The notes beneath the pieces were generated by a model. It was not told the origin of the DNA. It saw only the letters and a program-made list of their open reading frames with translations, and did no database searches. 64,000 bases of DNA from Streptosporangium sp. NBC_01495. Lineage in GTDB: Bacteria > Actinomycetota > Actinomycetes > Streptosporangiales > Streptosporangiaceae. Every line of letters begins with the position of its first letter. The first letter of the stretch is position 1. The stretch is taken from the NCBI RefSeq assembly GCF_036250735.1, contig NZ_CP109430.1, positions 1,798,001 to 1,862,000 on the forward strand. The letters run 5' to 3'. The translations under genes and the position numbers were made by a program. Below, one piece after another: positions 1 to 64,000 of this stretch.

Positions 1-215
1 GCCACCACGGATATCCGTCATGTCCGGGTGCTTCGCGTAGACCGAAGAAAAAGCGTTACCGCGGCCTTGTTCCAGCCAGGTGGTCCCCTCTCGGGGCCTC
101 CGCTTCCGAAGGAGGGGAGGCACCGGACAGAACGGGGACCACCGATCTCACCGGGTCGCCCACCGGAGCGCGACCCGCCCCGCGGATCGCGCTGCTCCGG
201 GGCGTACCCGGTCGT
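1..215. other. Window edge, no gene seen
   Basis: No convincing coding frame. It lies downstream of the minus-strand deacetylase gene. A CCTCC (97-101) / GGAGG (111-115) hairpin inside a C/G-rich stretch could end that operon, but the stem is short and there is no T-run. Confidence 0.4.
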
Positions 216-1019
216 TCACGCCTGGCCGCGTACCCGGCGCAGACCGTATCTCGTGCGCCTGACGACGGCGTACCCCTTCGTCAGCATTCGTTCCCGCATG
301 TAGATCAGCGGGACCTGGTTTCCTTCGACCGCACGGCTGAACATCTTCATCGACGTGCCCTCGGCGACGGTCAGGCGCGGCAGCGCGAGCACGTCGTGCC
401 GGTCGGCGGCGATGGCGTTGTTCACCGCGCAGGCGGCCCAGTATCCGGCCTTCCTGACCTCGCGCCGCACGCGCACGCTGGAGTAGCCGTACGGGTAGGC
501 CATCGTCGAGACCAGGGAGCCGATCTTGTCCTCGAGCAGGGCCTTGTTGCGCCGCAGCTCCTGGCGGAGCTCGTCCTCGGGCAGCTGGTCGAGCTGGGGG
601 TGGCTGTGGCTGTGCCCGCCGATCTCCATGCCGCACGAGGCGGCCTCGCGGGCCTGGCTCCACGACAGCATCGTGTCGAGGGGCCTGCCCGCCGCGTCCT
701 TGCCCGCGTCGCTGACCCACCCGCTGGTCAGGAAGACCGTCGCGGGGAAGTCGTAGCGTTCGAGCAGGGGCAGCGCCTCGCTGTGGAAGTCGGCGTACCC
801 GTCGTCGAAGGTCACCACGACCGGCCGCTCGGGGATGGAGCGGCCGTTGTTGTTGTGCAGCGAGGCGACCAGGTCGGCCACCGTCAACGGTGTGAAACCG
901 TTCTCCTTCAGGTAGGCCAGCTGCTCGGCGAAGGCCGAGGGCCGTACCGCCAGCGGCTTCGTCTCGGCGTTGGGCCGGTCGGAGACCGAGTGGTACATCA
1001 GGATCGGTACGCGGATCAT
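216..1019 (-). CDS. Polysaccharide deacetylase (NodB homology domain)
   Basis: A 267-residue carbohydrate esterase family 4 protein that would remove acyl groups from a sugar polymer. The NodB motifs are in order: TFDDGY at residues 70-75 (catalytic base Asp and metal Asp), GGHSHSH at about 134-140 (metal histidines) and AYPYG near 174-178. I see no signal peptide, so it probably acts on a cytoplasmic or membrane-associated glycan intermediate. Its ATG overlaps the stop of the upstream glycosyltransferase in an ATGA, so the two are translationally coupled. It is the last gene of the glycan operon running down from about 4.45 kb. Substrate not deducible. Confidence 0.9.
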   Translation of the reverse strand: MIRVPILMYHSVSDRPNAETKPLAVRPSAFAEQLAYLKENGFTPLTVADLVASLHNNNGRSIPERPVVVTFDDGYADFHSEALPLLERYDFPATVFLTSGWVSDAGKDAAGRPLDTMLSWSQAREAASCGMEIGGHSHSHPQLDQLPEDELRQELRRNKALLEDKIGSLVSTMAYPYGYSSVRVRREVRKAGYWAACAVNNAIAADRHDVLALPRLTVAEGTSMKMFSRAVEGNQVPLIYMRERMLTKGYAVVRRTRYGLRRVRGQA

Positions 1020-1966
1020 GACGGACGCACCCGCTTCAGCTTCAGTCGAAGGGAACCGACAACGTAACCCCAGGTCGTCCAGGCGAGGCCGACGACGATC
1101 GCCCCGGCCCTGCCGAGGCCGGGCAGGTCGCCCCGCAGGGCCTCGCCGACCCCGCGCAGCGCGCCCAGCGGCAGCGCCTTCAGCGCGTGAGCCCGCTCGC
1201 TCGACAATCCGTCGCCCGCTCCCACGCTCTGGGCGACCAGTGCCTTGGACAGGCCCTCGGCGAAACAGCGCGAGCGGAAATAGGCGAACGTCGAGCGTAC
1301 GGGCGGCACCTTGTGGCCGATCACCGCCGCCGGCTCGAACAGCATTCCCGACCCCGGCATCCGCTGCGAGAGCCGGATGCAGAACTCGGTCTCCTCACAG
1401 CCCAGCGGGCGGGGCTTGCGCCCCTGCACGCTGCGCCCGATGCCGGTGTGGAACCCGCCGACACCGCCGATGACCTCCCGGCGGAAGGCCGCGTTGCCGC
1501 CCATGACGTTGCGGATCCGCGCACGTTCCGTGGGCATGCCCAGATAGCTGCACCCCACGGTCCAGTCGAACTCGTGGGGATACCAGCCGGGCCGGTGCCC
1601 GATGCCCCACAGCGGCCTGGTCTGCCCGCCCACCCCCACGATGGTCGGGTCCTGGAAGCCCTCCTCCAGTGCTTCCAGCCAGCCAGGCTCCGCGACGGCG
1701 TCGTCGTCCAGATACGCCACGATGTCGCCGGAGGCGGTCGCCGCGCCGGTGTTCTTGCCACCGGACAGCCCCTTCTCCTGAGCGTTCTCCACCACGATCG
1801 CGCCGGGATACTCCTTCTTGAGCCTCAGGTGGAGATCCGGGTTGTAGTCGACGACCAGGATGATCTCGTGCGGCTCGTGTGTCTGGTTCTGGACCGATTC
1901 GACGGCTGCTCGGATGTCCTCCCAGCGGTCCTCGGTGTAGACGCAGATGACGACACTGCTTCTCAT
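1016..1966 (-). CDS. Family 2 glycosyltransferase
   Basis: A 316-residue GT-A fold transferase. N-terminal nucleotide-sugar half with VVICVYTEDR at the start, the metal-binding DDD at residues 87-89, and the acceptor-side GCEETEFC motif around 189-196 containing the likely base. A hydrophobic stretch near 285-305 suggests membrane attachment, as in exopolysaccharide and rhamnosyl transferases. The ATG was chosen because it lies 2 bp after the stop of the upstream GT2 gene and gives a complete domain; the frame upstream is antisense to that gene. ATGA overlap with the deacetylase downstream. The sugar is unknown. Confidence 0.9.
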   Translation of the reverse strand: MRSSVVICVYTEDRWEDIRAAVESVQNQTHEPHEIILVVDYNPDLHLRLKKEYPGAIVVENAQEKGLSGGKNTGAATASGDIVAYLDDDAVAEPGWLEALEEGFQDPTIVGVGGQTRPLWGIGHRPGWYPHEFDWTVGCSYLGMPTERARIRNVMGGNAAFRREVIGGVGGFHTGIGRSVQGRKPRPLGCEETEFCIRLSQRMPGSGMLFEPAAVIGHKVPPVRSTFAYFRSRCFAEGLSKALVAQSVGAGDGLSSERAHALKALPLGALRGVGEALRGDLPGLGRAGAIVVGLAWTTWGYVVGSLRLKLKRVRPS

Positions 1967-1968
1967 GG

Positions 1969-2799
1969 CTACGCGGCGCCCTGGTCGGCGGCCGGGGTGG
2001 CGGCTGCCGGCTCGTGAACGACGGGAGCCGGGTTGCTCCGCCACTCGCGGATGATGGTCTTCAGCACCCGGATGCCGTCGCGGACGGCGTGCAGGTTGCT
2101 CTCGCCGTGGATGCGGCAGCGCTCGTGGCTGGGAACCTCGTGGACCTTGAGCCCGGCCTTGGCGGCGCGGACGTTCATCAGGGTCTCGATCTCGAAGCCG
2201 TCGCAGTCGAGGTTGAGGACGTCCAGGTGGCGGGCCCAGAAGGCGTTGTAGCCGTAGCACAGGTCGCTGTAGCTGGTGCCGTACATCCTGTTGACCAGCG
2301 CGGTCAGTGACTTGTTGCCGAACTTGCGGATGAACGTCAGGTCGTCGCTGCCGCCGCCGGACGCGTAGCGCGAGCCCTTGACGAAGTCGGCCCCGGTGAC
2401 CAGCGCGCCCACGAACTGGATGATCTCGCGGCCGTCCGTGGAGCCGTCGGCGTCGATCATCACGATGATGTCGCCGGTGCAGGCGGCGAATCCGGCCGTC
2501 AGCGCGTCGCCCTTGCCCTTGCCCGTCTGGTGGACCACGCGGACGTTGGGGCGCAGCTTCCTCGCCACGGCCACGGTGTCGTCCTTCGAGTTGCCGTCGA
2601 CCAGGACGATCTCGTCGATCCACTGCGGCAGCGTCGCGAAGACGTGCGGAAGGTTCTCCGCCTCGTTCATGGCCGGTACGACGACGCTGACGGTCGGGGA
2701 GATCGCCATGTTGGGGGTGATGGGAGTGAACCGCTCGATGGGTGGAACCGCCCTCAGCGGTGGCTTGTTGTTGTAGTGCTTGGTGATCTCGGGGCTCAT
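1969..2799 (-). CDS. GT2 glycosyltransferase, polyprenyl-phosphate sugar synthase type
   Basis: A 276-residue protein of the dolichyl-phosphate-mannose-synthase-like GT2 group, which loads sugars from a nucleotide donor onto a polyprenyl phosphate carrier. Visible motifs: VPAMNEAENLP near residues 41-51, LVDGNS at 66-71 and the catalytic DADGS at 116-120. There is no C-terminal membrane domain, as in the soluble bacterial/archaeal class. It belongs to the minus-strand glycan operon. A close paralogue lies at 36314-37048, with long identical blocks including the DADGSTDGRE and LCYGYNAFWARHLD segments. Confidence 0.88.
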   Translation of the reverse strand: MSPEITKHYNNKPPLRAVPPIERFTPITPNMAISPTVSVVVPAMNEAENLPHVFATLPQWIDEIVLVDGNSKDDTVAVARKLRPNVRVVHQTGKGKGDALTAGFAACTGDIIVMIDADGSTDGREIIQFVGALVTGADFVKGSRYASGGGSDDLTFIRKFGNKSLTALVNRMYGTSYSDLCYGYNAFWARHLDVLNLDCDGFEIETLMNVRAAKAGLKVHEVPSHERCRIHGESNLHAVRDGIRVLKTIIREWRSNPAPVVHEPAAATPAADQGAA

Positions 2800-2956
2800 T
2801 GTGACGGATGTCCTTCCGGGCGGTCGGTCGTCAGGGGCGACTGGCGGACGGACCCGGGGCCATGGCCGATCGGGACGACCGGCGGAAACGGCGAATGCGA
2901 TGAGGGATGCATGCGAGGGTCCTGGCGGGTGGTGTGGTGATGAAAGTGGGAGCGGG

Positions 2957-4084
2957 CTAGCCCACTCCCCATGGTTCCTTGACGACCGGAGTGCCTGATT
3001 GGTTCTGCGCGGGGGAGCGCATACGGCCGAAACCCTTCAGCACACGATCAGCAAGCCTGTACAAATTCGGGCGATCTGTGACGATCGTTCGTGCCTTGTT
3101 GACCGGGGTGCGGCCGATCCAGTGGACGGCGGCGGCCGGGGAGGGACGCGACACGCGACCTTCCGCGACGAAGAGGTCACCGCTTTTCAACCAGCTCTTG
3201 TACTCGCGCCCGCCCTTGCCCATGTCCACCTGCCGCAGCCCGGAGTTCGCGGCGTGCTCGGCCATGTGCAGGTGGTGCATGATGCCGGGGGAGTAGCGCG
3301 CGAACTCGGTGTCGTAGGCCGGGAACCAGCCCACCAGGGTCGTCGCCGTCCGGAGGCCGAAGTGACCGGCGACGGGCCTGTCTCCGGCGTAGACCATGGT
3401 CAGGACGCCCGCGAAACTCTCGGACTTCTCCGCGTGCATCTCGTCGAGCAACTGGACGATCCACGGCTGGGCGAAGCGGTCGACCCGGCCCGTCCTGCGG
3501 TACTGGTCGGACTTCCAGTTGGTGAGCGTGCGGAGCGTGCCCGCGTCGGCCGAGTCCCACTCGAAGCGGATCTCGCCCTGCTCGCGGCCGAGCTTGCGCT
3601 CCTTGTAGCGGACCGTCTTGAGGTTCTTCGGCGAGTTGGCCTTCACCTGCTCGATGTAGGTCTCGAACCCTACGCTGAGGTCCATCACCGGAGCCGGTCG
3701 CACGTCCGACTCGTACGGCGCGAACGTCGGCTGGCCGGGAACCAGGTGGTCGAAGTCGAAGACGGAGAGCTTGCAGGCGCGCAGCAGGGTCCGGACGTCC
3801 AGCTTGAGGCCGGAGACCGCGATCAGTCCGTGGCAGGTGGTCAGGAAACCGCCGAGAGGCTTGCCGATCCCGAAGCTGTGGCGCTCGTAGGGGAAGAACC
3901 CCACGATCTTGCCGCCGTCCTGGATGACCGCGACACGAACGTAGTCACGCAGCCGCCCCATGGCGAGGGTGAACTCCACGGAGAGGAAGGGGTTGTCCAG
4001 CGACGGATCCGCCACCTGCAACTCCCGCCATCGAGAGATCTCGGGCTCCCCGAGGTCTCCGGGGCGAACGATGACGATGTTCAC
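2957..4084 (-). CDS. FemAB/GNAT-like acyltransferase of the glycan operon
   Basis: A 375-residue protein of the FemAB-related acetyltransferase superfamily (BioF2-like acyltransferase domain), a group often found in exopolysaccharide loci where it may attach an amino acid or acyl group. Features: a first subdomain reading IVGFFPYERH, a second with GVLTMVYAGDRPVAGHFGL, and the late GKGGREYKSWLKSG motif typical of these proteins. The GTG start is fixed by a 4-bp GTGA overlap with the preceding membrane-protein gene; the frame extends further upstream only antiparallel to that gene's coding sense. Acceptor and donor unknown. Confidence 0.8.
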   Translation of the reverse strand: MNIVIVRPGDLGEPEISRWRELQVADPSLDNPFLSVEFTLAMGRLRDYVRVAVIQDGGKIVGFFPYERHSFGIGKPLGGFLTTCHGLIAVSGLKLDVRTLLRACKLSVFDFDHLVPGQPTFAPYESDVRPAPVMDLSVGFETYIEQVKANSPKNLKTVRYKERKLGREQGEIRFEWDSADAGTLRTLTNWKSDQYRRTGRVDRFAQPWIVQLLDEMHAEKSESFAGVLTMVYAGDRPVAGHFGLRTATTLVGWFPAYDTEFARYSPGIMHHLHMAEHAANSGLRQVDMGKGGREYKSWLKSGDLFVAEGRVSRPSPAAAVHWIGRTPVNKARTIVTDRPNLYRLADRVLKGFGRMRSPAQNQSGTPVVKEPWGVG

Positions 4085-4452
4085 CTTGACCTGGCCCCCT
4101 GTTCGGTCTGCAAGCTCCCGCTCCCCCGATACAACACGCGTAGTACGTATATGAAGCCGCCGAGCACCGCGATGGTCGCAACTCCGGCACGGGGCGACCA
4201 TGCGTCAAAGGTAAGCATGGCAGCGGCCAAGAGAACGTTCACAACCAGGCTCGCCGCCGCACCCACTGATAGTGCCGCAAGCGGGTCACGATCACGCAAC
4301 AGTCCTACCACCGCGGCGCCCGGGACAACCAACAGGAACAGGGGCGTAAGGATCAAGCGTAACGGAGTGTCGATGTCGGCCAAGGCGATCACGGCCCCCG
4401 CGACGCATGCGAGGGTGAGTGCCCATTTGAGCACCCTGCGGTTGATCGACAT
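4081..4452 (-). CDS. Small four-helix membrane protein
   Basis: About 123 residues, four hydrophobic segments (roughly residues 9-25, 30-50, 60-80 and 92-108) and a basic C-terminal tail. The ATG at 4452 is preceded by AGGAG seven bases upstream, so it is preferred to the ATG further out. First gene of the glycan operon, overlapping the FemAB-like gene by GTGA, so its product probably works with that transferase at the membrane. I recognise no family with confidence. Confidence 0.7.
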   Translation of the reverse strand: MSINRRVLKWALTLACVAGAVIALADIDTPLRLILTPLFLLVVPGAAVVGLLRDRDPLAALSVGAAASLVVNVLLAAAMLTFDAWSPRAGVATIAVLGGFIYVLRVLYRGSGSLQTEQGARSR

Positions 4453-4551
4453 CTCCGAGCTCCTGTTGGTAATGATGTGACTGATCGCACCCTTCATGTG
4501 ACCAATCACTCAGCATGGACGTCAATGCCGACGCTCGGCACCAGTCCATGG

Positions 4552-4590
4552 TTTACCGGATCTCTGAGAGAAGTCTCGGTGTTAGGTAAA
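4552..4590 (-). terminator. Possible terminator after the sigma fusion gene
   Basis: TTTACC (4552-4557) and GGTAAA (4585-4590) form the outer arms of a hairpin with an inner GAGA/TCTC pair. It lies just downstream of the minus-strand stop at 4605. The weak stem makes this tentative; it could instead be an operator for the glycan operon. Confidence 0.35.
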
Positions 4591-4604
4591 ACGAGATGCG
4601 GGAA

Positions 4605-7130
4605 TCAGCCCGTCGCCCCCTCGGAGCTCGCCCCGGCGGAGGGGGTCGGAGTCGGCTCGGGAGCCGGGTCATCGGGGGGTGCGGAGGCGTCGGGTTCAGG
4701 GCTTTCCCAGGAAATCGCGCATCCGGCGTTGCCCCCGGCGGACTTGAACGCGACCCGTCCCGCGCCGCTCTCCGACGGATCCTTGGCAGTGACCCAAATC
4801 ACGCTTCTCGCGCCCGCCTTCAACTGTCCCCGGGCGGGGTGCACGTCGAGCCCGCCGGAGGTGGTCGCCGACCACGAGATCGTGGCGTTGCGGGCCGCGA
4901 GCCGGATCTGCCCGGCGCCCTCCCCGATGTCTCCCGGGCACGAGACGCTCAGCCGCCCGGCCACGGGCGGCGTGGTGGCGGTACGGGTGGGGCGGGGCCG
5001 TCCCGCCGTGGGGGCGCGGCTCGGTGCCGGTCGCGCCGCGGTGGCGGTGGGGGCGGCGGGAACGGGAGTCTCGCTCCTCCGGCTTCTCCTCGGTGTGGGT
5101 GTCGGCGCGGCCTCCGGGTCCTCCAGCAGGGGGTCGGGCTCCGGCTCTGGGCCGGGCTCCAGCGTGATCAGCGCGGGTTCCGTCCCCGGCGCGGTCCGAG
5201 GGTCCCTCAACGCCCCTCCGGCCAGGTCCTGCCCACCCACCACGACCACCGCCCCGGTGGCGGCCAGCACGCACACCGCCGCGAGCAGCACCGGCCCCCT
5301 GCGGCCGCGCCGTCTCCGCCGCTGCGCGGGCAGCGCCTCCGTACCCCGCTTCCCATCGCCCGGGAGCGGCGGTGTACGCCGGGCCTCGCCGTCCTTCGCC
5401 GACGACGTGCGCCGCGCCTCGGGGCTTCCCGCCGGCGGCGTGCGCCGCGCCTCGGGAGTCTCCGCGGGTGGAACGTGCCAGACCTCGGTGCCACCGGCCG
5501 GCGGGGTGTGCCGGGACTCGTCATCCGCCGGCCGCGACGCGTGCCACGCCTGGTCGTCCGCGGACGGTGCCGCGTGCCACGCCTGGTCGTCCGGGGAAGG
5601 CGCCGCCTGCCAGGACCGGTCGGCCACGGGCGGTGCCGCGCGCCAGGCCTCGCCGTCCGGGGGCGGTGTCGCGTCCCACGCCCGGTCGTCCACCGGCGGC
5701 GTCGTGCGCCACGGCTCGCCGTCCGGGGATGGTGCCGCGCGCCACGCCTCGCCGCCCGTGGGCGGTGTCGGCCAGATCCCGGTGTCCGCCGGTGGGGTCG
5801 TGCGCCATGCCTCACCGTCCGCGGGGGGCGCCGGCCAGGCCTCGGCGTTCGCGGTCGGCGTCGGCCACGCCTCGGCGCTCGCCGCCGGTGCCGGCCAGGC
5901 GTCGATGTCCACGGGTGGCGGTGTGTGCCGCACCTCGCCGTCCGCCGGCCGTGACGCGTGCCGGGTCCCGGCGTCCGTCCACGGTGCCGCGCGCTCGGGC
6001 TCGCCGTCCGTGGGCGACGCCATCACGTACCGGGGCGCCGTCCCGCCCTCCGGGGAGCGTGTCCCGGTCTCCGCGTACCCCGCCCGCTTGTCGTCGTACC
6101 GCGCCTCCGTCCCGGCCGGCCACGCCCTCGCGTCCGCGGCCGGCGTTCCCGCATCCGCGGGGGGCGCCGCGTGCCGGGAGCGGGTGCCCGAGGGGGGTGT
6201 GGACCCTCCGCCCCTGGAGGTTCCCTCGTCGCGCGCCCGCCTGCCGCCCGCGGACCTCTTCCCGCCCCACCGGCGGCCCCCCGACCGCCGTTCGGCGGCC
6301 GTGGGGAAACCGGCCTTGTCGAAGCCGTTCTCGGCCACGATGGCGGCGCGGTCCTCGCGCGACTCCGGGTTCAGGCAGGTCTCGATCACCCGGCGGCGCA
6401 GGGAGAGCGGCGGGTAGGCCAGGGGGACCAGGTCCAGCAGCCGTCCGGCCGAGACGTGCCGGTCCCTGCGCTCGACGCAGACCTCGCAGCGGCCGATGTG
6501 GGCCGACAGCCGCCTGCGCAGCATCGTGGTGAGGGGGCCCTCCCACGAGTCCACCATCGCCGACAGGTCGGGACAGTGCGCCCGGCCGACCTTGGCGAGC
6601 ACCACGGCGGCGGCCGCGTTCTCCAGGTGGTCGCGGGCCCGGCCGAGCTTCGCGGTGACCTGGCGGGAGGTCAGCCCCAGCACCGCGCCGACCTCACCGC
6701 TGCCGAGGTCGTGGCGGAGCGAGAGTTCGAGCACCTCGCGCTCCTGCCCGCTCAGCTCCGCCATCGCCTCGTGGACCAGGGCCGCGAGCTCCCGCTCGCC
6801 CGGGTCGTCGTGGATGTCGGGCGGCGGCGATCCCTGTGGGCCGCCGCGCGCCCCGTCCGCGCACCGGATCCGTACGAGCGCGTACAGCCACGCGCGCAGG
6901 CGGCCGGGCTCGCGCAGGCGGTCCACGCTGCCCTGGGCCGTGACCAGGGCGTCGTGTACGGCGCCGGCGGCGGTCTCACGGTCGCCCAGCAGCGAGTGGG
7001 CGTAGTCGTTGAGACGTTCGGCATAGGAGTCGTAGAGGCTCGCGGGCGCCGTTGTGTCGGCACGCCGCAGCGCCTCAACGAGTTGTTGATCGTCGGTTCG
7101 GCCGACGGTCGGCCATCCGGGCACGGACAT
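4605..7130 (-). CDS. Transmembrane sigma-70 / zinc-finger / extracytoplasmic fusion protein
   Basis: An 841-residue single polypeptide. Residues ~30-95 are an ECF-type sigma region 2 (core-polymerase and -10 binding, with RLRAWLYALVR), and ~115-175 are sigma region 4 (the GLTSRQVTAKLGRAR helix-turn-helix). Residues 211-218 read HIGRCEVC, the H-x3-C-x2-C signature of anti-sigma ZAS zinc fingers. Then come an Arg-rich segment, ~17 imperfect 10-11-residue Trp/Pro repeats (about 396-592), one transmembrane helix (613-633), a Pro-rich spacer, and a beta-type domain (about 725-810) with two Cys ending a Pro-rich tail. This reads as a sigma factor joined to its own inhibitor and an outside sensor. 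The ATG follows GGAGGA very closely, so a GTG at 7124 is an alternative start. Confidence 0.85.
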   Translation of the reverse strand: MSVPGWPTVGRTDDQQLVEALRRADTTAPASLYDSYAERLNDYAHSLLGDRETAAGAVHDALVTAQGSVDRLREPGRLRAWLYALVRIRCADGARGGPQGSPPPDIHDDPGERELAALVHEAMAELSGQEREVLELSLRHDLGSGEVGAVLGLTSRQVTAKLGRARDHLENAAAAVVLAKVGRAHCPDLSAMVDSWEGPLTTMLRRRLSAHIGRCEVCVERRDRHVSAGRLLDLVPLAYPPLSLRRRVIETCLNPESREDRAAIVAENGFDKAGFPTAAERRSGGRRWGGKRSAGGRRARDEGTSRGGGSTPPSGTRSRHAAPPADAGTPAADARAWPAGTEARYDDKRAGYAETGTRSPEGGTAPRYVMASPTDGEPERAAPWTDAGTRHASRPADGEVRHTPPPVDIDAWPAPAASAEAWPTPTANAEAWPAPPADGEAWRTTPPADTGIWPTPPTGGEAWRAAPSPDGEPWRTTPPVDDRAWDATPPPDGEAWRAAPPVADRSWQAAPSPDDQAWHAAPSADDQAWHASRPADDESRHTPPAGGTEVWHVPPAETPEARRTPPAGSPEARRTSSAKDGEARRTPPLPGDGKRGTEALPAQRRRRRGRRGPVLLAAVCVLAATGAVVVVGGQDLAGGALRDPRTAPGTEPALITLEPGPEPEPDPLLEDPEAAPTPTPRRSRRSETPVPAAPTATAARPAPSRAPTAGRPRPTRTATTPPVAGRLSVSCPGDIGEGAGQIRLAARNATISWSATTSGGLDVHPARGQLKAGARSVIWVTAKDPSESGAGRVAFKSAGGNAGCAISWESPEPDASAPPDDPAPEPTPTPSAGASSEGATG
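5355..5945 (-). repeat. 33-bp coding repeats in the sigma fusion linker
   Basis: About 17 imperfect units of 30-33 bp encoding 10-11 residues, with a core of the type GEAWRAAPSPD, GEPWRTTPPVD, DRAWDATPPPD and DQAWHAAPSAD. Trp sits at the fourth position of most units; the last three have Arg instead. Reading frame is kept throughout. Confidence 0.85.
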
Positions 7131-7270
7131 TCCTCCCCCGCGAGACGGGCTCGTTCACGGGTTTCGTCACTCACCCGTTCCAGCCCACACGCGTAGGACG
7201 TCACCTCCCCGCAACTGGTTGACCAAAGGGGTCGATATCATGCCGACACGGTATGACCTGGGAAAACTGA

Positions 7271-7301
7271 TACGGCTGGTACCAATGTGGCACCAGCCGT
7301 A
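7271..7301 (-). terminator. Terminator of the VWA protein gene
   Basis: Ten-bp stem TACGGCTGGT (7271-7280) with ACCAGCCGTA (7292-7301), extended by CC/GG after one mismatch. It lies 25 bp beyond the minus-strand stop at 7326. Confidence 0.75.
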
Positions 7302-7325
7302 CAGGATGAGAGTGATGCGGGAGGG

Positions 7326-9110
7326 TCAGCAGTTGGGGGCGCAGAGCCGGCGCGACATGCCCTCCAGGAAGAACTTCCTGACCTCCAGGACGTCCTTGGC
7401 GATGTACGCGTCACCGGCGGTTGCCTTGGCCAGGGCGTCCATCTGGCGCTTGCCCTTGGGGGCGTCGGGGCCGAAGGCGATGATCAGGACGCTCACCGGC
7501 TTCTCCGGGTCGAACTGGTCCTTGAGCCGCTTCAGGATCTGCCGGTTGCTGATCCCGCCGTCAGGATCGTCGTTGCCGGCCCCGTCGGTGAGGATCAGCA
7601 CCGTGTTGATCTTGTCGCTCTGGTACTCGTCGGTCATCTGCTTGTAGGCGGCGGCGAGGGTGTCGTTGAGCCCGGTGTCGCCGGTCGACCTGGCCCGGGT
7701 CGCGATCAGCCTCCGGTTGAGCACGTCCCTGCGCAGGGCGCCGTTGATGTCCTGGGTGAGCGGCCCCACCGGAACCGTCTCGCGGTAGTCGACACCCCGG
7801 CCGTTGAGATGGGTGGAGAACTCCCACAGCCCCAGCTCGCTCTTGACGGGGAAGAGCTTCATGCCCTCGACGGCGATTCTGGTGATCGCCTGCATCCGGG
7901 TCAGGCCGGTGCCCGGCACGGGAAGGGCCATGGTCCCCGAGACGTCCAGCAGGGTGAGAAGCCTCGAACCGAGCTTGATCCGGGACCAGGTCTGGGACAT
8001 CCTCGCGACGGTCTTGCCGTCGGGCGGCTCGATCGCCTGTGGGGCCTTGGCCTGGAAGCCGGCGGAGGCGGAGATCGCCTTGCCGCTCTTGCCGTCCGGG
8101 GTGCGGAACCCCTGGTCCTGCAGCGTCTTCTTGGACGCCTCGCTGCCGAGCTCCTTCTGGAACGCCTCGGCGGCCTTGCGGACGGCGGCGTCCTTGGCGG
8201 TGACCACCACCGGGTAGTCGAGGTTGATGGTCCCCTCGGCCGGATAGAGCGGCACGGCCGGAACCTCGGGCTTCTTGCCCTTGTTGAACGCCCAGACCCC
8301 CTGCTCCGAGGAGATGCCCAGCGGGGCCTTGCTGCCCTGGACGCCGAGACTGGACAGCAGCGCGTCCTGGTCGCGGACCGTCGACGTCGAGCCCGACAGG
8401 CTCTTGAGCGCGCCGACCAGCTGCTCCTCGCCCGCCCCCGAGGCCGTGGCCACCCCGGCGGCGGCCAGGAGCGCGCCGAGCCCGGCGGCGTTGAGCGAGG
8501 GGTCCAGCACGAGCACGCGCACCTTGCGGCCGGGGCCGTCCACGTTGGCCACGTTGGCGGCGTTGATCATGCCGCCCCAGCTGGCCTCGCCGAAGCTCTT
8601 CTTCAGGTTCGGCACCACCGAGCTCGAGGCCACCATGACGATGGGGGAGTGGGCGATGGACGCGCCCGCCTCGGGCACCTCCTGGTTCCTCGCCCGCAGG
8701 TTCGTCACCCACAGCTTCGAGTCGGGGACCCACACGTCCATCGCGGCGGCCTTGCCACCGCTGAAGGAGGAGGCCACGGTCGCCGAGATGCCCTTGGCCA
8801 CCGTGACCGCGGCGCACCTGCCCTCGACGTCGTGAGCCGCCTTGTTGAAACGCTCGGCGATCTGGGACAGGGCGGGCTGGATGTCCGGGGAGGCGGTGAT
8901 CCGCAGCGGGAGCGCCTCGCCCGCGCACCCGCCGTCGCGGTCGCGGTTGATGACCACGAACGCGGCGACGCCGAGCAGCACCGCGAGGGCGACGGACCCG
9001 GCCAGCGGAACCAGCACCTTGCCGCGCCCTCCGCGCCTGCGTCTGGGCTGCGGTTCCTTGTACGGGGTGTAGCCGTCCTCGAGTTCATCCGTCCGGTGAC
9101 GTCCGCCCAC
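7326..9110 (-). CDS. Membrane-anchored solute-binding and VWA domain protein
   Basis: A 594-residue protein: short cytoplasmic RRRRGGRG segment, one transmembrane helix (about 31-53), an extracellular periplasmic-binding-protein-like domain (about 65-350) and a C-terminal von Willebrand A domain. The MIDAS reads DVSGTM (a D-x-S-x-T variant), a threonine in STGDTGLND, and LTDGAG. Two cysteines close the C-terminus (CAPNC). The GTG start is preceded by AGAGGA with good spacing. Such proteins occur widely in actinomycetes and their job is not known; binding a ligand and a metal-dependent protein partner outside the cell is the natural inference. It sits just upstream of the sigma fusion gene on the same strand, separated by a terminator. 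Confidence 0.85.
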   Translation of the reverse strand: MGGRHRTDELEDGYTPYKEPQPRRRRGGRGKVLVPLAGSVALAVLLGVAAFVVINRDRDGGCAGEALPLRITASPDIQPALSQIAERFNKAAHDVEGRCAAVTVAKGISATVASSFSGGKAAAMDVWVPDSKLWVTNLRARNQEVPEAGASIAHSPIVMVASSSVVPNLKKSFGEASWGGMINAANVANVDGPGRKVRVLVLDPSLNAAGLGALLAAAGVATASGAGEEQLVGALKSLSGSTSTVRDQDALLSSLGVQGSKAPLGISSEQGVWAFNKGKKPEVPAVPLYPAEGTINLDYPVVVTAKDAAVRKAAEAFQKELGSEASKKTLQDQGFRTPDGKSGKAISASAGFQAKAPQAIEPPDGKTVARMSQTWSRIKLGSRLLTLLDVSGTMALPVPGTGLTRMQAITRIAVEGMKLFPVKSELGLWEFSTHLNGRGVDYRETVPVGPLTQDINGALRRDVLNRRLIATRARSTGDTGLNDTLAAAYKQMTDEYQSDKINTVLILTDGAGNDDPDGGISNRQILKRLKDQFDPEKPVSVLIIAFGPDAPKGKRQMDALAKATAGDAYIAKDVLEVRKFFLEGMSRRLCAPNC

Positions 9111-9434
9111 GATGTCCTCTTCGGTGTCGATGTCATGGAGCTAGCGGGTCACCCTATCGGGAGGTCGTCCGCAACATTCACGGAACTGTACTTGGACTGA
9201 TTACTGGGGCAAAAAACACATTTCGGTACTGCTGTTACCGTATGTGTTGATCATGAAACCCTGTGTCCGTGAAGGTGGCCGACGGTCGGCGGCGATGAAG
9301 ATCGCCTGGTCAGGTGGCGCAAACAATGGAAGATCGGCGCCGGGGAAACAGATGATCAATGGCCGAGGGGAACGGATGAACGACGACGGGAAACAGGCGA
9401 TCGGTGGTCGGGGGAGCCGGCGGTAAAGGGGTGA
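9111..9434. other. Intergenic region with the VWA gene promoter side
   Basis: No gene seen. A relatively AT-rich stretch around 9160-9260 lies upstream of the minus-strand VWA gene. A TAGGGT-like -10 (near 9147-9152 on the minus strand) is a candidate, without a convincing -35. Confidence 0.4.
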
Positions 9435-10064
9435 TCAGTGGCAGCAGGAGTGCCCGCGCCACGCCCTGAGGCCCTCGCGTGCCGCCACCGCCGCCAGCAG
9501 AACCGCCATGGTGGGATCGATCCACCACCACCCGACGGAGTTCAGTGCGAGCCCGGCCAGAACCCCCGCCGCGAGCAGGGCGCACATGAGGTTCTGTGTC
9601 CCCTCGCCCGCGGTCGCCGCCGAGTGCAGCCGGACGCCCAGTCGCCGCTTGGCCATCCCCAGGAACGGCATGCCGACCACGCTGGCCGCCGTCACCACGA
9701 TCCCGAGCACGCTCGGCACAGCCCGGTGGCCGGCGTCCAGATCGTGCGCCACGTGCAGCACCAGGTAGGGGGCGAGGATCCAGAAGCTGATCGCCACGGC
9801 CTTGCGGGCCCGCTCCTCGGCGTGCGCGGAACCGGTCCTCGCCCCGGTGAACCGCCAGACCACGATCAGGCTGGCCGTCGCCTCCACCAGGGCCGACACG
9901 CCCCAGCCGATGAGGGCGACCGAGTGCGCCCCCAGGCCGGCGGCGATGCCGAGCACGCTCTCGGCGCCCAGCCAGACCAGGGTCGCCAGGGAGAGAGTGC
10001 GAGCCCTGCGGGCGTCACGCAACCACTCGGCGCTCGGCGGCGCCAGCACGATTTGATCAGGCAC
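9435..10064 (-). CDS. Cation-efflux (CDF) family-like membrane protein
   Basis: 209 residues with about five hydrophobic helices and the overall CDF pattern, including HSVALIGWGVSALVEATASLIVVW in the second/third helix region (residues about 47-70). The Asp residues that bind metal in true CDF pumps are replaced here (W, S and E at the DG-x3-D positions), and the second site reads HSAATAGEGTQN. It ends in HSCCH, a possible metal ligand cluster. The C-terminal cytoplasmic domain of classical CDFs is absent. So it is a CDF relative; metal transport should not be assumed. Confidence 0.7.
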   Translation of the reverse strand: MPDQIVLAPPSAEWLRDARRARTLSLATLVWLGAESVLGIAAGLGAHSVALIGWGVSALVEATASLIVVWRFTGARTGSAHAEERARKAVAISFWILAPYLVLHVAHDLDAGHRAVPSVLGIVVTAASVVGMPFLGMAKRRLGVRLHSAATAGEGTQNLMCALLAAGVLAGLALNSVGWWWIDPTMAVLLAAVAAREGLRAWRGHSCCH

Positions 10065-10306
10065 GACGGTCTCCGGGTACCCGTTCGACGACGCTGGGTA
10101 ATCTATACGTCACAGAGGGTCGAAAGGCGGGGAAGTGGCAAAACTCCTCACGGTGGCGGCGGTGTGCTCGCGCGCGCGGCGGTGTGCTCTTACGCGGCGG
10201 TCGCCGCAGGAGAGCGGTGGGGCCTCACGGGCAGGCGAAAGCCCACTGTCGCGAGGCGGTCATGCCGGAAGATGGACCTGTCCAGCAGATCGTCGGAGGG
10301 AAGTCC

Positions 10307-11080
10307 GTGCCGTTCACGCCCAGCCATGTCGCAGCCGTGCTGCCGCTGATCTCCTCGGAGCGGACGCGCCGGTTCCTCGACCCCTGGGCCCTCGCCCTGG
10401 GCGCCATGGTGCCCGACCTGCCGATCTTCTTCCCTTTCCTGCCCGACTACATGATCTGGCACTCCCTCAGGGGCGTCCTCACGATCGACCCGTTCGCCGT
10501 CGTGGTGCTGCTCGCCGTCTTCCACCTGGTGCTCCGCGACCCGCTGACCGCGCTCCTGCCCCCCACCCTCGCCGGGCGCGCCGCCTCACTGACCCCGGGC
10601 ATGTACGGGCTGCGGCGGCTGCCCGCCGTGATCGCCGGAGGTGTCGTGGGCGCCCTCACCCACAAGCTCTGGGACTCCTTCACCCACTCGTACAGCTCGG
10701 CCCTGTGGGGCTGGAGCTGGCTGGACGTCCGGGTGGCGGGAGTGATCCCCCTGTTCCGCCTGCTGCAGTACACCTCCACCGTGGTCGGCCTGGCGGTCGT
10801 CCTCTGGTGGGCCTGGCGCGGACTGGCCCGGATGGAGCCGCGGCCGGTGCCCGAGCGGCTGCTCCTGCCCGCGGGCGGGCGCGTGGCCGTGCTCCTGGCC
10901 ACCGCCGTGTCGATCCCGCTGGGCGCGGTCGCCTGGTCGGTGGCCTTCCCTCCGGGCAACAGGGCCGAGCTCGTGACGAGGCTGGGCGCGGGGGTGGTCG
11001 TCGGCTGCTCCGTGATGCTGCTCGTCTACGCGCTGATATGGCAGCTCAGGCGGGTCATGGCAGTATTCGAGGGTGCCTGA
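10307..11080 (+). CDS. DUF4184 family membrane protein
   Basis: 257 residues, about seven hydrophobic segments, with the family's N-terminal PFTPSHVAAVLPL signature followed by GAMVPDLP and a THKLWDSFTH histidine/aspartate motif near the middle, reminiscent of membrane metal-dependent hydrolases (YdjM-like). The GTG at 10307 is preferred because GGAGGGAAGTCC precedes it and the family starts with (M)PFTPSH; an upstream ATG at 10262 lacks that support. It overlaps the TrmH gene by 8 bp, suggesting co-translation. Function not established. Confidence 0.8.
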   Translation: MPFTPSHVAAVLPLISSERTRRFLDPWALALGAMVPDLPIFFPFLPDYMIWHSLRGVLTIDPFAVVVLLAVFHLVLRDPLTALLPPTLAGRAASLTPGMYGLRRLPAVIAGGVVGALTHKLWDSFTHSYSSALWGWSWLDVRVAGVIPLFRLLQYTSTVVGLAVVLWWAWRGLARMEPRPVPERLLLPAGGRVAVLLATAVSIPLGAVAWSVAFPPGNRAELVTRLGAGVVVGCSVMLLVYALIWQLRRVMAVFEGA

Positions 11081-11975
11081 AGCCATCGACCCCCACCTGG
11101 CCGACTACGCCAACCTGCGTGACGTCGAGCTGCGCAAGAGCATGGAGGCCGAGCACGGCCTCTTCATCGCCGAGGGAGAGAAGGTCATCCGCCGCGCCGT
11201 CGCGGCGGGCCACCCCGTGCGCTCCGTCCTTCTCACCTCCCGCTGGGCCGGACCCCTCGCCGACCTCCTCGGCCCGCTCGGCGACCGGGTCCACGTCGTG
11301 GACGACGCCGTCATGGAGGCGGTCACCGGATTCCAGGTCCACCGAGGCGCCCTCGCCGCCATGGAACGCCTCCCCCTTCCCAGGGTGGAGGATCTCCTGT
11401 CCGGGCGCGAGGCCCGAAGGGCTCCCGCCGAGCACGAGGCGCGGTCGGGCGGCGAACCCGGATCGGGCCACCCCGTCGGGCGAAGCACCCCCGCCGAGCA
11501 CGTGGCGCCCCGGCGCATCCTGATCCTGGAGGACCTCGTCGACCACGGCAACGTCGGCGCCATCTTCCGCTGCGCCGCCGCCCTCGGCGTGGAGGCGGTG
11601 ATCCTCTCACCGCGCTGCGCCGATCCCCTCTACCGGCGCTCGGTGAAGGTCTCCATGGGCGCGGTCTTCGCGATCCCGTACGCGCGGATGACCGACTGGT
11701 ACGCGGGCCTGGCCGAACTGCGCGCGGCGGGCTTCCAGACACTGGCCCTCACCCCGGACCAGTCCGCCACCCCCATGGACAAGGTCACCATGGCCGACCG
11801 GGTGGCCCTCCTCCTCGGCTCGGAGGGGGACGGGCTCTCCTCTCGCTGGCTGCGCGAGGCCGACGAGGCGGTCTGCATCCCGATGAGCCCGGCCGCGATG
11901 GGCATGGGCGTCGACTCCCTCAACGTGGTGGCCGCCGCCGCCATCGCCTGCCACGGCCTCATGCGCGCGAGCTGA
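11073..11975 (+). CDS. TrmH/SpoU family RNA 2'-O-ribose methyltransferase
   Basis: A 300-residue SAM-dependent methyltransferase with a trefoil-knot SpoU fold. N-terminal substrate-binding domain (LFIAEGEKVIRRA), a roughly 40-residue low-complexity insertion between the domains, then the three SpoU motifs: DHGNVGAIFRCAAALG, LLLGSEGDGLS and the C-terminal IPM...GVDSLNVVAAAAIA. GTG start inside the end of the DUF4184 gene. Acts on rRNA or tRNA; the exact nucleotide cannot be told from sequence. Confidence 0.88.
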   Translation: MPEAIDPHLADYANLRDVELRKSMEAEHGLFIAEGEKVIRRAVAAGHPVRSVLLTSRWAGPLADLLGPLGDRVHVVDDAVMEAVTGFQVHRGALAAMERLPLPRVEDLLSGREARRAPAEHEARSGGEPGSGHPVGRSTPAEHVAPRRILILEDLVDHGNVGAIFRCAAALGVEAVILSPRCADPLYRRSVKVSMGAVFAIPYARMTDWYAGLAELRAAGFQTLALTPDQSATPMDKVTMADRVALLLGSEGDGLSSRWLREADEAVCIPMSPAAMGMGVDSLNVVAAAAIACHGLMRAS

Positions 11976-12068
11976 GCCCTACGGCGGGGCCGACCACTCG
12001 CGAATCTGTGCGTGCTCGCATCGACGGGTGAACCGAACGGGTGCTTCCCGAGGTCGTCCGTGGTTGTT

Positions 12069-12497
12069 CTACCTATCGGACGAAGGGGTGGCGAGCTCGC
12101 ACCAGACCGTCTTGCCGGACTCCGCCAGCCGGACTCCCCAGCGATCGGCGCAGGCGTCAACGATCAGAAGTCCTCGTCCCGTCTCCTCCTCGGAACCCGG
12201 TTCCCGCCATATCGGCAGGGTGGTCCTGTCACGGTCGCGGACCTCGATCCTGAGCGTTCCGGCTGCGTACGTCAGCAGGACCTTCACGGACGCGTCACCT
12301 ACGCGGGCGTGCCTGACCGCGTTAGCCGTCAGCTCCGTGACAAGAAGGTCGGCCTGCTCCTGGAAGTGCGTGATCTCCCATTGGATGAGCGTCTGCCGTA
12401 CCAACATGCGTGCCATGGGGGCCGACGCCGGAACCGGGGACAGGGTGAATATCCGCGACAGGTCATCGCTTGTGTACGTAGGGTGGCGACTGGTCAT
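12069..12497 (-). CDS. HATPase_c_2 anti-sigma/switch kinase (RsbW-like)
   Basis: A 142-residue stand-alone GHKL ATPase. N-box ELTANAVRHA, G1-box EVRDRD and G2-box GRGLLIVD are all present. Such proteins phosphorylate STAS antagonists or bind sigma factors and are very numerous in actinomycetes. It is transcribed away from the XRE regulator gene at 12648 with a 150-bp shared upstream region. Two STAS proteins are encoded far away at 35.2-36.0 kb; any pairing is speculation. Confidence 0.85.
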   Translation of the reverse strand: MTSRHPTYTSDDLSRIFTLSPVPASAPMARMLVRQTLIQWEITHFQEQADLLVTELTANAVRHARVGDASVKVLLTYAAGTLRIEVRDRDRTTLPIWREPGSEEETGRGLLIVDACADRWGVRLAESGKTVWCELATPSSDR

Positions 12498-12647
12498 AGC
12501 TCAGCAGGAGACACCCTCATGCCCTCTCATTCCACAGCACAACGGTGCGGAAACGACGCATCAATGTCGCATTGAGCCTGATGAGCTGCGCGAAGGAGAG
12601 GAATACTTCAGGAGGAACTCCTGACAGTCCCATGGGAGAAGCGGAGC

Positions 12648-13808
12648 GTGCCGACCAGACGACAACGACTTACACAACGGCGCAAATCGCTGGGTTTCTC
12701 GCAGGAGAGCTTCGCACACGCCGTTGGGGTCGAGCGCTCGACCGTCGTGCGCTGGGAACTCGGTGAGACCGAGCCGCGCCCATGGCAACGTCCCAAGCTC
12801 GCGGTGATCCTCAAAGTCTCCCTGGAAGAACTCGAAGGTATCCTCGCTGGCTACGCGAAGGACGTACCGGGGCTGGATCGACTCGAATTCGTACTGCGAA
12901 ATCCCGTAGCCGTCGACCTCGTGGCGGTCGCCCATCTGGCACAAGAGGTTCAGCGCCTCACCGCCGAATACGACACCGCGCCCTCCGCCTCGCTGCTCGC
13001 CGCCGCAGGTCAGTGCCATAGTCACCTGTCCTTGCTGCGGAACCACGCGCCGAACCGGCGGATTCGGCGCGAGCTGTGCGTCTCGATAGCCGAATCGGCG
13101 ACGCTGATGGGACAACTCATCTGGGATGCCTCACAGAGACGCGACCACGCTGTTTCGGGGCGCTATTTCGATCAGGCGGTGAGCGCCGCCAGAGAGGTCG
13201 GGGACCCCGTTCTGGAAGCCCACGCCCACCTGCGCAAAGGATTCGTGGCGTTGTACGGGAGCAAGGATCTCAAGGAAGGGCTGAGACTCTGCCACGAGAC
13301 GGCGATCGTCGGTGAACCGGCGAGCCATGTGCTCGTGGGCCTGGGGTTCCTGCATGTCGGTGAGGCGTACGCCATGCTCGGCGAACGCCGCGACTGCGAG
13401 AAGGCACTGGGAGCGGCGGAGGATGCCTTCGCCCGGATCCGCGATGACGATGAGGCCATGCACATGTTCTCGTTCTCGCAGTTCGACCGTATGGCAGGGT
13501 CCTGCTATCTGTTTCTCGGGGTGCACAACAGAGCTGAGGAGATCCTCGCCAGGACCGCGCGTGGGCTCGTCCAGTGGAAGAAGTCCCGGTCCATCGTGCT
13601 GGGAAATCTCACGCTGGCTCACATTCGTCAGGGAAAGCCGGAAGAAGCCTGCGGCACGCTCCACGAGGCGATCGACCTCGTGGAGGAGACGCGAGGCGGC
13701 GGCGGGCTGAACATCGCCTTCACCGCCGGGCGTGAACTGTCTCCCTGGCGGCACGAGCCGTGGGTGCGGGAAATCAGCGACCGTCTCTTCGCGCTCATGG
13801 CGGCGTAA
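12648..13808 (+). CDS. XRE-family regulator with TPR-like C-terminal domain
   Basis: 386 residues. N-terminal helix-turn-helix (about 10-55: GFSQESFAHAVGVERSTVVRWE) followed by an alpha-helical TPR-like region to the end, as in actinomycete XRE/TPR regulators that may sense a peptide or metabolite. GTG start with GGAG upstream. It is followed after 13 bp by the 5-FTHF cyclo-ligase gene, so the pair is probably one operon. Targets unknown. Confidence 0.82.
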   Translation: MPTRRQRLTQRRKSLGFSQESFAHAVGVERSTVVRWELGETEPRPWQRPKLAVILKVSLEELEGILAGYAKDVPGLDRLEFVLRNPVAVDLVAVAHLAQEVQRLTAEYDTAPSASLLAAAGQCHSHLSLLRNHAPNRRIRRELCVSIAESATLMGQLIWDASQRRDHAVSGRYFDQAVSAAREVGDPVLEAHAHLRKGFVALYGSKDLKEGLRLCHETAIVGEPASHVLVGLGFLHVGEAYAMLGERRDCEKALGAAEDAFARIRDDDEAMHMFSFSQFDRMAGSCYLFLGVHNRAEEILARTARGLVQWKKSRSIVLGNLTLAHIRQGKPEEACGTLHEAIDLVEETRGGGGLNIAFTAGRELSPWRHEPWVREISDRLFALMAA

Positions 13809-13821
13809 GGGATTGGGAGAC

Positions 13822-14544
13822 ATGAGTCTTGACGAGGACAAGCAGGCCGTCCGAGAGCGTGTGTGGTCGGCCCTGATTGAAGGGGAGATCTCCACTCCCG
13901 ACGCTCGTGGGTACATCCCCGACTTCGTGGGTTCCGACAAGGCCGCTGAATTACTCGCCGCGACTCCTCCGTGGCGGAAGGCGCGAACGGTGAAGGCCAA
14001 CCCGGACACCGCCCAGCTTCCCGTCCGGGCGCGGGCGCTCGCCGACGGCAAGATCCTCTACATGGCGGTTCCGAAACTCGCCACGATCGAACCCTTCTAC
14101 CTCATCGACCCGGCGCGCTCCGCGCTGCCTCCGGCTCAGGCGGCATCGAGCAAGGTCGCGTCAGACGCCAGCCCCAGGGTGGGGATCGAGGAGATGCGCC
14201 CGATCGACCTGGTGGTCTGCGGAACCGTCGCGGTCAACCGAGAGGGTGTCCGGCTCGGCAAGGGGGCGGGTTACTCCGACATCGAGGTGGGACTACTCAT
14301 CGAGGCGGGCCTGGTGAGCGACCGGACAGTGATCGTGACCACCGTCCACTCGCTTCAGATGGTCGATGAACCTCTCCCCGAGGGGGAGCACGACTTCAGG
14401 GTGGATCTCATCGTCACGGAGAAGGACGTCATCGCCTGTCCGCCTCATCGCCGACCCGATGGTCTGATCTGGTCCAGCATGCCCACCGAGAAGATAGCCG
14501 CGATTCCTCTCCTGAGGGGACGTGCCAAGAACAGCCTCAGCTAA
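13822..14544 (+). CDS. 5-formyltetrahydrofolate cyclo-ligase family protein
   Basis: 240 residues. The family converts 5-formyl-THF to 5,10-methenyl-THF with ATP. The phosphate-binding signature GKGAGYSDIEVGLL (canonical G-x-G-x-GYYD) and the EGEHDFRVDLIVTE segment, matching the P-x-x-x-HD-x-x-VD-x-I-x-T-E pattern, are present. ATG preceded by GGGAGA. Codon 44 (13951-13953) is TTA, a rare leucine codon in high-GC actinomycetes, so translation may depend on the bldA-type tRNA. Cotranscribed with the upstream XRE gene. It belongs to the divergent actinomycete branch often paired with regulators, so the housekeeping folate role is probable but not certain. Confidence 0.8.
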   Translation: MSLDEDKQAVRERVWSALIEGEISTPDARGYIPDFVGSDKAAELLAATPPWRKARTVKANPDTAQLPVRARALADGKILYMAVPKLATIEPFYLIDPARSALPPAQAASSKVASDASPRVGIEEMRPIDLVVCGTVAVNREGVRLGKGAGYSDIEVGLLIEAGLVSDRTVIVTTVHSLQMVDEPLPEGEHDFRVDLIVTEKDVIACPPHRRPDGLIWSSMPTEKIAAIPLLRGRAKNSLS

Positions 14545-14633
14545 GAGAACACCTCTCGCCGGGACGGTCGAGGCATGCTCCACCATCGCGGAGCAGGGAC
14601 CACTGACGAGCATGCGATCCCTGTTCTCAGCGG

Positions 14634-14936
14634 TCAGTCAACGACAGGTGCGAGCTCCGATGTCGCGGGGCGTCGCGCGTCCACCTCGATCTCGATTCTC
14701 ATGCGGGGGTCGGCGAGGCCGCACACGAGCATCGTCGCGGCCGGGCGGACTTCGCCGAAGTGGCGGCGCAGGATCGGCCAGCAGGGCTCGAAGTCCTCGC
14801 GGTCGGGCAGCATGTAGCGCACCCGGACGACATCGGCGAAGGGGCAGCCCGCCTCGGTCGGCGCCGCCTCGATGTTGCGCAGGCACTGCTCGGCCTGCTT
14901 TACCACGTCCTCGGAGATCGTCATGGTCGCGTAGTC
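14634..14936 (-). pseudogene. Truncated RidA (YjgF/UK114) gene at the IS end
   Basis: About 101 codons matching the C-terminal two thirds of RidA enamine/imine deaminases, ending in the family's FGEVRPAATM...RIEIEVDA block. The N-terminal strands (including the usual SGTT region) are missing: the homology starts exactly where the right end of the TnpB element stops (14937). An accidental ATG inside the element keeps the frame open, but the product would lack the fold core. No 5' half of ridA is found beyond the other end of the element, so insertion was accompanied by deletion or rearrangement. Confidence 0.75.
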
Positions 14937-15060
14937 TTGACGCGCTCCCCGGCCTGAAGGCTGGGGATTCTCGCAGGTGCCGCTCATGCGGCACCCCGAA
15001 GGCTTCCTGCTTCATCGGCGTCTGCCACCGCGAGCGGTGGTCTTACGTCACCTCCACAAG
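14937..15060 (-). ncRNA. Probable omega RNA (right-end guide RNA scaffold)
   Basis: In TnpB systems the 3' part of tnpB plus the right end forms the guide scaffold, and sequence beyond the end is the guide. Here two stems are present: GGTGCCGC/GCGGCACC (14976-14995, loop TCAT holding the tnpB stop codon) and the CCCCGGCCT stem (14947-14966), ending in TCAA at 14937. The guide would start at 14936 (GACTACGCGACC...). The 5' limit is a guess. Confidence 0.6.
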
Positions 15061-16180
15061 CGTTTAACCTGTCCGCCCGCCCGGCGGCCAGAATGTTGAT
15101 CGCCGCGTTGACGTCCCGGTCGTGGGCCGCGCCACAGGCGCAGATCCACGATCGGACGTTGAGCGGCATCGACTCGGCGATGGTTCCGCACGCCGAGCAC
15201 AGCTTCGACGACGGAAACCACCGGTCGATCTTCGCGAAGGTTCGCCCATACTTGGCGGCCTTGTACTCCAGCATGGCGACGAACTGCGACCAGCCCGCGT
15301 CGTGCACGCTCTTGGCCAGCTTCGTACGCGCCAGACCGGACACCGCCAGGTTCTCCACATACACCGCTTGGTTGTCGCGGATGAATGCGGTGGAGAGTTT
15401 ATGTGCCCAGTCCCGGCGCGTGTCGGTCACCTTGGCGTACGCCTTGGCGACCTTCAGTTTGGCCTTCTTGCGGTTCGCTGAGCCCTTCTGCGTGCGGCTC
15501 AGCGCTTTGTGCGCCCTGCGGAGCTTCTTGGCCGCCCGCCGCAGAATGCGCGGGTTGCTGATCTTCCGGCCGTCGGACAGCACCGCGAAGTGCGTGAGTC
15601 CCAGGTCGATGCCGACCTCGCCCGCGACACCCGGCAGGGGTGCATCGGCCGCCTCGACCACGAACGACGCGAAATAGCGGCCCGCCGCGTCCTTGACCAC
15701 CGTCACCGACGACGGCTCCGACGGCAGGTCGCGCGACCAGCGGATGGACACGTCCCCGATCTTCGGCAGGCGCAGCTTCTCGCCCGGTGTGACGGCGAAC
15801 CGGGCGTTCTTGGTGAACCTGATCGCCTGCCGGTTGTCCTTGCGGGACCGGAACCGGGGCGGGGCCACCTTGCGACCCTTGCGCTTCCCGGACAGGGAGG
15901 CGAAGAAGTTGCGGTACGCGGTGTTGAGGTCGGCAAGTGCCTGCTGAAGAACCACTGCTGAGACCTCACCCAGCCACGCGCGCTCCACAGTGAGCTTCGC
16001 CTGCGTGATGACCCGCTTGGACAGCTCCCCGTCGCAGACGTAGGGCAGGCCCTGCTCTCGGGCGTCCTGGCGTGCGCGCAGCCCGTCGTTGAACACCACG
16101 CGGGCGCACCCGAACGCCTGGGCCAGCGCGGCACGCTGGTCGGCGTCCGGATAGACCCGGTAGTTGTAACGAAGCTGCAC
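14984..16180 (-). CDS. tnpB: TnpB RNA-guided endonuclease
   Basis: 398 residues from the GTG at 16180, giving the usual QLRYNYRVYP N-terminus. The RuvC catalytic set is intact: Asp192 in GIDLGLT, Glu276 in VYVENL and Asp356 in HDRDVNAA. The zinc-binding CSAC (328-331) and CAC (347-349) cysteines are also present. The length is typical, so this should be an active omegaRNA-guided nuclease. The start codon lies in the left arm of a perfect palindrome shared with the divergent small gene (16196), so expression is probably controlled there. Upstream in-frame codons are antisense to that gene and are excluded. Confidence 0.93.
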   Translation of the reverse strand: MQLRYNYRVYPDADQRAALAQAFGCARVVFNDGLRARQDAREQGLPYVCDGELSKRVITQAKLTVERAWLGEVSAVVLQQALADLNTAYRNFFASLSGKRKGRKVAPPRFRSRKDNRQAIRFTKNARFAVTPGEKLRLPKIGDVSIRWSRDLPSEPSSVTVVKDAAGRYFASFVVEAADAPLPGVAGEVGIDLGLTHFAVLSDGRKISNPRILRRAAKKLRRAHKALSRTQKGSANRKKAKLKVAKAYAKVTDTRRDWAHKLSTAFIRDNQAVYVENLAVSGLARTKLAKSVHDAGWSQFVAMLEYKAAKYGRTFAKIDRWFPSSKLCSACGTIAESMPLNVRSWICACGAAHDRDVNAAINILAAGRADRLNACGGDVRPPLAVADADEAGSLRGAA

Positions 16181-16198
16181 GGTACCAAAGGTACCGTG
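16178..16198. promoter_or_regulatory. Perfect 21-bp palindrome between divergent starts
   Basis: Arms CACGGTACC (16178-16186) and GGTACCGTG (16190-16198) around AAA. It holds two GGTACC sites and covers both the tnpB GTG (16178-16180) and the GTG of the Phd-like gene (16196-16198). Phd/YefM proteins bind short palindromes with a GTAC core, so this is a likely autoregulatory operator. Confidence 0.65.
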
Positions 16199-16387
16199 AA
16201 TTCCATGACTGAGCGTATGAGTGTTCGACAACTCCGAGACTGGTTGGGCCGCCGTATCGACGTCGCCCACTTCACCGGCGAGCCCACCATCGTGGAGCGA
16301 CACGGGGAGCCCCGCGCCGTCCTGGTGCCCTACGCATGGTGGGCTGAGCGGCAAGAACTGGAAGGTCAGGGCACGCTCGCGCCCTAG
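16196..16387 (+). CDS. Phd/YefM-like antitoxin-fold protein carried by the TnpB element
   Basis: 63 residues. The core VRQLRDWLGRRIDVAH, GEPTIVERHGEPRAVLV and PYAWW follows the Phd/YefM pattern (N-terminal DNA-binding dimer strand-helix followed by a vL-i-i strand). The C-terminal toxin-binding tail is very short and no toxin gene is adjacent. It faces away from tnpB across the 21-bp palindrome. The GTG at 16196 has AAAGG upstream; ATGs at 16205 and 16217 are alternatives. Most likely a repressor of itself and tnpB rather than an antitoxin; this is inference from fold and position. Confidence 0.7.
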   Translation: MNSMTERMSVRQLRDWLGRRIDVAHFTGEPTIVERHGEPRAVLVPYAWWAERQELEGQGTLAP

Positions 16388-16490
16388 CGAGCACTCCCGC
16401 GCGGGCCTTCACCCCCCGGCCTGAAGGCCGGGGCGTCGGCTCGCTTTTCGGTAGCAATCAGCGGTGGCGTGTTCCCGGCCCGGTTCGCGC

Positions 16491-16540
16491 ACGGTCGTTC
16501 CGAGCCCGCGACCGCTGAGGCGCGGGTCCGGAACGACCGT
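16491..16540 (-). terminator. Terminator of the allophanate hydrolase gene
   Basis: Perfect 11-bp outer stem ACGGTCGTTCC (16491-16501) / GGAACGACCGT (16530-16540) with an inner CCCGCG/CGCGGG pair (16505-16510, 16521-16526). It lies 22 bp past the minus-strand stop at 16562. Confidence 0.8.
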
Positions 16541-16561
16541 GGAGTGGCCGTCGCCGGATCG

Positions 16562-18445
16562 TCAGGACCGTGGCAGGGAGAGGAGATAGTCCGGCCAGTT
16601 GCCGTGGTGGCTGATGTCGGGGGCCTGCTCGGTGGCGTACGGCTCGCAGAGGAAGCCGTGCACCGCGCGGCCGTCGGCGAGTTCGATCGTGCCGAGGCCG
16701 AGGGGCGGGGTGGTCTGGGTCAGCAGGGTGCCGAGCGCCGAGGGGCTCAGGTCGTACAGCTCGACCTCCACCGGGACCCCACCGGAGGTCGAGCGGACCA
16801 GTCCCGGGCGTGGCATGTCGCCGTCGTTCAGGACGTAGAGGCGGTAGAGGGGAGCCGTCAGGGCGGTGCCCAGGCCGGTGGCTCCCAGGGAGGTGAGCCG
16901 GCCGTGCAACGGCTGGCCGGAGCGGTGCACGCCGACCACGGCGAGCACCGCTCGCGCTTCGGGTGTGTGGACGGCTGCCGGTCGAGCGTCCGGGACGGGG
17001 GTGGCCGTCGGTCGCGTGTTCCGGACCGGGATCGCGGGGCCGCCGGTCAGGGTGTGGAAGGTGGCGCCGAGGCCGGCGAGGAGCTCGTCGGAGCCCGCCG
17101 GTCCCAGGAAGGTGACGCCGTGCGGGCGGCCGGTGGTCGTCGTTCCGGCGGGTACGGAGATTCCGGCCAGGTCGAGGAGGTTGGTGAAGGTCGTGTAGTG
17201 GCCGAGGATCGCGTTGCGCTCGATCGGGCTCTCGAGCATCTCCGCGATGGTGAAGGTCGTGGGCACGGTCGGGACCGCGAGGACGTCCATCGAGGCCCAT
17301 GCCTTCCGGGTCTCCGCGTCCAGCGCGCGCAGGCGGTAGAGCCCCTCGAAGGCGTCCACGGCGCTGAGCGCGCCGCCGCCGGACAGCACCTTCAGGGTGA
17401 CCGGGTGGACCTCGCCGGGGTTGCGGGCGACGAAGTCGCCGACCGCGGCGAGCCGTTCGGCGAGCCACGGCCCCTCGTACAGCAGCCGTCCCGCGGCCAG
17501 GAACGGGTCGAGATCTACGGGGACGAGCCGGTGGCCGAGGCCGGTGAGCCGTTCCGCCGCCTCCGCGAAGGCCGCCTCGGCGGCGGTGTCGCCGAAGAAC
17601 TCCGGTTCGCGCGGCACCCCGATTCGCAGGGAGTACGCGGAAGGTGGCACGGGGCCGGGGACGGGGAGTGCGCGTGACCAGGGATCGGCGGGTTCGAAAG
17701 CGGCGATGACGGACAGGACGGCCAGGCCGTCGGCGGCCGAGCGGGCGAAGACGCTCGGGCAGTCCAGTGACGCGCACGCGGGCACCACGCCGAGCGTGCT
17801 GACCAGGCCCCGGCTCGGCTTGACCCCGACGGTGCCGGTGAGCGCGGCGGGCACCCGGCCCGACCCGGCCGTGTCGGTGCCGACGGCGAACGAGACCAGG
17901 TCCGCGGCCACCGCCACCGCGGAGCCCGAGCTGGACCCGCCGGAGATGAGGCCCGGCAGCAGCGGCGACTCGCACGCGCCGTACGGGCTGCGGGTGCCCG
18001 ACAGGCCGGTGGCGAACTGGTCCAGGTTGGTCTTGCCGACGAGGAGGGCGCCCGCCGCGAGCAGCCGTTCCACCAGCGGCGCGCCGCGTTCCGGGACGTA
18101 GGAGTAGGCAGGGCAGGCCGCGGTGGTGGGCAGCCCGGCCACGTCCACGTTGTCCTTGACCGCGAACGGGACACCGTAGAGCGGCGGGCGGGTCTCCGGA
18201 TCCGGCCAGCGGCGGGCCAGCTCGGCCGCGTCGCCGAGCAGGTCCGCCGCCGGGCGCAGGATGATCCACACGTGGTCGTCACCCCGCGCCGCGATCCGCG
18301 CGAGCACCTCCCCGGCGACGTCGGCGGGGCGGACCGCCCCGGAGCGGTAGAGGCCGGAGAGGCTCTCCAGGTCCAGGCGAAGCGGGCCGGCCGTGTTCTC
18401 CAGGGTGGGGTGGGGCATGCTGTCCGGATCAGGCGGAGGGTGCAT
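16562..18445 (-). CDS. atzF: Allophanate hydrolase
   Basis: 627 residues. N-terminal amidase-signature domain with the catalytic triad: Lys97 in VKDN, the Ser-rich GGSSSGSA (169-176) and the nucleophile Ser195 in DTAGSG. The C-terminal domain (about 460-620), with RLYVLNDGDMPRPGLVR and HGFLCEP, is typical of AtzF. It hydrolyses allophanate to ammonia and CO2 in the cytoplasm. The start at 18445 has AGGAAAGG upstream. Last gene of the GntR-hydrolase-permease-atzF row. No urea carboxylase is nearby, so allophanate probably comes from biuret made by the neighbouring cysteine hydrolase's pathway rather than from urea. Confidence 0.9.
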   Translation of the reverse strand: MHPPPDPDSMPHPTLENTAGPLRLDLESLSGLYRSGAVRPADVAGEVLARIAARGDDHVWIILRPAADLLGDAAELARRWPDPETRPPLYGVPFAVKDNVDVAGLPTTAACPAYSYVPERGAPLVERLLAAGALLVGKTNLDQFATGLSGTRSPYGACESPLLPGLISGGSSSGSAVAVAADLVSFAVGTDTAGSGRVPAALTGTVGVKPSRGLVSTLGVVPACASLDCPSVFARSAADGLAVLSVIAAFEPADPWSRALPVPGPVPPSAYSLRIGVPREPEFFGDTAAEAAFAEAAERLTGLGHRLVPVDLDPFLAAGRLLYEGPWLAERLAAVGDFVARNPGEVHPVTLKVLSGGGALSAVDAFEGLYRLRALDAETRKAWASMDVLAVPTVPTTFTIAEMLESPIERNAILGHYTTFTNLLDLAGISVPAGTTTTGRPHGVTFLGPAGSDELLAGLGATFHTLTGGPAIPVRNTRPTATPVPDARPAAVHTPEARAVLAVVGVHRSGQPLHGRLTSLGATGLGTALTAPLYRLYVLNDGDMPRPGLVRSTSGGVPVEVELYDLSPSALGTLLTQTTPPLGLGTIELADGRAVHGFLCEPYATEQAPDISHHGNWPDYLLSLPRS

Positions 18446-18490
18446 GTGCCTTTCCTGTGTGTACGTGGTTCCCGGTGTTACGTGCTGCTC

Positions 18491-18600
18491 GGCGCGAAGG
18501 CGCGAAGGCGCGAAGGCGCGAAGGCGCGGAACGCGGGGCGAGGGCGCGGAACGCGGGGCGAGGGCGCGGAACGCGGGGCGAGGGCGCGGAACGCGGGGCG
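18491..18600. repeat. Tandem 8-bp and 20-bp repeats
   Basis: Four to five copies of GGCGCGAA (18491-18530) run directly into four near-identical 20-bp units of the type GCGCGGAACGCGGGGCGAGG (18524-18600). They fill the gap between the permease and atzF genes. Confidence 0.9.
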
Positions 18601-18704
18601 CGAGGGTGCGAGGGTGCGGGAGCGTGGGGGCGGATCAGTTCGCGAGGGTTGTCGGCGTACGGCGTGTCCCGCGAGCCGGTGCCAGCCGGTTCGCGGGGTG
18701 CCGT

Positions 18705-20312
18705 TCACGAGGTGGCGGGGGCCTCCGCGGAGACGGGTCTCGCGGGGGTCCGCTCGGGTTCGCCGGCGGCGTCCGGCGTCTCGTCCGACGGCTTGGGCTT
18801 GAGGAAGACGAAGGCGAGCAGGATCAGCCCCGCGAAGAGGTAGCCCAGGGAGACCTGGCCGTTGGCGTTCCACTCGACCCGCTCGCCGTGGATCAGGCCG
18901 ATGAAGGCCAGGGCCGCGCCGACGAAGGCGTACCCGGCGGCCCACAGGAACGACCGGTCGATGATGAAGGCCGTGATCGAGCCGAGCACCAGACCGGCGA
19001 GCACGGCGCCGCCGCCGAGCAGGGCCGTTCCCTCGTAGACCGTCCCGCTCTGCGCGATCGTGTCGTACCCCACCTCCCGCGCGCTGGTGCCCGCGGCGGC
19101 GAGCGCGTTGTCCATGTAGCCCTGCGCCCAGGAGGCGATGTTGGGGATGATCGCGATCACCACGGCCACCGCGTGCGCCTTCGGCACCGACTGGAAGGCC
19201 TGGGCGCCGATGAGCAGGCCGATGTAGAGCAGGATCGGCACGATCGCGGGCGCCGGAAGCACCGCGCCGAGCAGCGCGAACATGCCGAGGAAGCAGAACA
19301 GCGCGATCACGACGCCGCTCGCCATCGAGTAGCTCGTACGGCCGCCCGCGGACTTCCACCCCGGGTGGCCGATGTAGACGGCGGGCGGGAACGGCGAGCC
19401 CAGCATCGAGCCGACCACCGCGCCCGCGCCGTCGGCCAGGAGCACCGAACGCAGGTTGTACGAGTCGCCCGCGGCGGCGGCGCTCTCCACGTTGCTCATG
19501 CCCTCGGTGAAGTTGTAGATGCCCAGGGGGATGGCGGTGGCCAGCAGCGGCGAGACCTGGCCGAGTCCTTCGAGGAGGCGGTCGATGTTCAGCGACGGCA
19601 GGCTCACCGCGATGTTCTCGGCGGCGGCGCCCACGTCGGCGGGGTTCATGTAACCGCCGATCCAGGCGATCGCGGTACCGGCCAGCAGCGCGGCGAGCCC
19701 GACGGGGATGTTGCCCGGCAGCCTCAGGTCGGTGAAGAAGCCGACCATGATGATTACCAGCACCGGCAGCGCGATCCAGGCCGCCTCCCACATCTGCGCG
19801 GCGGGCCGCATCGAGATGAAGGCGATCGAGATGCCCGCCAGGGTGCCGAGCATCGCCGCCCTGGGGGTGAAGCGGCGGATGTACGGACCCACGAAGGCGC
19901 CGATCAGCACGATGACGCCGATGATGAAGCACCAGGCCAGCCCCGCGACCCAGGCCTGCAGGGGGTTCTTGGTGGCCAGGTAGGTCGGCAGCATGATCAC
20001 GAACACGACGATGAACATGTGCGGGACGCTGGGACCGTACGGCATCGCGCACACGTCGGTGCGGTTCTCGCGGCGGGCCAGTCGCCGGGCGAGGTAGGTG
20101 TAGTACACGTTGCCGATCAGGAGCTGGATGCCCATCGCCGGGAGGATGACGCCGAACACGTCGGAGCCGGGCAGGTGGACGACCCCGAGGCAGAGGCCGC
20201 TCAGCACCAGCACGTTGACCATCACGTTGAAGCCGAGGCCGAAGAAGGCGTTGGTGTCCCCGCTGACCCACCAGGGGAGTTTGAGCTTGACGGGGTCGGT
20301 TGTCGTGGTCAT
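18705..20312 (-). CDS. NCS2-type permease of the biuret/allophanate operon
   Basis: 535 residues with about 12-14 transmembrane segments and a charged C-terminal tail. The fold and motifs (NFTEGMSNVESAAAAGDSYN, GSPFPPAVYIGHPGWK) place it in the nucleobase/xanthine-uracil permease superfamily, in the branch with an SNVESA signature rather than a classical nucleobase carrier. It starts 3 bp after the cysteine hydrolase stop, so the two are co-translated. From context it would import biuret, cyanuric acid or a related N-rich ureide; the substrate is inference. Confidence 0.82.
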   Translation of the reverse strand: MTTTTDPVKLKLPWWVSGDTNAFFGLGFNVMVNVLVLSGLCLGVVHLPGSDVFGVILPAMGIQLLIGNVYYTYLARRLARRENRTDVCAMPYGPSVPHMFIVVFVIMLPTYLATKNPLQAWVAGLAWCFIIGVIVLIGAFVGPYIRRFTPRAAMLGTLAGISIAFISMRPAAQMWEAAWIALPVLVIIMVGFFTDLRLPGNIPVGLAALLAGTAIAWIGGYMNPADVGAAAENIAVSLPSLNIDRLLEGLGQVSPLLATAIPLGIYNFTEGMSNVESAAAAGDSYNLRSVLLADGAGAVVGSMLGSPFPPAVYIGHPGWKSAGGRTSYSMASGVVIALFCFLGMFALLGAVLPAPAIVPILLYIGLLIGAQAFQSVPKAHAVAVVIAIIPNIASWAQGYMDNALAAAGTSAREVGYDTIAQSGTVYEGTALLGGGAVLAGLVLGSITAFIIDRSFLWAAGYAFVGAALAFIGLIHGERVEWNANGQVSLGYLFAGLILLAFVFLKPKPSDETPDAAGEPERTPARPVSAEAPATS

Positions 20313-20315
20313 CGG

Positions 20316-20996
20316 TCAGCTCCGTGTTTCGAGTGCCTTGAGATAGCCGCCGGAGAGGGCGACCCAGCCGAAGATGCCGCCCTGGGCGGCGATCATTTCG
20401 AGCCCGTACCGCTGGAACTCGGCGAAGTACGAGCCCACGCAGTCGGACAGGACCAGGCACTCGTAACCCCGGTCGTTCGCCTCGCGGACGGTGGTGTGCA
20501 CGCACACCTCGGTCGTGACGCCGGTGATGATCAGGCTGCGGATGTCCGCCGCCCGCAGGGTCCGGTCCAGGTCGGTGGCGTGGAATGAGCCCTTGCCGGG
20601 TTTGTCGACGACGAGTTCGCCCTCGGCGGGGGCCAGTTCGTCGATGATGTCGTGGCCGTACTCGCCGCGGATCAGGATCCGTCCCTTGGGACCGGGATCC
20701 CCGATGCGCAGCGACGGCGCGCCGCGGTTGAGCTTGGCGGGCGGGCAGTCGGACAGGTCGGGCAGGTGCCCCTCGCGGGTGTGGATGACGGTCATCCCCG
20801 CCGCGCGGGTGGCGGCCAGCACCTCCTGGAGCGGCGGGATGACCCGCCGCAGCATGGACACGTCGTTGCCCAGGGTCTCCCCGAAACCCCCGGGCTCGAC
20901 GAAGTCCCGTTGCATGTCGATGAGCAGCAGCGCTGTGTGTCGCGGATCGAATCCGTATGCGTACGGCTCGGCCTCGACGAGAAGCGGATCGGACAC
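20316..20996 (-). CDS. Cysteine hydrolase, probable biuret amidohydrolase
   Basis: 226-residue isochorismatase-like hydrolase with the Asp27 ([10 protein letters not shown]), Lys135 (DKPGKGSF) and Cys165 (TTEVCVHTT) triad. [20 protein letters not shown] and [11 protein letters not shown] match the biuret hydrolase BiuH pattern as I remember it. It would release ammonia from biuret and give allophanate, the substrate of the atzF product two genes downstream. GTG start with GGAG upstream. A RutB-like ureidoacrylate hydrolase is the main alternative, but allophanate hydrolase in the operon favours biuret. Confidence 0.8.
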
Positions 20997-21024
20997 GTTG
21001 ACTCCGTTCCTCGGATCCTCCTTT

Positions 21025-21039
21025 TGTCGATTGTCGACA
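21025..21039 (-). promoter_or_regulatory. Probable GntR operator of the biuret operon
   Basis: TGTCGA-TTG-TCGACA inverted repeat in the 144 bp between the GntR gene and the hydrolase start. TTGTCGACAG within it resembles FCD-GntR half sites. An ATAAT-containing -10-like sequence lies just upstream (21041-21046), so binding would block transcription. Confidence 0.6.
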
Positions 21040-21140
21040 GAATTATGTCGGCGGGTTTCCCGCCCGGTTACGCTTCTGTTAGCGAGCCGGATCGGAGCGT
21101 GATCGCGCCGCCCGGCGTGCGTTTCTCCGTGGCCGGGCGT

Positions 21141-21788
21141 TCAGCCGATGTAGGTGCGCGCTCCGTGCCGGGACAGGGCGTCGAGCACGGTGGCCGGGTC
21201 GCCGGAGGCGATGGCCTCGAAGAGCCGCCTGTGCCGCTCCACCCCCTCGGACGGGGCCCGCTGCTCGGCCTCCCTGCGCAGGTTCGCGGCCATGTAGAGC
21301 TGCAGTTTCAGGATGACGGGCTCGTACGCCATCAGCAGCTGGCGGTGGCCCGCCAGCGCGACCAGCGCGACGTGGAAGCGCCGGTGTGCCTCGTTCTCGC
21401 CGAGCGGGTTGTCCAGCCGTACCGCCGACGCCATGCCCTCGAGCGCCTCGCCCAGCGCGGTAATGTCGTGCGCGCCGGACAGCGGCAGCGCGGTCTCGAC
21501 CGCGTAGCGTTCGAGGACGTCGCGCAGCCCGAACAGCTCGTCCACGTCGTCCCTGGTCAGCTCGGTGACGCGGGCCCCCCGCCGGGGCAGGTGCTCCACC
21601 AGCCCCTGCTGCCCGAGCGACCGCAGTGCCTCGCGCAGCGGCGCCCGGCTGATGCCGAACCGCTGGGTGAGCTGCTCCTCGATCAGCCGCTCGCCCGGCG
21701 CGAGGGCACCGGAGAGGATCTCGTGACGGAGCCGCCGCATCGAAAGCTCGACCAGGCTGGGGTGTTTCAGCTCCCCATCGGGTTCCAC
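21141..21788 (-). CDS. GntR family regulator, FCD domain
   Basis: 215 residues: winged helix (about 12-75; LTQRFGISRAPLREALRSLGQQGLV) plus an FCD effector domain with the metal-binding histidines in HRRFHVAL and the ERHRRLFEAI segment. The GTG at 21788 is chosen because AGGAG lies eight bases upstream; an in-frame ATG further out lacks one. First gene of the biuret-type row and the likely local regulator, binding the palindrome at 21025-21039. Confidence 0.85.
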   Translation of the reverse strand: MEPDGELKHPSLVELSMRRLRHEILSGALAPGERLIEEQLTQRFGISRAPLREALRSLGQQGLVEHLPRRGARVTELTRDDVDELFGLRDVLERYAVETALPLSGAHDITALGEALEGMASAVRLDNPLGENEAHRRFHVALVALAGHRQLLMAYEPVILKLQLYMAANLRREAEQRAPSEGVERHRRLFEAIASGDPATVLDALSRHGARTYIG

Positions 21789-21922
21789 CCGTCCAACTCC
21801 TCTCGACGTGTGGAACAAACTCTCTCAGAGAACGGCGGAGTTCCCACGCGCGGGATGGCGGCGCGGCCGGGTGTTCCGGGCGCGAGCCGGTCGGGAGCCG
21901 GTCGGGAGCCGGTCGGGAGCAC

Positions 21923-22175
21923 GCCACTTTCGCCGCCCTCACAACTCGGTGGTACGCCGCTCTCGTCGTCCTCACGATTCGGGGCGCGCCACTTCCGCAC
22001 TTCTCGCAGTTCGGTGGTACGCCGCTCTCGTCGTCCTCACGACTCGGGGCGCGCCACTCCCGCACTTCTCGCAACCCGGTGGCGCGCCGCTCTGGTTGTT
22101 CTCACGATTCGGGGCATGCCACTCCCGCACTTCTCGCGGTTCGCCGGTACGGCACTCCCGTGGTCATCACAGCTC
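21923..22175. repeat. Degenerate 32/33-bp direct repeats (65-bp supercopy)
   Basis: Alternating half-units repeat at a strict 65-bp spacing: GCCGCTCTCGTCGTCCTCAC-type units start at 21956, 22021, 22086 and 22151, each followed by a GCCACT-CCGCACTTCTCGC-type unit. The array runs into the 3' end of the carboxypeptidase gene. A short GGTCGGGAGCC tandem precedes it at 21888-21920. No gene is seen in this 378-bp gap. Confidence 0.85.
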
Positions 22176-23222
22176 GGGCGGAGTCTGCTCGCTCGCCCAG
22201 TCGAGGAGCCGCGTCGCGGTCTGGAAGCGCCGGTCGGCGTTGGACTCGCCGAGGATGACGCCGACGAGCCGGTGGCCGTCGCGGTCGGCGGCGAAGGACA
22301 GGCAGTATCCGGCGGCGCCGGTGTAGCCGGTCTTCAGACCCATGACCCCCGGCGTCTTGCCGAGCAGCTTGTTGGAGTTGGTCCAGACGTGCGCCCGGTG
22401 CACCTTGGACTTCGCCACGACGTGGCGCCTGGTGGACGCGATGATCCGCAGCACCGGGTCGCGCAGCGCGAGGTCGGCCAGCTTCGCCTGGTCCAGGGCG
22501 GTGGAGTGGCCGGGAGCCGGTTTCGGCAGGCCGTCGGCGCTGGCGTAACGGGTGTCGACCAGTCCCATGGAGCGGGCCGTGGCGTTCATCTTCGCCACGA
22601 ACTTCGTGTTGCCCGGACCGTAGACGCGGGCCAGGGCGTGGGAGGCGTCCGCCCCCGAGGGGAGCATGACCGCGTAGAGCAGGTCCCTGACGGTGAGCCG
22701 CTCCCCGGCGCGCAGGGAGGCGTGCGTCGCGCCGTTCGTCGCCGCGTGCCGTACGTCCGCCGCCTGGATCGTGACGGTGTCGTCCAGCTTCGCCTCCCTG
22801 AGGATGACGTACGCCGTCATGACCTTGGTCAGGCTGGCCACCGGCATCCGCTTCCCCGCCTGCTTGTTCAGGTGGACCGTTCCCGTGTCCGCGTCGTACA
22901 GGTACGCGGCCCGTCCGGGTACCGAGGGTACGGAGGCGCGCCGCTCTCCGGCGGGCGCGGCGGTGAAGGTGAGCGCGCCGGGTGCGGCGGTGAGGGCGGA
23001 TGCGCGGGGTGCGGCGAGCGGGACGGATGCCGTGGACCCGGCGGCGAGGGCGTGCGCCGGAGAGCCGCCGGTCAGCGCGGGTGCCGAGGTTCCCCAGGTC
23101 GGCGCGGGTGCCGAGGTTCCCCAGGCCAGGGCGGGCGCCGGAGACGCGGTGGCCAGGGTGACCGCGGTGACCAGCGCGGCGCGGGCTATAAGACGTGTTC
23201 CCCCGTGATGCATGCGAGCCAT
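22167..23222 (-). CDS. D-alanyl-D-alanine carboxypeptidase (PBP, S11 family)
   Basis: 351 residues: signal peptide to about residue 32, a low-complexity Ala/Pro/Ser segment to about 100, then the S11 peptidase domain. Active-site motifs are SLTK (130-133) and KTG (about 301). The middle SxN motif reads SGAD (189-192), so the usual Asn is Ala. It trims the terminal D-Ala of peptidoglycan pentapeptides outside the membrane. The classical C-terminal membrane anchor is absent, so it is probably released or held in the wall. Confidence 0.88.
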   Translation of the reverse strand: MARMHHGGTRLIARAALVTAVTLATASPAPALAWGTSAPAPTWGTSAPALTGGSPAHALAAGSTASVPLAAPRASALTAAPGALTFTAAPAGERRASVPSVPGRAAYLYDADTGTVHLNKQAGKRMPVASLTKVMTAYVILREAKLDDTVTIQAADVRHAATNGATHASLRAGERLTVRDLLYAVMLPSGADASHALARVYGPGNTKFVAKMNATARSMGLVDTRYASADGLPKPAPGHSTALDQAKLADLALRDPVLRIIASTRRHVVAKSKVHRAHVWTNSNKLLGKTPGVMGLKTGYTGAAGYCLSFAADRDGHRLVGVILGESNADRRFQTATRLLDWASEQTPPEL

Positions 23223-23265
23223 GCTGGCAGAGGACGCCGTTGATATACGGAAGTTGTCGGTTTGG

Positions 23266-23829
23266 CTATTGAAAAGTTGACATCTGCGGCGGGTGTTTCT
23301 CCGTCTCGCGGCGGGCGGCCCGATGGCGGCGCCAGCGGACGAACCCGACGACCACCGCGATCGCCAGCAGCGCGGCCAGACCTGCCAGGAGCGGCGACCG
23401 CGCGGCCAGCCCCAGCCAGCCCCAGATCACCGAGTACAGGCCGAAGGAGGTAACCGGCACCCAGGTCAGGCAGCCGAGCGCGCTGGCCACGACGTACCAG
23501 GGGTAAGAGATCCGCAGCACCCCGGCCACCCAGGGCAGCGTGTGGCGCAGCCCCGGCACCCAGAAGCAGGCGTAGACGGCGAGCGCGCCCCACTTCCTGA
23601 CGACGTTCTCGACCCGGGTGATGTTCTCCTGGCCGATCCTGACGCCCAGGCGCGAGGTGTAGAGCCTGGAACCCAGGACGTGGCCGATCCAGTAGTAGGC
23701 CTGGAACGCGCCGAACAGGGCCACGCCGCCGACGATCACCCAGAGCCACAGGGGCATGCCCAGGAAGGACGCGGAGGTCGGGTCGGGGATGCCCACCACA
23801 ACAGGTCGCATTCTGAACATCACCACCAC
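23266..23829 (-). CDS. DedA/VTT family membrane protein
   Basis: 187 residues with about four to five hydrophobic helices. YYWIGHVLGSRLY, the amphipathic RVENVVRKWG helix and FWVPGLRHTLPWVAG are the DedA (SNARE-associated) hallmarks, including the conserved re-entrant segment with G-x-x-R. This family includes lipid flippases for undecaprenyl phosphate and phosphatidylethanolamine. GTG start (23829) with GGTGGG upstream; an ATG follows three codons later. Arginine-rich C-terminal cytoplasmic tail. The immediately upstream carboxypeptidase, on the same strand, fits a cell-envelope setting. Confidence 0.8.
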   Translation of the reverse strand: MVVMFRMRPVVVGIPDPTSASFLGMPLWLWVIVGGVALFGAFQAYYWIGHVLGSRLYTSRLGVRIGQENITRVENVVRKWGALAVYACFWVPGLRHTLPWVAGVLRISYPWYVVASALGCLTWVPVTSFGLYSVIWGWLGLAARSPLLAGLAALLAIAVVVGFVRWRRHRAARRETEKHPPQMSTFQ

Positions 23830-23980
23830 GGTCGTCCCACCTGCCTTGACTCGATATTAGGGCAGGCTTACCTGGATCGGCATGGCGGACCCCTTTTGGG
23901 CGCCCCGCCTGCAAGCGGACGTCAACTCCGGAGCAAGAACCGTGGCGTACACCTTGGAGGAACGAAGGAAGGTGTCTGTC

Positions 23981-24496
23981 ATGAGTCCGCGTAGCAGTGT
24001 GGCGCCGGTGGTGGCGAGTGGAACCGTGAGCGCCGTCAAGCTGCTCATCGCCACCCTCGCCTTTGCCGGAGCCTACCTGGGAGTGGAGGCCACGTACGGC
24101 ACCCCGGCCCAGCCGGCCGGTGCGGCGGAGCAGGCGCGGACGGTGGAGCTGTCATCGCGATCGATGCCGGCCACGGCCCAGGTCCCGGCCCCCGGTACGG
24201 TCACCGTCAGCGCGGTCGACGCGCTCGGTCCCTGCGACAGGCCGTACCAGGCTCGGAGCCTCGTCGAGAACAACGACCCCCGGGCCACGGTCTCCTACGG
24301 CTGGCGCCTGGAGCGCTGGAGCCCCGGCACCCGCCGCTGGCAGACCTACCTGGGCATCGGGTCCGGCTTCAGCGGTGAGAGCCAGACCGTCGAGTGGCAG
24401 CCCAGGGTCGTCAACAACCCCGGCTGGTACCGCGTCGTGCTGTCGGTCTCCGGCGACGCCCCGCTGCGCAGTGAGAGGTTCCTCGTCAGCTGCTGA
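23981..24496 (+). CDS. Secreted or membrane-anchored small protein
   Basis: About 171 residues. Hydrophobic segment near 17-38 acts as signal peptide or anchor, then an Ala/Pro/Thr linker and a compact C-terminal domain with two cysteines (LGPCDRPY and the final VSC) that could form a disulfide, plus aromatic beta-strand segments (GWRLERWSPGTRRWQTYLG). The ATG at 23981 has AAGGAAGG upstream. Convergent with the SARP gene. I recognise no family; an Ig-like fold is only a guess. Confidence 0.6.
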   Translation: MSPRSSVAPVVASGTVSAVKLLIATLAFAGAYLGVEATYGTPAQPAGAAEQARTVELSSRSMPATAQVPAPGTVTVSAVDALGPCDRPYQARSLVENNDPRATVSYGWRLERWSPGTRRWQTYLGIGSGFSGESQTVEWQPRVVNNPGWYRVVLSVSGDAPLRSERFLVSC

Positions 24497-24507
24497 TCCT
24501 TCCGGGA

Positions 24508-24592
24508 GCCGGCCCTCGCAAAGAGCCGGCCCTCGCAAAGAGCCGGCCCTCGCAAAGAGCCGGATCCCGCAAAGAGCCGGATCCCGGGAAGG
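24508..24592. repeat. 17-bp tandem repeat
   Basis: Three copies of GCCGGCCCTCGCAAAGA (24508-24558), one GCCGGATCCCGCAAAGA (24559-24575) and a partial variant, in the intergenic space between two convergent genes. Confidence 0.85.
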
Positions 24593-24660
24593 GGCGACCT
24601 CCGGGAGGAGCCCGGCCCCGGGAAGATCCGACCTCCGCGAAGACCGGTCACCGGGACGTG

Positions 24661-27600
24661 TCAGCCACCGAGGGAGCGCTGCGCCGCCTCCACCCACCGG
24701 CCCACGCCGACCCGCTCGGCCACCGCGAGGGCGTTCTCGTAGTGCGGCTTCACCGCGTCGGTGAAGCCCAGCCGCAGCGCCAGGTCACCCAGGGTGAGGG
24801 CGACCGGCCAGAGCGCCACCACCCCGGTCCCGGCGCCCGCGATCCGGTCGGCGAACGGCTTCAGCGTGTCGTACGCCTCGATCATCCGCTCCCGGTCGTC
24901 CAGCAGCATGCCCGCCAGGGCCCGCCAGATCATCGCCAGCTCGTAGAGGAAGTCGGGGCGCACCGGCGTCTTCACCGCGATGACGGCCCGCGCGTCGCGG
25001 TGGTGGCCCGCCGAGGCGAGGGCCACCGCGTAGGCGTCGAGGGTCCACTTGGCCCCGCGCTGGTGCGCCTCGGCCAGCGGCTCGACCATCTCGGCGGCCC
25101 GCCCGTTCACCAGGTGCAGGCAGAACGTGGTGATCAGCGGCAGGTCCTGGCGGCCCTCCAGCATCCCGGCCTTGGCGGTCAGCCGGGCGGCGTCGCGGTA
25201 GGCGCGCTCCGCCCCGGCGAAGTCACCGGCGATCATCAGGCGCTGCCCGGCGTACCAGGCGACCACGGCGGCCGGCGCGGACAGGCCGTACTGCCTGGCC
25301 ATCTTCTCGGCGGCGGCCACGTGCGCGTCGGCCTCGGCGAACGCGCCCGAGGCGGCCGCGCACTCCATCAGCACCAGGTGGGCCAGGGCCTGCACCGAGA
25401 TCTGCCCGGTCGCCTTGCCGACCTCCAGCAGCTCCCTGCCGATGACCTCACGCTCGCCCACCGGGGTGATGCCGTACGACTGGCGCAGCCGCCCGCTCAG
25501 CGCGGTCGCCAGCAGGGCGGGGTCACCGGAGCGACGGGCCAGCTCCTCGGCCTCCAGCGAGGCCTGCTCGCCCCGGGGGGTCGCCGACCCCTCCAGCTCC
25601 AGGGCGAGCGTGGCCAGCAGGCTCGCCCGCAGCGACTGCTCACCGGCGGGCAGCTCGACCAGCGCCTGCTCGGCGACGTCGACGATCTCCCAGGCGGTAC
25701 GGGTGAAGTCGCGGGCCATGCCCTTGTGCGGCACCGCCAGCGAGGCGGCCACCCGGGCGGTGAGCTCCAGGTTGCCCAGGGGCAGCGCCGCGTCCATCGC
25801 CTCGCGCCGCCGCCTGCGGGCCGCGGCCATGTCGCCGCAGAGCGCCAGCGCCTTGATCAGCCGCAGGGTCAGCAGCAGCCGCTCCCTGGTGCTGTCGGGC
25901 GTGTGGGTGACGCCCGACCTGTCGAAGGCGATGATGGCCTGCTCCCACAGGGTGGCCGCCTCGCGGTGGGCGAAGCGCCGCTCGGCCTGCTCGGCGGCGA
26001 GCCCCGCGTAGTGCACCGTCTTGCCGGCGGTCTCGCTGGTGCCCGCCGAGTCGTAGTGGTGGGCCAGCGCGGCCACGTCGCCGGGTTTCCTGCGCTCGAT
26101 CACCGAGGCCACCGCGGCGTGCAGCCGGGAGCGGCGCAGCCGGGAGGCGTCGGAGTACAGGGTGTCGCGGACCAGGTCGTGGTCGAAGCGCAGCATGCCG
26201 GGGCCCGGCTCGGTGACCAGGCCGGCGAGCAGCGCCGCCTCCACCGCGTCGACCACGGCCTCCTCGTCGCCCGAGACGTCGACCAGCACGTCCACGTCGA
26301 CGTCGCGGCCGATCACCGCGGCCTGCAGCAGGATCTGCTGGGCGATCGTGGGCAGCCGGGAGATGCGCCTGCGCAGCACGTCGCGGACACCGGAGGGCAC
26401 GCCGGAGATGACCTCGGCGGCCGTCGCGCGGTCGCTCACCGCCTCGGCGTCGAGCAGGCGCACCGTCTCGCGGACGAAGAAGGGATTGCCGCCGGTGCGC
26501 TCGACGATGCTGTTGACCGCGTCCTCGTCGACCTCGCGCACGCAGGTCGCCCTGACCAGCTCGGCCACCGCCTTGGTGTCGAGTCCCGTGAGGCCGACCC
26601 GGACGGGACCGAGCCTGGCCAGTGCGGCCAGCACGTCGGCCTGCTGGTCGCTCAGCTCGCTGTCGCGGCAGGTCACCACGAGCAGCACCCGGCTGGTGGC
26701 CAGCAGGCTCGGCAACGCGCGAAGCAGCGCCAGCGTCTGGTCGTCGGCCCAGTGCAGGTCCTCCAGGGTGAGCAGGATCGGCGTCTCCTTGGCGACGGCG
26801 GCGAGGTAGCCGCCCACCGCCCGGTGCAGCCGGAACCCGCCGGAGGCCTGGTCGTCGTCGGGCTCGGGGGCCGCGTCGTCGAGGAGCGGGGCCAGCAGCG
26901 AGGCGTACTCGCCGGGCCCGGCCGCGTTCACCAGGGTGCGCAGGATCTCCACCCAGGCCCAGCCGGGAGGCGTGGCGCTGCTGTCGGGGCAGGCGCCGGA
27001 GGAGATGCCCCACCCGTCGTCGGACAGCCGCCTGATGAGCTGGCGGACCAGGGTGGTCTTGCCCGCGCCCGCGTCGCCGCTGATGATCGCGACGGTGAAC
27101 CTGCCGGTCCTGGCCGCGGCGGTGGTGAGCCTGCCCAGCTCGGCGTCGCGGCCGACGAACGGCTCCGGCTCCAGCGGGGGAAGCTCCACCTGGGCCACCG
27201 TGGGCCTGGGCGGCCAGGTCTCCGCGGCCACCTGCTGGCGCTGCCTGGACGGCGGCGGGGCGGCGAGCTGCAGTCCGGGATCCTGGGACAGGATGTCGGA
27301 CTCCAGCTTGCGCAGCGCAGGGCCCGGGTCGATGCCCAGCTCGTCGGAGAGGATCGTGCGCGCCCGGCGCAGCGCCGCCAGCGCGTCGCCCTGCCGTCCG
27401 CAGCGGTACAGGCCCAGGGCGAGCAGCCGCCAGCCCTCCTCGCGGAGCGGGTGCTCGGTGGTCAGCGCCTCCAGGTCGGGCACCGACTCGGCGGGCAGGC
27501 CCATCCGCAGGCCGCTGTCGGCGTGCCGCTCGCGGGCCACCAGGCGCAGCTCGGTGAGCCGGTTGACCTCGGCCTCGGCCCACGGCTGGTCGGCGAAGTC

Positions 27601-28068
27601 GGAGTACGGGGTGCCGCGCCACAGGCCCAGGGCCTTCTCCAGGCGGGCCCGCGCGGAGGCGGGCTCGTCGCCCTCCAGGTGCTCTCCCGCGGTGCGGACC
27701 AGCGTCTCGAAACGCAGCGCGTCGACCTGGTCGGGGGCGGCGCGCAGCGCGTAGCCCGATGCCACGGTCACCAGCAGCCGGTTGGGACCCCCGCGCGGAC
27801 GTCCGGGCTCCAGCACCCTGCGCAGCCGGGAGATGTAGACCTGAAGGCCTGACTGGGCGCCCTTGGCCGCGTCGTCGTCCCACAGGTCGTACAGCAGGGA
27901 GTCGACGGGAACGACCTGTCCGCGCGCGACGAGCAGGCGTGCCAGGACCGCACGTTGACGAAGCCCGCCCAGGTCGAGCTCGTCCTCACCGGAATGCGCC
28001 TCGACCGGGCCGAGAACTCGGAACGCCACCATGTCAGCCGCCACGCTACGCGGGCCTTCCAATCGCAT
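24661..28068 (-). CDS. SARP/AfsR-like regulator with BTAD, AAA ATPase and TPR domains
   Basis: 1135 residues. N-terminal OmpR-like winged helix (about 15-100; LGGLRQRAVLARLLVARGQVV), bacterial transcriptional activation domain (about 105-255), linker, then an AAA/STAND-type ATPase opening with FVGRDAEL, a P-loop GDAGAGKTT and Walker B LLTLEDLHWADD. The remaining ~500 residues are helical TPR-type repeats. This is the architecture of large antibiotic/secondary-metabolite pathway activators such as AfsR. No biosynthetic cluster is in this window, so it may act at a distance. The start is uncertain: a second ATG lies 12 codons downstream, before the AFRVLGPVEA domain start. Confidence 0.88.
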   Translation of the reverse strand: MRLEGPRSVAADMVAFRVLGPVEAHSGEDELDLGGLRQRAVLARLLVARGQVVPVDSLLYDLWDDDAAKGAQSGLQVYISRLRRVLEPGRPRGGPNRLLVTVASGYALRAAPDQVDALRFETLVRTAGEHLEGDEPASARARLEKALGLWRGTPYSDFADQPWAEAEVNRLTELRLVARERHADSGLRMGLPAESVPDLEALTTEHPLREEGWRLLALGLYRCGRQGDALAALRRARTILSDELGIDPGPALRKLESDILSQDPGLQLAAPPPSRQRQQVAAETWPPRPTVAQVELPPLEPEPFVGRDAELGRLTTAAARTGRFTVAIISGDAGAGKTTLVRQLIRRLSDDGWGISSGACPDSSATPPGWAWVEILRTLVNAAGPGEYASLLAPLLDDAAPEPDDDQASGGFRLHRAVGGYLAAVAKETPILLTLEDLHWADDQTLALLRALPSLLATSRVLLVVTCRDSELSDQQADVLAALARLGPVRVGLTGLDTKAVAELVRATCVREVDEDAVNSIVERTGGNPFFVRETVRLLDAEAVSDRATAAEVISGVPSGVRDVLRRRISRLPTIAQQILLQAAVIGRDVDVDVLVDVSGDEEAVVDAVEAALLAGLVTEPGPGMLRFDHDLVRDTLYSDASRLRRSRLHAAVASVIERRKPGDVAALAHHYDSAGTSETAGKTVHYAGLAAEQAERRFAHREAATLWEQAIIAFDRSGVTHTPDSTRERLLLTLRLIKALALCGDMAAARRRRREAMDAALPLGNLELTARVAASLAVPHKGMARDFTRTAWEIVDVAEQALVELPAGEQSLRASLLATLALELEGSATPRGEQASLEAEELARRSGDPALLATALSGRLRQSYGITPVGEREVIGRELLEVGKATGQISVQALAHLVLMECAAASGAFAEADAHVAAAEKMARQYGLSAPAAVVAWYAGQRLMIAGDFAGAERAYRDAARLTAKAGMLEGRQDLPLITTFCLHLVNGRAAEMVEPLAEAHQRGAKWTLDAYAVALASAGHHRDARAVIAVKTPVRPDFLYELAMIWRALAGMLLDDRERMIEAYDTLKPFADRIAGAGTGVVALWPVALTLGDLALRLGFTDAVKPHYENALAVAERVGVGRWVEAAQRSLGG

Positions 28069-28092
28069 ACAAGGTATTTCGTATTTCCCAAT

Positions 28093-29181
28093 CTAGCGGC
28101 TGATCGACTCCTTTTCAGGGGCCGTTGCGGCGTTCTCCCGCCTGCGCAGGAAAGTCCACGCTCCCAGCGCCAGCCCGCCGAAGGGGATTTCGACAGTGTA
28201 GGTCCAGAACCCGAAAAGGAGGGCGGCGGCGGTGGCGGAGTCCAGGGGAGCGCCGAAGAAGACCAGTGCGCCGATGGTTCCGGCCTCCATTATCCCCGTA
28301 CCGCTGGGAGTCACCAAAGCCGTGGTCAACACCCTGGACAGGGCGAAGGCGGCGATCGACTGCGCCAGGCCGGGGTAGGCGCCGGTCGCGTGCAGGCAGA
28401 CGACGAGGATCAGCCACTGGAAACCGAGGAAGAAGACCATGCCCAGCGTCAGCCCGGCCCAGCGGTTCCGCACGATCTCGGAGGTGTCGGTCCGCAACTT
28501 GGTCAGTGCCTCGGAGGCGGCGTGCCCGCCGGGACGGATCCGGCGGGGGAACAGGCGGGTCAGGGCGTCGAGGCCGCGGCCCAGGAGGTTCGCGGCACGG
28601 TCCCAGTAGAGGGCGACGGTCACCAGGGCGACCAGGACCAGGATGGACAGCGCGCCCGCCCAGCCCGCCCTCGTCACCGAGGGGCTGAGCGGCTGCCCGC
28701 TGAACAGCAGGGCCACGATGCCCGCCGCGGGCAGCAGGAAGCGGAACAGGGTGTTCCAGATGCCGGTGGTCAGCGTGGAGACCACGACCGCCCGCGCGGG
28801 AAAACCCCAGCCCCTGGTCATCGCGAACGTCATCGCCACCCCGGCCGCGCCTCCGAATGGGAGCAGGTTGCTCACCGCGCTGCCGCCCGCGTTCAGCATC
28901 AGGGCCTGCGGGTGGGTCAGTCCGGGGAGGGAGGCGGTCAGCACGAACGTGTAGGCGATGAGGCTGAGCAGCCAGACGGCGGCCATCAGCGCGACCTCCC
29001 GCGGGCCCAGCGCGGCGAACTGCGCGCCGATCTGCGCCCAGGAGACGTGCTTGCCCGTCAGCGCCGCCACGACCTGGGGCATGAAGAACACGAGCGTGGC
29101 GGCGAGTGCCAGTGACACGACCGACAGCCCGACCTGGAACAACCTGCTCTTCATACGACACGCCCGCTCGTCATCCGGCAC
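28093..29181 (-). CDS. Lysylphosphatidylglycerol synthase-like transmembrane protein (UPF0104/AglD group)
   Basis: About 362 residues with eight or so transmembrane helices and the family signatures GGSAVSNLLPFGGAAGVAM and the TPSGTGIMEAG stretch near the C-terminal third. The soluble aminoacyl-transferase domain of true MprF is missing, so this is the flippase-like membrane half used in lipid or polyprenyl-sugar translocation. GTG start at 29181; an ATG at 29154 is equally possible. Neighbours on the same strand are the SARP gene and a PIG-L deacetylase; with the divergent GT4 gene this is a lipid-glycan context. Confidence 0.78.
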   Translation of the reverse strand: MPDDERACRMKSRLFQVGLSVVSLALAATLVFFMPQVVAALTGKHVSWAQIGAQFAALGPREVALMAAVWLLSLIAYTFVLTASLPGLTHPQALMLNAGGSAVSNLLPFGGAAGVAMTFAMTRGWGFPARAVVVSTLTTGIWNTLFRFLLPAAGIVALLFSGQPLSPSVTRAGWAGALSILVLVALVTVALYWDRAANLLGRGLDALTRLFPRRIRPGGHAASEALTKLRTDTSEIVRNRWAGLTLGMVFFLGFQWLILVVCLHATGAYPGLAQSIAAFALSRVLTTALVTPSGTGIMEAGTIGALVFFGAPLDSATAAALLFGFWTYTVEIPFGGLALGAWTFLRRRENAATAPEKESISR

Positions 29182-29208
29182 CCCCGACCAAGTCTGCCGG
29201 TCCCGAAC

Positions 29209-30030
29209 TCATCCTTTCGGAGGAACTTCGAAGGGGTGCCTCAGCCGGGAGCCCAGGGGGGCGTCCCGGCGGACGTACCACTCGGTGCCGAAGACGAGGC
29301 GGTAAAGAGGCTGAGGGATCTTGAGCATCACCCCGAGCGTGCGGGTGTCGGCGCCGGTGGCCTGGGAGGCGTGGGCGGCCATGCTCGCCCGCTTCTGGCG
29401 GGCGAAGCGCCGCACTGCGATCCGGTGGGTGATCACGTCGCCGGGGGAGTACGCCCGTTCGAAGGCCCGGATGTCGAGCTGCGGGTAGAACCTCCTCGCG
29501 AGCCGCAGCCCCCGCAGCAGGGGGTCGCGGTTGACGGTGGCCTCCAGCACGATCGGGGTCTTCGCGATCTCGGCCGCCCGGCCGCCGACCCGGTGCACCT
29601 GGACGTGGTCGGGGTGGCCGTAGCCGCCCGCCGGGTCGTAGGTCGTCAGCAGTTCGGCCTTCTCCTCGGTGAGGATCGCGGCCAGCCGCCGGGCGGCCTC
29701 CTCGGCGTCGGCGTCGATGAAGGCGTCGTCGGGCCGGTCGTCGGCGACCCCCCCGCCGGGTGCGAGCCCGGAGTCGCCGTAGCCGAGGTTCACCACGCGG
29801 GCGCAGCCGAGTGCCGCGGCCGATTTGTACAGCTCGGCCATCCGGGCGGCGCCCAGCGCCTCACCGGGTTCGAGGTCGGCCTGGCCCCGCTCTCCGGAGG
29901 TCGCCACCACGAGCACCACCCGGTGGCCCTCGGCGGCGAGCATCGCCATGGTGCCCGCGGTGAGCAGGGCCTCGTCGTCGGGATGGGCATGAAAGAACAC
30001 TGCTGTCTTGACGCTGCTGATCAGGCTCAC
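29209..30030 (-). CDS. PIG-L/LmbE family deacetylase
   Basis: 273 residues from the GTG at 30030. The zinc-binding signature AHPDDEALLTAG opens the protein, followed by the GYGHPDHVQVHR motif containing the third ligand. The family deacetylates N-acetylglucosamine-containing lipids, mycothiol precursors or bacillithiol. In-frame sequence extends far upstream only antisense to the GT4 gene, so the start is set at the ATG-proximal GTG adjoining AHPDDE. Divergent from the GT4 gene with a 72-bp gap, so both may belong to the same glycoconjugate process. Confidence 0.85.
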   Translation of the reverse strand: MSLISSVKTAVFFHAHPDDEALLTAGTMAMLAAEGHRVVLVVATSGERGQADLEPGEALGAARMAELYKSAAALGCARVVNLGYGDSGLAPGGGVADDRPDDAFIDADAEEAARRLAAILTEEKAELLTTYDPAGGYGHPDHVQVHRVGGRAAEIAKTPIVLEATVNRDPLLRGLRLARRFYPQLDIRAFERAYSPGDVITHRIAVRRFARQKRASMAAHASQATGADTRTLGVMLKIPQPLYRLVFGTEWYVRRDAPLGSRLRHPFEVPPKG

Positions 30031-30090
30031 TCCGTTCGCGCGACTCGGACGCGCCCTCACGGGGCACGCAGGCATGATCTCACGCGGGTC

Positions 30091-30102
30091 TACGCTGGCA
30101 CG
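30091..30102 (+). promoter_or_regulatory. -10 box of leaderless GT4 gene
   Basis: TACGCT at 30091-30096 sits six bases before the GTG start codon, as in leaderless actinomycete transcripts. No obvious Shine-Dalgarno sequence. The same 72-bp gap also serves the divergent PIG-L gene. Confidence 0.5.
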
Positions 30103-31260
30103 GTGAGGATCCTCCACATCAGTGACTGTTACCTGCCGCGCCTCGGCGGGATCGAGGTGCAGGTCGCCGATCTGATCCGGACGCAGCGCGAGGCGGGCCA
30201 CCACGTCGAGGTGGCGACCGCCACCCCGGGGGAGAGCCTTCCCGGGGTGCACAGGATCGTCGCGAGACTCCCCTTCGACCTGCCGGTCCACCCGTTCGGG
30301 ACGGGACACCTGCTCCGCCTGATGGGAGCGCGGCGCCCCGATGTGGTGCACGTGCACACGGGCGCGGTCTCCCCGTTCGCCTGGATGGGCGTGCGGGCGG
30401 CGACCCGCGCGGGCCTGCCCGTGGTCGTCACCGTGCACAGCATGTGGGATCCGGTCACGCGGGCGGTCTACCGGGGACTGCGGCTGCTGTTCGGGTGGCA
30501 TCGCTGGGGGCTGGTGGGCACCGCGGTGAGCGAGGCCGCGGCCGTGCCGATCCGCGCGGTGGCCGGGCCCGGCGTGCCGGTGCACGTGGTCTCCAACGGC
30601 CTGGACGTCTCCGGCTGGCGCTCCGCGTTCCCTCCCTCGGCTCCCGCGCCGCTCCCCGCCGATGCCGTACGCCCCGAGCCGGGCGGGGATCCCGTACGGC
30701 CCGAGCCGGTGCACGTCGTCGCGGTGGGGCGGCTCGCGCCCCGCAAGCAGCCGGTCCGGCTGCTGAGGCTCCTGCGGGAGGCCCGCGCCCAGGTGCCCGA
30801 CGAGACGCCGATGCGGGCGACCGTCGTCGGGGACGGCCCGGCCCGGTCGCAGATGGAGCGCTACCTGAGGGCCAACGGCATGACCGGCTGGGTCTCGCTC
30901 CCCGGCCGCTACAGCCGCGACCAGATCCGCGAGCTGCTCGCCTCGACGGACGTGTTCGTCGCCCCCGCGCCCCGCGAGTCCTTCGGGCTGGCGGCGCTGG
31001 AGGCCAGGGCGGCGGGGGTGCCGGTGGTGGCGCGCGCGCAGAGCGGGGTGGCCGACTTCGTACGGCCGGGCAAGGAGGGACTCCTCGGGAGGACTTTCGA
31101 CGATCTGGTCGCGTCGGTGGCCAGGCTGGTCCGCGACCGCGAGTTGCGCGAGTCGATCGCGGCGAACAACCGGGAGACCGAGCCCGTCCGCAGCTCCTGG
31201 CCCGCGGTGCTCGAAGGCTTCGAACGCTGCTACGAGCAGGCCCGCGCCGGCCGGACCTGA
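30103..31260 (+). CDS. Family 4 glycosyltransferase
   Basis: 385 residues with GT-B fold. N-terminal acceptor domain with GGIEVQVADL; C-terminal donor domain with VGRLAPRKQP and the E-x7-E type segment PRESFGLAALEARAAGVPVV, in which the first Glu contacts the nucleotide sugar. Resembles MshA/PimA-type enzymes that build mycothiol or glycolipids. An Ala/Pro-rich insertion (around residue 180-205) separates the two domains. GTG start at the likely leaderless position. Divergent partner: PIG-L deacetylase, a pairing seen in GlcNAc-inositol type pathways. Confidence 0.88.
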   Translation: MRILHISDCYLPRLGGIEVQVADLIRTQREAGHHVEVATATPGESLPGVHRIVARLPFDLPVHPFGTGHLLRLMGARRPDVVHVHTGAVSPFAWMGVRAATRAGLPVVVTVHSMWDPVTRAVYRGLRLLFGWHRWGLVGTAVSEAAAVPIRAVAGPGVPVHVVSNGLDVSGWRSAFPPSAPAPLPADAVRPEPGGDPVRPEPVHVVAVGRLAPRKQPVRLLRLLREARAQVPDETPMRATVVGDGPARSQMERYLRANGMTGWVSLPGRYSRDQIRELLASTDVFVAPAPRESFGLAALEARAAGVPVVARAQSGVADFVRPGKEGLLGRTFDDLVASVARLVRDRELRESIAANNRETEPVRSSWPAVLEGFERCYEQARAGRT

Positions 31261-31290
31261 CGGGTCCGGTGGGGTGGGGGAAACGTGTGA

Positions 31291-31317
31291 GGCCCCCGCC
31301 GTGCGGTGGCGGGGGCC
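31291..31317 (+). terminator. Terminator of the GT4 gene
   Basis: Perfect 10-bp stem GGCCCCCGCC (31291-31300) / GGCGGGGGCC (31308-31317), 30 bp beyond the stop. Confidence 0.8.
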
Positions 31318-31397
31318 CGATGGAGATCGGTGGAGATCGTCGGTACGGCCGCCGCCCCGCACTGCCCCCCGCAGGCGGAACGGCGACCGTACCCGGA

Positions 31398-31421
31398 GTG
31401 CCTCCTGTCACCAGGAGGCAC
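31398..31421 (-). terminator. Terminator of the lipoprotein gene
   Basis: GTGCCTCC/GGAGGCAC, 8-bp stem with an 8-nt loop, 14 bp past the minus-strand stop at 31436. Confidence 0.7.
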
Positions 31422-31435
31422 GGGTCTGGGTTGTC

Positions 31436-31831
31436 CTAGGCGCAGGCGGCGACGAGCTTGGTGCTCGCCTCCTGGACCTTCGTCGCCAGTGAACCGGCGA
31501 CCCCGGCGGCCGCGGCCGGGTCGTTCGCGTCGATCTTGATCGACTCGAACGACGTGGCGAGGTCGGTGAGGGCGGTGGCCACCTCGCCGTCGGCCGTGCC
31601 CGCCAGTGCCTTGAGGTCGGCGGCGAGCTTGGCGGTGGCGTCGTTGAACTTGGTGAGATCACCGGCGCTCGCCGTGGCGGCGGTGTTGAAGTCCGCGAAG
31701 GGCTTCGACCACGAGGCCTCGGTGCAGACCGCGCTGTTGGGGGACGACGCGCCGCAGGCGGCGGTCATCGACATGAGAGCGATTCCCGCTGCGGCGACGG
31801 CGAGGCGGCGGGAAGAGAGAGCGCGGAACAT
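31436..31831 (-). CDS. Small lipoprotein, helical
   Basis: 131 residues. Signal peptide with lipobox SMTAAC (Cys26), then a Ala/Thr/Lys/Asp-rich sequence predicted to be entirely helical (TKFNDATAKLAADLKALAGT, ESIKIDANDPAAAAGV). Probably anchored on the outer face of the membrane. Three further cysteines pair possibly (SPNSAVC near 36 and the C-terminal VAAC). No recognised family. Shares an AT-rich divergent promoter region (31850-31960) with the APC permease. Confidence 0.75.
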   Translation of the reverse strand: MFRALSSRRLAVAAAGIALMSMTAACGASSPNSAVCTEASWSKPFADFNTAATASAGDLTKFNDATAKLAADLKALAGTADGEVATALTDLATSFESIKIDANDPAAAAGVAGSLATKVQEASTKLVAACA

Positions 31832-31964
31832 TTCTGCCTTTCATTGCATTTCGTGACAGTTGGAACTGTAGGCAGAGTTCCTTGCGGGTCACTTTCATAA
31901 CGCTTACAGCAGGGGCCTGTGTGACTCGATGTGATTCCGTCCCCGCGGTGGGTAAGAGCGGGGC

Positions 31965-33305
31965 ATGGCTGAGGCGATCGTCGATCCTGGTTCCGGTCAG
32001 CACTCGCTCAAGCGGGTCATCGGGCGCAGGGTCCTGCTCGTGTTCGTGGTGGGAGACATCCTCGGCGCGGGGATCTACGCCCTGGTCGGGAAGGTCGCCG
32101 GACACGTCGGCGGGGCGCTGTGGGTGCCCTTTCTCGTGGCCTTCGTGCTGGCGGCGCTGACGGCGACCGCTTACGCCGAACTTGTCGGCAAATATCCTCA
32201 GGCAGCCGGTGCCGCGTTATATGCGAACAAAGCGTTCAACATTCCTTTTGTCACATTTATCGTGGCATTCGCGGTGTTGATGAGCGGGATCACCTCGGCG
32301 AGTGCCGCCGCGCGGGCCTTCGGTGGCGACTACCTCGGGGAGTTCGTCACGCTGCCGGTCGTCGTCGGCGCGTTCGTCTTCCTCGGCCTGATCGCGCTGG
32401 TGAACTTCGCCGGGATCTCCGAGTCCATCAAGGTCAACGTGGTGCTGACGATCATCGAGGCGTTCGGCCTGCTGGTGATCATCGCGATCGGGATCTTCGC
32501 CCTGCTGTCCGGTGACGGCGACCCGGGGCGGGCCCTGGAGTTCCACCCGGCCAACGGCGCCTTCCTCGGCGTCCTGGGAGGTACGGCCCTCGCCTTCTAC
32601 GCGCTGCTCGGTTTCGAGGACTCGGTCAACCTCGCGGAGGAGGCCAAGGAGCCGCAGCGGGACTTCCCCCGCGCGCTCTTCGGCGGCCTGGGCATCGCGG
32701 CGATCATCTACCTGGGGGTCGCGTTCACGGCGACCATGCTGGTCGACACCAAGACGCTGACCGACTCGTCCGGTCCGTTGCTCGAGGTCGTCAAGGTCGC
32801 CGGGCTGACGTTCCCGCCCAAGCTGTTCGCCCTGATCGCGCTGCTCGCGGTGGGCAACACCGCACTGATCAACATGCTCATGGCCTCGCGCCTGGTCTAC
32901 GGCATGGCGCGTGAGGGAATCGTGCCGCGGGTCTTCGCGGCGGTCCATCCGACGCGGTCCACCCCGTGGGTGGCCATCGTCTTCACCGTGGGCGTCGCGG
33001 CGGTGCTGGTCGCCACCGGCGACGTGGGCGACCTGGCCGACACCACGGTGCTGCTGTTGCTGTGTGTCTTCACGCTGGTCAACGTGGCCGTGCTGGTCCT
33101 CCGCAAGGACCGGGTGGACCACGATCACTTCCGGGCGCCGAGCTGGATGCCGGTCCTGGGGGCGGTGGTCTGCTTCGTCCTGGCACTACCGGTCACCGGC
33201 AGGGGGGCGGACGTCTATCTCCGCGCGGCGGTCCTGCTCGTGATCGGGGTGGTCCTCTGGTTCGTCAACCGGCTGTTCCTGTCAGAAGGGCAGAGCCCGT
33301 CCTGA
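31965..33305 (+). CDS. APC superfamily amino-acid/amine permease
   Basis: 446 residues, 12 hydrophobic helices. GDILGAGIYALVG in helix 1 is the unwound substrate-binding segment of the APC fold, followed by the helix-6 motif GFEDSVNLAEEAKEPQRDFP. Codon 85 (32217-32219) is TTA, and the stretch 32200-32270 is noticeably AT-richer than the rest of the gene, so expression may be bldA-dependent and part of the gene may have a different history. No substrate-specific neighbours. Confidence 0.85.
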   Translation: MAEAIVDPGSGQHSLKRVIGRRVLLVFVVGDILGAGIYALVGKVAGHVGGALWVPFLVAFVLAALTATAYAELVGKYPQAAGAALYANKAFNIPFVTFIVAFAVLMSGITSASAAARAFGGDYLGEFVTLPVVVGAFVFLGLIALVNFAGISESIKVNVVLTIIEAFGLLVIIAIGIFALLSGDGDPGRALEFHPANGAFLGVLGGTALAFYALLGFEDSVNLAEEAKEPQRDFPRALFGGLGIAAIIYLGVAFTATMLVDTKTLTDSSGPLLEVVKVAGLTFPPKLFALIALLAVGNTALINMLMASRLVYGMAREGIVPRVFAAVHPTRSTPWVAIVFTVGVAAVLVATGDVGDLADTTVLLLLCVFTLVNVAVLVLRKDRVDHDHFRAPSWMPVLGAVVCFVLALPVTGRGADVYLRAAVLLVIGVVLWFVNRLFLSEGQSPS

Positions 33306-33377
33306 GGGGGTGCGGAGGTCCAGAGCGATGGGTTTCCGTGGCGGCCGGGGCTTTTGGAGGATAAGAACCTTTTTCAT
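33282..33377 (-). CDS. 31-codon small ORF with strong RBS
   Basis: Short minus-strand ORF overlapping the last 24 bp of the permease gene. ATG at 33377 with GGGAG six bases upstream; product begins MKKVLILQKPRPPRKP and is basic and Pro-rich, ending ALPF. The upstream 33378-33460 is AT-rich, rare in this window, with GTGAAA and TAGTCT 17 bp apart as a promoter candidate. No family recognised; could be a small secreted or regulatory peptide. Not confirmed as expressed. Confidence 0.5.
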   Translation of the reverse strand: MKKVLILQKPRPPRKPIALDLRTPSGRALPF

Positions 33378-33869
33378 GTGATACTCCCTCTTTGTTGGAG
33401 TTTGAGAGAGACTACGTCAACTGACCGACTTTTTCACGGATTTTTTACCAAGCGTGTGTTGATCCGCGCTGGCCGGGCGGGGTGCGGGTGTGCCGGGGCC
33501 GCGTGATCGCGCGGGGGTGGGCGACAGCGGGGAGGGAGGTCTGACCTCCGGTGTCCCGGCTGTGGCGTCGAGGGCTCTGCCGTGGCGTTTGGGAGAAATA
33601 GTCCGCCATGTCCGCAGAGTAAGAGGCCTATGTTTCCGGCAGGGTCACCGTTTGTTCCAAGCCCGAGACCTCGGCGCCGGACGGGAAGGCCGCATGGGAG
33701 GGCCGGCCGGGAGGCGACGTCGGCCGTGACCTCGGGGGTGGGGGCGTTCGGCGTCAGCGGCGATGTCGACGGCGTCGGCGGGGTTCAGGATCTTCGGCGG
33801 GCCGGGGGCTTCAGCGGGCTCGGCGGGCAGGGCCTGCGGGGCCTCGGCGGGCTCAGGGTCTTCGTGGCC
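33378..33869. other. Long intergenic region, AT-rich at its left
   Basis: No other gene seen. The left part (33378-33460) is AT-rich and looks like the promoter of the small ORF at 33377. The rest is GC-rich and repetitive in GGC/CGG triplets up to the stop of the propeller lipoprotein. Confidence 0.5.
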
Positions 33870-35120
33870 TCAGGAGCCCCAGCGGCGGAGCACGAAGGCC
33901 TTCTCGTCGTCGCCCACGCCGACCGAGCCCACCGCCCACAGCGCGCCGCTGCCCGGCACCCGGGTCAGGACGGTGCCGCCGACGTCGTCGGTCTCGTCGT
34001 ACTGCTGGGTGGTGGTGTAGGCGCGGAACAGCGGGCCGTACTCGCGTGACCAGGTGGTGCCGTCGAAGTGGAGGATGAGCACCTGTCCGGCGTGGTCGGC
34101 GTCGACGCCGCTGATCCACAGGTCGCCGGGACCGGAGGCGGTGACCCCGTGCAGACTCCCCCGGGAGACCGGCACCTCGACCCGCGTCCAGCGGGTCCCG
34201 TCCCAGCGCACGACGAGCGGCCGCGCCCCCTCGCCGCCGGCCCGGGCGTCCGGCCGGGCCTCCGGGGTGGCCGAGACCTGCCCGACCGCCCACACCTCCG
34301 ACGGCGAGACCTGCCAGACCCCGCTGAGACGGCCGCCCGGGATCGGGGGCGTCTCCAGGCTCTCCCACGATCCGGCCGTGCCGTGCCAGACCAGCGGGGT
34401 CCGGGTCTCGCTCGTCCCCACCGCCCAGACGTGCCCCTCCCCGGAGGTGATCGCCTCGAACGTGCCCCCGGTGGTCAGCACGTTGCGGAACTCGCCGCCC
34501 GCCCATTCCAGGACGACCGCGCCCGAGGGGCCGTTCGCGGCGAACCACGTGTCGCCGCCGCCCGTCGAGACGTCCGCCAGCCGGTAGTCCTCGGCCACCC
34601 CGAAGGGCCGGTGCGGAGCCCACGCCCGCCCGTTCCAGTGCGCGGCGAACGCGCTCGGGCCGTTGCCCGCCACCCACACGTCGTCGGGCCCGGCCGCGCC
34701 GACCGCCTCCAGGTGGTGCGCGCCGGCCTCCTGTCCCAGGGGGATCTCCCGCCAGCGGCTCCCGTTCCAGCGGAGGACGGCGGGGGTGCCCTCCCGGTCC
34801 TCCGCGCTGTCCTGGTATCCGACGGCCCAGGCGTCGCGGGGCCCGGTCGCCGCCACGTCGAGCAGCGCCGTGCCGCCCGACAGTCTCGCGCCCCCCACGG
34901 CCGTCCATTCGGCGGACGCGGCGACCGCCCCGGTCGCCACGGGGCTCGGGGAGGTGGAGGCGGGGGAGGCGGGGGAGGCGGGGGTCCGCGAGGCCGTACC
35001 GGCCGGTGCCGCGGTGGGTTCCGGCGCCGCCGGGGCCGCGCCGCACGCGGCGATCAAAAGCGCTCCGACGACCATGACCGCCACCGGCCGCGCTTTCGAC
35101 ATGCCACCATTGTTCCGCAT
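33870..35120 (-). CDS. Lipoprotein with beta-propeller-like repeats
   Basis: 416 residues. Signal peptide and lipobox LLIAAC (Cys26 region), a Pro/Ser/Ala/Thr linker, then repeats of about 45-50 residues built on DxWAVG...PLVxRWNGxxWxxxP (for example RDAWAVGYQ, DDVWVAGN, GHVWAVGT, SEVWAVGQ, GDLWISGV). This is the pattern of galactose-oxidase/kelch-like or BNR-like propellers seen in actinomycete secreted proteins. No catalytic residue assignment is possible. Start at 35120 keeps the GAGGAGG ribosome site just upstream, though very close. Confidence 0.75.
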   Translation of the reverse strand: MRNNGGMSKARPVAVMVVGALLIAACGAAPAAPEPTAAPAGTASRTPASPASPASTSPSPVATGAVAASAEWTAVGGARLSGGTALLDVAATGPRDAWAVGYQDSAEDREGTPAVLRWNGSRWREIPLGQEAGAHHLEAVGAAGPDDVWVAGNGPSAFAAHWNGRAWAPHRPFGVAEDYRLADVSTGGGDTWFAANGPSGAVVLEWAGGEFRNVLTTGGTFEAITSGEGHVWAVGTSETRTPLVWHGTAGSWESLETPPIPGGRLSGVWQVSPSEVWAVGQVSATPEARPDARAGGEGARPLVVRWDGTRWTRVEVPVSRGSLHGVTASGPGDLWISGVDADHAGQVLILHFDGTTWSREYGPLFRAYTTTQQYDETDDVGGTVLTRVPGSGALWAVGSVGVGDDEKAFVLRRWGS

Positions 35121-35200
35121 GCCTCCTCAGTCCGGCCGTGCCCGCCATGATTAGAACCCCCTGGCTGGGGCACCGGGGACGTAGGCGGGAGAGGATGCCG

Positions 35201-35575
35201 ATGTCAAAGGCCGAAGAGGACGAGAGATTCCGCGTCCGAGCCGACAAGCACAGCCATTTCACCGCCCTGCACGCGGTGGGGGCGCTGGACTACGGCTCCT
35301 CCCCACTACTGAAGGAGCAGGCCGACGCCGCCCTGGGAGCGACGGACCACCCGCGCCTGGTGATCGATCTCACCGAGGTCACCTTCTGCGACTCCACCGG
35401 ATACGGCGTGCTCATGTACGCCCTCACCCGCGTCCGCCGGGTGGCGGGCTCGCTCGTCCTGGTCGGCCCCTCCACCGTGATGAGGCAACGGCTGAAGCGT
35501 CTCGGGGTGGCCGATCTGTTCGACACCCGGCGTACGGTCGAAGAGGCGATGGAGGCGTTTCCCAAGGCGACGTGA
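35201..35575 (+). CDS. STAS-domain anti-sigma factor antagonist (first of pair)
   Basis: 124 residues. STAS fold with LVIDLTEVTFCDSTGYGVL; the Ser of CDST is the phosphorylation site of SpoIIAA/RsbV-type switches. ATG at 35201 chosen for GGGAGAGG six bases upstream, with a second ATG two codons earlier. Followed 87 bp later by another STAS gene on the same strand. Confidence 0.82.
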   Translation: MSKAEEDERFRVRADKHSHFTALHAVGALDYGSSPLLKEQADAALGATDHPRLVIDLTEVTFCDSTGYGVLMYALTRVRRVAGSLVLVGPSTVMRQRLKRLGVADLFDTRRTVEEAMEAFPKAT

Positions 35576-35662
35576 ACAGGTGTGCTTCTCCGCGGCAGGG
35601 CGATCCACGCCGTATGAGACAGTTATTGTTGCTTGGGCAAAGGGTCGGTCAGAGGGTTGGTC

Positions 35663-36028
35663 ATGTTCGTGGGAGACGAGCCGGAGTCGGTTTTCACCGC
35701 CACATCCGGGCTGCACGGTACGACGCTCGTCGTGCGGGCGAGTGGAGAGCTTGATCATTACCACACGTCGGTGCTGCGTGAGGAGATGGGGAGGGCGTGG
35801 GGTTCCCTGCCCTCGCCGAGGCTCATCCTCGACCTGTCGGCCCTGACGTTCTGCGACTCCTCCGGGATCGGCGAGCTGCTCCAGGTGCGCCACCAGGGTC
35901 TGAACAAGGGGGTGAGGGTCATCCTCACCGGCGTCCAGGGCAATCTGGCCCGGCGGCTGAACCTCGCCGGCCTGATCCAGGTGTTCGAGGTGCTCCCCTC
36001 CGTGGCCGACGCGCTCGAGGTGGCCTGA
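35663..36028 (+). CDS. STAS-domain anti-sigma factor antagonist (second of pair)
   Basis: 121 residues; LILDLSALTFCDSSGIGELL carries the phosphorylatable Ser of CDSS. Divergent in sequence from the first STAS protein, so this is an old duplication or two unrelated switches. The 87-bp gap has its own candidate promoter sequences (TTATTGTTGCTTGGGC), so separate regulation is possible. Confidence 0.82.
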   Translation: MFVGDEPESVFTATSGLHGTTLVVRASGELDHYHTSVLREEMGRAWGSLPSPRLILDLSALTFCDSSGIGELLQVRHQGLNKGVRVILTGVQGNLARRLNLAGLIQVFEVLPSVADALEVA

Positions 36029-36313
36029 GGCCTCAAGTCCAAGAGCCACTCTCCCGGCCCGCGGTGACGGGGTGCTGTACGACGCGAAGCCGCCCGAAGC
36101 CGTCCGGACCCGCTCACCGACACCATCACCCGCTGTCCTCCAAGGGGGCAGGACACTGGTCGGTCAACGGCCGGGCGACCGGGCCCGGTCGTACCGGACC
36201 CCCTGAGGAGAGGGTCCGCATCGCCGGGCTGATCTTCTTTTACGACGAGAACATCTACGTGGACGAGGTCCTTCAGGAACGCCCGAGGTCGACGTCCGGG
36301 GAGTCTTCGTGGG

Positions 36314-37048
36314 TCAGGCGGTGGCGTGGGTGGCGTGCTCCTGGTGCAGCCGGACGCCGACGCGTCCCTCGCGCTCTCGGAGGATGGTGCGGAGCACCCG
36401 CAGGCCGTCGCGGACGGCGTGCAGGTTGCTGGTGCCGTGGATGCGGCTGCGCTCGTGGCTGGGGACCTCGCGGATGACGAGGCCGGCCTGGGCGGCGCGG
36501 ATGTTCATCAGGGTCTCGATCTCGAAGCCGTCGCAGTCGAGGTCGAGCGCGTCCAGGTGGCGGGCCCAGAAGGCGTTGTAGCCGTAGCACAGGTCGGTGT
36601 AGCGAGTGCCGTACAGCATGTTGGTCATCTTGGTCAGCATCGTGTTGCCGAGCGAGCGGATCGGGCTGATGTCGTCCGAGCCTCCGCCGGGGGCACAGCG
36701 GGACCCCTTGGCGAAGTCGGCGCCCTCGACCAGCGTGGTCACGAAGGCGTGGATCTCCCGGCCGTCGGTGGAACCGTCGGCGTCGATCATGACGATGATG
36801 TCACCGGTCGCGGCGGCGAAGCCCTCGGTGAGAGCGTTGCCCTTGCCCTTGCGGGTCTGCGTGACGACGCGCAGTCCCGGGCGGAGTGCCTTGGCCACGG
36901 CGACGGTGTCGTCGGTGGAGTTGCCGTCGACCAGGATCACTTCGTCGATCCAGGACGGCAGGGTCGCGAAGACGTGGGGGAGGTTCTCCGCCTCGTTCAT
37001 GGCAGGGACGATCACGCTGACACTGAAAGCGAAAGGGGCGCTGTTCAT
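36314..37048 (-). CDS. Second copy of GT2 polyprenyl-phosphate sugar synthase
   Basis: 244 residues from the ATG at 37048. Motifs VPAMNEAENLP, LVDGNST and DADGS are all kept. It is closely similar to the protein at 1969-2799 over its entire length, sharing the DADGSTDGRE, LCYGYNAFWARHLD and DCDGFEIETLMN blocks exactly, but differs at both termini. It stands alone here, without the glycan operon genes. Gene duplication followed by relocation is the simplest explanation. Acceptor and sugar not deducible. Confidence 0.85.
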   Translation of the reverse strand: MNSAPFAFSVSVIVPAMNEAENLPHVFATLPSWIDEVILVDGNSTDDTVAVAKALRPGLRVVTQTRKGKGNALTEGFAAATGDIIVMIDADGSTDGREIHAFVTTLVEGADFAKGSRCAPGGGSDDISPIRSLGNTMLTKMTNMLYGTRYTDLCYGYNAFWARHLDALDLDCDGFEIETLMNIRAAQAGLVIREVPSHERSRIHGTSNLHAVRDGLRVLRTILREREGRVGVRLHQEHATHATA

Positions 37049-37369
37049 GGTCACAATGTCTAACGAACCACCTGCAGAACACTTGAAAGCCTCTTGCAAG
37101 CTCGTATGCGACGGAGGATCGTGCCTCTTGACCTCCCCTCGGGGGCAGCGGGAAGGTCTCTTCGCCGACTGCTCCAAGGGGAGGAGCGACCCGATGTGGA
37201 TCGTCAGGGACCGTCAGAAGGGGAGCGTACGACCCGAGGGGCTGCGCAGATCGAGCGGCACCGGCTCACGGGGCGGACGCGGACGTTGCACGACCAGGAT
37301 CCTTTTCACGGTGCCGCTCCATTCTGGGCTTGATCACCGGGTGTTACCCATGCCAGGCCCAAGAATCAC
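37049..37369. other. Intergenic region upstream of the GT2 paralogue
   Basis: No gene seen. It contains CCTCCCCT (37131-37138) and AGGGGAGG (37177-37184), which could pair over about 38 bases, in the leader of the minus-strand GT2 gene. Confidence 0.35.
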
Positions 37370-37654
37370 CTATCTCCGTATCACATGAAGAACACTGGCC
37401 ACACGCTCCGCGGCCGTCGCGACGTCCTCCGCGTGGCCGATGCGCCCCGCCCAGGACAGCCAGAACCACCACTCGCCGTCCTCTTCGTGGGCGGCGAGTA
37501 CGTCCTCGGTCCTGGCGGGGGCCATGGGGTTGATCACATGCAACCGTGGATAAAGCCCTGCGGCCGACCTCAGACGCACCTGGAAGGCGTGCGCCTCCAA
37601 CTGGGCGGCCAACCGACGCAGGTGGTCGATGCCCTCGCCGTGCTCTGTCATCAT
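37370..37654 (-). CDS. Small conserved-looking hypothetical protein
   Basis: About 94 residues, ATG at 37654 with AGGAG eight bases upstream. Mixed alpha/beta composition with RLHVINPMA and EDGEWWFWLSW motifs, and a histidine-rich HAEDVATAA tail. No signal peptide or membrane segment. Divergent from the XRE-TPR gene at 37885, an arrangement common for small actinomycete proteins of unknown role. Confidence 0.6.
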   Translation of the reverse strand: MMTEHGEGIDHLRRLAAQLEAHAFQVRLRSAAGLYPRLHVINPMAPARTEDVLAAHEEDGEWWFWLSWAGRIGHAEDVATAAERVASVLHVIRR

Positions 37655-37781
37655 CGGGATCACTCCTGGCGGACACTCGTGACTTGCCTCTCTGCAGAGT
37701 GCGGTTTTGCGGCACTTGAGGCAATCGGTCCCCCCTCAAACCCCCGCGGGAACAGTGGAATAGACCGGAAAGTCGTTGATG

Positions 37782-37810
37782 TTCCGTGGGGAAACCACGA
37801 ATAAACGGAA
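37782..37810. promoter_or_regulatory. Inverted repeat in a divergent promoter region
   Basis: TTCCGT (37782-37787) ... ACGGAA (about 37805-37810) with inner CGTGG (37785-37789)/CCACG (37795-37799). A plausible operator between the small hypothetical gene and the XRE-TPR gene. Confidence 0.35.
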
Positions 37811-37884
37811 TGCCACGCACAGCTGCGTTTACGCTGGGGTGCGGGCTTGTTAATGTTGTGTAAACAGCGACTGGGAGGGGCGCC

Positions 37885-39333
37885 GTGGCCCGAGGTGAGC
37901 ATTCCCCCGCATGTGCGCGGCGCTGGCGCGAGCAGGCGACGTCCAGGCAGTGGACCCACTGGCAAACCGCGCAGGCCATTCACGGCTGCTGCGCGGTGAG
38001 CCTGCTCAAGGCACACCGGCTGGCCAGGGGGTGGTCGGCCAGGCAGTCCGTACAGGAACTGGAGGAGCTCTGTGAGCGCCAGGACCTGGGCGAGGCTCGG
38101 GCCAGCATCGACCTGCTCAACGCCTGGGAGAACAACCGGGCACGACCGCGCCCGCAGACCATCGATCTGCTGGCTCGACTGTACCGCGCGAACGCCGTCA
38201 GGCTAGGCCTGGCCGGAGATTACTGCGAGGACGGCGGGGGCGCCAAGGTCGTGGTCGTCTCCGGCGGAGAGACCCGCACGCCGTACCAGACGGAGGAGCG
38301 GGAACGGTCCGAGGACGACATCGAGCGGCGGGCGCTGTTCCACCACGCCCTGCTCGGCTCGCGGTCGGTGATGACCGGCCGGCTGCTGGCCGAGGTCGAG
38401 CGGACCCGCCAGGACCTGGACCGTACGCTCGCCGTCGCCACCGTCTCCGAGGAGCAGCTCGACCGGCTCGACGAGCAGGTGCTGCGCTACCGGCGCGAGT
38501 ACATCAGCAGCGCGCCGGTGCCGATGCTCTACCGGCTCATGCTGGAGCTGTCGGACGTCCGGACGCTCTCGCTGGCCCGCCAGCCCGCGATGGCCCAGCG
38601 TCGCCTGCTCAACGCCACCGTCATGCTGGCGCTGCTGTCGGCCGACGCGCTGATGAAGCTCGGCGACACCCGCCAGGCCCACGCCTGGTACGGCACCGCG
38701 CGCAACGCCTCCGACGACATGGGCGACGTGCGGCTGCGCGCCCTCGTCCGGGCGCAGCAGGCGATGCTCCCCTACTACTACGGCGACCTGGCCGAGACCG
38801 TGCGGCTGGCCCGCGAGGCGAGGATGCTCGCGGGCAGCGCGCCCAGCTCCCCGGCGGCGCTCGGCGCGGCGGCGGAAGCGCGGGCGCTGGCCCGGATGGG
38901 CGAGCACAAGGCCGCCAGGGTCGCGCTGGCCGAGGCGGAGCGGATCTTCGCCAGGATGCCCCCCGAGGGCCACGACCACCTGGCGTTCCGCTTCTCCGAG
39001 CGGCGGCTGCAGTTCTACCGGATCGGCACGCTGATCGAGCTGGGCGAGGACGTCGACTGGAAGCCGGGGCCCGCCGGGCCCTCGATGCCGTACGCCATCG
39101 ACCCGGTCCTCCTCCTGCTCGACCAGGCCGCGCACCTGGTCCGCGACGGCAAGGTCGACGACGCCTGCCACCTGGCGGAGAAGGCCCTGCTCCAGGTTCC
39201 GCCGGAACACCGCACCTCCATCGTGCTCAACCGCGCGCGGGCGCTGCTGTCGGAGGTGCCGCAGACCAGACACAGGGCGGCGGCGGTGCGACGCCTGAAC
39301 GACCTGGTCACCGGCGCGGCGCCGGTCAGCTGA
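37885..39333 (+). CDS. XRE-like regulator with large helical/TPR domain
   Basis: 482 residues. N-terminal region (about 35-110) holds a helix-turn-helix around SLLKAHRLARGWSARQSVQEL and ends in LLARLYRANAVRLG; the rest is helical, TPR-like. Start GTG with GGGAGGGG upstream. The last base of its stop overlaps the following kinase-like gene (TGATG), so the two are translationally coupled. Resembles BldD/BldC-scale pleiotropic regulators only in general architecture; the target is not known. Confidence 0.75.
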   Translation: MARGEHSPACARRWREQATSRQWTHWQTAQAIHGCCAVSLLKAHRLARGWSARQSVQELEELCERQDLGEARASIDLLNAWENNRARPRPQTIDLLARLYRANAVRLGLAGDYCEDGGGAKVVVVSGGETRTPYQTEERERSEDDIERRALFHHALLGSRSVMTGRLLAEVERTRQDLDRTLAVATVSEEQLDRLDEQVLRYRREYISSAPVPMLYRLMLELSDVRTLSLARQPAMAQRRLLNATVMLALLSADALMKLGDTRQAHAWYGTARNASDDMGDVRLRALVRAQQAMLPYYYGDLAETVRLAREARMLAGSAPSSPAALGAAAEARALARMGEHKAARVALAEAERIFARMPPEGHDHLAFRFSERRLQFYRIGTLIELGEDVDWKPGPAGPSMPYAIDPVLLLLDQAAHLVRDGKVDDACHLAEKALLQVPPEHRTSIVLNRARALLSEVPQTRHRAAAVRRLNDLVTGAAPVS

Positions 39334-40238
39334 TGAACTCGCTCGCCGAGGAGGCGTTCACCGTCCTGCGGGAGGTCTGCGAGAACCTCGGCATCGACCA
39401 CAGGGACGCGGAGCTGCTGAGGGTGCGCAGCAACGCCGTCTTCAAGCTGCGCAGCGAGATCGTGGTCAGGATCGCCACCGCTCCCAACGCGCTGACCCGG
39501 CTGCCGCTGGTCCTCGCGGTGGCCCGCTGGCTCGCCGAGCAGGGGTTCCCCGCGGTGCGCCCGGCCGACGAGATCTCCGAGCAGCCCGTGGTACACGAGG
39601 GCAGGGTCGTCACCTTCTGGCACTACGTTCCGGCCAGCGGCCGTCCCACCACCACGGAGCTGGGCGAGATCCTGCGCAGCCTGCACCTGCTGCCGGTGCC
39701 GCCGGTGGCGTTGCGGCGTTTCGTCGACCCGCTGTGCGAGGTGCGTCGCGCGGTGGACCGCTCCGAAGAGATCACCCCCTGCCAGCGGGCCTGGCTGCGC
39801 GACCGCATCGCGGAGCTGACGGAGCGCTGGTCGGACCTCGGCGTGGAGGACTCGCCGGTGCTGCTGCACGGCGACGCGTGGATCGACAACCTGCTGCGCT
39901 GCACGGACGGTCACGTGGTGCTCTGTGACTGGGACGGCGTCGCGGTCGGCCCCCGCGAGTGGGACCTGGTCCACACCTACCACGGCCAGCGGCGCTTCGG
40001 CCTGACCGCCGCCGAGGTGGACGCCTTCGCCGACGCGTACGGCAGCGACCTGCGTTCCTGGCCGGGATATTCCACCCTCATGGAGGTCAGGGACATCTAC
40101 GCGGTGGGCATCCACATCCGCAACGCCGCCGCCGACCCGTTCTCCCGGCGCGAGCTTCCCCGCAGGCTGAATTCCCTCACCCGAGGTGAGCAACATGCCC
40201 GCTGGTACATGGCCGAACCCGTTAGTGTCTCGCAGTAA
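39333..40238 (+). CDS. Aminoglycoside phosphotransferase family kinase
   Basis: 301 residues of the APH/ChoK fold. The catalytic HGDAWIDNLL (Brenner motif) and the metal site CDWDGVAVGPREWDL are intact. The substrate is not given: these enzymes phosphorylate aminoglycosides, choline, ethanolamine or sugars, and regulator-coupled copies like this one often lack an antibiotic role. Stop/start overlap with the XRE-TPR regulator suggests the kinase product or substrate is sensed by that protein. Confidence 0.82.
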   Translation: MNSLAEEAFTVLREVCENLGIDHRDAELLRVRSNAVFKLRSEIVVRIATAPNALTRLPLVLAVARWLAEQGFPAVRPADEISEQPVVHEGRVVTFWHYVPASGRPTTTELGEILRSLHLLPVPPVALRRFVDPLCEVRRAVDRSEEITPCQRAWLRDRIAELTERWSDLGVEDSPVLLHGDAWIDNLLRCTDGHVVLCDWDGVAVGPREWDLVHTYHGQRRFGLTAAEVDAFADAYGSDLRSWPGYSTLMEVRDIYAVGIHIRNAAADPFSRRELPRRLNSLTRGEQHARWYMAEPVSVSQ

Positions 40239-40261
40239 GGATCTTCAAACGGGGGCATAGC

Positions 40262-40705
40262 ATGCCAAAGGTCACACTGCGTAACACTTTCCATGTCCGG
40301 AACACTCCGGAGGCGCTCCGCGCCCACCTGAGCCAGCCGCAGAGCTACGTGGGGCTCTCGCCGATGGTGGTCGCGGTCAAGGACGTCGAGCGGGGCGAGT
40401 CCGAGACCCGTTACACCTCGGTGGAGCGGTTCAGGTTCTTCGGTCTCGTCAAGTACGACAACATGATCAAGGTGACGTTGCGGAGCACGCCACGGACCGT
40501 CGAGGGCGAGGTCGACAGTCCCGGCGGGGTGCGCCTGGACTACCGGTTCACCCTCAACGAGAAGGACGGGGGCACCGAGGTCGAGGACATCCTCGTGGTG
40601 CACGCCTGGGTCAGGCCGCTGCTGGGCTACGCCGCGAAGAAGGCCCGCGAGGTGCAGCTCGCCCGCGCCGGGGTTTTGGCCTCCCGCCTGGAGTCCGCCT
40701 CCTAG
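40262..40705 (+). CDS. SRPBCC (START/CoxG-like) protein
   Basis: 147 residues, the typical length of a single SRPBCC domain: N-terminal strands (KVTLRNTFHVRNTPEALRAHL), ligand-pocket strands and the C-terminal helix (LLGYAAKKAREVQLARAGVLA). Binds a hydrophobic molecule; the ligand is unknown. ATG with GGGGG upstream. Lies 23 bp past the kinase gene, probably same transcript. Confidence 0.75.
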   Translation: MPKVTLRNTFHVRNTPEALRAHLSQPQSYVGLSPMVVAVKDVERGESETRYTSVERFRFFGLVKYDNMIKVTLRSTPRTVEGEVDSPGGVRLDYRFTLNEKDGGTEVEDILVVHAWVRPLLGYAAKKAREVQLARAGVLASRLESAS

Positions 40706-40710
40706 GCTTC

Positions 40711-40764
40711 GTCGTCGCGGTCGTCGCGGTCGTCGCGGTCGTCGCGGTCGTCGCGGTCGTCGCG
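40711..40764. repeat. Six 9-bp GTCGTCGCG repeats
   Basis: Six exact tandem copies between the SRPBCC and IclR genes. Confidence 0.95.
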
Positions 40765-40796
40765 GCGGGATCGGCGGGCTCGGCGGGCCAGGACCT

Positions 40797-40808
40797 AGGG
40801 TGGGACGC
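40797..40808 (+). promoter_or_regulatory. -10 box of leaderless IclR gene
   Basis: TAGGGT (40797-40802) lies six bases before the GTG at 40809, with no ribosome site: a probable leaderless start. Confidence 0.5.
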
Positions 40809-41555
40809 GTGAGGGCGCCCACGGTCACCGGGAAGGTCATGGCCATCCTCGGCGCGTTCCTGCCGGGTGACGTGCGGCTGACGCTCACCGAGATCTGCCG
40901 CCGCGCCGAGCTGCCTCCCGCCACCGGCCACCGGCTGGTCAAGGAGCTGGCGGAGGGCGGTTTCGTGGAGCGGCTCCCCGATGGCTCCTACCGGGTCGGG
41001 ATGCTCCTGTGGCAGATCGGCGCCCAGGCCGCGGAGCCGAGGGAGCTGCGCGAGCTCGCCCTGCCGTACATGGAGGACCTCTACGCCGCCACCCGCGAGA
41101 ACGTGCAGCTCGCGGTGCTCCGCGACGACCGGGCGCTGTACGTCGAGCGACTGCGCGGGCCCACCTCCGTGCCGGTCGTCTCGCGGGTGGCGGGGGAGCT
41201 GCCGCTGCACGCGACCGGGGTCGGCAAGGTCCTGCTGGCCTTCGCGGATCCGGAGACGGTGGAGCGGGTGCTCGCCGGGGAGCTCACCCCGCACGCGCCG
41301 AACACGGTGGTGGACTCGGCACGGCTCCGTACCGAGCTGGAGGAGGTCCGCAGGACCGGGATCGCCTGCACGCAGGAGGAGATGTCGGTGGGCACCTGCT
41401 CGGTCGCGGCGCCGGTACGGGGGGCGGGCGGCCGGGTGGTGGCGGCGCTGTCACTGGTGGCCTGGCGGCACACCGCCGATCCGCGACGGCTGGCACCGGC
41501 CGTGCTGGCCGCGGCCGCCGCCCTCTCCCGCGACCTCGTCGCGGCTCTCCGCTGA
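40809..41555 (+). CDS. IclR family transcriptional regulator
   Basis: 248 residues: winged helix (LTEICRRAELPPATGHRLVKELAEGGFVERL) then the IclR effector domain with HATGVGKVLLAFAD and the GIACTQEEMSVGTCSVAAPV segment. The GTG at 40809 is preferred to 40800 because of the TAGGGT box. It precedes the pobA gene by 271 bp on the same strand; PobR-type regulators of 4-hydroxybenzoate hydroxylase are often IclR proteins, so it likely controls pobA. Confidence 0.85.
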   Translation: MRAPTVTGKVMAILGAFLPGDVRLTLTEICRRAELPPATGHRLVKELAEGGFVERLPDGSYRVGMLLWQIGAQAAEPRELRELALPYMEDLYAATRENVQLAVLRDDRALYVERLRGPTSVPVVSRVAGELPLHATGVGKVLLAFADPETVERVLAGELTPHAPNTVVDSARLRTELEEVRRTGIACTQEEMSVGTCSVAAPVRGAGGRVVAALSLVAWRHTADPRRLAPAVLAAAAALSRDLVAALR

Positions 41556-41580
41556 GCGTTCACGGTCACTTCCCGCTTCC

Positions 41581-41726
41581 GGTGAGCGAACCTCCGGCTT
41601 CCGCTTCCGCTTCCGGCTTCCGGTGAGCGAACCTCCGGCTTCCGCGCCTCCACGCTTCTCGCTTCCGGCTCGCGGTGAGCGAACCTCCGGTTTCCCGCCT
41701 CCCGCTCCGGGGGAGCGGACTTTCGG
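41581..41726. repeat. Short interspersed GGTGAGCGAACCTCCGG repeats
   Basis: Three exact 17-bp copies (41581, 41622 and 41674) and one degenerate copy near 41711, separated by CTTCCG-rich spacers, in the intergenic stretch before pobA. Confidence 0.85.
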
Positions 41727-41826
41727 CCGGGTGTTCTCCGTCGCCTCCAGGCTTTCGCCGGGTGGGGTTTTCCGCTGAGCGGAAGGGCGCCGTGTGCGGG
41801 GGTGGACGGTGCGGAATGCTCGGTGC

Positions 41827-43002
41827 ATGCGAACTCAGGTCGGGATCGTCGGCGCGGGACCCGCCGGACTGCTCCTCTCCCATCTGCTGCACCTGCGGGG
41901 CATCGACTCGGTGGTCCTGGAGGCGCGGAGCAGGGAGTACGTCGAGCGGCGCGTGCGGGCAGGGGTGCTGGAACAGGGCACGGTGGACGTGCTCAACGAG
42001 GCGGGCGTCGGCGACCGGATGCGCGCCGAGGGGTTGCCGCACCACGGCATCGAGCTGCGCTACGGCGGGGCCGGGCATCGCATCGCCTTCGAGAAGCTGG
42101 TCCCCGGCCGGGCCATCACCGTCTACGGCCAGCAGGAGGTCGTCAAGGACCTCATCGCCCGGCGGCTGGCCGACGGGGGAGAGATCCTCTTCGACGTCCC
42201 CGACGTCGCCCTGCACTCACTGGAGAAGGATCCCTATCTCACCTTCCGGGGCGAGCGCCTCGACTGCGACGTCATCGCCGGGTGCGACGGCTTCCACGGC
42301 GTCTCGCGGCCGTCGATCCCCGAGAGGGTCCTGTCGGTCTTCCAGCGTGACTACCCGTTCGCCTGGCTCGGCGTCCTCGCGCGGGTCCCGCCGTCGTCCG
42401 AGGAGCTGATCTACTCCCGCAACGAGCGGGGCTTCGCGCTGCACAGCATGCGCTCCCCGGAGATCAGCCGCTTCTATCTCCAGGTCCCCCCGGACGCCTC
42501 GCTCGACGACTGGCCGGACGAGCGGATCTGGGCCGAGCTGCGGGCCCGCCTGGAGACGGTCCCGGGGTTCGCGCTGGCCGAGGGGCCGATCATCTCCAGG
42601 GACGTGTCGGCGATGCGCTCGTTCGTCGCCGAGCCCATGCGGCACGGCAACCTCTACCTCGCCGGGGACGCCGCCCACATCGTGCCGCCCACCGGTGCCA
42701 AGGGGCTCAACCTGGCGGTCGCGGACGTACGGCTGCTGACCGCGGCCCTGGCCGAGTTCTACGAGACGGGCTCCACCGGGCTGCTGGACACGTACTCCGC
42801 CAGCTGCCTGAAGCGGGTCTGGCGCGCCCAGCACTTCTCCTGGTGGATGACCACGTTGCTGCACACCTTCGACGCCGACGACCCCTACGGGCGGCGCCTG
42901 CAGACCTCCCACCTCGACTACGTGACCTCCTCCGAGGCCGCCGCGACCACGCTCGCGGAGAACTACGTCGGACTGCCCTTCGAGACCGGAACCCGTCCGT
43001 GA
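41827..43002 (+). CDS. pobA: 4-hydroxybenzoate 3-monooxygenase
   Basis: 391-residue flavoprotein. FAD-binding GIVGAGPAGLLL at residues 6-17, the RAGVLEQGTVDVL segment typical of PobA, and GDAAHIVPPTGAKGLNLA (about 283) closing the FAD site. It converts 4-hydroxybenzoate to protocatechuate with NAD(P)H and O2, feeding the beta-ketoadipate pathway (no pca genes in this window). ATG at 41827. The IclR gene upstream is the likely regulator. Confidence 0.93.
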   Translation: MRTQVGIVGAGPAGLLLSHLLHLRGIDSVVLEARSREYVERRVRAGVLEQGTVDVLNEAGVGDRMRAEGLPHHGIELRYGGAGHRIAFEKLVPGRAITVYGQQEVVKDLIARRLADGGEILFDVPDVALHSLEKDPYLTFRGERLDCDVIAGCDGFHGVSRPSIPERVLSVFQRDYPFAWLGVLARVPPSSEELIYSRNERGFALHSMRSPEISRFYLQVPPDASLDDWPDERIWAELRARLETVPGFALAEGPIISRDVSAMRSFVAEPMRHGNLYLAGDAAHIVPPTGAKGLNLAVADVRLLTAALAEFYETGSTGLLDTYSASCLKRVWRAQHFSWWMTTLLHTFDADDPYGRRLQTSHLDYVTSSEAAATTLAENYVGLPFETGTRP

Positions 43003-43064
43003 CTCCCGTCGGCCGGCCCCGGCCTTCCGTGCCTCCACCGATCCGCGCCCGGATTCTTCCCGTG

Positions 43065-43086
43065 TCCCCGCCGAGCCGGGCGGGGA
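43065..43086. terminator. Terminator between convergent pobA and anti-sigma genes
   Basis: TCCCCGCC/GGCGGGGA, 8-bp stem with a 6-nt loop, in a 113-bp convergent gap; can serve both strands. Confidence 0.7.
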
Positions 43087-43115
43087 GCGGTGAAGGCTGA
43101 CGAGAGGCCGCACGT

Positions 43116-44102
43116 TCAGGAGAGGTCGAAGGCGACGTCGCCGAGGCGGACCGTCCGGACCCTGGGATCGTCGAGGATCTCGCGAAGGCCCTCGACCGTT
43201 TCACCGGCGGCCACGTACCCGTGGATCCGGCCCTCGGTGGCGGCGGCGCGTAGGTTTTTCAGGGGCACGCCGAGCTTCAGCAGGTTCTCGGCGTCATGGT
43301 CGCGAAGCTCGCCGACCCAGCGGCGGAAGTCTCCGACCGCCTTCGCGCCCTCGGCGGCGGGATCGTAGTCCTCCTCCTTCCCGGTGGCCGGTGAGCCGAA
43401 GCGATGGGACTGCCAGCCGAATGGCACTCCGTAGGTGGAGCCGCCGCTCGCCCGGGAGAGCAGGAAGGTGTGGGCGGGTGCCGTCGGGTCGTCCTGTTCG
43501 TAGCGGTCCCGGTGGAAGGCCGCGAACTCCTCGCCCGTCAGGGGCCGCTCGAACTCCACCACCGCCGTCGCGAGCAGCGACGCCGGGAGGCGCCCGAACA
43601 CCTTCTCCGCCTGGCCGCGCGCCTCCTCACGGGTGCCCGTACGTTCTCCCGTCAGGCCGAGCGGCCCGCTGAGGCGCGTCTGGAGACCGTACACACCATC
43701 GGTGACCTGCCCCAGCAGGTTCTGGGTGATCTCGAAGGCGGCGGTGCCCGGCCTGCGGGTGACCTCGTCCGGTGCGGGCACCGGCTCGACCGGGTCGGCG
43801 TCGACAGTGAGGGTCATCGAGGTGAGGCCGAAATCCAGCGCGCTCATGCCGGAGGTGTAGTCGGGATGGGCGACCAGGAAGGCGCTGCCGAGCACCCGTT
43901 CCATGCGCTGGTCCCGGTCGCCCCTCGTCTGGAGCAGCGCCGTGCCCGCGTTGAGCAGCAGCGCCGCGCCGAGCAGGAGCGCCGCCGACCTGAGCGCGGT
44001 ACGGAACAGGCCCCGCCGCACCGCGCGCCGTGTCCTGCGCGGGTCGAAGTCGGGGATCGGGGGCAGGCTGTCGTCGGTGGCGGTCATCGTCTTCGTCATC
44101 AT
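43116..44102 (-). CDS. Membrane anti-sigma factor (sigma-regulator N/C-terminal type)
   Basis: 328 residues: cytoplasmic N-terminus, one transmembrane helix (about 40-58; LRSAALLLGAALLLNAGTAL), then an extracellular domain of the Sigma-reg C-terminal type. It starts at the ATGATGA that overlaps the sigma gene stop, with GGAG seven bases upstream, so the two are coupled. It would hold the sigma factor at the membrane until an outside signal is sensed. The ZAS zinc finger is absent. Confidence 0.78.
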   Translation of the reverse strand: MMTKTMTATDDSLPPIPDFDPRRTRRAVRRGLFRTALRSAALLLGAALLLNAGTALLQTRGDRDQRMERVLGSAFLVAHPDYTSGMSALDFGLTSMTLTVDADPVEPVPAPDEVTRRPGTAAFEITQNLLGQVTDGVYGLQTRLSGPLGLTGERTGTREEARGQAEKVFGRLPASLLATAVVEFERPLTGEEFAAFHRDRYEQDDPTAPAHTFLLSRASGGSTYGVPFGWQSHRFGSPATGKEEDYDPAAEGAKAVGDFRRWVGELRDHDAENLLKLGVPLKNLRAAATEGRIHGYVAAGETVEGLREILDDPRVRTVRLGDVAFDLS

Positions 44103-44563
44103 CGGCTGTCTCCATAGGATTCGGCGAAGGCGGCGCGGGCCCGCCACAGCGTGGTTTTGACCGAGCCGGGGGTGCGGCCGGTCATCGCGGCCACCTCGGC
44201 GAGACTGAATCCGTCGAGATACACCCAGGTGAGCACCCGCCGGTAAGGGTCGGCGAGCCGGGAGAGCACGTCGCGGACCGCGAGCCTGTCCGGCTCGGAG
44301 TCCTCGACGCCCAGCTCCTCCACCGAGGGCAGGGGCAGGACGGTACGGCGCCGCCGCGCGTGGTCGACGAGCACGCTGTGGGCGACGCTGAGCAGCCAGC
44401 CGGCCGGCGACTCGCCTCGCCAGCCGAGCAGGGCCCTGGTCGCCTTGAGAAAAGTCTCCTGCGCGAGATCCTCGGCGAGGTGGGGATCACGGGTACGCCG
44501 AAGGAGGTATCCGCACACCAGGGCCCAGTGATCACGATAAAGCTGTTCGATGCTCGCACTGAT
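44099..44563 (-). CDS. ECF sigma factor (start codon unusual)
   Basis: 154 residues of a minimal ECF sigma: region 2 (LYRDHWALVCGYLLRRTRDP...AEDLAQETFLKA) and region 4 (LADPYRRVLTWVYLDGFSLAEVAAMTGRTPGSVKTTLWRAR). A full region 2 requires codons upstream of the only GTG (44518). The frame is open to 44563, where an ATC follows GGAGG at the right distance (CGACC spacer) and no ATG, GTG or TTG is present. So either ATC is used as start, as AUU is in infC, or the sequence carries an error. Coupled to the anti-sigma gene. Confidence 0.8.
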   Translation of the reverse strand: MSASIEQLYRDHWALVCGYLLRRTRDPHLAEDLAQETFLKATRALLGWRGESPAGWLLSVAHSVLVDHARRRRTVLPLPSVEELGVEDSEPDRLAVRDVLSRLADPYRRVLTWVYLDGFSLAEVAAMTGRTPGSVKTTLWRARAAFAESYGDSR

Positions 44564-44870
44564 GGTCGCCTCCGGGGAGATGGTCGTTCATACCTTCAGG
44601 GACGAGGCGGGGCCGCGAAAGGTCACAGGGAAATTTCCGGCGGATTTGAGCATCCCGGATGAATTGCCCCGCAGGGGCCCATCCCCAGGGCGGAACCCTG
44701 AGGGGGAATGCCCTACTATCGGTGGCTTTTGCGCAGCTCAGGGGCATAACGCGCCGGGGACCCCCCGGGGGTGGGCACCACCTCGCCCCGGGGGCCATCC
44801 GGGGCCGTTCAGGGGCGGCCGGGGGCTGTCTCCGATACTCCAGGATCTTGTTCGTCGCCATGGTTGAGGC
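44564..44870. other. Divergent promoter region
   Basis: No gene seen. Holds the upstream region of the ECF sigma gene (minus) and of the DUF998 gene (plus), with a C/G-rich palindromic run (GGGGACCCCCCGGGGG, 44755-44770). Confidence 0.4.
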
Positions 44871-45536
44871 ATGGGAAGCCAGACGTTCACGCGACACGGG
44901 ATGATCTTCGGCGGCTACGCGGCGATCGGCGCCGGAGCCGTCGCGATGATCGGGCTGCACGTGGTCACCGGTCTCGACCCGGTACACACCGTGATCAGCG
45001 AGTACGCGTTCGAGGCGGCCGGCTGGCTGCTGCCCCTGTCGCTCACGCTCTTCGCCGCCGCGGCGACGATCATCGGGGCGATGCTGGCCCGGTGCGGGGA
45101 GGACCGCGCGGTGGCCCTGCTGGTCGGGACCTGGGGCCTGTGCATGCTGCTGATCGGAGCCTTCCCCACCGACGAGCCCGGCGTGCCGCTGTCGATGTCC
45201 GGCGGCATCCACAGGTACGCGGCGTTCGTGGCCTTCCTGACGATGCCGATCGCCGGGCTGCTCCTGGCCAGGCGGTACGCGACCAGCCCGTACGCCCGCC
45301 CCGTCCGGCTGCTCAGCCTGGCCGCCCTGGGGGTGCTGGTCCTGGTGGTCCTCCCGTACGTGGTGCGGACGTTCGGCGTGGACCTGACCAACGACGACAT
45401 CCCCGCGGGGGTGACCCAGCGGCTGGTGGTGGGCTTCGAGGTGGCGGTGCTGGCGATGCTGGGGCTGGTGGCCGGCCCCAGCATGGCCAGGCGCGGCCGT
45501 GTCCGCCGCCCGCTCCCGACGACCGCCCGCGCCTGA
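44871..45536 (+). CDS. DUF998 family membrane protein
   Basis: 221 residues with six hydrophobic helices. The family's first-helix glycine-rich turn and a GAFPTDEPG loop after the fourth helix (about residues 102-110) are present. No role is known for the family. Starts divergently from the ECF sigma gene. Confidence 0.75.
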   Translation: MGSQTFTRHGMIFGGYAAIGAGAVAMIGLHVVTGLDPVHTVISEYAFEAAGWLLPLSLTLFAAAATIIGAMLARCGEDRAVALLVGTWGLCMLLIGAFPTDEPGVPLSMSGGIHRYAAFVAFLTMPIAGLLLARRYATSPYARPVRLLSLAALGVLVLVVLPYVVRTFGVDLTNDDIPAGVTQRLVVGFEVAVLAMLGLVAGPSMARRGRVRRPLPTTARA

Positions 45537-45804
45537 CCGGTCCCGCGTGGTCGCCTGTGCCTGGCCGGTCCCGCGTGGCCGGTTTCCGCTCGATCTCCCC
45601 GCCCGGTCCGCGCCGGGCACCTGGCCTTCCTCGTCGGCCCGCCCCGCGCGGGCCTCCCGCGTCGGTTCCGCCTCGCGCGGGCCGGTCGTGGAACCGTGTG
45701 GCGTGGCAGGTTGACGGTCCCGGTGCCCCGGCCTACCTTCGCAGGAAGCGACCGCCCGGTACGTGTCACCGCCGTCCGGTCGGACCACCCCCGGAAGGAC
45801 GCGC

Positions 45805-46782
45805 ATGCCGGTCGTGAACACCGTCCGAGGCCCCGTCGACGTCGCCGACCTGGGGCAGACCCTCATGCACGAGCACGTCTTCGTCCTCTCCCCCGAGCAC
45901 GTCGACAACTACGGCAGGGGCGCGTGGTGGGACGAGGAGTACCGGGTGGCCGACGCCGTCGCCAAGCTCAGGGCCGTGGCGGCCAAGGGCGTGCGGACCA
46001 TCGTCGACCCGACCGTGTGGGGGCTGGGCCGCTACATCCCGCGCGTGCGGCGGGTGGCGGACCAGGTGCCGGAGCTGAACATCGTCGTCGCCTCGGGGAT
46101 CTACTCCTTCGACGAGATCCCGCACCAGTACGAGCACCGGGGTCCCGGCCTGATGATGGACGTGCCCGAGCCGATGGTCGAGGACTTCTCCCGCGACATC
46201 GTCGAGGGCATCGCCGACACCGGCGTCAAAGCCGCGTTCCTCAAGTGCGCGATCGAGAGGAAGGGGCTCACCCCCGGCGTCGAGCGGATCTGCCGGGCGG
46301 TCGCCCAGACCCACCTGCGAACCGGCGTGCCGATCTCGGTGCACACCAACCCCTCCACCAGGAGCGGGCTGCTCGTCCTGGACCTGTTCCTGAAGGAGGG
46401 GGTCGACCCGGCCAAGGTCGTGCTCGGGCACTCGGGCGACTCCAACGACCTCGACCACCTGATGCGGCTGGCCGACACCGGGGCCACCCTCGGCATGGAC
46501 CGCTTCGGGCTGGACGCCTACAACTCCACGGCGTCGCGGGTCGCCACCGTCGCCGCGCTCTGCGAGCGGGGCTACGCCGACCGGATGGTGCTCAGCCACG
46601 ACAGCGCGTGCTTCATGGACTACTTCGGCGACGCCTGGGACGAGGGCATCCCGCTGGCCGCGCCGAACTGGCGTTTCGACCACATCCACGACGACGTGCT
46701 CCCCGCCCTGCGCGAGGCCGGGGTGAGCGACGGGCAGGTGGACCAGATGCTGATCGACAACCCTCGCCGCTACTTTTCCTGA
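45805..46782 (+). CDS. Phosphotriesterase-family metal-dependent hydrolase
   Basis: 325 residues of the amidohydrolase PTE/lactonase group. Metal-site motifs: MHEHVF (HxH), the carbamylated-lysine segment KAAFLKCAIE, VHTNPS, GHSGDSNDL and LSHDSACF. ATG with GGAAGGA upstream. Members cleave lactones (including AHLs) or phosphotriesters; the C-terminal part fits lactonases better, but the substrate is not provable. Confidence 0.85.
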   Translation: MPVVNTVRGPVDVADLGQTLMHEHVFVLSPEHVDNYGRGAWWDEEYRVADAVAKLRAVAAKGVRTIVDPTVWGLGRYIPRVRRVADQVPELNIVVASGIYSFDEIPHQYEHRGPGLMMDVPEPMVEDFSRDIVEGIADTGVKAAFLKCAIERKGLTPGVERICRAVAQTHLRTGVPISVHTNPSTRSGLLVLDLFLKEGVDPAKVVLGHSGDSNDLDHLMRLADTGATLGMDRFGLDAYNSTASRVATVAALCERGYADRMVLSHDSACFMDYFGDAWDEGIPLAAPNWRFDHIHDDVLPALREAGVSDGQVDQMLIDNPRRYFS

Positions 46783-46848
46783 CTTTTCGTTATTTGTCGT
46801 ACGGCTGCCATACGCTCCCGGAAAGTCGATCGACCGAGAAGGTGGAGC

Positions 46849-48291
46849 ATGGCCGCGCGGAGCACTTACCTGGAACTGTCCGAGGACGGCGGGAGCTCGC
46901 ACAAGTTCTACGAGGTCGTGGTCGACGGGACCGAGGTGACGATCAGGTACGGCCGCATCGGCGAGTCCGGCCAGTCCAAGGCGTCGGCGTTCGCCAGCGC
47001 GGCGAAGGCCGAGGCGGCCGCCGCGAAGAAGATCAACGAGAAGGTCCGCAGGGGTTACGCCCCCGCCGTCCAGGGGGTGCGCCAGCGCCGCACGGTCACC
47101 CGGCGCAGCGTGGAGAGTGCCCGCTCCACGGCCACCCAGGCGCCGGTGCTCTGGCGCTTCGCCAGCGGCGCGGCGGCGTTCGGCATCTTCGTCGACTCCG
47201 AGCGCTGCTGGGTCGGCAACCAGCGCGGCGACGTCTACACCGTCACCCACGGCGGCACAGTCACCGGCCGCTTCAAGCTGCCCGACGGGGTCAAGTGCAT
47301 CGTCGGCGACGACTTCTGGATCTACGCGGGCGCCGACGACGGCAAGGTCTACGACCTCGGCGGCAAGGTGCCGAGGGTCGCGTACGAGATCGCCGAGGAC
47401 GTCGACATCTACTGGCTGGACATCCACGAGGGCGTGCTGGGCGTCTCCGACCGAGCGGGGCGGATCACCACGATCGACCACGAGGACGAGTTCCAGTGGG
47501 CGCGCAAGGGCAGGGGTGACTCGGCCTGGATGGTCCGCTGCGACGACGAGGCCGTCTACCACGGTCACTCCACCGGGGTGGCCCGCTACGACGCCGCCGA
47601 CGGCGCGCCGGTCTGGGAGACGCCCGTCAACGGCGCGGTGCTGTTCGGCTGGCAGGAGGCCGAGTCCGTCTACGCGGGCACCGCGCGCGGTGCCGTGCAC
47701 CGGCTGCGCAAGTCGGACGGCGCCTCCCAGGCGGTCTACCGCTGCGACGCCACCGTCTTCTCCTGCGCCACCGCCCCCGGCGGCCGGTACGTCTTCGCCG
47801 GAGACAACCACTCCTCGATCTACTGCTTCGACCAGAGCGGCGAGCGCCTGTGGAAGCTGGCCACCGGCTGCGGCTCCGCCTTCTCCATGCAGTATCTCGA
47901 CGACCGCCTCTACATCGTGACCACCGACGGCACCCTGGCCTGCATCGACGCCACCGAGGAGGCGATCAGGGCGGCCCAGGAGGGCACCCTCCCCGAGGCG
48001 GTCGACGTCAAGGCGTCCGCCGGGCTGGCGGTGGTGGAGCCCACCGCCGTGCTGGAGACCGTGGTGTTCGACACCGTCCCGGACACCGGCGACGGCGTGG
48101 TGCTGGAGTGCTTCCGCGAGGGCGATCGGCTCCGGGTGCGGGTCCTCAGCGAGGGCTACGACGTGCGGCGGAACGTGCAGTTCCCCAAGGGAGTCCGCGA
48201 GGCCGGGGCCCGCTATCTCGTCGAGGGCGTCCGCTTCTCCGAGCGGGGAGGTTTCTACCGCGCGTACGGAGACATCAAGCGCCTGCTCTGA
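46849..48291 (+). CDS. WGR-domain protein with beta-propeller
   Basis: 480 residues. Residues 1-75 form a WGR domain (KFYEVVVDGTEVTIRYGRIGESGQSK, with Y-G-R in place of W-G-R), a nucleic-acid- and PARP-associated module. A basic linker (VRQRRTVTRRS) leads to a six- or seven-bladed PQQ/WD-like propeller (about 95-400) with repeated blades such as GRFKLPDGVKC and GERLWKLATGCG. A mixed domain closes the protein. It could be a DNA-damage or modification reader; no partner gene (e.g. PARP) is next door. ATG with GGTGGAG upstream. Confidence 0.78.
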   Translation: MAARSTYLELSEDGGSSHKFYEVVVDGTEVTIRYGRIGESGQSKASAFASAAKAEAAAAKKINEKVRRGYAPAVQGVRQRRTVTRRSVESARSTATQAPVLWRFASGAAAFGIFVDSERCWVGNQRGDVYTVTHGGTVTGRFKLPDGVKCIVGDDFWIYAGADDGKVYDLGGKVPRVAYEIAEDVDIYWLDIHEGVLGVSDRAGRITTIDHEDEFQWARKGRGDSAWMVRCDDEAVYHGHSTGVARYDAADGAPVWETPVNGAVLFGWQEAESVYAGTARGAVHRLRKSDGASQAVYRCDATVFSCATAPGGRYVFAGDNHSSIYCFDQSGERLWKLATGCGSAFSMQYLDDRLYIVTTDGTLACIDATEEAIRAAQEGTLPEAVDVKASAGLAVVEPTAVLETVVFDTVPDTGDGVVLECFREGDRLRVRVLSEGYDVRRNVQFPKGVREAGARYLVEGVRFSERGGFYRAYGDIKRLL

Positions 48292-48395
48292 TCCCTCCCG
48301 GCTGGGCGCTCGCTGAACCGATGAGATCTCGTCGGATATCGAGCACGTCTTCCCGAGGCGTCCCAAGCGGACCGGGTGGTGACCGGAAAAAGCCC

Positions 48396-48436
48396 GTCGC
48401 GGGCCGGAACCGAGGGTGAGGGTTCCGGCCCGCGAC
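48396..48436. terminator. Strong terminator between WGR and GH16 genes
   Basis: Perfect 16-bp stem (48396-48411 with 48421-48436) and a 9-nt loop. On the minus strand it is followed by CTTTTTCC (T-run at 48386-48390), so it ends the GH16 transcript; on the plus strand it can also stop the WGR gene. Confidence 0.9.
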
Positions 48437-48444
48437 GGAGTGGG

Positions 48445-49773
48445 TCAGGCCGGGGCGTTCCACTTCTGGTTGGCGGTCCCGGTGCAGGTCCAGATCTGCA
48501 GGCGGGTGCCGTTGGCGCTGGACTGGCCGGTGGCGTCCAGGCACTTGTTGGCCGCCGGGTTCACGAGATCGCGGGTCGCGGCGTTGTAGGTCCACCGCTG
48601 GGCCGCGGTGCCGTTGCAGTCGTACAGCTGGATCTGTGCTCCGTTGGCGGTGGAGGCGGCGGTGACGTCCAGGCACTTGCCCAGGGCGCGCACGGTGCCG
48701 TCGGTGCCCAGGGTCCACTGCTGGGCGCCGCTGCCGTTGCAGTCGTACAGCTGGATGGGAGTGCCGTTGGCGCTGCTGGCCGCGGCGACGTCGACGCACT
48801 TGCCGCCGATACCGGTGATCTGTCCCGTACGGCCGCCGCCGCCGCTGGGCGGGGCGTAGACGCGGACGTAGTCGACGGTGAGCTGCTGGGGGAAGGTGGT
48901 CGAGCCGTCGGGCGAGCCTGGCCAGTTCCCGCCGACGGCCAGGTTGAGGATCATGAAGAACGGGTGGTCGTAGACCCAGGGGTTGCCCCGCGTGTCGGCG
49001 GGGGTCTTCCTGGAGTACTGGATGCCGTCGACGTACCAGGTCACCGCGCCGGGCTCCCAGTCGACGGCGAAGGTGTGGAAGGCGTCGGCGAAGGCCTGGC
49101 CCGCGGGCAGGTTGTAGCTGCCGCTCAGCGGGCTGCCCCCCGAGTAGCCGGGGCCGTGGAGGCTGCCGAGCACCTGTCCGGGGACGCTGCCGATGTTCTC
49201 CATGATGTCGATCTCACCGTTCGCGGGCCAGCCGGCCCCTCCGGTGCCCAGCATCCAGAACGCGGGCCAGATGCCCTTGCCCCGGGGGATCTTCATCCGC
49301 GCCTCGAAGCGGCCGTAGGCGCGGGTGAAGGTCGCGGCGGTGGTCAGCTTGCCCGAGGTGTACTCGCACGAGCCGTACCAGCAGCCGAGCCCCGCGGGGT
49401 TGCCCCTGCGCGCGGTGATGACCAGGTTGCCGGCGCCGTCGTGGGCGATGTTCTCGTTGCCGGCCGTGTAGTACTGCCGCTCGTTGTTCCCCCAGCCGCC
49501 GCCGCCGACGTCCCGGCGCCACTTGGTGGTGTCGGGGTCGGCGCCGGAGGCGGCGTTGAACTCGTCCGACCACACGAGGGGGCCGGGGGCGGGGGCGGCC
49601 AGGGCAGCCTTGGCGGCGGGCTTGGCGGCGGTGGCCTGGGCGCCCGCCTGGGAGGGGACGAGCGTGGCGGAGCCGAGGGCGAGGAGCGTCGCGGCGAGGA
49701 GGCCGCCGATCCGTGCGAGCCGCGTCCGTGAGGGGCGAGGACCGGGAGGGGCGGCCGGGCTGGTGGAGATCAT
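48445..49773 (-). CDS. Secreted GH16 endo-beta-glucanase with ricin-type lectin domain
   Basis: 442 residues: signal peptide to about residue 45, GH16 domain (about 66-300) with the catalytic GEIDIMENIG motif (nucleophile Glu, Asp, acid/base Glu) and a C-terminal ricin B-type carbohydrate-binding domain of three QxW repeats. Acts outside the cell on beta-1,3- or mixed-linkage glucan. ATG at 49773 with AAGGAA upstream. It follows the GH18 gene by 48 bp, so both belong to one transcript. Confidence 0.9.
   Translation of the reverse strand: MISTSPAAPPGPRPSRTRLARIGGLLAATLLALGSATLVPSQAGAQATAAKPAAKAALAAPAPGPLVWSDEFNAASGADPDTTKWRRDVGGGGWGNNERQYYTAGNENIAHDGAGNLVITARRGNPAGLGCWYGSCEYTSGKLTTAATFTRAYGRFEARMKIPRGKGIWPAFWMLGTGGAGWPANGEIDIMENIGSVPGQVLGSLHGPGYSGGSPLSGSYNLPAGQAFADAFHTFAVDWEPGAVTWYVDGIQYSRKTPADTRGNPWVYDHPFFMILNLAVGGNWPGSPDGSTTFPQQLTVDYVRVYAPPSGGGGRTGQITGIGGKCVDVAAASSANGTPIQLYDCNGSGAQQWTLGTDGTVRALGKCLDVTAASTANGAQIQLYDCNGTAAQRWTYNAATRDLVNPAANKCLDATGQSSANGTRLQIWTCTGTANQKWNAPA
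48452..48827 (-). repeat. Near-identical ricin module DNA, copy A
   Basis: Coding repeat with copy B at 50735-51107 in the GH18 gene. Spans almost the whole ricin domain and differs by few bases and one codon insertion/deletion. Confidence 0.9.
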
Positions 49774-49821
49774 CGGCTGTTCCTTTCTGGCCGGTGTCCG
49801 CTGGAAGGGGGGTGTCACGGT

Positions 49822-51234
49822 CTAGAAGCCGGCCGTGATGCGGGTGAACTCCCAGTTGGGCTGGGAGATGCCGCTGCACTCGGAGCCCGCGTCGCCACCG
49901 GGGCAGGGACGGTCGCGGTTGACCGCCCAGTAGGCCAGGCGGGTGAGGCCCTTGGACTTGGCCCAGTCGCGGATCTGGGTCCAGGCCTGGACGGTGGTCA
50001 GCTCGCCCTGGTCGGACAGGCCGTTCATGCCGGAGATGCCCATCCGGGCGTACGCCTGCGCGTCGGTCCAGCCGTTCGCGGCCTTGAGCGCGTTCTTCAG
50101 GCCCTCGGAGGAGCTGACGGTGGCGTTGTAGATGTTCGAGGCGCCGAAGTTGAACGGCATGATCGTGTAGTTGTCGATCGGCACGCTGAGTTCCCTGGCC
50201 CGGTTGATCAGGCGGACGCCGGTCGAGCTCGGGCCGTTGATCCCGGTGCCGAAGGTGACGGCGATCTTGATGTTCGGGTTGTTCTGCTTGACGATCTTCA
50301 GGCCGTTGAGGATGCGGTCCTGGACGGTGAAGTTCTCGAACTCGTCGTTGTTCTCGATGTCGAAGTCGACGACCGCGGGGCCGACCGCGTTGATGACCTG
50401 CTGCACCGCGCCGGCGTAGGCGGCCGGGGTGGAGCAGTTCGGGCCGAGCTTGTTGCCGGACCAGCCGCCGAAGGAGACCTGGACGCTGCCGCCCGCGGCC
50501 TTGATCTGGTTGATCGCGGCCTGGTCGGTGCCGCCGGTCAGCGGCCTGGAGCCGTCCCAGCGCGGGGTACAGCCGCCGCCGGACAGGATGAACGCCATGG
50601 TGAAGGACTTCACGCCGGTGGTGCTCATGATCGTCGCCGGGCTCGGCGGGTTGCCCCAGCCCATGTAGAGGTACGGGGCTCCGGCCATCTTGCCCGCCGG
50701 GGGGTTCGTGGGCGGGTTGCCGCCGCCGTCGCTCGGGGCGTTCCACTTCTGGTTGGCGGTGCCGGTGCAGGTCCAGATCTGCAGGCGGGTGCCGTTGGCG
50801 CTGGACTGGCCGGTGGCGTCCAGGCACTTGTTGGCCGCCGGGTTCACCAGGTCGTTCGCGGCGCTGTAGGTCCACTGCTGCGCCGAGCTGCCGTTGCAGT
50901 CGTACAGCTGGATCTGTGCTCCGTTGGCGGTGGAGGCGGCGGTGACGTCCAGGCACTTGCCCAGGGCGCGCACGGTGCCGTCACCGTTGCGGGTCCACTG
51001 CTGGGCGCCGCTGCCGTTGCAGTCGTACAGCTGGATGGGGGTGCCGTTGGCGCTGCTGGCCGCGGCGACGTCGACGCACTTGCCGCCGATGCCGGTGATC
51101 TGCCCGGTGGCGGCGGCGGCCGGCGACGCGGTCGTCACGCCGGCGAGGGCGAGGACGACGACGGTGAACATGCCGCCGAGAGTGGTCGGGAGCGAGATGC
51201 GGCGGCGCCGGGGAGGCGGCTGTCCGGTGTCCAT
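49822..51234 (-). CDS. Secreted GH18 chitinase with N-terminal ricin-type lectin domain
   Basis: 470 residues: signal peptide, ricin B-type domain (about 45-165), a Gly/Pro linker and a GH18 catalytic domain. VVDFDIE carries the D-x-x-D-x-D-x-E signature (Glu is the acid/base). Module order is the reverse of the GH16 protein. ATG at 51234 with AAGGA upstream. Hydrolyses chitin outside the cell; its transcript probably starts near 51630 (see promoter entry). Confidence 0.9.
   Translation of the reverse strand: MDTGQPPPRRRRISLPTTLGGMFTVVVLALAGVTTASPAAAATGQITGIGGKCVDVAAASSANGTPIQLYDCNGSGAQQWTRNGDGTVRALGKCLDVTAASTANGAQIQLYDCNGSSAQQWTYSAANDLVNPAANKCLDATGQSSANGTRLQIWTCTGTANQKWNAPSDGGGNPPTNPPAGKMAGAPYLYMGWGNPPSPATIMSTTGVKSFTMAFILSGGGCTPRWDGSRPLTGGTDQAAINQIKAAGGSVQVSFGGWSGNKLGPNCSTPAAYAGAVQQVINAVGPAVVDFDIENNDEFENFTVQDRILNGLKIVKQNNPNIKIAVTFGTGINGPSSTGVRLINRARELSVPIDNYTIMPFNFGASNIYNATVSSSEGLKNALKAANGWTDAQAYARMGISGMNGLSDQGELTTVQAWTQIRDWAKSKGLTRLAYWAVNRDRPCPGGDAGSECSGISQPNWEFTRITAGF
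50735..51107 (-). repeat. Near-identical ricin module DNA, copy B
   Basis: Second copy of the 370-bp block (see 48452). The two genes are tandem and co-oriented, so a recent duplication or gene conversion is likely. Confidence 0.9.
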
Positions 51235-51599
51235 GCGCGGATTTTCCTTCCGTCTTGGGAGTGACGTACGGGTGACGGCCACGTCCCGGTGGGGACGCGA
51301 CGCGCGCGTGACGTCACGACCCGTATCAGGGGGGTGACATGCGGGTGGTGCCGGACGCGGCGAGCGTGCCTTCCGCGGGCGGCCGTACGGTGGCCCGTGA
51401 TGGGCCCGCCATCCGGCGGCACGCGCTGCTCGGCGCGTCCTGGGCCCCGCCGCGACGGATACGGCAGGGAGAACGGGAACCTTCGCGGACGGGAGGCGGC
51501 CAGTGCGCCTCACACCCGCGACGGGGTGTGGTCAGGGCGGTGGGGTGAGCGCGGCCATCGCGCCCGCCGCCACGCGACGGCAGGGAAAGCGAGTCGTGG

Positions 51600-51665
51600 G
51601 GGTCCCTTCACGGCAAGGTCTCGCTTGCCCGGGACCCTAAGGCAGGCTTCATTCTCAAGTCAATA
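51600..51665 (-). promoter_or_regulatory. Chitinase operon promoter with overlapping palindrome
   Basis: On the minus strand: -35 TTGACT (51658-51663), 18-bp spacer, -10 TAGGGT (51634-51639). A nested inverted repeat GGGTCCC/GGGACCC (51600-51606, 51631-51637) with inner GGCAAG/CTTGCC overlaps the -10 and start region, so it could be an operator or a leader hairpin. Confidence 0.5.
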
Positions 51666-51790
51666 CAAGCAGTAAAAAAAGCCTCACAGTTCTGCTTTCC
51701 CATTCGTGCGAAACGCTGTGAGCTGGAGAGGTAAGGGGGCTCGTGTTCATGGAGGAAGCCCTGGGGGGAACGTTCCAGAGGGCGACGCTG

Positions 51791-51967
51791 TCAGGATTTC
51801 CTGTCAGGGCGCTGCTCAGGGCGCTGCGGAACGGCGGCGGAGGAGGCGTGCGAGGCCCGGGGCGGCGGGGTGCCGGCCGTGGCATCGTACGGTCCGGTGC
51901 CGCGTGTGTGGTTCGGCGCCCTGCGGCGGGGTGCCGTGTAGATCATCTGTGGTGTGGCGTTATTCAT
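51791..51967 (-). CDS. 58-codon small ORF
   Basis: Minus-strand ATG at 51967 with AAAGGA close upstream; product starts MNNATPQMIYTAPRRR and turns Pro/Ala/Ser-rich. No signal peptide or family. Composition is low-complexity, so it may be spurious. Overlaps nothing else. Sits opposite the region before the GNAT gene. Confidence 0.35.
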   Translation of the reverse strand: MNNATPQMIYTAPRRRAPNHTRGTGPYDATAGTPPPRASHASSAAVPQRPEQRPDRKS

Positions 51968-52057
51968 TGTCCTTTCCGACTTTTCGTATGGTGTGATGTC
52001 CGGTAGGTGGCGAGTCCTCTCGCGCGCCGCCCGGCGATCGAGAGTGGGGTTCCGTTC

Positions 52058-52603
52058 ATGCTTCGTGGAGACAGGGTCTTGCTCAGGGCCATCACCAAGG
52101 AGGACCTGGTCCCGCTCCACCGGTTGAACGACGAGGTAGAGACGGCGGCCGGGGCGACCACGACGCCCTGGCTCCCCAGGACGATCGACCAGGTGGTCGC
52201 CCACTACGAGCAGCGCAAGCCCGACCCCGACAACGTCGAGTTCGCCATCCAGTCCCTCTCCGGGGACCTGCTCGGGACCGGCTCCGTCTGGGGGATCGAC
52301 ACCCTCAGCCGCAACGGGCACCTGGGCATCTCGCTGCTCCCCGAGGCGCGCGGCCACGGGTACGCCCCCGACGTGCTGAGGCTGCTGTGCGACTACGCCT
52401 TCCGCATCCGCGGCCTGAACCGGCTGGGCCTGGAGACGCTCGCCACCAACGGCGCGATGATCGCCGCCGCCGAGAAGACCGGCTTCCGGCGCGAGGGCAC
52501 GCTCCGCGGGCACGCCTGGGTGGCCGGGGCCTTCGTCGACGAGGCGCTGTTCGGCCTCCTCGCCTCCGAGTTCCATGACCTGCGCACCACGAAGGATCTG
52601 TGA
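52058..52603 (+). CDS. GNAT family N-acetyltransferase (RimJ/RimL-like)
   Basis: 181 residues with the RimJ/RimL pattern: LRAITKEDLVPLHRL at the start, the acetyl-CoA-binding LGISLLPEARGHGYAPDVL (motif A) and the downstream NRLGLETLATNGAMIAAAEKTGF. Acetylates a protein N-terminus or small amine. Its stop overlaps the next small gene (GTGA). Confidence 0.85.
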   Translation: MLRGDRVLLRAITKEDLVPLHRLNDEVETAAGATTTPWLPRTIDQVVAHYEQRKPDPDNVEFAIQSLSGDLLGTGSVWGIDTLSRNGHLGISLLPEARGHGYAPDVLRLLCDYAFRIRGLNRLGLETLATNGAMIAAAEKTGFRREGTLRGHAWVAGAFVDEALFGLLASEFHDLRTTKDL

Positions 52604-52806
52604 GCGGGATGAAGACCTGGCTTCCGATCGGCCTCGGCGTCCTGCTCGTCCTGGCGGGCGGCCTCTGGGCGCTCCAGGGCCTCGGCTACGTGGGCGGCAG
52701 CTCCATGAGCGGCGCGCGGGAGTGGTTCTGGATCGGCCTGGCCACCCTCGCCGCCGGCCTCGTCCTCGCCGTCTCCGCCCTCCGCCGGGGTCGCCGCCCC
52801 CGGTGA
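52600..52806 (+). CDS. Small membrane protein
   Basis: 68 residues, two hydrophobic helices (about 6-26 and 40-62) and a basic end. GTG start overlapping the GNAT stop by four bases. Family unknown. Confidence 0.6.
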   Translation: MSGMKTWLPIGLGVLLVLAGGLWALQGLGYVGGSSMSGAREWFWIGLATLAAGLVLAVSALRRGRRPR

Positions 52807-52811
52807 GCGGG

Positions 52812-52842
52812 GCCGCCGTCCTCGCGCGGAAAACACGGCGGC
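52812..52842. terminator. Terminator after the small membrane protein gene
   Basis: GCCGCCGT (52812-52819) / ACGGCGGC (52835-52842), a perfect 8-bp stem that can serve both strands. Confidence 0.65.
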
Positions 52843-52875
52843 ACCGTGCGCGTCACGTTCGCACGCGTGACCGGT

Positions 52876-53180
52876 TCAGACGAACCCGGCCAGTTTGTAG
52901 AGGACCAGCGATCCGGCGACGGCCACGTTGAGGCTGGCTCCCGTGCCGATCATCGGGATCTCCACCGCGGTTTCGAGCAGGTCGAGGGCCTCCGGCGGGA
53001 TGCCGTCACGCTCGTGACCGAGGACGGCGACCGTGGGGCGGCGGGCCATGGGCAGGTCCGCGAGCCGGTACGGCCACCGCCACGTGAAGGCGGTGGCCGT
53101 ACCGGTCCCGAGGCCGCTCAGGGTCCGGCGGTCGTCGCGACATCTGCCACCCGCGTACGGGGACGGCGGTGTGTCCCGTG
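52876..53180 (-). pseudogene. Remnant of a SpoU-type RNA methyltransferase
   Basis: On the minus strand an open frame of about 100 codons with no start codon in the right place ends in a TGA at 52876-52878. It reads VAVLGHERDGIPPEALDLL followed by ETAVEIPMIGTGASLNVAVAG, matching SpoU motifs 2 and 3 (compare the intact protein at 11073-11975). Motif 1 and the N-terminal domain are absent. Abuts the tex gene. Confidence 0.7.
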
Positions 53181-53187
53181 CGGGTGC

Positions 53188-55590
<2,403 letters not shown>

Positions 55591-55975
55591 GATCTCTCTT
55601 CCTCTGTGATGACAGTCCCAAGCTACCGCCTCACCGTTCGCTGGTTCTCGGTGTTTCTCCGTGAAGATCAGCGAGCCGCCGCGTTGCCGGGGCCGCGTTC
55701 TCCCCTGTGGGAGTTCCCGTTTCACCGGGGCGAACCTGGCGCGAACGACAGGGCTTGGTGGTCCGCACCGGAACTCCTTCGGGGGTTGACGGTTCGGGGA
55801 CTCACGTGCTGTTCGTGATCACGGGGCGACGGGTCCCGAATGGAGCAGGTGCTTCGGGGTTCAGGAACCGGCGGACGGCCGTTGACGCTGAGGACGATCA
55901 TGAGCTGTAGAAGATGGAGAGGACGATTCGTGCCGGGCGGCTGCTGACAGCGCGAGGGTTGTGGTGGCCGGGTGT
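55591..55975. other. Upstream region of tex
   Basis: No gene seen. It holds the tex promoter side and several short imperfect direct repeats around GTTGACG and GGTTC. Confidence 0.4.
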
Positions 55976-57094
55976 TCAGCGGACGGTGCGGAAGAAGGTG
56001 CGCAGTTCGTCCACGAACAGGTCGGGGACCTCGAGCGCGGCGAAGTGCCCGCCGCGGTCGTACTCGGCCCAGTGGGTGATGTTGTTGAGCGGTTCGGCGA
56101 AGCGGCGGATCACGATGTCCTCGGCGAAGTTGGCCACGCCGGTGGGTACCTGCGAAGGCGTGGGCCAGCTGTTGGTGTGCATGGATTCGTAATACATCTG
56201 TGCCGAGGATGCGCCGGTGTTGGTCAGCCAGTAGATCATCGCGTGGGTGATGACGTGGTCGAATCCGATCGAGCCGGCGGGGTGGGCCCAGTCGTGGAAC
56301 TTCTCGCCGATCCAGGCGAGCTGGCCGACCGGGGAGTCGGCCAGGCCGAAGCCGAGCGTGTGCGGACGGGTGGCCTGGATCTGGAAGTAGCCGTTGCCAT
56401 CGGAGAGGAACCGGTTCATCCGGTCGAGCCGGGCCTGCTCGGCGTCGGTGAGCTCTGTGCCCTCTGGCACACCGCCGAACGGGATGAACCCGGCGGTGGC
56501 GGCGTTGACGTGCACGCCGGCGACGTGTTCAGGGTCCACCCGCCCGAGGTCGGGTGCGATGAACGCGCCGAAGTCGCCGCCTTGTGCCCCGTACCGGTCA
56601 TAGCCGAGCCTGGCCATCAGCTCGGCGTAGGAGGTGGCGATGCGGCGCGAGTCCCAGCCCGCCGCGGCCGGCCCGGTGAACCCGAAGTTCGGGTGCGAGG
56701 GGATCACGAGGTGGAAGGCGTCGGCCGGGTCGGCCGGGTCGGTCAGCGGCTCGATCACCTCCAGGAACTCCGCGATCGACCCGGGCCAGCCGTGCGCGAG
56801 GATCAGCGGGAACGCCTGCCGGTGGCGTGAGCGGACGTGCAGGAAGTGGATGTCCAGCCCGTCGATCTGGGTGGTGAACTGCGGGTACCGGTTGAGCCGC
56901 TTCTCTGCCGCGCGCCAGTCGTATGTCGTGGTCCAGTACTCGGTCAGGTCTTTCAGGTAGGCCACCGGCATGCCACGGCTCCAGCCGACGTCGGGAATCT
57001 GGCTGGGCCAGCGAACGGCCGACAGGCGCCGCCGCAGATCGTCCAGCTCGGATTGCGGGATGTGGACGTGGAACGGCTTGATCTCGCTGTTCAA
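55976..57094 (-). CDS. Epoxide hydrolase (alpha/beta hydrolase, EHN domain)
   Basis: 372 residues: EHN domain (IKPFHVHIPQSELDDLRRRL) then alpha/beta-hydrolase. HGWPGS (oxyanion hole), the nucleophile Asp in GGDFGAF and the late GGHFAALE catalytic His are visible; the Tyr in ITHAMIYWL/YYESMH region fits the epoxide-opening Tyr. TTG start at 57094 is supported by AAGGAG seven bases upstream; no ATG or GTG fits as well. Divergent from the WYL-regulator gene. Confidence 0.9.
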   Translation of the reverse strand: MNSEIKPFHVHIPQSELDDLRRRLSAVRWPSQIPDVGWSRGMPVAYLKDLTEYWTTTYDWRAAEKRLNRYPQFTTQIDGLDIHFLHVRSRHRQAFPLILAHGWPGSIAEFLEVIEPLTDPADPADAFHLVIPSHPNFGFTGPAAAGWDSRRIATSYAELMARLGYDRYGAQGGDFGAFIAPDLGRVDPEHVAGVHVNAATAGFIPFGGVPEGTELTDAEQARLDRMNRFLSDGNGYFQIQATRPHTLGFGLADSPVGQLAWIGEKFHDWAHPAGSIGFDHVITHAMIYWLTNTGASSAQMYYESMHTNSWPTPSQVPTGVANFAEDIVIRRFAEPLNNITHWAEYDRGGHFAALEVPDLFVDELRTFFRTVR

Positions 57095-57327
57095 CAGATG
57101 ACTCCTTTTTGTCGCACGAAGCGCTCGGTCGCGCGTACGGGGGTGGTGCCCTGGCTGGGTATTCGCGCCGCGGGGCCCGGTCATGGGCCTGCTCGGAGGC
57201 CGTGACGACCGGTGTTCCAGGCAAAGGACCTGTCGACACCGCCGTGTCCGGCGTCAGGTCCGGTCAGCGGCGATTGCTGAGATAAGCGTGTCAGCCAAGG
57301 AGGTCAGTTACGGTCCTCATTGCGATG

Positions 57328-57339
57328 CACAATGCAGGC
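57328..57339 (+). promoter_or_regulatory. -10 box of leaderless WYL gene
   Basis: CACAAT (57328-57333) is followed after six bases by the ATG at 57340: a probable leaderless start. Confidence 0.45.
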
Positions 57340-58323
57340 ATGCTTGAAACGTCTGCTCGGTTGCTTCGGCTGTTGTCGTTGTTGCAGCAGCACCGGGACT
57401 GGTCCGGTCCGCAGCTGGCCGACCGGTTGGGGGTGACGGTGCGCACCGTGCGCCGTGATGTCGATCGGCTGCGCGAGCTCGGTTACCCGGTGCACGCCAC
57501 GATCGGGAAGGTCGGCGGGTACCGGCTGGGCGCCGGGGCCGCCATGCCGCCGCTGCTGCTCGACGACGAGGAGGCCGTCGCGGTCGTGGTGGGATTGCGC
57601 ACCGCGGCGAACGGCACGGTGGCCGGGATCGAGGAGACGTCGGTGCGGGTCCTGGCGAAACTGGAACAGATCCTGCCTCCGCGGCTGCGGTACCGGGTCT
57701 CGGCGTTGGACGCGGCCACCGTGGCCCAGCACCGGCCGGGTGCGGTCGTCTCGGCTGAGGCGCTGACCACGATCGCCGCGGCCTGCCGCGACCACCAGCG
57801 GCTGCGCATGGACTACCGCAGCCACGACGGCACCGACACCACTCGTACGGTGGAGCCGCACAGGCTTGTCCACGCCGGGCGCCGCTGGTACCTGGTGGCC
57901 TACGATCTCGACCGGGCGGATTGGCGGACCTTCCGGGTCGACCGGCTGCGGCCGCGGACCCCGGCGGGTCCACGGTTTAGCCCGCGCGAGCCGCCCGCCG
58001 ACGACATCGGCGAGTACGCGTCCTGGGCGGTGGGTGTCGACCGCTATCGCTACCAGGCGCGATTCACCATGTACGCCCCGACGGCACAGGTCGCCGAGCG
58101 GGTACCGGCCGACACGGGGGTGGTCGAAGCCATCGACGAGCGCACCTGCTCCCTGCGGAGCGGCTCGAACTCCCTGGCCGGGCTCGCCCTGCACGTGACC
58201 CTGCTCGGCTTCGACTTCACCGTCCACGAGCCGGCCGAGCTCGTCGAGCACTTCCGGACGCTGCACGCGCGCATCGGCCACGCGCTCGGCGCGCCGGCCG
58301 AGGGCGGCCCGCCGGCCGGATGA
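57340..58323 (+). CDS. HTH-WYL (YafY-type) transcriptional regulator
   Basis: 327 residues: N-terminal helix-turn-helix (RDWSGPQLADRLGVTVRTVRRDVDRLRELGYPVH) and a WYL domain (RRWYLVAYDLDRADWRTFRVDRL) for ligand/nucleic-acid sensing. The second ATG (57340) is taken as start; an ATG five codons earlier exists. Divergent from the epoxide hydrolase gene, which it probably controls. Confidence 0.85.
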   Translation: MLETSARLLRLLSLLQQHRDWSGPQLADRLGVTVRTVRRDVDRLRELGYPVHATIGKVGGYRLGAGAAMPPLLLDDEEAVAVVVGLRTAANGTVAGIEETSVRVLAKLEQILPPRLRYRVSALDAATVAQHRPGAVVSAEALTTIAAACRDHQRLRMDYRSHDGTDTTRTVEPHRLVHAGRRWYLVAYDLDRADWRTFRVDRLRPRTPAGPRFSPREPPADDIGEYASWAVGVDRYRYQARFTMYAPTAQVAERVPADTGVVEAIDERTCSLRSGSNSLAGLALHVTLLGFDFTVHEPAELVEHFRTLHARIGHALGAPAEGGPPAG

Positions 58324-58331
58324 CCGGCGGG

Positions 58332-58346
58332 CCCTGCCGGGCAGGG
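58332..58346 (+). terminator. Short terminator after the WYL regulator
   Basis: CCCTGC/GCAGGG stem, 6-bp, loop CGG, 8 bp past the stop. Confidence 0.5.
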
Positions 58347-58377
58347 AACCCCGACTGGCCTGCAGTGCCCCGCCTGT

Positions 58378-58668
58378 TCAGGAGAAGTCGGCGGCGCGGT
58401 CGGCGGCCCACTGCGCGAAGGTGCGAGCCGGGCGGCCGGTGAGCCGCTCGACGGTGTCGTACACCTGCGCGGGATGGCCGACCGACTGCTCCCACTGCTC
58501 GAACAAGGTGTCCAGGACGAACGGCGGCATGAAGCGGCCCATCTGCCCCGCCCAGGGCAGGGCGTTGGTGGCCATGTGCGCCGAACGTAGAAACGTCCAG
58601 GCCGGCTCGGCGGCGCGCAGCGCCTGCTCGATGTCCAGACGGCCGACGGCAGCCGGGGGAGGGGTGAG
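58378..58668 (-). pseudogene. Remnant of an NmrA-like NAD(P)-binding oxidoreductase
   Basis: About 96 codons, reading LDIEQALRAAEPAWTFLRSAH, NALPWAGQMGRFM, and GRPARTFAQWAADRAADF, which is the C-terminal substrate-domain half of NmrA/NAD(P)H-binding reductases. The Rossmann half is absent and the frame has no start codon at its upstream end except an internal ATG. Decayed gene next to the sialidase gene. Confidence 0.6.
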
Positions 58669-58702
58669 ACCAACCCGCGAACCGTGTCGGGAGCGGGGCG
58701 AG

Positions 58703-60445
58703 TTAGGGCAGCACCTCGAAGGTAGGGGTCAGCCGGGTCCACTCGACGGTGGCCCCGGCCGCGTTGCCGCCGGGGGTGCCGGTCACCCAGTGCGTGAGCT
58801 GGGGGTTCTCCCTGCTGTCCTGGATCACCCAGGTCGCCCCGGTGTCGGCGCCGTCCCTGAACAGGCGGGCCGTCCCGGCGCTGTCCACCCGTACCCTCCA
58901 GGTCGCCGCCCGGCCGGCGGTGTCCAGCGAGTAGACCTTCTCCCAGACGGCGGACCCCTTGCGCATCGTCCAGACCCCGCTCCTCTGCACGGTCAGCATG
59001 AGCCGCCTGGCGCCGTTGGCCACCTTCGCGCCGAGGCATACACCGTTGCCGGTACGCGGGTCGAGCGCGCTGTCGTCGTCCACCCTGCCGCGGAACTCCA
59101 GGGTGAAGTCGCATCCCTTGGAGGCGTCGAGGGGGAAGGACGCCCGGCACGCCGAGGTGCCGGTGCTCGCGAGCCGGAGCCCGCCACCGGCGACCCGCGC
59201 GCCGCCGCCCAGCGTCCACCCCCTCGCGTTGCCCGCGCCGGTGGTCCAGTCGCCCGCGGCGAGGGGCGCGCCGGAGACGGGACGGGAGATGTCGAGCCTG
59301 GCGACCTTGATGTTGGTCTGGTTGTGCTCCCAGACGACGAAGAACCGGCCGGGCTCGTACTCGTCGGCGCTGGGGTAGACGTCCCATCCCCGGGCCGCCC
59401 CGCTCGTCAGCCGGGGGCCGTCGGCGAAGAGCCGCGCCGGCTCCCAGGGCTCGCCGGGCCGCCTGACCTTGTAGTAGAGCACCTCGCGATACTGGTCGGG
59501 CTTACTCGCGGAGGAGCCGGTGAACGGCCCGGCCAGCGTGTTGAAGATGGCCAGGTGGCGCCCCGCGGAGTCACGCGTGAAGAACGTCTTGACGTAGTAG
59601 TTGGGCAGGTTCGCGTCCAGCCTGAGCGGCGACCAGGTCAGCCCGCCGTCGGTGCTGGTCGCCGTGGCGCTGTGGGCCGCGCCCGAGCGGTAGCGGGCGT
59701 CGCGCGCCGCCGCCGAGGTGCCGCTCCTCAGGTCCAGGGCGCGGGTCACCATCACGAGCGTCCCGGGGTCGTCCTGGGAGAGCGCGATCTGCGGCTCCTC
59801 GATCGCGACCCCCGGCGGGTTCTCCGCGATCCCGCCGGAGGTCCAGGTCGTCAGGTCGGCCGAGCGCAACACGCCCGCCTTGTTCGTACCGCCGGAGTGC
59901 CGCCAGTACGGAACCAGCCACACGCCGTCGAGCCGCAGCGGCTTGCCCGCGACGACCACGCCCCTGCCGTTGTCCGGCACGTCGACGGTGACGGGGAAGG
60001 CGGTCCACGTACGGCCGCCGTCGGTGCTTTTCCTGACGACCAGCGAGGTGGGGAAGCCGTCGACGTCGCCCTCCCGGTCGCGGTCGCGCTCGACGGAGAT
60101 CAGGCCGAGCAGCGCGTACAGCGTGCCCGCGTCGTTGAGGAAGATCACGTAGTGGTAGCGGGTCGTGGCGGTGGCGGCGGCCAGCGTTCCCACCGTCCAC
60201 GTCAGGCCGCCGTCCTCCGAGCGGGCGTACATGACGGATCCCTGGTCGGTCGGCGACGGGTCCCGCGCGTCCCTGACCCCGGCCCGCCAGGCGACCACCA
60301 GCCGGCGGTGGTCCAGGGCGACGATGTCGGGAACCCTGTTGCCCTCGTGGGCGAGCTCCCCGTCGGGACTCCTGTCGACCTTGCCGTACACGGTGACGGG
60401 AGGGCTGACGTCCGATCCGACGATCTCGGTTTCCGGCCAGGGCAT
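58703..60445 (-). CDS. Sialidase/exo-alpha-sialidase-like protein with Asp-boxes
   Basis: 580 residues. Asp-box motifs SEDGGLTWTV, STDGGRTWTA and STDGGLTWSP mark a six-bladed sialidase-type propeller (about 30-380). The C-terminal third (about 420-580) is a LamG-like beta-sandwich. No signal peptide is visible, which is odd for this class, so the start may be mis-set or export non-classical. The catalytic Arg triad cannot be assigned from sequence alone, so other glycosidase activities are possible. Confidence 0.78.
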   Translation of the reverse strand: MPWPETEIVGSDVSPPVTVYGKVDRSPDGELAHEGNRVPDIVALDHRRLVVAWRAGVRDARDPSPTDQGSVMYARSEDGGLTWTVGTLAAATATTRYHYVIFLNDAGTLYALLGLISVERDRDREGDVDGFPTSLVVRKSTDGGRTWTAFPVTVDVPDNGRGVVVAGKPLRLDGVWLVPYWRHSGGTNKAGVLRSADLTTWTSGGIAENPPGVAIEEPQIALSQDDPGTLVMVTRALDLRSGTSAAARDARYRSGAAHSATATSTDGGLTWSPLRLDANLPNYYVKTFFTRDSAGRHLAIFNTLAGPFTGSSASKPDQYREVLYYKVRRPGEPWEPARLFADGPRLTSGAARGWDVYPSADEYEPGRFFVVWEHNQTNIKVARLDISRPVSGAPLAAGDWTTGAGNARGWTLGGGARVAGGGLRLASTGTSACRASFPLDASKGCDFTLEFRGRVDDDSALDPRTGNGVCLGAKVANGARRLMLTVQRSGVWTMRKGSAVWEKVYSLDTAGRAATWRVRVDSAGTARLFRDGADTGATWVIQDSRENPQLTHWVTGTPGGNAAGATVEWTRLTPTFEVLP

Positions 60446-60617
60446 GGATCACAGCGAACAGGGGGCGGATGGACGGGAGGTTACCGGGGAGTGACGCCCA
60501 CACGGCCGTCGTCCCGCCGTTACGAGCTCTGGCAATTGTCAGGGCGGCTTGCGACGGGAGGGAGTCAGGGGTGGAAAGACGCGATGGATCGGGGTGTCCG
60601 GGTGGGAATGTCGGGTG

Positions 60618-60634
60618 AATGAAAACCGTTATCA
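60618..60634 (+). promoter_or_regulatory. Zur-like box upstream of rpmG2-rpmE2
   Basis: ATGAAAACCGTTATCAT, a near-perfect 17-bp palindrome with three mismatched positions, resembling actinobacterial Zur operators (ATGAAAA...TCAT). It lies 40 bp upstream of a zinc-independent ribosomal protein operon, where Zur regulation is known in other actinomycetes. Confidence 0.8.
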
Positions 60635-60673
60635 TCGGCATCGTGCAATCCACCACCCGGAGAGGAGCCGACC

Positions 60674-60838
60674 GTGGCCAGGAACGAGGTGCGCTCAGTG
60701 ATCAAGCTGAGGTCCACGGCGGGCACCGGTTTCACCTACGTGACCCGCAAGAACCGGCGTAACGACCCCGACCGGCTCACCCTCGTCAAGTACGACCCGA
60801 TCGTCCGCCAGCACGTCCCGTTCCGAGAGGACAGATAG
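60674..60838 (+). CDS. rpmG: 50S ribosomal protein L33, zinc-independent form
   Basis: 54 residues, [27 protein letters not shown] with no CxxC cysteines, so the zinc-free paralogue. GTG start with AGGAG upstream. Its stop is 3 bp before rpmE2. Replaces the zinc-binding L33 under zinc limitation. Confidence 0.93.
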
Positions 60839-60840
60839 TC

Positions 60841-61086
60841 ATGAAGAAGGGCATCCACCCCGACTACCGCCCGGTCGTCTTCCGCGATCCGAGTGCCGGT
60901 TTCGCCTTCCTGACCCGTTCGACCGTCACCAGTCGCAAGACCGTCGAGTGGGAGGACGGCAACGTCTACCCGCTGGTCGACGTCGACGTCTCCTCGGCGA
61001 GCCACCCCTTCTACACCGGGCGCAGCCGGGTCGTCGACACGGCAGGGCGCGTGGAGCGCTTCAAGCAGCGCTACGGGAAGGGCTGA
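60841..61086 (+). CDS. rpmE2: 50S ribosomal protein L31 type B, zinc-independent
   Basis: 81 residues; [20 protein letters not shown] and [23 protein letters not shown] match L31 type B. The zinc CxxC pair is absent. Operon with rpmG under the Zur-like box. Confidence 0.93.
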
Positions 61087-61095
61087 CGCCGGACC

Positions 61096-61118
61096 GGCCC
61101 CGGCCCCCGGCCGGGGCC
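61096..61118 (+). terminator. Terminator of the rpmG-rpmE2 operon
   Basis: GGCCCCGGCC (61096-61105) / GGCCGGGGCC (61109-61118), perfect 10-bp stem. Confidence 0.8.
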
Positions 61119-61229
61119 GCGCCGGTCTTCGGTGACCGTGTCTCGTGCCCGCACCCCGCGCGGCACACCGCGCCACTGTGAGCACTGCTGTGAGCACCGT
61201 GTACGGGGCCGCGCCGGTCGTCGCCCTCG

Positions 61230-61775
61230 TCAGCCGCAGGTGATCTCGGTGAAGGCCGGGGGAGTGGCGGCGGCCCCCACGAAACCGATGTCGGAGACGG
61301 TCGCCCCCGGCGGCAGCGACGATTTCTCGGGTGGAGCGTGGATCATCGCGACGGGACCGCTCTGCATGTGGGTGCCGTTCCACGACTGGGTGAAGGTCGC
61401 CTCGCGCGGCTGCATCCACTGGATGTACCAGCCGTGTATCGGCTGGTCGGTGTTGTTGCTGATCGTCGCGGCCCCCCGGTAGCCGCCCGGCCACGACTCC
61501 ACCAGGGTGACCGTCGCCCGGCACCTCGGGGTGGTCGCGGCCGGGGTTTTCCGGCCGGTGGTTTCGTGGACGGGAGGGGGAGGCGAGGACTCCGGGGTGT
61601 TCCCGTGGACAGACGGGGACACCGGGGTGGCCTGCGGAGAGGGCTGCGAGGGCGGGTGCGCCACGGCGTGCCCGCCCTCCGGCGTTCCGCCGGCGCAGGC
61701 CGCCATGACCAGGGCCGCCGCCGCTCCGAGAGAGACGAGGCCCAGCAGTGGTGCGATCTTCGTGGTGGGCGGCAC
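61230..61775 (-). CDS. Lipoprotein with a CBM2-like cellulose-binding domain
   Basis: 181 residues: signal peptide with lipobox MAAC (Cys27), a Pro/Thr/Ser linker (to about 82) and a CBM2-type domain starting CRATVTLVESWPGGYRG, with the surface Trps WYIQW and SWNG that stack on glucan. No catalytic domain. It would fasten cellulose or chitin fibres to the cell surface near the LPMO neighbour. GTG start with AAGGGAG upstream. Confidence 0.8.
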   Translation of the reverse strand: MPPTTKIAPLLGLVSLGAAAALVMAACAGGTPEGGHAVAHPPSQPSPQATPVSPSVHGNTPESSPPPPVHETTGRKTPAATTPRCRATVTLVESWPGGYRGAATISNNTDQPIHGWYIQWMQPREATFTQSWNGTHMQSGPVAMIHAPPEKSSLPPGATVSDIGFVGAAATPPAFTEITCG

Positions 61776-61886
61776 GGGACTCCCTTCCGCCCTTTCACGA
61801 GGGCGCGGCGGCCGTGGGGAGGCGGTGATCCGGCGCGGATGTGACGGCCAGGCGGCCTGCCGGTTCGCTCGTCTGCTGATTCGCTC

Positions 61887-61918
61887 GTCTGTCGGTCTGT
61901 CGGTCTGTCGGTCTGTCG
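61887..61918. repeat. Four GTCTGTCG octamers
   Basis: Four exact tandem 8-bp units between the CBM2 lipoprotein and LPMO genes. Confidence 0.95.
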
Positions 61919-61958
61919 GGACGGAATGGGACGGGCGGGACGGAGACGGGCGCGGGCC

Positions 61959-61989
61959 GGTCCCCGCCGGTGTGGCACCGGCGGGGACC
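61959..61989 (-). terminator. Terminator of the LPMO gene
   Basis: Perfect 14-bp stem GGTCCCCGCCGGTG (61959-61972) / CACCGGCGGGGACC (61976-61989) with a 3-nt loop, 9 bp past the stop at 61998. Confidence 0.88.
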
Positions 61990-61997
61990 GCGTCCCG

Positions 61998-63083
61998 CTA
62001 GGGGCTGGAGCAGGTGACGGAGGGGGAGCCGCCGGTGCCCGTGCCGGTGAATCCGAAGGTGGTCGAGCCACCGCCCGGTATCGATCGGTTCCAGTCGACG
62101 TTCTTTGCTGTGACGGTGGACCCTGACGTGGTGTGCGTGGCGTTCCACAGGCTGTTCACGGTGCTACCGCTGCCGAGCGTCCACCTCGCCGTCCAGCCGT
62201 TGAGGGCGGCCGAGCCCGGGTTTCTCACGGTCACCTCGGCCTGGAAGCCGCCCGACCAGGAGCTGACAGTCCGGTAGGAGGCGGTGCACGCCCCGCCGGG
62301 CCCCGGCGTCGGCGTCACGCTCGGGGTGGGAGTGGGGTTCGGGGTCGGGGTCACGGTCGGGTTGGGCGTGGAGCCCGGCCGGCCGACGCCGGTCACCTGG
62401 CCGTTGCCGCCGTCGAAGACGACGTCGGAGCAGTTGTAGAAGGTCTCCGCGCTGTCGGAGCGCTTCCACACCGAGTAGATGATGTGGCGGCCCGACTTGC
62501 CCGACGGGAGCGTGGCGTTCCAGTAGTAGTGGGCGTCGTTGGTGCCCGGAGAGCCGACGCTCTGCGGGTGGTCGGCCGTGTGGAAGGGCTCGCTCTCCAG
62601 ATCGTCCCAGGTCAGTGCTCGGTTGGGGTTCCAGCCGTCCCTGGTGATGTAGAGGTAGAACCAGCCGGGGTGTGCGGCCCACTTGTTGTACTTGAACTGG
62701 ATGGACGCGCCCGAGGTCAGATGCGTCACCGGCCAGTCGGCACTCGGGAGGTCGAACCCGCTGTAGCCGGGGTTGCCGCCGCTGCACACCTGGCCGTCGG
62801 GGATGAACCCGCGCGTTCGCCCGGCCCCGTCGGACCGCAGCAGGCTGAACCAGTTGTACAGCGAGTTGGCCCCGCTCTGGGCCACCGCCGCCGAGCACGC
62901 CGGGTTGATGGGCACGATGTTCCCCTGCGGGGAGAGACCGTCCTGCCAGCAGAAAAAGGTCCGGCTGCCGGGCGTCATCATGGCGCCGTGCGCCGAGGCC
63001 GGCTGGGGAATGAGGACGACGGCGAGCAGCGCGGTCATGAACGTGACCACACCGGCGACAGCCATACTTCGCCATTTACGCAC
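61998..63083 (-). CDS. AA10 lytic polysaccharide monooxygenase with CBM2 domain
   Basis: 361 residues. Signal peptide to Ala31; mature protein begins with His32, the first histidine of the copper brace, and the second His is in AAHPGWF. The AA10 domain runs to about 230 with the NCSDVVFDGGNG end, then a Pro/Thr linker and a C-terminal CBM2 (about 275-361: CTASYRTVSSWSGGFQAEV). Oxidatively cuts chitin or cellulose outside the cell. GTG at 63083 is supported by AAGGGAAGG upstream; an upstream ATG would break the signal peptide. Confidence 0.92.
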   Translation of the reverse strand: MRKWRSMAVAGVVTFMTALLAVVLIPQPASAHGAMMTPGSRTFFCWQDGLSPQGNIVPINPACSAAVAQSGANSLYNWFSLLRSDGAGRTRGFIPDGQVCSGGNPGYSGFDLPSADWPVTHLTSGASIQFKYNKWAAHPGWFYLYITRDGWNPNRALTWDDLESEPFHTADHPQSVGSPGTNDAHYYWNATLPSGKSGRHIIYSVWKRSDSAETFYNCSDVVFDGGNGQVTGVGRPGSTPNPTVTPTPNPTPTPSVTPTPGPGGACTASYRTVSSWSGGFQAEVTVRNPGSAALNGWTARWTLGSGSTVNSLWNATHTTSGSTVTAKNVDWNRSIPGGGSTTFGFTGTGTGGSPSVTCSSP

Positions 63084-63503
63084 AGAATTACCTTCCCTTT
63101 CGAGGGGTGACGAGTCGCTGATCAATGGCGGTGAGGCGCTCACGCGAGACGGACTCTAGGCGGCCGGTCCCGGGGTGTAAACGGAGCGCCTTTCCCGCGG
63201 TGCGGTAACGGCTCGTCGTACCAGCTCAGGGAGGATGCGAGGTGGTTTCGCCGGATGAAAGGTTCACAGTCGGAGCACGTCGCGGTGAGCTTTCGCGCGA
63301 GGGTCTCCACGGCGCGGGAGAACGCCGTGCGGGAAAACGGAAGACCGGCCGGAAGGGGGTTCCGGCCGGCCTTCGCCGCGAGGGCGGGTCCGGGATGAAA
63401 TCCCTTTCCCGGTGGGGCTGTCGTGTTCTTCCCGCTGCGGCTTTCTCCTTGCCGGCGGGGTTGCCGCGTTCTTCCCGTCACGGCTTTCTCCTTGCCGGTG
63501 GGG
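63084..63503. other. Intergenic region with repeats and a terminator
   Basis: No gene seen. A perfect hairpin (63345-63369) and a tandem repeat at its right end fill much of the 420 bp between the LPMO promoter and the GNAT stop. Confidence 0.6.
63345..63369 (-). terminator. Terminator after the GNAT gene
   Basis: CCGGCCGGAA/TTCCGGCCGG, perfect 10-bp stem with a 5-nt loop, past the minus-strand stop at 63504. Confidence 0.7.
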
Positions 63504-63520
63504 CTACCGTGTTCTTCCCG
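63424..63520. repeat. 43-44-bp tandem repeat
   Basis: GTTCTTCCCG starts at 63424, 63468 and 63511, each unit continuing CGGCTTTCTCCTTGCCGG. Runs into the last codons of the GNAT gene. Confidence 0.85.
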
Positions 63521-63983
63521 CCGCGGCCTTCTCCAGCGCGGGTCCCGAGAGCCGGTACCTGTCCCATTCGCCGAGCGGTTCCGCGCCGATCGCCCGGTAG
63601 AAGTCGATGGCCGGGGTGTTCCAGTCGAGCACCGACCACTCGAAGCGGCCGTAGCCGCGCTCCACGCAGATGCCCGCCAGTTCGGCGAGCAGCTTCTTGC
63701 CGTACCCGCCGCCCCGGTGGTCCGGATGGACGAAGAGGTCTTCGAGATAGATCCCGTGGGTGCCGAGCCAGGTTGAGTAGGAGACGAACCAGATCGCGAA
63801 CCCCGCGATCCTCTCCCCGTCGACGGCGATGTGGCAGAACACGCTGGGGGAGGGGCCGAAGAGCGTCTCGTGGAGCAGGTCGTCGGTGTTCTCGACCTCG
63901 TCCAGCGCTTTCTCGTACTCCGCGAGTTCACGGATCATGTCGATGATCGCCGGGACGTCATCCGGCGTTGCGGGGCGAATCAT
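63504..63983 (-). CDS. GNAT N-acetyltransferase, diamine/spermidine type
   Basis: 159 residues with the SAT-like pattern: IRPATPDDVPAIIDMIRELAEYEK at the N-terminus, acetyl-CoA motif VHPDHRGGGYGKKLL and the WNTPAIDFYRAIGA segment. Likely acetylates polyamines or related small amines. The C-terminal tail (ALEKAAAGRTR) is encoded by the tandem repeat zone, so its length may vary between strains. Confidence 0.85.
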   Translation of the reverse strand: MIRPATPDDVPAIIDMIRELAEYEKALDEVENTDDLLHETLFGPSPSVFCHIAVDGERIAGFAIWFVSYSTWLGTHGIYLEDLFVHPDHRGGGYGKKLLAELAGICVERGYGRFEWSVLDWNTPAIDFYRAIGAEPLGEWDRYRLSGPALEKAAAGRTR

Positions 63984-64000
63984 GCCCGAAGTCTAGGCGC

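Follow-up and report, generated by a model that had tools for sequence, protein, structure and literature searches.

A predicted membrane-anchored fusion of an ECF sigma factor and a ZAS-type zinc finger with a BACON/Ig-like outside domain in Streptosporangium sp. NBC_01495

Sigma factors of the ECF type that carry their own anti-sigma part in the same chain have been described before. The accessible text of PMC8999054 presents ECF48, ECF52 and ECF53 as actinobacterial sigma factors with a fused zinc finger, likely of the ZAS type, and one or two transmembrane helices, which are expected to be freed by proteolysis. The same text names IutY (ECF243, Pseudomonas putida) as the member whose proteolytic mechanism has been characterised. 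For SCO4117 of Streptomyces coelicolor (ECF52), the available part of PMC5826349 gives this domain order and proposes release by a protease; autoregulation was seen there with a truncated form.

The gene described here lies in a window of 64,000 nucleotides, by which we mean the whole stretch of DNA that was analysed. It is open on the minus strand for 841 codons, with internal stops absent. Its product is a single chain in which sigma regions 2 and 4 are followed by a ZAS-type zinc finger, then a linker, one transmembrane helix and, outside the cell, a beta-sandwich:

4605-7130, minus strand: fused sigma/anti-sigma gene (open frame; Shine-Dalgarno position; start region of relatives)
6846-7037, minus strand: sigma region 2, residues 32-95 (PF04542, Sigma70_r2, E 3.8e-07)
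6624-6779, minus strand: sigma region 4, residues 118-169 (PF08281, Sigma70_r4_2, E 9.2e-07)
6477-6575, minus strand: ZAS-type zinc finger, C186-x24-H211-x3-C215-x2-C218 (four invariant residues; zf-HC2 in relatives)
5322-6284, minus strand: low-complexity linker rich in A, P and G, residues 283-603 (alignment, spacing, tandem repeats)
5235-5291, minus strand: transmembrane helix, residues 614-632 (mean hydropathy 2.67; charge bias)
4701-4961, minus strand: extracytoplasmic beta-sandwich, BACON/Ig-like, residues 724-810 (BACON_2 in relatives; predicted model)

The start of the protein is probably the GTG at 7124, giving 839 aa (vs. 841 aa from the ATG at 7130), because the Shine-Dalgarno sequence GGGGGAGG ends only 1 base before that ATG and because a GTG or TTG before a Pro codon is kept in all 15 relatives compared, while the in-frame ATG is kept by L031 alone.

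The claim of the initial annotation that a single polypeptide holds sigma regions 2 and 4 was borne out by profile searches, with both Pfam matches above the cut-off in one open frame (30.2 bits vs. 24 for Sigma70_r2 and 28.9 bits vs. 25.7 for Sigma70_r4_2). The region 3 family was absent from the Pfam matches, and the ECF-superfamily model TIGR02937 (NCBIfam) scored 41.9 bits, slightly below its cut-off of 42.9. Regions 2 and 4 were matched (Pfam, E<=1) in 70/72 and 72/72 members of the group, the positions W81-R87 and R139-H140 being mostly invariant. The closest solved sequences are ECF sigma factors (best SigL, E 2.1e-13), and region 4 was matched in all 150 candidates scored from the 11.1 Mb genome. 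ECF243 proteins such as IutY have a FecR-like anti-sigma part and TonB-type cell-surface signalling; the window protein's five Pfam matches do not include the FecR family.

Comparisons rest on a locus scan that gave 72 loci. Of these, 71 are clear relatives, whose N-terminal 267 residues show 54-90% identity; the locus counts do not include L102 (30% identity, Saccharibacillus). Genera represented include Streptosporangium, Nonomuraea, Planobispora, Planomonospora, Microbispora, Sphaerisporangium and Acrocarpospora, and among named relatives Streptosporangium amethystogenes comes closest (90% over the query). The main alignment has 80 rows (71 named rows, 8 further rows and the window protein); it omits L003, L005, L007, L009, L014, L015 and L016, whose contigs have the same lengths as those of named loci, and four of its rows (L036, L041, L042, L047) are cut at contig ends. 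Among the other alignments used, A1 and the further selection A3 (53 rows) exclude L081, and A2 comprises 65 of the rows whose outside domain is uncut.

An H-x3-C-x2-C motif had initially been noted at residues 211-218. HIGRCEVC stands at this place, and C186 adds a fourth ligand candidate. Results of the alignment showed C186, H211, C215 and C218 to be invariant in 80/80 rows, so that non-conservation of the motif, named at the outset as what would refute the reading, can be set aside; the C-x24-H spacing is kept in 74 of the 80. As a guard against a chance motif, this conservation weighs more than the profile match. On the window protein itself the zf-HC2 family (PF13490) matched weakly, with 10.4 bits and below the 22.2 cut-off, and among relatives the match was broad (E<=1 in 67/72 members of alignment A1; best 2.2e-4). 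A search of 8192 ORFs, drawn from 71 relative loci and the whole window, found no second ORF resembling the ZAS of this group, using a model built from the window's group alone, which is narrow and may miss distant ZAS proteins.

The predicted structure of the sigma and ZAS part (AlphaFold, residues 1-270, single state and without zinc; pLDDT 89.0, pTM 0.87) suggests that the chain is caged by default, the sigma conformation being nearest to anti-sigma-bound SigW and CnrH. In Foldseek the target-normalised TM was 0.73 to SigW of SigW-RsiW (5wuq) and 0.77 to CnrH of CnrH-CnrY, vs. 0.30-0.39 for the polymerase-bound ECF sigma factors among the matches listed (best 50; 6dv9, 6jbq, 5zx2, 6kon, 9m9d/e, 9m98). 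Other anti-sigma-bound sigma factors (AlgU-MucA, sigmaE-RseA, SigK-RskA, BldN-RsbN, RpoE-NepR) reached only 0.44-0.63. The E-values were weak (best 3.1e-04), SigW having the lowest, and the alignments span the sigma part only, the ZAS placement lying outside the comparison. SigW-RsiW is an ECF sigma factor with a zinc-binding anti-sigma factor in two chains, whereas the window protein is one chain.

A repeat linker, a single transmembrane helix and an extracytoplasmic domain had also been proposed from the first inspection, and all three were recovered. The linker carries Trp-bearing repeats of 10-11 residues, encoded by tandem units of 30, 33 and 66 bp at 5377-6011 of the window. The spacing from ZAS to membrane helix is 395 aa in the window protein, the longest of the 80 rows (median 82, minimum 72 aa), and more than half of the rows are gapped in the stretch 288-603; the long linker reads as a repeat expansion within a disordered cytoplasmic linker. 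In 80/80 rows Arg and Lys are commoner in the 12 residues before the most hydrophobic segment than in the 12 after it, satisfying the positive-inside rule, and judged by charge the predicted orientation of the helix is N-in/C-out. Beyond it, a Pro-rich stretch (residues about 650-723, by eye) leads to the outside domain.

Residues 724-810, on the C-out side, were modelled as a beta-sandwich with a mean pLDDT of 85.6, and the Foldseek neighbours of the model were Ig-like, PapD-like and MSP-like (best E 3.7e-05). Cys731 and Cys804 are conserved in 95% of the 80 rows. BACON_2 was matched (E<=1) by 34 of the 65 members' outside domains, with a best value of 4.7e-07, and Big_3_5 by 19; the window protein's own outside domain had no BACON_2 match. 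There was no carbohydrate-binding family among the best 25 of the 26 families that matched the 65 outside domains. A literature search, which did not reach most subscription journals, found no work joining a BACON domain, a sigma factor and Actinobacteria.

Regarding the described groups, the features of the ECF48/52/53 kind are present here, with regions 2 and 4 only, a C-terminal ZAS-type finger and a transmembrane helix after it, a single helix agreeing with the one or two of that kind. Like the window protein, ECF52/SCO4117 unites a sigma part, zinc finger, transmembrane helix, Pro-rich stretch and outside domain in a single polypeptide, and positive autoregulation is suggested for it, as far as the accessible part of PMC5826349 goes. 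According to the same part, the outside module of SCO4117 is carbohydrate-binding (smart00776) and its gene neighbour is atrA, whereas the window protein has a BACON/Ig-like domain and a solute-binding/VWA-like neighbour; the putative SCO4117 motif given there, CSGYN-17-SRHA, differs from the AAC[CG]-N16-CGTC of the window's group. Filing under ECF52 was rejected because no recognised carbohydrate-binding module makes up the outside domain, SCO4117 being compared by description only. ECF48 and ECF53 share the C-terminal zinc finger, likely ZAS, the one or two transmembrane helices and the occurrence in Actinobacteria, and their activation by proteolysis is expected; this likeness is by description, not by group sequence models, and follows the available text of PMC8999054 and PMC10766802. 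IutY, as summarised in PMC8999054, is likewise a sigma factor fused to a membrane anti-sigma part, and its truncated sigma part is active; unlike the window protein, it serves aerobactin siderophore cell-surface signalling with processing by Prc and RseP in a Gram-negative bacterium.

Within the genus sample the orthologue was found in 14 of 16 genomes (own included) and was absent from G007 and G013. Among 28 same-family genomes of the class sample (own included), 11 had a match better than 1e-100 and 15 had one at 1e-20; the 13 without a match at 1e-20 show that the orthologue is not family-wide. Orthologue-level matches were seen only in Streptosporangiaceae. For the sigma-ZAS part alone, 39 of the 296 class genomes, counting its own, gave a match at E<=1e-20. 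We chose and read 16 distant proteins, of which 15 have H-x3-C-x2-C and one, L174, has H-x4-C-x2-C. In a tree of 31 rows, a branch supported at 97/92 has all 15 rows of the window's group on the same side.

The initial annotation had also proposed looking for the same domain order in relatives; the order sigma, ZAS, transmembrane helix, Pro-rich stretch, outside region recurs in the distant genes and in a paralogue of the same genome (L103:7722-9647), which has 35% identity over the N-terminal part. Outside regions differ among the distant proteins, those of L167-L169, L172 and L175 being BACON-like by eye. Genes adjoining the paralogue resemble, by eye, NlpC/P60, D-Ala-D-Ala carboxypeptidase and inorganic pyrophosphatase. 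From another family of the class, L167:5024-6712 lies near radA-like and disA-like genes (by eye), a setting unlike that published for SCO4117 in the accessible part of PMC5826349. On a Kitasatospora plasmid, a sigma-ZAS-transmembrane protein (L209:2965-4608) ends in a CAP/SCP-like domain (by eye), and another gene close by is annotated as CAP domain-containing. A plasmid of Thermomicrobium roseum (Thermomicrobiota) encodes a sigma part, a ZAS motif and, by eye, an apparent transmembrane helix in one chain (L208:2956-4266), outside the Actinobacteria to which ECF52 is confined in the available part of PMC5826349.

The surroundings of the gene hold four further features:

7195-7224, minus strand: predicted ECF promoter of the sigma gene, GGTCAACC-N16-CGTCCT (pattern in 63/72 loci)
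7238-7256, no strand: imperfect inverted repeat TCATACC-N5-GGCATGA (upstream alignment, 72 loci)
7326-9110, minus strand: solute-binding (SBP_bac_11) neighbour protein (PF13531, E 6.9e-24)
4530-4557, minus strand: second ECF-type promoter, GGTAAACC-N16-CGTC, before the downstream genes (67/68 loci)

AAC and CGTC elements are usual for ECF sigma factors. The pattern AAC[CG]-N16-CGTC was present within -230..+30 of the start in 63/72 loci, and the relaxed AAC-N17-CGTC in 65/72; 0.03 occurrences per locus were expected from the rest of the loci, and 200 base shuffles gave at most 3/72. Because an ECF-type promoter precedes the sigma gene in most loci, self-activation of the gene from this predicted promoter is likely. 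Lying between the sigma promoter and the SBP/VWA gene, the inverted repeat is conserved as TCATGCC..GGGCATG and is possibly an operator. Across the genome, GGNNAACC-N16-CGTC occurs at 106 places vs. 15 for the reversed control, both promoters of the locus included, and AACC-N16-CGTCCT at 43. The motif was found before one of ten distant fused sigma genes, L174, which likewise lies behind an SBP/VWA gene, in a comparison where several start codons are open-frame ends and which did not extend to L106, L168, L173 or the second L104 gene; as a general mark of all fused sigma factors the motif is thereby ruled out.

The second promoter, with the majority form GGTAAACC-N16-CGTCGGCATT, lies 3' of the sigma gene in 67/68 loci and fronts a run of membrane protein, GNAT and glycosyltransferase genes. 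In the congeners G007 and G013 the sigma gene is missing between the SBP/VWA gene and these downstream genes, and tblastn at 1e-3 gave no trace of it in either gap. Both sigma-less congeners keep the second promoter (L176:9095, L177:8925); it therefore cannot be assigned to the fused sigma, at least there, and is ruled out as proof of its regulon. ECF-type promoters at this locus thus need not belong to the fused sigma, and if the second promoter works in the sigma-less congeners, another sigma factor must read it. For the first pattern there was no match in the G013 gap, while the G007 gap has one loose match, CGGAAACG-N16-CGTCCG at L176:8843, with flanking bases rare in the group. The first promoter accompanies the sigma gene in one sigma-less comparison (G013), a loose match remaining in G007.

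As an explanation for the whole, we regard an autoinhibited, membrane-anchored ECF sigma factor as probable. The one-piece membrane-tethered sigma/anti-sigma switch imagined in the initial annotation agrees with the invariant ZAS ligands, the N-in/C-out orientation, the lack of a second ZAS-like ORF and the caged-like predicted sigma. Self-caging of sigma within one chain is very likely, and the chain would have to be opened or cut to act; proteolytic release, argued from analogous proteins, is somewhat on the likely side. Conservation and predicted structure suggest that the ZAS would hold sigma regions 2 and 4 of the same chain occluded, the transmembrane helix would anchor the sigma-ZAS complex, and the BACON/Ig-like domain on the outside may receive a signal or a partner. 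By analogy with IutY and the ECF52 model, the signal would lead to a cut in or near the membrane, the hold of the ZAS would be lost, and the freed sigma could join RNA polymerase and probably raise its own expression from the AAC[CG]-N16-CGTC promoter. Three ORFs of the genome matched M50 site-2 proteases, which are generic and at most a necessary condition for proteolytic release.

Sigma might instead be switched without proteolysis, the ZAS letting go upon a conformational, zinc or redox change and sigma working while tethered through the long linker. With 72 aa or more separating ZAS and membrane in 80/80 rows, and 395 aa here, there is perhaps enough reach for this, and the three invariant Cys of the finger could respond to redox; yet IutY, the only membrane fusion that the accessible part of PMC8999054 describes as experimentally characterised, is released by proteolysis, and we consider the non-proteolytic switch unlikely.

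Compatible with self-caging, and adding a signal to it, would be a sensory unit in which the outside domain reads the neighbouring SBP_bac_11 protein, whose DVSGTM motif we take to be VWA-like and which has no VWA Pfam match. Its gene precedes the sigma gene on the same strand in 71/71 loci and also stands immediately upstream of the divergent G268 sigma. Against this, the SBP/VWA protein was matched in 29/29 genomes searched, sigma-less ones included, and two congeners hold its gene beside the downstream genes without sigma; as an obligate partner it is ruled out. The linkage may be plain synteny, since other neighbours are conserved as well, five of the six others tested in 56-59/71 loci and the sixth in 40/71. 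Downstream, the genes for a small membrane protein and for a GNAT protein are each found in 56/71 loci and the next glycosyltransferase gene in 59/71, some misses reflecting short contigs. We therefore hold such a sensory unit to be doubtful, and the fuller version, a one-piece switch in which the BACON/Ig-like domain would read the adjacent SBP/VWA protein, an outside ligand would open sigma and the repeat linker would tune its reach, more doubtful still. A degenerate protein without sigma activity, retained for its outside domain, would fit the modest Pfam scores and the TIGR02937 value but is highly improbable given the nearly universal region 2 and 4 matches, the mostly invariant positions within them and the conserved ECF-type promoter before the gene.

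The autoinhibited, membrane-anchored sigma factor that we favour is not new as a kind, because the domain order and proteolytic release of ECF48, ECF52, ECF53 and IutY are already published; it is a well-conserved member of the described actinobacterial fused sigma factors. What is added is a group that has a BACON/Ig-like outside domain, occurs in many genera of Streptosporangiaceae and always stands behind a solute-binding gene; in the window strain its linker is the longest of the 80 rows. Because a fused sigma/anti-sigma protein is sensor, inhibitor and transcription factor at once, the uncaging of an ECF sigma factor becomes easy to test. For this the group offers its own predicted promoter as a reporter, natural variants of linker length (72 to 395 aa) and two congeners that have no sigma gene in an otherwise conserved gene order.
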